8,168 nt of DNA, taken from Desulfobacterales bacterium. GTDB lineage: Bacteria; Desulfobacterota; Desulfobacteria; Desulfobacterales; UBA5852. Below are positions 1 to 8,168 of the stretch, piece by piece. The notes beneath the pieces were generated by a model that was not told where the DNA came from, did not search any database, and was given only the letters and a program-made list of their open reading frames with translations. Within the stretch, counting starts at the first letter, position 1; each line of letters begins with the position of its first letter. The translations under genes and the position numbers were made by a program. The DNA is taken from the NCBI GenBank assembly GCA_016735415.1, contig JAERRP010000698.1, forward strand, positions 1-8,168, in the 5' to 3' direction.

Positions 1-21
1 ATGTACATATAGAAACTTTCA

Positions 22-134
22 TCTGATACACATACACATACATAATCTACATACACATACATATACACATATATACAATTAGGCTTATACATACATATGA
101 GCTCATACATATACACATACACATACATAAACTA
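22..134. repeat. CATACA/CATATA-type simple-sequence tract
   Basis: This stretch is made largely of short variants of acatac, catata and cacata, repeated irregularly and interrupted by a few other bases. It is a degenerate microsatellite-like tract in very AT-rich DNA. Such tracts are uncommon in bacterial genomes with the GC content seen later in this window and common in eukaryotic DNA. No CRISPR-like regular spacing is present and no gene can be read through it. Confidence 0.7.
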
Positions 135-507
135 CATAAACATCTATTTTGAAAATTTTGAAATTTTAGTCTAAGTTGTCTCTTAAAATGAAATATTTAA
201 CTGATTGATATTTATAGATTGTCATGTATAAATTTATATTTAAAGAATTTGGTGTCAGTATTTAACCTCTTACAAATATGGAATTCTATATCCAGTGCTT
301 GTTTGAGCTGCTTCAAAACATTTTGGAAGTTCATATTTACTAGTTGACTGTAGATTTCTCTTCACTGCACGAGGCTTTGGTAAGAGATAGTGAAGACTGG
401 GTGAGTCATTGTCTACAATTTCTCGGAAAAAAATACTATTCAGAATGTCTGAACGGTATTTGATTGTTGGCAAGTTAAACTGCGATGGCTTCTTTGTATT
501 GCAGGTG
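135..507. other. AT-rich stretch without a convincing bacterial gene
   Basis: The DNA between the simple repeats and the truncated gene that ends near 508 is AT-rich. It has no good ribosome-binding-site plus start-codon combination and no RNA gene that I recognise. The only notable reading frame is on the minus strand (see 270-473). Together with positions 1-134 it behaves as one compositional block that ends abruptly near 505-515. Confidence 0.6.
270..473 (-). pseudogene. possible C-terminal remnant of a non-LTR retrotransposon-type reverse transcriptase
   Basis: The minus-strand frame stays open from about 512 down to 270 and lacks a credible bacterial start; only a TTG at 471-473 is available. 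Its peptide contains SPSLHYLLPKPRAV followed by LQSTSKYELPKC. From memory, this resembles the extreme C-terminus of eukaryotic LINE-type reverse transcriptases, with the pattern L-H-x-L-L-P-x-x-R, then LRS-x-x-Y-x-x-P and a final T-x-R-F-x-x-S-F-I-x-Y; here the end reads GYRIPYL. Downstream on the same strand come AT-rich DNA and simple repeats, the usual order at a LINE 3' end. No catalytic domain is present and the match is pattern-based only. It could equally be chance coding in AT-rich DNA. Confidence 0.3.
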
Positions 508-733
508 AGGAGCTATACCGGTTCATGTGCAGGGATACGATCTCCATGCTGATGTCGCCTTTTTGGAGCTCCTCGGCCTCCAGGAGAACAAGTCCGCGGT
601 TGCGCTCCGGTTGGTGGCCTTCAAAGGAATAGTTCACTTCGTTTACCCCCCACTTCTCGGCCTGCCGACCGAATTCGGCCTCGGTGCCCCGATGGCCCCC
701 GCTGTACAGGGTAAACTGATTTGCGTCTGTCAT
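508..733 (-). pseudogene. truncated conserved hypothetical gene (possible Rossmann/SLOG-type nucleotide-binding protein), 5' part only
   Basis: The minus-strand start codon at 731-733 is preceded by a good AGGAAGG ribosome-binding site. The first ~75 residues look like a genuine conserved protein: MTDANQFTLYSGGHRGTEAE, then FGRQAEKWGVNEVNYSFEGH, then ERNRG, EELQKGD and VSLHMNR. The early YSGG-x-RGTEAEFG pattern resembles the glycine-rich start of SLOG/LOG-like Rossmann folds, and I recall similar unnamed deltaproteobacterial proteins that are clearly longer. After about residue 75 (position ~508) the frame runs into AT-rich DNA and reads low-complexity residues to a TGA at 440. The gene is therefore cut by the compositional junction there. 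Function is unknown, and the truncated product is unlikely to work. Confidence 0.6.
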
Positions 734-873
734 CTGTCCTTCCTTTCAGAGTAAATAAATCGTCCCGTTTGTGTTCGCTAAGCATTGTCCGACGGTAAAA
801 CCCGTTTTGGTTTTCCGGCCGAGATTCGATGATCTTCCGGTTGGGTCCGCCCATGTGCGGGTATTCGAAGCAG

Positions 874-887
874 ATAATTATAATTAT
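874..887. promoter_or_regulatory. perfect 14-bp AT-only palindrome, possible bidirectional -10 or operator
   Basis: ATAATTATAATTAT reads identically on both strands and contains TATAAT (879-884) in either direction. It sits in the region between two divergently oriented genes, so it could supply -10 elements both ways or be an operator half-site pair. No good -35 hexamer lies 16-18 bases away on the plus strand, so promoter activity is uncertain. Confidence 0.25.
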
Positions 888-1043
888 GAATCAGGAATAG
901 ACAATGGGGAGTCAAGCTGACGGGCCAACTTTATTTGTTGCGCGGACGGCGTGGGACGCGTTAAACCCACCACATCGGCCCGAGGGCTAACCCGTCGGGC
1001 ACCGCCGCCGGACAAACTCCGGGACACGATACACCGCTGAATT

Positions 1044-1050
1044 GAGGAGA
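1044..1050 (+). promoter_or_regulatory. ribosome-binding site deciding the CNNM start
   Basis: GAGGAGA lies 11 bases before the ATG at 1062 but only 2 bases before the in-frame TTG at 1053. The spacing favours ATG 1062, which also gives a hydrophobic N-terminus (MELLLLFFFV) typical of this membrane family. Confidence 0.6.
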
Positions 1051-1061
1051 GATTGCACACC

Positions 1062-2153
1062 ATGGAACTGTTGCTCCTGTTTTTCTTCGTATCCATCGTT
1101 TTTTCGTTTCTGTGTTCCATATGGGAGGCGGTGCTGCTGAGCATCCCGCCATCTTACGTGGCCGCCGGCGCCAGGGTGGGCACCCGCACGGGTCAGATTC
1201 TGAGCCATTTCAAGGAGGATATCGACCGGCCCCTGGCCGCCATCCTGACCCTCAACACCATCGCCCATACGGTGGGGGCCATCGGTGTCGGTGCCCAGGC
1301 GAGTAAATTGTTGAGCGATACTACGATCCTGGGTCTCAACGTGGCGGCATTTGTCGTGCCGGCGGTGATGACACTCGCCATCCTGATCCTGTCGGAAATC
1401 ATTCCCAAAACCCTGGGGGCCGGCTATTGGCGGGAGTTGTCCCGGTTTACCGCCTCTTCCCTGCAACTGCTTATCTACCTGCTTTATCCCCTGGTGATGA
1501 TGAGCCGGCTGATCACGCGCATGCTGAAAAAGGACGGGCAGGGCAGTGTTTTGAGCCGCTCGGAGTTCTCCGCCATGGCGGAAGTTATTGCGGAGCAGGG
1601 GGTTTTACAGAAACATGAATATCGCATCCTGAAAAATTTACTGCGATTCGAAGCCGTCCGGGCGCGCGATGTCATGACGCCGCGGACGGTGGTCGTGGCC
1701 ACGGATGAAAACCAGACCATCGCCGAATTTCACGAAGCCAATCCCTCGTTGCGTCTCAGCCGCATTCCGGTATTCGAGACCTCGATCGATCACGTCACGG
1801 GTTTTGTGATCCGCAACGATATTCTCTCCCATCTGGTCGGGGGCCAGGGCCATGTTACCCTGCAGGCCATTCGTCGTCCGATTCTGGTGGTCAGGGAAGA
1901 CGATGTGCTGCCGGAAGTGTTCAACACCTTGCTGGAAAAGCGGGCGCACATCGCGATCGTGGTGGGCGAATATGGCGGCACCTCGGGTGTGCTGACCATG
2001 GAGGATGTGGTGGAAACACTGCTCGGTCTGGAGATTGTGGACGAGTTCGACCGGACCGCGGACATGCAGCAGGTGGCCAGGAAGAACTGGGAGCAGCGGG
2101 CCCGTAAACTCGGGCTGATCGAAGAAGACCCGCCCACGGAAAGCCGGGCGTAA
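1062..2153 (+). CDS. CNNM/DUF21 transmembrane protein with CBS-domain pair (HlyC/CorC-like family)
   Basis: This 363-residue inner-membrane protein belongs to the CNNM family, members of which are linked to magnesium or cobalt transport and homeostasis. Residues 1-155 form the DUF21 domain: an N-terminal hydrophobic segment (1-27), further membrane segments near 55-80, 97-115 and 128-150, and the family motif SEIIPKTLGA at 111-120. A cytosolic CBS pair follows, starting at RARDVMTPRTVVV (200-212) and including RIPVFE (234-239) and the second-domain signature GEYGGTSGVLTMEDVVETLLG (starting at 302). The protein ends at about residue 363 after an EIVDEFD/WEQRAR tail. The C-terminal CorC_HlyC domain of longer relatives is absent, as in the common ~350-residue subfamily, so it is probably complete. 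It is flanked by intergenic gaps and seems monocistronic. The transported ion cannot be told from sequence. Confidence 0.9.
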   Translation: MELLLLFFFVSIVFSFLCSIWEAVLLSIPPSYVAAGARVGTRTGQILSHFKEDIDRPLAAILTLNTIAHTVGAIGVGAQASKLLSDTTILGLNVAAFVVPAVMTLAILILSEIIPKTLGAGYWRELSRFTASSLQLLIYLLYPLVMMSRLITRMLKKDGQGSVLSRSEFSAMAEVIAEQGVLQKHEYRILKNLLRFEAVRARDVMTPRTVVVATDENQTIAEFHEANPSLRLSRIPVFETSIDHVTGFVIRNDILSHLVGGQGHVTLQAIRRPILVVREDDVLPEVFNTLLEKRAHIAIVVGEYGGTSGVLTMEDVVETLLGLEIVDEFDRTADMQQVARKNWEQRARKLGLIEEDPPTESRA

Positions 2154-2229
2154 TGGAATGATGATCTGTCATTCTGCAACGATGATATCTGCACGGCCGT
2201 GCCGTCCAATCTTCGCATCGATTATATTA

Positions 2230-2258
2230 TTGACAGATGATTCACAATCTCTCAAAAT
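2230..2258 (+). promoter_or_regulatory. candidate sigma-70-type promoter upstream of the SGNH hydrolase gene
   Basis: A perfect TTGACA at 2230-2235 is followed after 17 bases by CAAAAT at 2253-2258 (4 of 6 matches to TATAAT). This would give a leader of about 150 bases. An alternative is the isolated TATAAT at 2377-2382, which would give a ~24-base leader but lacks a good -35. Either is plausible. The region 2154-2412 otherwise shows no gene and no clear terminator for the preceding gene. Confidence 0.35.
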
Positions 2259-2412
2259 ACGCAAACTGTTGAAAAAACAAAATAACACCTAAGCTGTCTT
2301 TAAATTTAGCAAAGGTGAACGGAAATGATGTCCATATCCTGGGGAAAATAATCGAAACGCGTGACAGGTACCTACCTATAATTGTTCCATCTTTCCGGGG
2401 GTTTATTTTTCT

Positions 2413-4497
2413 ATGCCGTTTCCATTTACATTCCGATATCAAAGGGGGGCCGTGAAAGGACTGTGGGGTACCCTGATTGCTACCGGTGTCCTATTGTTTG
2501 GCATAGTTGCTCTATCAACTGCAGCAACAAGGAAGGATGTCATCGGCACCTATGAACTAACATGTAAAGAAACGTTTCATGCAAAGGGATATGGTAAGGA
2601 TCATTGGATAGATACAGTTCAACTGGTCCTAAGAGCCGATGATACTTTTACTCTTGGTGACACCGAAGGAACATTTTTACTCAACCCAAAAGGAAAAAAA
2701 ATTCTGCTGCAGATTGAAGAATCTAGCTTGGATACATTTAAAGACGGCTGTACTGAGATTATATCTGATCTTGCATTTGAAAAAGGCACCATCCTTGAAC
2801 CTCGGGAGATTACGTGCGTAATCCAAACGCTCAAAATATCCAAAATAAAAATAGATAAAAAAACCGGTAAAGCAAAAGGAAAGTTAAAAGTCGCAATTAA
2901 AGGAATTGCCAGTGTTGAAGTTGATGGCGAGCTGAAGCAAAATAAATTCTCTTATAAAAATATATGTAAGATCAACAACGAAGGGGCTACGGTACCGCCG
3001 CCCATATACAGCGACGATTTCAGCACCGACACGACCGCCGAGTACACGGTTGTGGACACCAAGACCAGCGGCGGCTTTGGATCATTTTTATATGATGGAA
3101 GTGGCCAGCGGGTGCGGGTGGATACCGACGATGATGTGGGGATTCAGTTTTCGCATACGCTGCCGCCGCTCGATAACGGCGTGTTTCAGATCGATTTCCG
3201 ACCACTGGTTAAATATCCCAACGGCGGTAACATCGAACTCGTGCTGAGGGCCGCGGATGGCAATTATTACAAGGTGCACAATACCGATGGGTACGGCGCG
3301 AAGGGGATCAGCAAATATGTAGGCGGCGTGAAGGTGGACAGCGCCGATTTCAGCAGCGAGTTTTCCCAGGGTGTCGATTACACGATCACGATTCGCTTTA
3401 GCCCGACCGCGACCACGGTGGAGGCCTTTGGCCAGGTTCTGGTGATGAACACCGACACGACCGCAGTGACGGTGAGCAGTTTCGAGATCCTGCTCGACCA
3501 GCAGGATGCCTATTTTGACAATATGCTTTTTTCCGATCAGCCGTTTGTTTTAATCACGAATCCCCAGAGCAACCATCTCCAAAGCGGCTTGGATTTACTG
3601 GTTCAAGCCGTAGCCGTAAATTTGCAGCTCGATTGGAAAGTTAAATTCATCTTGGAGGATAACGCAACGAATGCGATACAAGAGTTTATTGATGTTGCGG
3701 AGCCCTTTGAGCACACTTTTAGTACCCCATCTAATGGCGAATATACCTTAGAGGCAATTATTATAGACGGCGCTCTAGAACCGGTTCCTGGCGATTTTAC
3801 TTCTGATACTAGATTTTCTATTGGGATTGGCGATTATTATGTGGCTTTTGGAGACAGTATTACCTTCGGCGTCGGCGATGATTTAACCGCAGATGGATTT
3901 GGGTACCCGCCCATTCTGGAAGATTTATTAGGATTTCCGAACGCCGTTGTCAATGCTGGTATCGGGGGAGAAGAGTCTATAGACGGTTTAGCGCGCATCC
4001 AGAGTGTAATCGATTCCTACCCTGAGGCAAGCCACTTTCTTATTCTATTCGGGACCAATGATTCACATGGTACCATGCCCGTACCCAGTGGACTGAAATT
4101 TTATGGATTAGATCCAGGCGACCCTGGTTATGGCGAATTATTAAATCCAGGCGATCCTGGTTATGGCGGCTCTTTCCTTGATAGCATGCAACAAATAATA
4201 GATGCCGTTATAGCCAGTGGCAAAACACCCATTTTGACCAAAGTGCCTATAACCTTAGGGTCTTGCAGCACATGTGCGCCGTTTTCAGATCCAGACACGG
4301 CTTCCCGCAACATTCTTATTCAGGATTACAATACCGTTATTGATGCACTAGTAGCTGCCAATGGGATTGGCACCACTCCGCCCGATTATTATGACTATTT
4401 CAGAGCGAATCAAGACCGATTCTCTGACAACTTACACCCTGATGGCATAGGATATCAATCTATGGCCAATCTTTGGCTTGATGCATTGACACCCTAA
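2413..4497 (+). CDS. secreted multidomain SGNH/GDSL-family hydrolase
   Basis: This 694-residue exported protein has four parts. Residues ~14-38 form a signal peptide (hydrophobic core LIATGVLLFGIVALS, then A-A-T). Residues ~40-190 are an unrecognised, probably beta-rich domain with four cysteines (51, 113, 135, 185), suited to disulfides outside the cytoplasm. After a PPP linker, residues ~200-378 look like a concanavalin/LamG-type beta-sandwich (opens YSDDFS, ends YFDNMLFSD). Residues ~382-475 are Ig-like. The catalytic SGNH domain spans ~476-694: block I FGDSITFG with nucleophile Ser482, block II NAGIGG with oxyanion Gly519, block III GTND with Asn549, block V DNLH with Asp672 and His675. 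All four signature residues are present, so it should be an active esterase or deacetylase. The middle domain suggests binding to a carbohydrate or surface, but the substrate is unknown. The start may be ATG 2413 or GTG 2452; the latter follows AAAGGGGGG closely and gives a more classical signal peptide. Confidence 0.85.
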   Translation: MPFPFTFRYQRGAVKGLWGTLIATGVLLFGIVALSTAATRKDVIGTYELTCKETFHAKGYGKDHWIDTVQLVLRADDTFTLGDTEGTFLLNPKGKKILLQIEESSLDTFKDGCTEIISDLAFEKGTILEPREITCVIQTLKISKIKIDKKTGKAKGKLKVAIKGIASVEVDGELKQNKFSYKNICKINNEGATVPPPIYSDDFSTDTTAEYTVVDTKTSGGFGSFLYDGSGQRVRVDTDDDVGIQFSHTLPPLDNGVFQIDFRPLVKYPNGGNIELVLRAADGNYYKVHNTDGYGAKGISKYVGGVKVDSADFSSEFSQGVDYTITIRFSPTATTVEAFGQVLVMNTDTTAVTVSSFEILLDQQDAYFDNMLFSDQPFVLITNPQSNHLQSGLDLLVQAVAVNLQLDWKVKFILEDNATNAIQEFIDVAEPFEHTFSTPSNGEYTLEAIIIDGALEPVPGDFTSDTRFSIGIGDYYVAFGDSITFGVGDDLTADGFGYPPILEDLLGFPNAVVNAGIGGEESIDGLARIQSVIDSYPEASHFLILFGTNDSHGTMPVPSGLKFYGLDPGDPGYGELLNPGDPGYGGSFLDSMQQIIDAVIASGKTPILTKVPITLGSCSTCAPFSDPDTASRNILIQDYNTVIDALVAANGIGTTPPDYYDYFRANQDRFSDNLHPDGIGYQSMANLWLDALTP
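4112..4168 (+). repeat. 33-base tandem duplication inside the SGNH domain
   Basis: The 24-base block at 4112-4135 recurs at 4145-4168 with a single mismatch. The period is 33 bases, so the frame is kept. It produces two copies of an 11-residue unit, LDPGDPGYGEL and LNPGDPGYGGS (residues ~566-587), in the loop region between catalytic blocks III and V. It looks like a recent in-frame duplication. Confidence 0.85.
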
Positions 4498-4518
4498 GAA
4501 GCAATCAGGTAGGTGATT

Positions 4519-4590
4519 ATGAAATTTCGACTGGTATTATTAGCATATGAAGCGTCCACACATCGTTCGGCGAAAAACTATTCGGTTTGA
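4519..4590 (+). CDS. tiny 23-residue frame with a ribosome-binding site, possibly a gene remnant
   Basis: ATG at 4519 follows AGGTAGGTG at a workable distance, shortly after the stop of the SGNH hydrolase gene. It encodes MKFRLVLLAYEASTHRSAKN plus YSV, then TGA. The first nine residues resemble the basic-hydrophobic beginning of an exported protein. It may be the leftover 5' end of a gene once downstream of the hydrolase and later destroyed, or chance. Confidence 0.2.
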   Translation: MKFRLVLLAYEASTHRSAKNYSV

Positions 4591-4839
4591 AGTATGGCAC
4601 AAGTTATCTTAAAGAAGCGGTTTTTTCCTACCTGCCACAATCTATTATTTCGATAAGGTATTGAGAGTTTCATTTTCGATGGGCAAGAATTAAATGGAAT
4701 ATTATTAATTGATCGCCGAATGGCAGCACCTATATAGATTTCAGATATCTCCAACATATCCCACATAATCAGAAACTTGCGATACTTGCTATTATCTTGA
4801 AGCCAAAATATTACAATTGAGGTTGTGTTTTTGATATCC

Positions 4840-4971
4840 AAAAGCAGCCGGTCGCTTGTTGTCGGCATCAGCAAAGGTGGAGCGGGGCACCAGTTTGGCG
4901 CATAGGTGGTAAAGGCTTCTGGCCCTGGAATTCATGGATCGGATACCGTCTCTTAGACTCACCCGGCCTGT
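4840..4971 (-). mobile_element. fragment of an IS4-type transposase gene
   Basis: The minus strand encodes TGRVSLRDGIRSM, then NSRARSLYHL, then KLVPRSTFADADNKRPAAF. I recognise this as the N-terminal region of IS4-family transposases with a DUF4372-type N-terminus, whose usual form is SLRD, then LYHLG, then RSTLADAN-x-KRP. Only about 44 residues are preserved. The sequence on both sides does not continue the family, and neither the DDE catalytic core nor terminal inverted repeats could be found. It is a dead remnant directly upstream of the Ada/AlkA fusion gene, oriented away from it. Confidence 0.7.
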
Positions 4972-5046
4972 CTTTTTTACTTCCCTAACCGGACAGTACG
5001 GAGTCAAACAAATAATAAAAATGCAAAAGGCTTTTCCCATTTTACT

Positions 5047-6525
5047 ATGAGCGCCCAAACGACAGGAAACAATTCCTTCTCCTTTCGTGTTTGCCGCAGG
5101 TCACGGGTTGCCCGGGATGTGCGCTATGACGGGATTTTTTATTCGGGTTCCTCAACCACAAAAATCTATTGCCGTCCAGGCTGCCCGGGAAAACCTCCCC
5201 GGGCGTCAAACAATATTTTTTTTTCAAGCAGAACCCAGGCTGAAAAGGCTGGATTCAGACCGTGTCTTCGCTGTCGCCCGGAGCTGGCTCCGCACCACCC
5301 CATTCAAAAAGCCGCTGGATGGCAGGTTCGTAATGCACTTGGACATATCCACCAGGGACTATTCCCTGACAAGGCGTTTGAGGCCCAGGACGCACCAGCC
5401 AAAGCACCACCGGATCAGATGCCCATTGATTTTCACGCCGCTGTAGGGTTCACGCTGCCAGGGTATTGGCAAACATTTCAATTGGGCTTTGCTAAAATGC
5501 TGCTTACCGACACAGCTTTGCCTTTAGAAGACATCTCCAGCATCTCCAGGTTTGACAACTCCCAGAACATGTTGGATGCATTGTCCAATCTTTACCGGCG
5601 TGACCCGCTCGCGTTCAGAAAGCCCTTGCCCGTTCAAATTCAGCCCGGCGTGGAATCGTGTGCGCTGATGCTGTCCTACCGGCCACCGTTTGACTGGTCG
5701 GCTTTGCTTAACTATTTCCGCACGCGCGCCGTTGCCGGTGTGGAAAAGGTGGCAGATGAGGTTTACCAGAGAAGCTTTTGCCTGAATGGACACCGGGGCT
5801 GGTTGTCCCTTCAAAATGTGTCGAATGTCAATGCCGTGCGGCTGGAAGTGCACGCATATAGTCTATCGTGCCTGATGCAGGTGGTGTGGCGGGTCAGGCG
5901 AATGCTCGATCTGGATGCCGATCCCCTGGCACTGGAAGCTTTTTTTGGTGAGGACCCTTTGTTAGGCCCTGCCTGGCTGCGCCACCCCGGTCTACGGGTT
6001 CCTGTGGGTTGGGAGGCCTTTGAATTTGCAGTGCGCGCCATTGTCGGCCAACGGGTGTCAGTTGGCTTTGCCACAAAACTGGCGGGCAACATTGTGGATG
6101 CGTTCGCAGAAAATCTTTCGCTGCCGGCACCAAAAGGCATTGAAAAGGTGTTTCCCAGCCCAGCCGGCCTGCAAGGGGCCGATCTACGCCCCTGCGGTCT
6201 GACCCGCAACAAGGCAGCGGCCATAGTGGGCCTTGCCCAGGCGGTGGTCAATGGCACCATTGATCTGGAGAATGTCAGCGATCGTGACACCTTCATCCAG
6301 CAGTGCACCGCCCTGCGCGGTATCGGTGAGTGGACCGTCCAAACCATTGCCATGCGAGGCCTGGGTGATAAGGATGCGTTCCCTGCGGGTGATTTAGGGA
6401 TTGTAAAGGCCCTGTCCACGGATGGTCAACCACCGAAACCAGCACATATTCGTAAAATAGCCGAGCGTTGGCGTCCATTACGATCGTATGCGGCCATGCT
6501 TTTGTGGGTGATGCGCCGCAGTTAG
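5047..6525 (+). CDS. alkA: Ada-type Zn/methyl-acceptor, AraC and AlkA glycosylase fusion protein
   Basis: This 492-residue cytoplasmic protein excises alkylated bases (3-methyladenine-type DNA glycosylase) and may sense methyl damage. Residues ~18-82 are the Ada Zn domain with Cys42, Cys46, Cys73 and Cys76, the spacing of E. coli Ada Cys38/42/69/72, where Cys38 accepts methyl groups from phosphotriesters. Residues ~92-192 are an AraC-type region; its second half is clear (WQTFQLGFAKMLLTDTALPL to YRRDPLAFRK), but its first helix-turn-helix is unrecognisable. Residues ~197-310 form the AlkA N-terminal domain. The helix-hairpin-helix glycosylase fold follows, with LRGIGEWT (423-430) and catalytic Asp449 in FPAGDLG. 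The order Ada_Zn-AraC-AlkA is a known fusion. ATG 5047 has only a weak ribosome-binding site. Spacing and theme suggest a repair cluster with the alkyltransferase at 6713. If the AraC part still works, it would regulate this cluster. Confidence 0.93.
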   Translation: MSAQTTGNNSFSFRVCRRSRVARDVRYDGIFYSGSSTTKIYCRPGCPGKPPRASNNIFFSSRTQAEKAGFRPCLRCRPELAPHHPIQKAAGWQVRNALGHIHQGLFPDKAFEAQDAPAKAPPDQMPIDFHAAVGFTLPGYWQTFQLGFAKMLLTDTALPLEDISSISRFDNSQNMLDALSNLYRRDPLAFRKPLPVQIQPGVESCALMLSYRPPFDWSALLNYFRTRAVAGVEKVADEVYQRSFCLNGHRGWLSLQNVSNVNAVRLEVHAYSLSCLMQVVWRVRRMLDLDADPLALEAFFGEDPLLGPAWLRHPGLRVPVGWEAFEFAVRAIVGQRVSVGFATKLAGNIVDAFAENLSLPAPKGIEKVFPSPAGLQGADLRPCGLTRNKAAAIVGLAQAVVNGTIDLENVSDRDTFIQQCTALRGIGEWTVQTIAMRGLGDKDAFPAGDLGIVKALSTDGQPPKPAHIRKIAERWRPLRSYAAMLLWVMRRS

Positions 6526-6664
6526 TGTTCGTCCAGAAATGGTCTTTTTTGTCCTGATCGGCCGGTCGTAGCGGGGTTCCGGCTGCGGCGTACAACAGTA
6601 CGCCTCACCGCAACTCCGCTGCGGCCGTATCAGAACAAAAAATCCTCATTTCTGAATCGAACAC
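6525..6664. repeat. ~140-base imperfect inverted repeat (giant hairpin / MITE-like element)
   Basis: The two halves are reverse complements with scattered mismatches and small indels. Left-arm blocks GTGTTCG, CAGAAATG, TTTTTTGT, CTGAT, GGCCG, AGCGG and GTT reappear in order on the opposite strand of the right arm. The tip is GCGTAC (6588-6593), loop AACA, GTACGC (6598-6603). It begins at the last base of the alkA stop codon and ends 48 bases before the alkyltransferase start. The T6 run sits inside the arm, not after the stem, so it is not a classical intrinsic terminator. No obvious target-site duplication flanks it. A dispersed intergenic repeat or MITE, or an attenuating RNA hairpin, are the main options. 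Confidence 0.85.
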
Positions 6665-6700
6665 GATCATGACGTCTTAAATCCGTGGATGGACACTGAT

Positions 6701-6705
6701 AGGAG
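6701..6705 (+). promoter_or_regulatory. ribosome-binding site deciding the alkyltransferase start
   Basis: AGGAG lies 7 bases before ATG 6713, an ideal spacing. An earlier in-frame ATG at 6689 would place this site inside the coding sequence and lacks its own, so 6713 is the better start. Confidence 0.8.
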
Positions 6706-6712
6706 AATTCAC

Positions 6713-7198
6713 ATGCGCTACGATATCATGAACTCGGAACTTGGTCCGATCCTTTTCTCTCGCGATGGCACAGGCATCAACAGAGTGCACTTTCTCAACA
6801 GTGCCAAATCGTTGCCCCGGGATGAAAGTTGGCGGCAGACCAGCCAGGATCCACTGCTCCAGGAAACCCGCCGGCAATTAAAGGCCTACTTTTCCGGGAA
6901 ACAGCGGCAATTTTCCCTACCGCTCTCGCTGGAAGGCACTGATTTTCAAATCCGCGTCTGGAAGGCGCTCACCACCATCCCTTATGGGACAACGTGGTCC
7001 TACAAAAAACTGGCCAGCGCCATTGGAAATTCCGCCGCCGGCCGGGCGGTGGGCAATGCCAACGGCAAAAACAAACTGTCCGTCATTGTACCTTGACACC
7101 GGGTCATTGGCAGCGACGGGGGTCTCGTCGGATTCGCAAGCGGCTTGGAAAGAAAGCGATATTTGATCTTAATGGAGCAATCATACAATGGACATTAA
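6713..7198 (+). CDS. ogt: O6-alkylguanine-DNA alkyltransferase with in-frame TGA at the catalytic cysteine (putative selenoprotein, Sec128)
   Basis: This protein should remove alkyl groups from O6 of guanine (and O4 of thymine) by one-time transfer to its active-site residue. Read through the TGA at 7094-7096, it is 161 residues, normal for Ogt/MGMT. Family residues are present with human MGMT spacing: Tyr97 (Y114), Arg111 in RAVG (R128), Asn120 (N137), His129 (H146) and Glu155 (E172). The motif reads VIVP-TGA-HRVIGS, so the TGA codon falls exactly on the Cys145 equivalent, the methyl acceptor. The frame then stays open and conserved to TAA at 7196-7198. A SECIS-like hairpin lies just downstream. 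Neighbouring genes use TGA as stop and TGG for Trp, so code reassignment is unlikely. The frame overlaps the next gene by 11 bases. The alternative is a nonsense mutation (TGC/TGT to TGA) giving a dead 127-residue product, or a base-call error. I favour selenocysteine. Confidence 0.85.
7114..7130 (+). promoter_or_regulatory. putative bacterial SECIS element
   Basis: CGACG (7114-7118) pairs perfectly with CGTCG (7126-7130), closing a 7-base loop GGGGTCT (7119-7125). The loop starts 22 bases after the TGA. This fits the published bacterial SECIS rules as I know them: loop 16-37 bases from the UGA, loop of 3-14 bases, and a G in its first two positions. The loop contains GGUCU, also present in the E. 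coli fdhF element, where it is read by the SelB elongation factor. A weak lower pairing TTG/CAA (7107-7109 with 7137-7139) may extend it. No fold energy was computed. Confidence 0.7.
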
Positions 7199-8021
7199 GG
7201 GATTCGAACTTGATGATTACCTCGAACGCCTGAACTTTTCCGAGGTCGTACAGCCAACAGAGGATCGGCTTGAAGCCCTCCACCGCGCTCAATACTACAC
7301 GATCCCATTCGAGAATTTCGATATTCTTTTGGGACGTGGCATATCGCTAGAACCAGACGCGCTCTTCGACAAGCTGGTGCACAGGGCACGCGGTGGTTAT
7401 TGCTTTGAGTTGAACGGCTTGTTTCTTATGGCCCTCAAGGCTTTTGGATTCGACGTCCGAGCGCTCCTGGCCCGGGTCCACTTGAGCGGCACGCCGTCGG
7501 GACGAGGACATCAGATGGCACTCGTATCACTTCAAGGGAGGCAATGGATTACCGACGTGGGGTTTGGAAGCCTGAATCTACGTGCTCCGATTCCGTTAGA
7601 ACTCGATCACCCAACAACCCACGATGGACAGACATCTCGCTTTATGGATGCAGGACATTTCGGCATCATGCTCCAGACCTTAATAGCCGGTCAATGGCAA
7701 GATCTTTATAGTTTCGATTGGGGGCATGTGTGCACCGCTGACATCGCTTATGGGAATCACTTCACCTCGACCCATCCCAGCTCGTTCTTTACCTTTGCCC
7801 GTGTGGCGGCGCGCCCCGTCCAAAATGGCGCAATCACACTTTTCAATAATACATTGAAAAGTGTGATTGCGGACAAGGAGCAGGTTCAAGAATTGCCTGA
7901 GGGGCCATTGTATATCAATGCATTAAAGGATCATTTTGGTATAGAACTCGATGCACCTTACGAGGCGCTGTGCAAACTTCCGGGAACAGACCAGGAAGAA
8001 GAGCAAGCTTTCGAATTTTGA
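7188..8021 (+). CDS. nat: arylamine N-acetyltransferase
   Basis: This 277-residue cytoplasmic enzyme transfers acetyl from acetyl-CoA to arylamines, hydrazines or related amines through a cysteine thioester. The papain-like catalytic triad is visible: Cys72 in RGGYCFELNGLF, His108 in GRGHQMALV and Asp123 in WITDVGFG. The conserved IPFENFDILLG stands at 39-49. Length matches the family (about 260-280). The ATG at 7188 has GGAG at 7174-7177, which lies within the last codons of the alkyltransferase frame; the two frames overlap by 11 bases, suggesting coupled translation. In bacteria the physiological substrate is often unknown, and a link to DNA alkylation repair is not established. Codons 214-228 hold a perfect inverted repeat (see 7829-7871). 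No clear terminator follows. Confidence 0.93.
   Translation: MDIKGFELDDYLERLNFSEVVQPTEDRLEALHRAQYYTIPFENFDILLGRGISLEPDALFDKLVHRARGGYCFELNGLFLMALKAFGFDVRALLARVHLSGTPSGRGHQMALVSLQGRQWITDVGFGSLNLRAPIPLELDHPTTHDGQTSRFMDAGHFGIMLQTLIAGQWQDLYSFDWGHVCTADIAYGNHFTSTHPSSFFTFARVAARPVQNGAITLFNNTLKSVIADKEQVQELPEGPLYINALKDHFGIELDAPYEALCKLPGTDQEEEQAFEF
7829..7871. repeat. perfect 19-bp inverted repeat with 5-base loop inside nat
   Basis: The arms 7829-7847 and 7853-7871 are exact reverse complements around the loop AATAC. The arm begins CGCAATCACACTTTTCAAT. It lies wholly inside the acetyltransferase coding region, where the protein (ITLFNNTLKSVIA) still looks family-like. The mRNA should form a very stable hairpin. 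Confidence 0.95.
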
Positions 8022-8168
8022 GCGAAGATAAATAAGACTTGCAATTTTAACATGCACTAGTTTTGTGGGATAGTCTCAATATCTCTGTACTCTCATGATA
8101 ATTGGATTTTTAGAACCTCAAAGGAAAATAAGGTTTTAAAGCCTTGTTAGAAATTTGCTTCCTTGAAA
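8022..8168. other. AT-rich non-coding end of the window
   Basis: After the nat stop codon the sequence becomes AT-rich and holds no credible gene, no strong terminator hairpin followed by a T run, and no recognised repeat. A short imperfect dyad (AAGG...CCTT near 8130-8148) is too weak to call. Confidence 0.5.

Follow-up and report, generated by a model that had tools for sequence, protein, structure and literature searches.

A predicted selenocysteine alkyl acceptor in an Ogt/MGMT-type DNA alkyltransferase from a Desulfobacterales bacterium

A DNA alkyltransferase with selenocysteine (Sec) at its acceptor position has been predicted before. The 2008 GOS marine survey contains one Sec sequence under the name 'Methylated-DNA-protein-cysteine methyltransferase, pfam01035' (PMC2398784), and reviews from 2022 and 2026 place the Sec form among predicted selenoproteins with ABB14497.1 as the example (PMC9312934, PMC13188914; all three cited here from excerpts). 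The name of the Sec methyltransferase family is also listed in PMC7435645. With predictions of this family going back to 2008, the idea of a Sec-containing MGMT is not new, and the gene that we describe belongs to an already predicted selenoprotein kind. The first-pass annotation of this DNA had guessed that Sec homologues might already appear in selenoproteome surveys, and the three sources just named show that they do. We take ABB14497.1 to be a protein of Carboxydothermus hydrogenoformans. The excerpts of PMC1794560 and PMC1914089 available to us make no mention of a Sec alkyltransferase, and the corresponding terms do not occur in PMC12013277. In the open-access literature, with subscription papers outside the scope of the search, we found no natural Sec alkyltransferase that had been tested.

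An experimental comparison comes from an engineered protein. In E. coli, the Sec145 form of human AGT gives protection against MNNG and the Ser145 form does not, and the N137A substitution kills the Cys145 enzyme but not the Sec145 enzyme, which the authors attribute to a selenolate that is already present at neutral pH (PMC4150793, excerpt). The engineered AGT carries Sec at the same catalytic position as predicted for the gene studied here and is active in E. coli, but it was made with an artificial UAG system and not by natural UGA/SECIS decoding. A eukaryotic counterpart is the algal selenoprotein 'MDP' (PMC7539508, excerpt), which we liken by name and not by the position of its Sec.

We analysed a stretch of 8,168 nucleotides from a Desulfobacterales bacterium (contig JAERRP010000698.1), referred to below as the window. 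Like the predicted Sec family in the excerpted sources (PMC2398784, PMC9312934, PMC13188914), its alkyltransferase is a pfam01035 protein with an in-frame UGA. Compared with that family, the window gene sits in a clade of more than 100 short protein clusters, apart from a second group of TGA genes. The large clade around the window and this second clade are what is new here.

The alkyltransferase gene and its surroundings

Mechanical annotation stops the alkyltransferase at the TGA, 127 residues from ATG 6713 (Table 1). This ATG is a likelier start than 6689 because a matching Met opens the three closest homologues (L001-L003) and most of the short relatives. The first-pass annotation had placed the TGA exactly on the alkyl-acceptor cysteine of the Ogt/MGMT motif and had the frame continuing through HRVIGS to a Glu 27 residues on. 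Both statements are borne out by the DNA: positions 7091-7099 read CCT-TGA-CAC and are followed by CGG-GTC-ATT-GGC-AGC, the TGA is codon 128, and the GAG is found at the expected distance. With the TGA written as U, the frame reads ...NGKNKLSVIVP-U-HRVIGSDGGLVGFASGLERKRYLILMEQSYNGH-stop.

The read-through protein scores 106 bits against PF01035 (cut-off 27) and 104.5 bits against TIGR00589 ogt (cut-off 46.4). Stopping at the TGA leaves a product that matches PF01035 over positions 1-51 only, out of 81. Both PF01035 and PF02870 domains are present, as in the Cys form of Ogt/MGMT, and the window gene also has in common with that form the Asn-(7)-X-His motif and the Glu at +27; the Asn at -8, the His beside the acceptor and the Glu are all in place. 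The difference lies in the acceptor itself, where the Cys of PCHRV is absent and the codon is TGA, not TGC or TGT. The PWHRV motif of alkyltransferase-like (ATL) proteins is absent too, the acceptor codon being TGA and not TGG. The best solved relatives of the protein are 4wxc/4bhb and the C-terminal domain of E. coli Ada (1sfe). We consider it very probable that 6713-7198 is a single Ogt/MGMT-type alkyltransferase gene whose acceptor TGA is decoded as Sec, helped by a bSECIS-like hairpin.

The upstream neighbour encodes an Ada metal-binding domain fused to an AlkA glycosylase, and together with the adjoining alkyltransferase it resembles a split adaptive-response unit. Downstream, the start-codon overlap at 7188-7198 suggests that translation of the alkyltransferase and the N-acetyltransferase is coupled. 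The N-acetyltransferase gene ends in TGA (8019-8021), so TGA is also an ordinary stop here. A conserved operon around the alkyltransferase was considered and rejected: the neighbours in L001-L003 differ from those in the window, and the neighbourhood is unconserved in L002 and L003. We draw no argument from gene neighbourhood. At the other end of the window, positions 1-500 carry CATACACA-type repeats and have a GC content of 0.29, compared with 0.38-0.58 for the remaining window, and are possibly a chimeric or low-quality contig end.

Table 1. Features of the window around the predicted Sec codon
Feature	Position	Strand	Remarks
694-residue protein	2413-4497		GDSL lipase/acylhydrolase domain at the C-terminus
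Ada metal-binding domain fused to AlkA glycosylase	5047..6525	+	alkylation repair; upstream neighbour
Shine-Dalgarno-like AGGAG	6701..6705	+	7 nt 5' of ATG 6713; read by eye in the sequence
Alkyltransferase gene, TGA read through	6713..7198	+	161 codons + TAA
Asn codon AAC	7070..7072	+	8 residues ahead of the TGA; aligned to human AGT Asn137 (numbering of PMC4150793, excerpt)
TGA at the alkyl-acceptor position	7094..7096	+	predicted selenocysteine 128
His codon	7097..7099	+	immediately 3' of the TGA (human His146)
bSECIS-like hairpin	7114..7130	+	7-bp stem 7114-7120 / 7124-7130, loop GGU 7121-7123
Glu codon GAG	7175..7177	+	27 residues past the TGA (human Glu172)
Arylamine N-acetyltransferase family (PF00797)	7188..8021	+	downstream neighbour
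TAA, terminator of the read-through frame	7196..7198	+	11-nt overlap with the downstream gene, which starts at ATG 7188

The TGA codon and the frame beyond it in relatives

A homologue search with the read-through protein, sorting hits by TGA or TGC/TGT at the acceptor codon, had been proposed in the first pass. Scanning GTDB species genomes in this way gave 44 loci. The codon is TGA in the three closest, L001-L003, and TGC or TGT in 40, while L044 is untypable by motif. L001 and L002 come from Deltaproteobacteria MAGs (89 and 81% identity, respectively) and L003 from a Desulfocapsa MAG (71%). Within the order of G001, the genome that holds L001, an in-frame TGA occurs in 2 of 85 genomes, G001 and G002 (matches at E <= 1e-40). 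Viral contigs were searched for relatives and held none. A candidate third independent TGA lineage in G190, from a phylum search, was rejected: the acceptor in that gene is Cys, and the TGA terminates the gene. The ORF of L002 has two TGA codons, one at the acceptor (3116-3118) and one that terminates it 28 codons further on.

Protein collections hold many more relatives. We examined the best 120 of 2783 matching clusters. Among these, 111 clusters, a count that takes in the window's own (P0002), are 127-129 aa long, with the Pro that precedes the acceptor as their last residue, and nine (P0003-P0011) are full length with Cys. In the window's clade the TGA is read in DNA for four members (the window and L001-L003), and for the remaining short clusters we infer it from their end point.

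TGA is one base from TGC and TGT, and an error in sequencing or assembly could have turned a Cys codon into it. However, the same codon is TGA in the independent assemblies of L001-L003 and in three loci of the second clade, and at least 110 more clusters stop at this position. This recurrence across independent assemblies refutes the error explanation, to which we give next to no credence.

The same short proteins could instead mean that the TGA is a true stop, either in a recent pseudogene or in a deliberately shortened, acceptor-less DNA-binding protein. Gene callers do end there in the 111 short clusters among the best 120 of 2783, and UGA terminates other genes here, as at the end of the N-acetyltransferase gene. 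A decaying tail would show a ratio of nonsynonymous to synonymous change near 1. We compared the four TGA genes pairwise, using uncorrected proportions throughout. For the 27 codons that follow the TGA, five of the six pairs have ratios of 0.08-0.17, and the closest pair, with few changes, has 0.45; the 120 codons ahead of the TGA in the same genes give 0.19-0.27. In the second clade (L109, L113 and L114) the post-TGA ratio is 0.02-0.06. In two clades, purifying selection thus acts on the codons after the TGA about as strongly as on those before it. Decay downstream of the TGA in close relatives, which the first-pass annotation had named as evidence against Sec, was looked for and not seen. 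Moreover, the frame stays open for 28-44 further codons past the TGA in six loci measured (33 in the window), and a product shortened at this point would be without the acceptor, the next His and the Glu. We therefore regard a true stop as very unlikely.

Signals and machinery for selenocysteine insertion

The 7-bp hairpin is the predicted fold in the window and in L001-L003, with the loop GGU in all but L003, where it is GGC. It lies 24 nt past the UGA in all four genes; in the window its stem starts 17 nt after the TGA, and the 24 nt separate the UGA from the loop. The bSECIS constraints given in the Fig. 2 legend of PMC13188914 are a loop of 3-9 nt, a stem of >=4 bp, a G in the first two loop bases, a spacing of 16-37 nt and an MFE of at most -7.5. 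A hairpin within these limits follows the TGA in 7 of 7 TGA loci, which include the window and represent two clades only, compared with 5 of 66 Cys loci tested after the Cys codon. Where the residue is invariant and its codon degenerate, the codon is identical at 6 of 8 positions under the hairpin and at 26 of 86 elsewhere (Fisher p 0.017, for a hairpin region picked from the fold).

Folding energy by itself lends the hairpin no support because the shuffle z values are unexceptional. The 50 nt from the window TGA fold no better than dinucleotide shuffles (z 0.88). Against synonymous shuffles, the TGA loci have z values of -0.48 to -1.45, negative in 7/7 and significant in 0/7; the median for the 66 Cys loci is 0.08. 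An Rfam search of the window at gathering thresholds gave no match. Like the window element, the SECIS of E. coli fdhF starts with UGA-CAC and, as read from the fdhF DNA, carries GGUCU around the tip of its hairpin. In fdhF the GGUCU lies six bases nearer the UGA, and we claim no common origin.

Genes for Sec decoding were sought in the genomes of the relatives, G001-G003 (of L001-L003). Both selB and selA are above cut-off in 3/3 of these genomes, with selA running into contig ends in G001 and G003. Among control genomes, selB is above cut-off in 2/14 and selA in 1/14. G003 also encodes a tRNA-Sec (73.4 bits), which ARAGORN calls tRNA-SeC with anticodon tca. Rfam and ARAGORN searches found no tRNA-Sec in G001 or G002, both MAGs. 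The Rfam match at the tRNA-Sec cut-off in G002 is a tRNA-Trp according to ARAGORN, the best Rfam matches in G001 are tRNA-Ser and tRNA-Trp by the same program, and tRNA-Leu is also among the best matches of the two genomes taken together.

The Sec128 alkyltransferase put forward in the first pass is therefore supported by the TGA in three close relatives, by purifying selection after the TGA and by the bSECIS-like hairpin. The relatives' genomes support it further, with selA and selB in all three and tRNA-Sec in one. If decoding follows the E. coli pathway, SelB would bind the hairpin and bring Sec-tRNA to the UGA.

A second TGA group and the role of selenium

The pattern P-TGA-H-R-[VIM]-[VIM]-G was searched for in 395 genomes from the phylum of G003 and 398 from the phylum of G468, a Clostridiales MAG. 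It matched in 5/395 and 8/398 genomes, of which only one (G003 itself) and three (G571, G667 and G843), respectively, are alkyltransferase matches; the other nine were discarded as chance. The second TGA group consists of L113 (G571), L109 (G667) and L114 (G843), with TGA at the acceptor codon. Their proteins read ...NPVSFFVP-U-HRVIGAGGALVGFGGGL... or near it and keep the His and the Glu at +27. All three genomes encode selB and selA.

ATL proteins have Trp, or else a different inert residue, in place of the acceptor, and PWHRV is their hallmark. In a protein search with a second-group member, the best 120 of 7976 matches comprise 28 short proteins whose last residue directly precedes the acceptor, 77 proteins that carry Cys and 15 that carry PWHRV (P0124-P0126, P0128-P0130, P0134-P0138, P0141, P0143, P0146 and P0183). 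These 15 relatives would fit UGA being read as tryptophan, which would make the product a non-enzymatic ATL protein, and a Trp codon, like the Cys codons, is one base from TGA. However, the 15 are probably TGA genes that gene callers translated with genetic code 4. Residues coded by AT-rich codons are in excess in them, as expected from code 4 gene calling (median FYMINK/GARP 1.19, against 0.81 in the 28 short proteins), and three genomic matches at 63-70% identity to a PWHRV protein, found in the 398 genomes, all carry TGA at the codon. Among the matches listed in that search, there was no stop-free full-length match at >60% identity. The PWHRV relatives could still have a true TGG, that is, be full-length ATL proteins. 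In the window's clade, the full-length relatives all have Cys (Trp in 0/9, best 120 of 2783). The window also uses UGA as a stop, in L002, L109 and L113 UGA terminates the alkyltransferase ORF itself, and the selB ORFs of G001-G003, at 645-649 codons, contain no in-frame stop. Decoding as tryptophan is thus highly improbable, and we return to Sec as the preferred reading.

How often did Sec arise at this position? Our tree has 95 rows, 24 of them Sec, with the acceptor residue masked. It samples 17 short clusters out of 111 and 5 Cys clusters out of 9, and L003 was added by hand. L061, L095 and L096 are absent as duplicates of L001-L003, and L041, L044, L069, L073, L076, L079, L081 and L083 are omitted. 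The tree requires three changes between Sec and Cys. However, neither of two constrained trees is rejected: one with all Sec rows in one clade (p-AU 0.39) and one with a Sec clade that leaves out the nine Cys relatives (p-AU 0.91), the latter with a better likelihood than the free tree. The data are thus compatible with one or several origins of Sec and with changes in either direction.

What would the Sec protein do? Going by its homologues, it would bind DNA and flip out O6-alkylguanine, a selenolate in place of a thiolate would attack the alkyl group, and the group would be retained as Se-alkyl-selenocysteine. That this organism inserts Sec, that the protein repairs DNA and that each molecule is used once are inferences. 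Attack would be less reliant on neighbouring residues because the selenolate is already deprotonated at neutral pH, as in engineered human AGT Sec145. The natural short clusters give no sign of exploiting this freedom at the Asn, since the equivalent of human Asn137 is kept in 111/111 (best 120 of 2783). Judged by kinship with suicide alkyltransferases, a costly Sec may be spent in one turnover in return for faster attack.

To our knowledge, the alkyltransferase is suicidal everywhere else. Selenium could in principle make it reusable: attack by a thiol or a corrinoid might remove the Se-alkyl adduct, or selenoxide elimination with replacement might do so, giving a multi-turnover repair protein in these anaerobes. 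We think this very unlikely. If true, reuse would explain how Sec at the acceptor is affordable and why the TGA has been retained in two distinct groups.

One practical consequence is that gene callers routinely shorten this repair protein, as at least 111 clusters end before the active residue. Known selenoproteins are mostly redox enzymes, in which the same Sec is used over and over. In the excerpted 2008 survey, 33 of 51 selenoprotein families are homologues of thiol oxidoreductases or have Trx-like folds (PMC2398784). A Sec alkyltransferase, if it works like its Cys relatives, would spend one Sec per repaired base. Because the two clades supply many natural Sec sequences together with Cys relatives, the long-standing question of the advantage of Sec over Cys can be addressed here in a reaction without a redox cycle.
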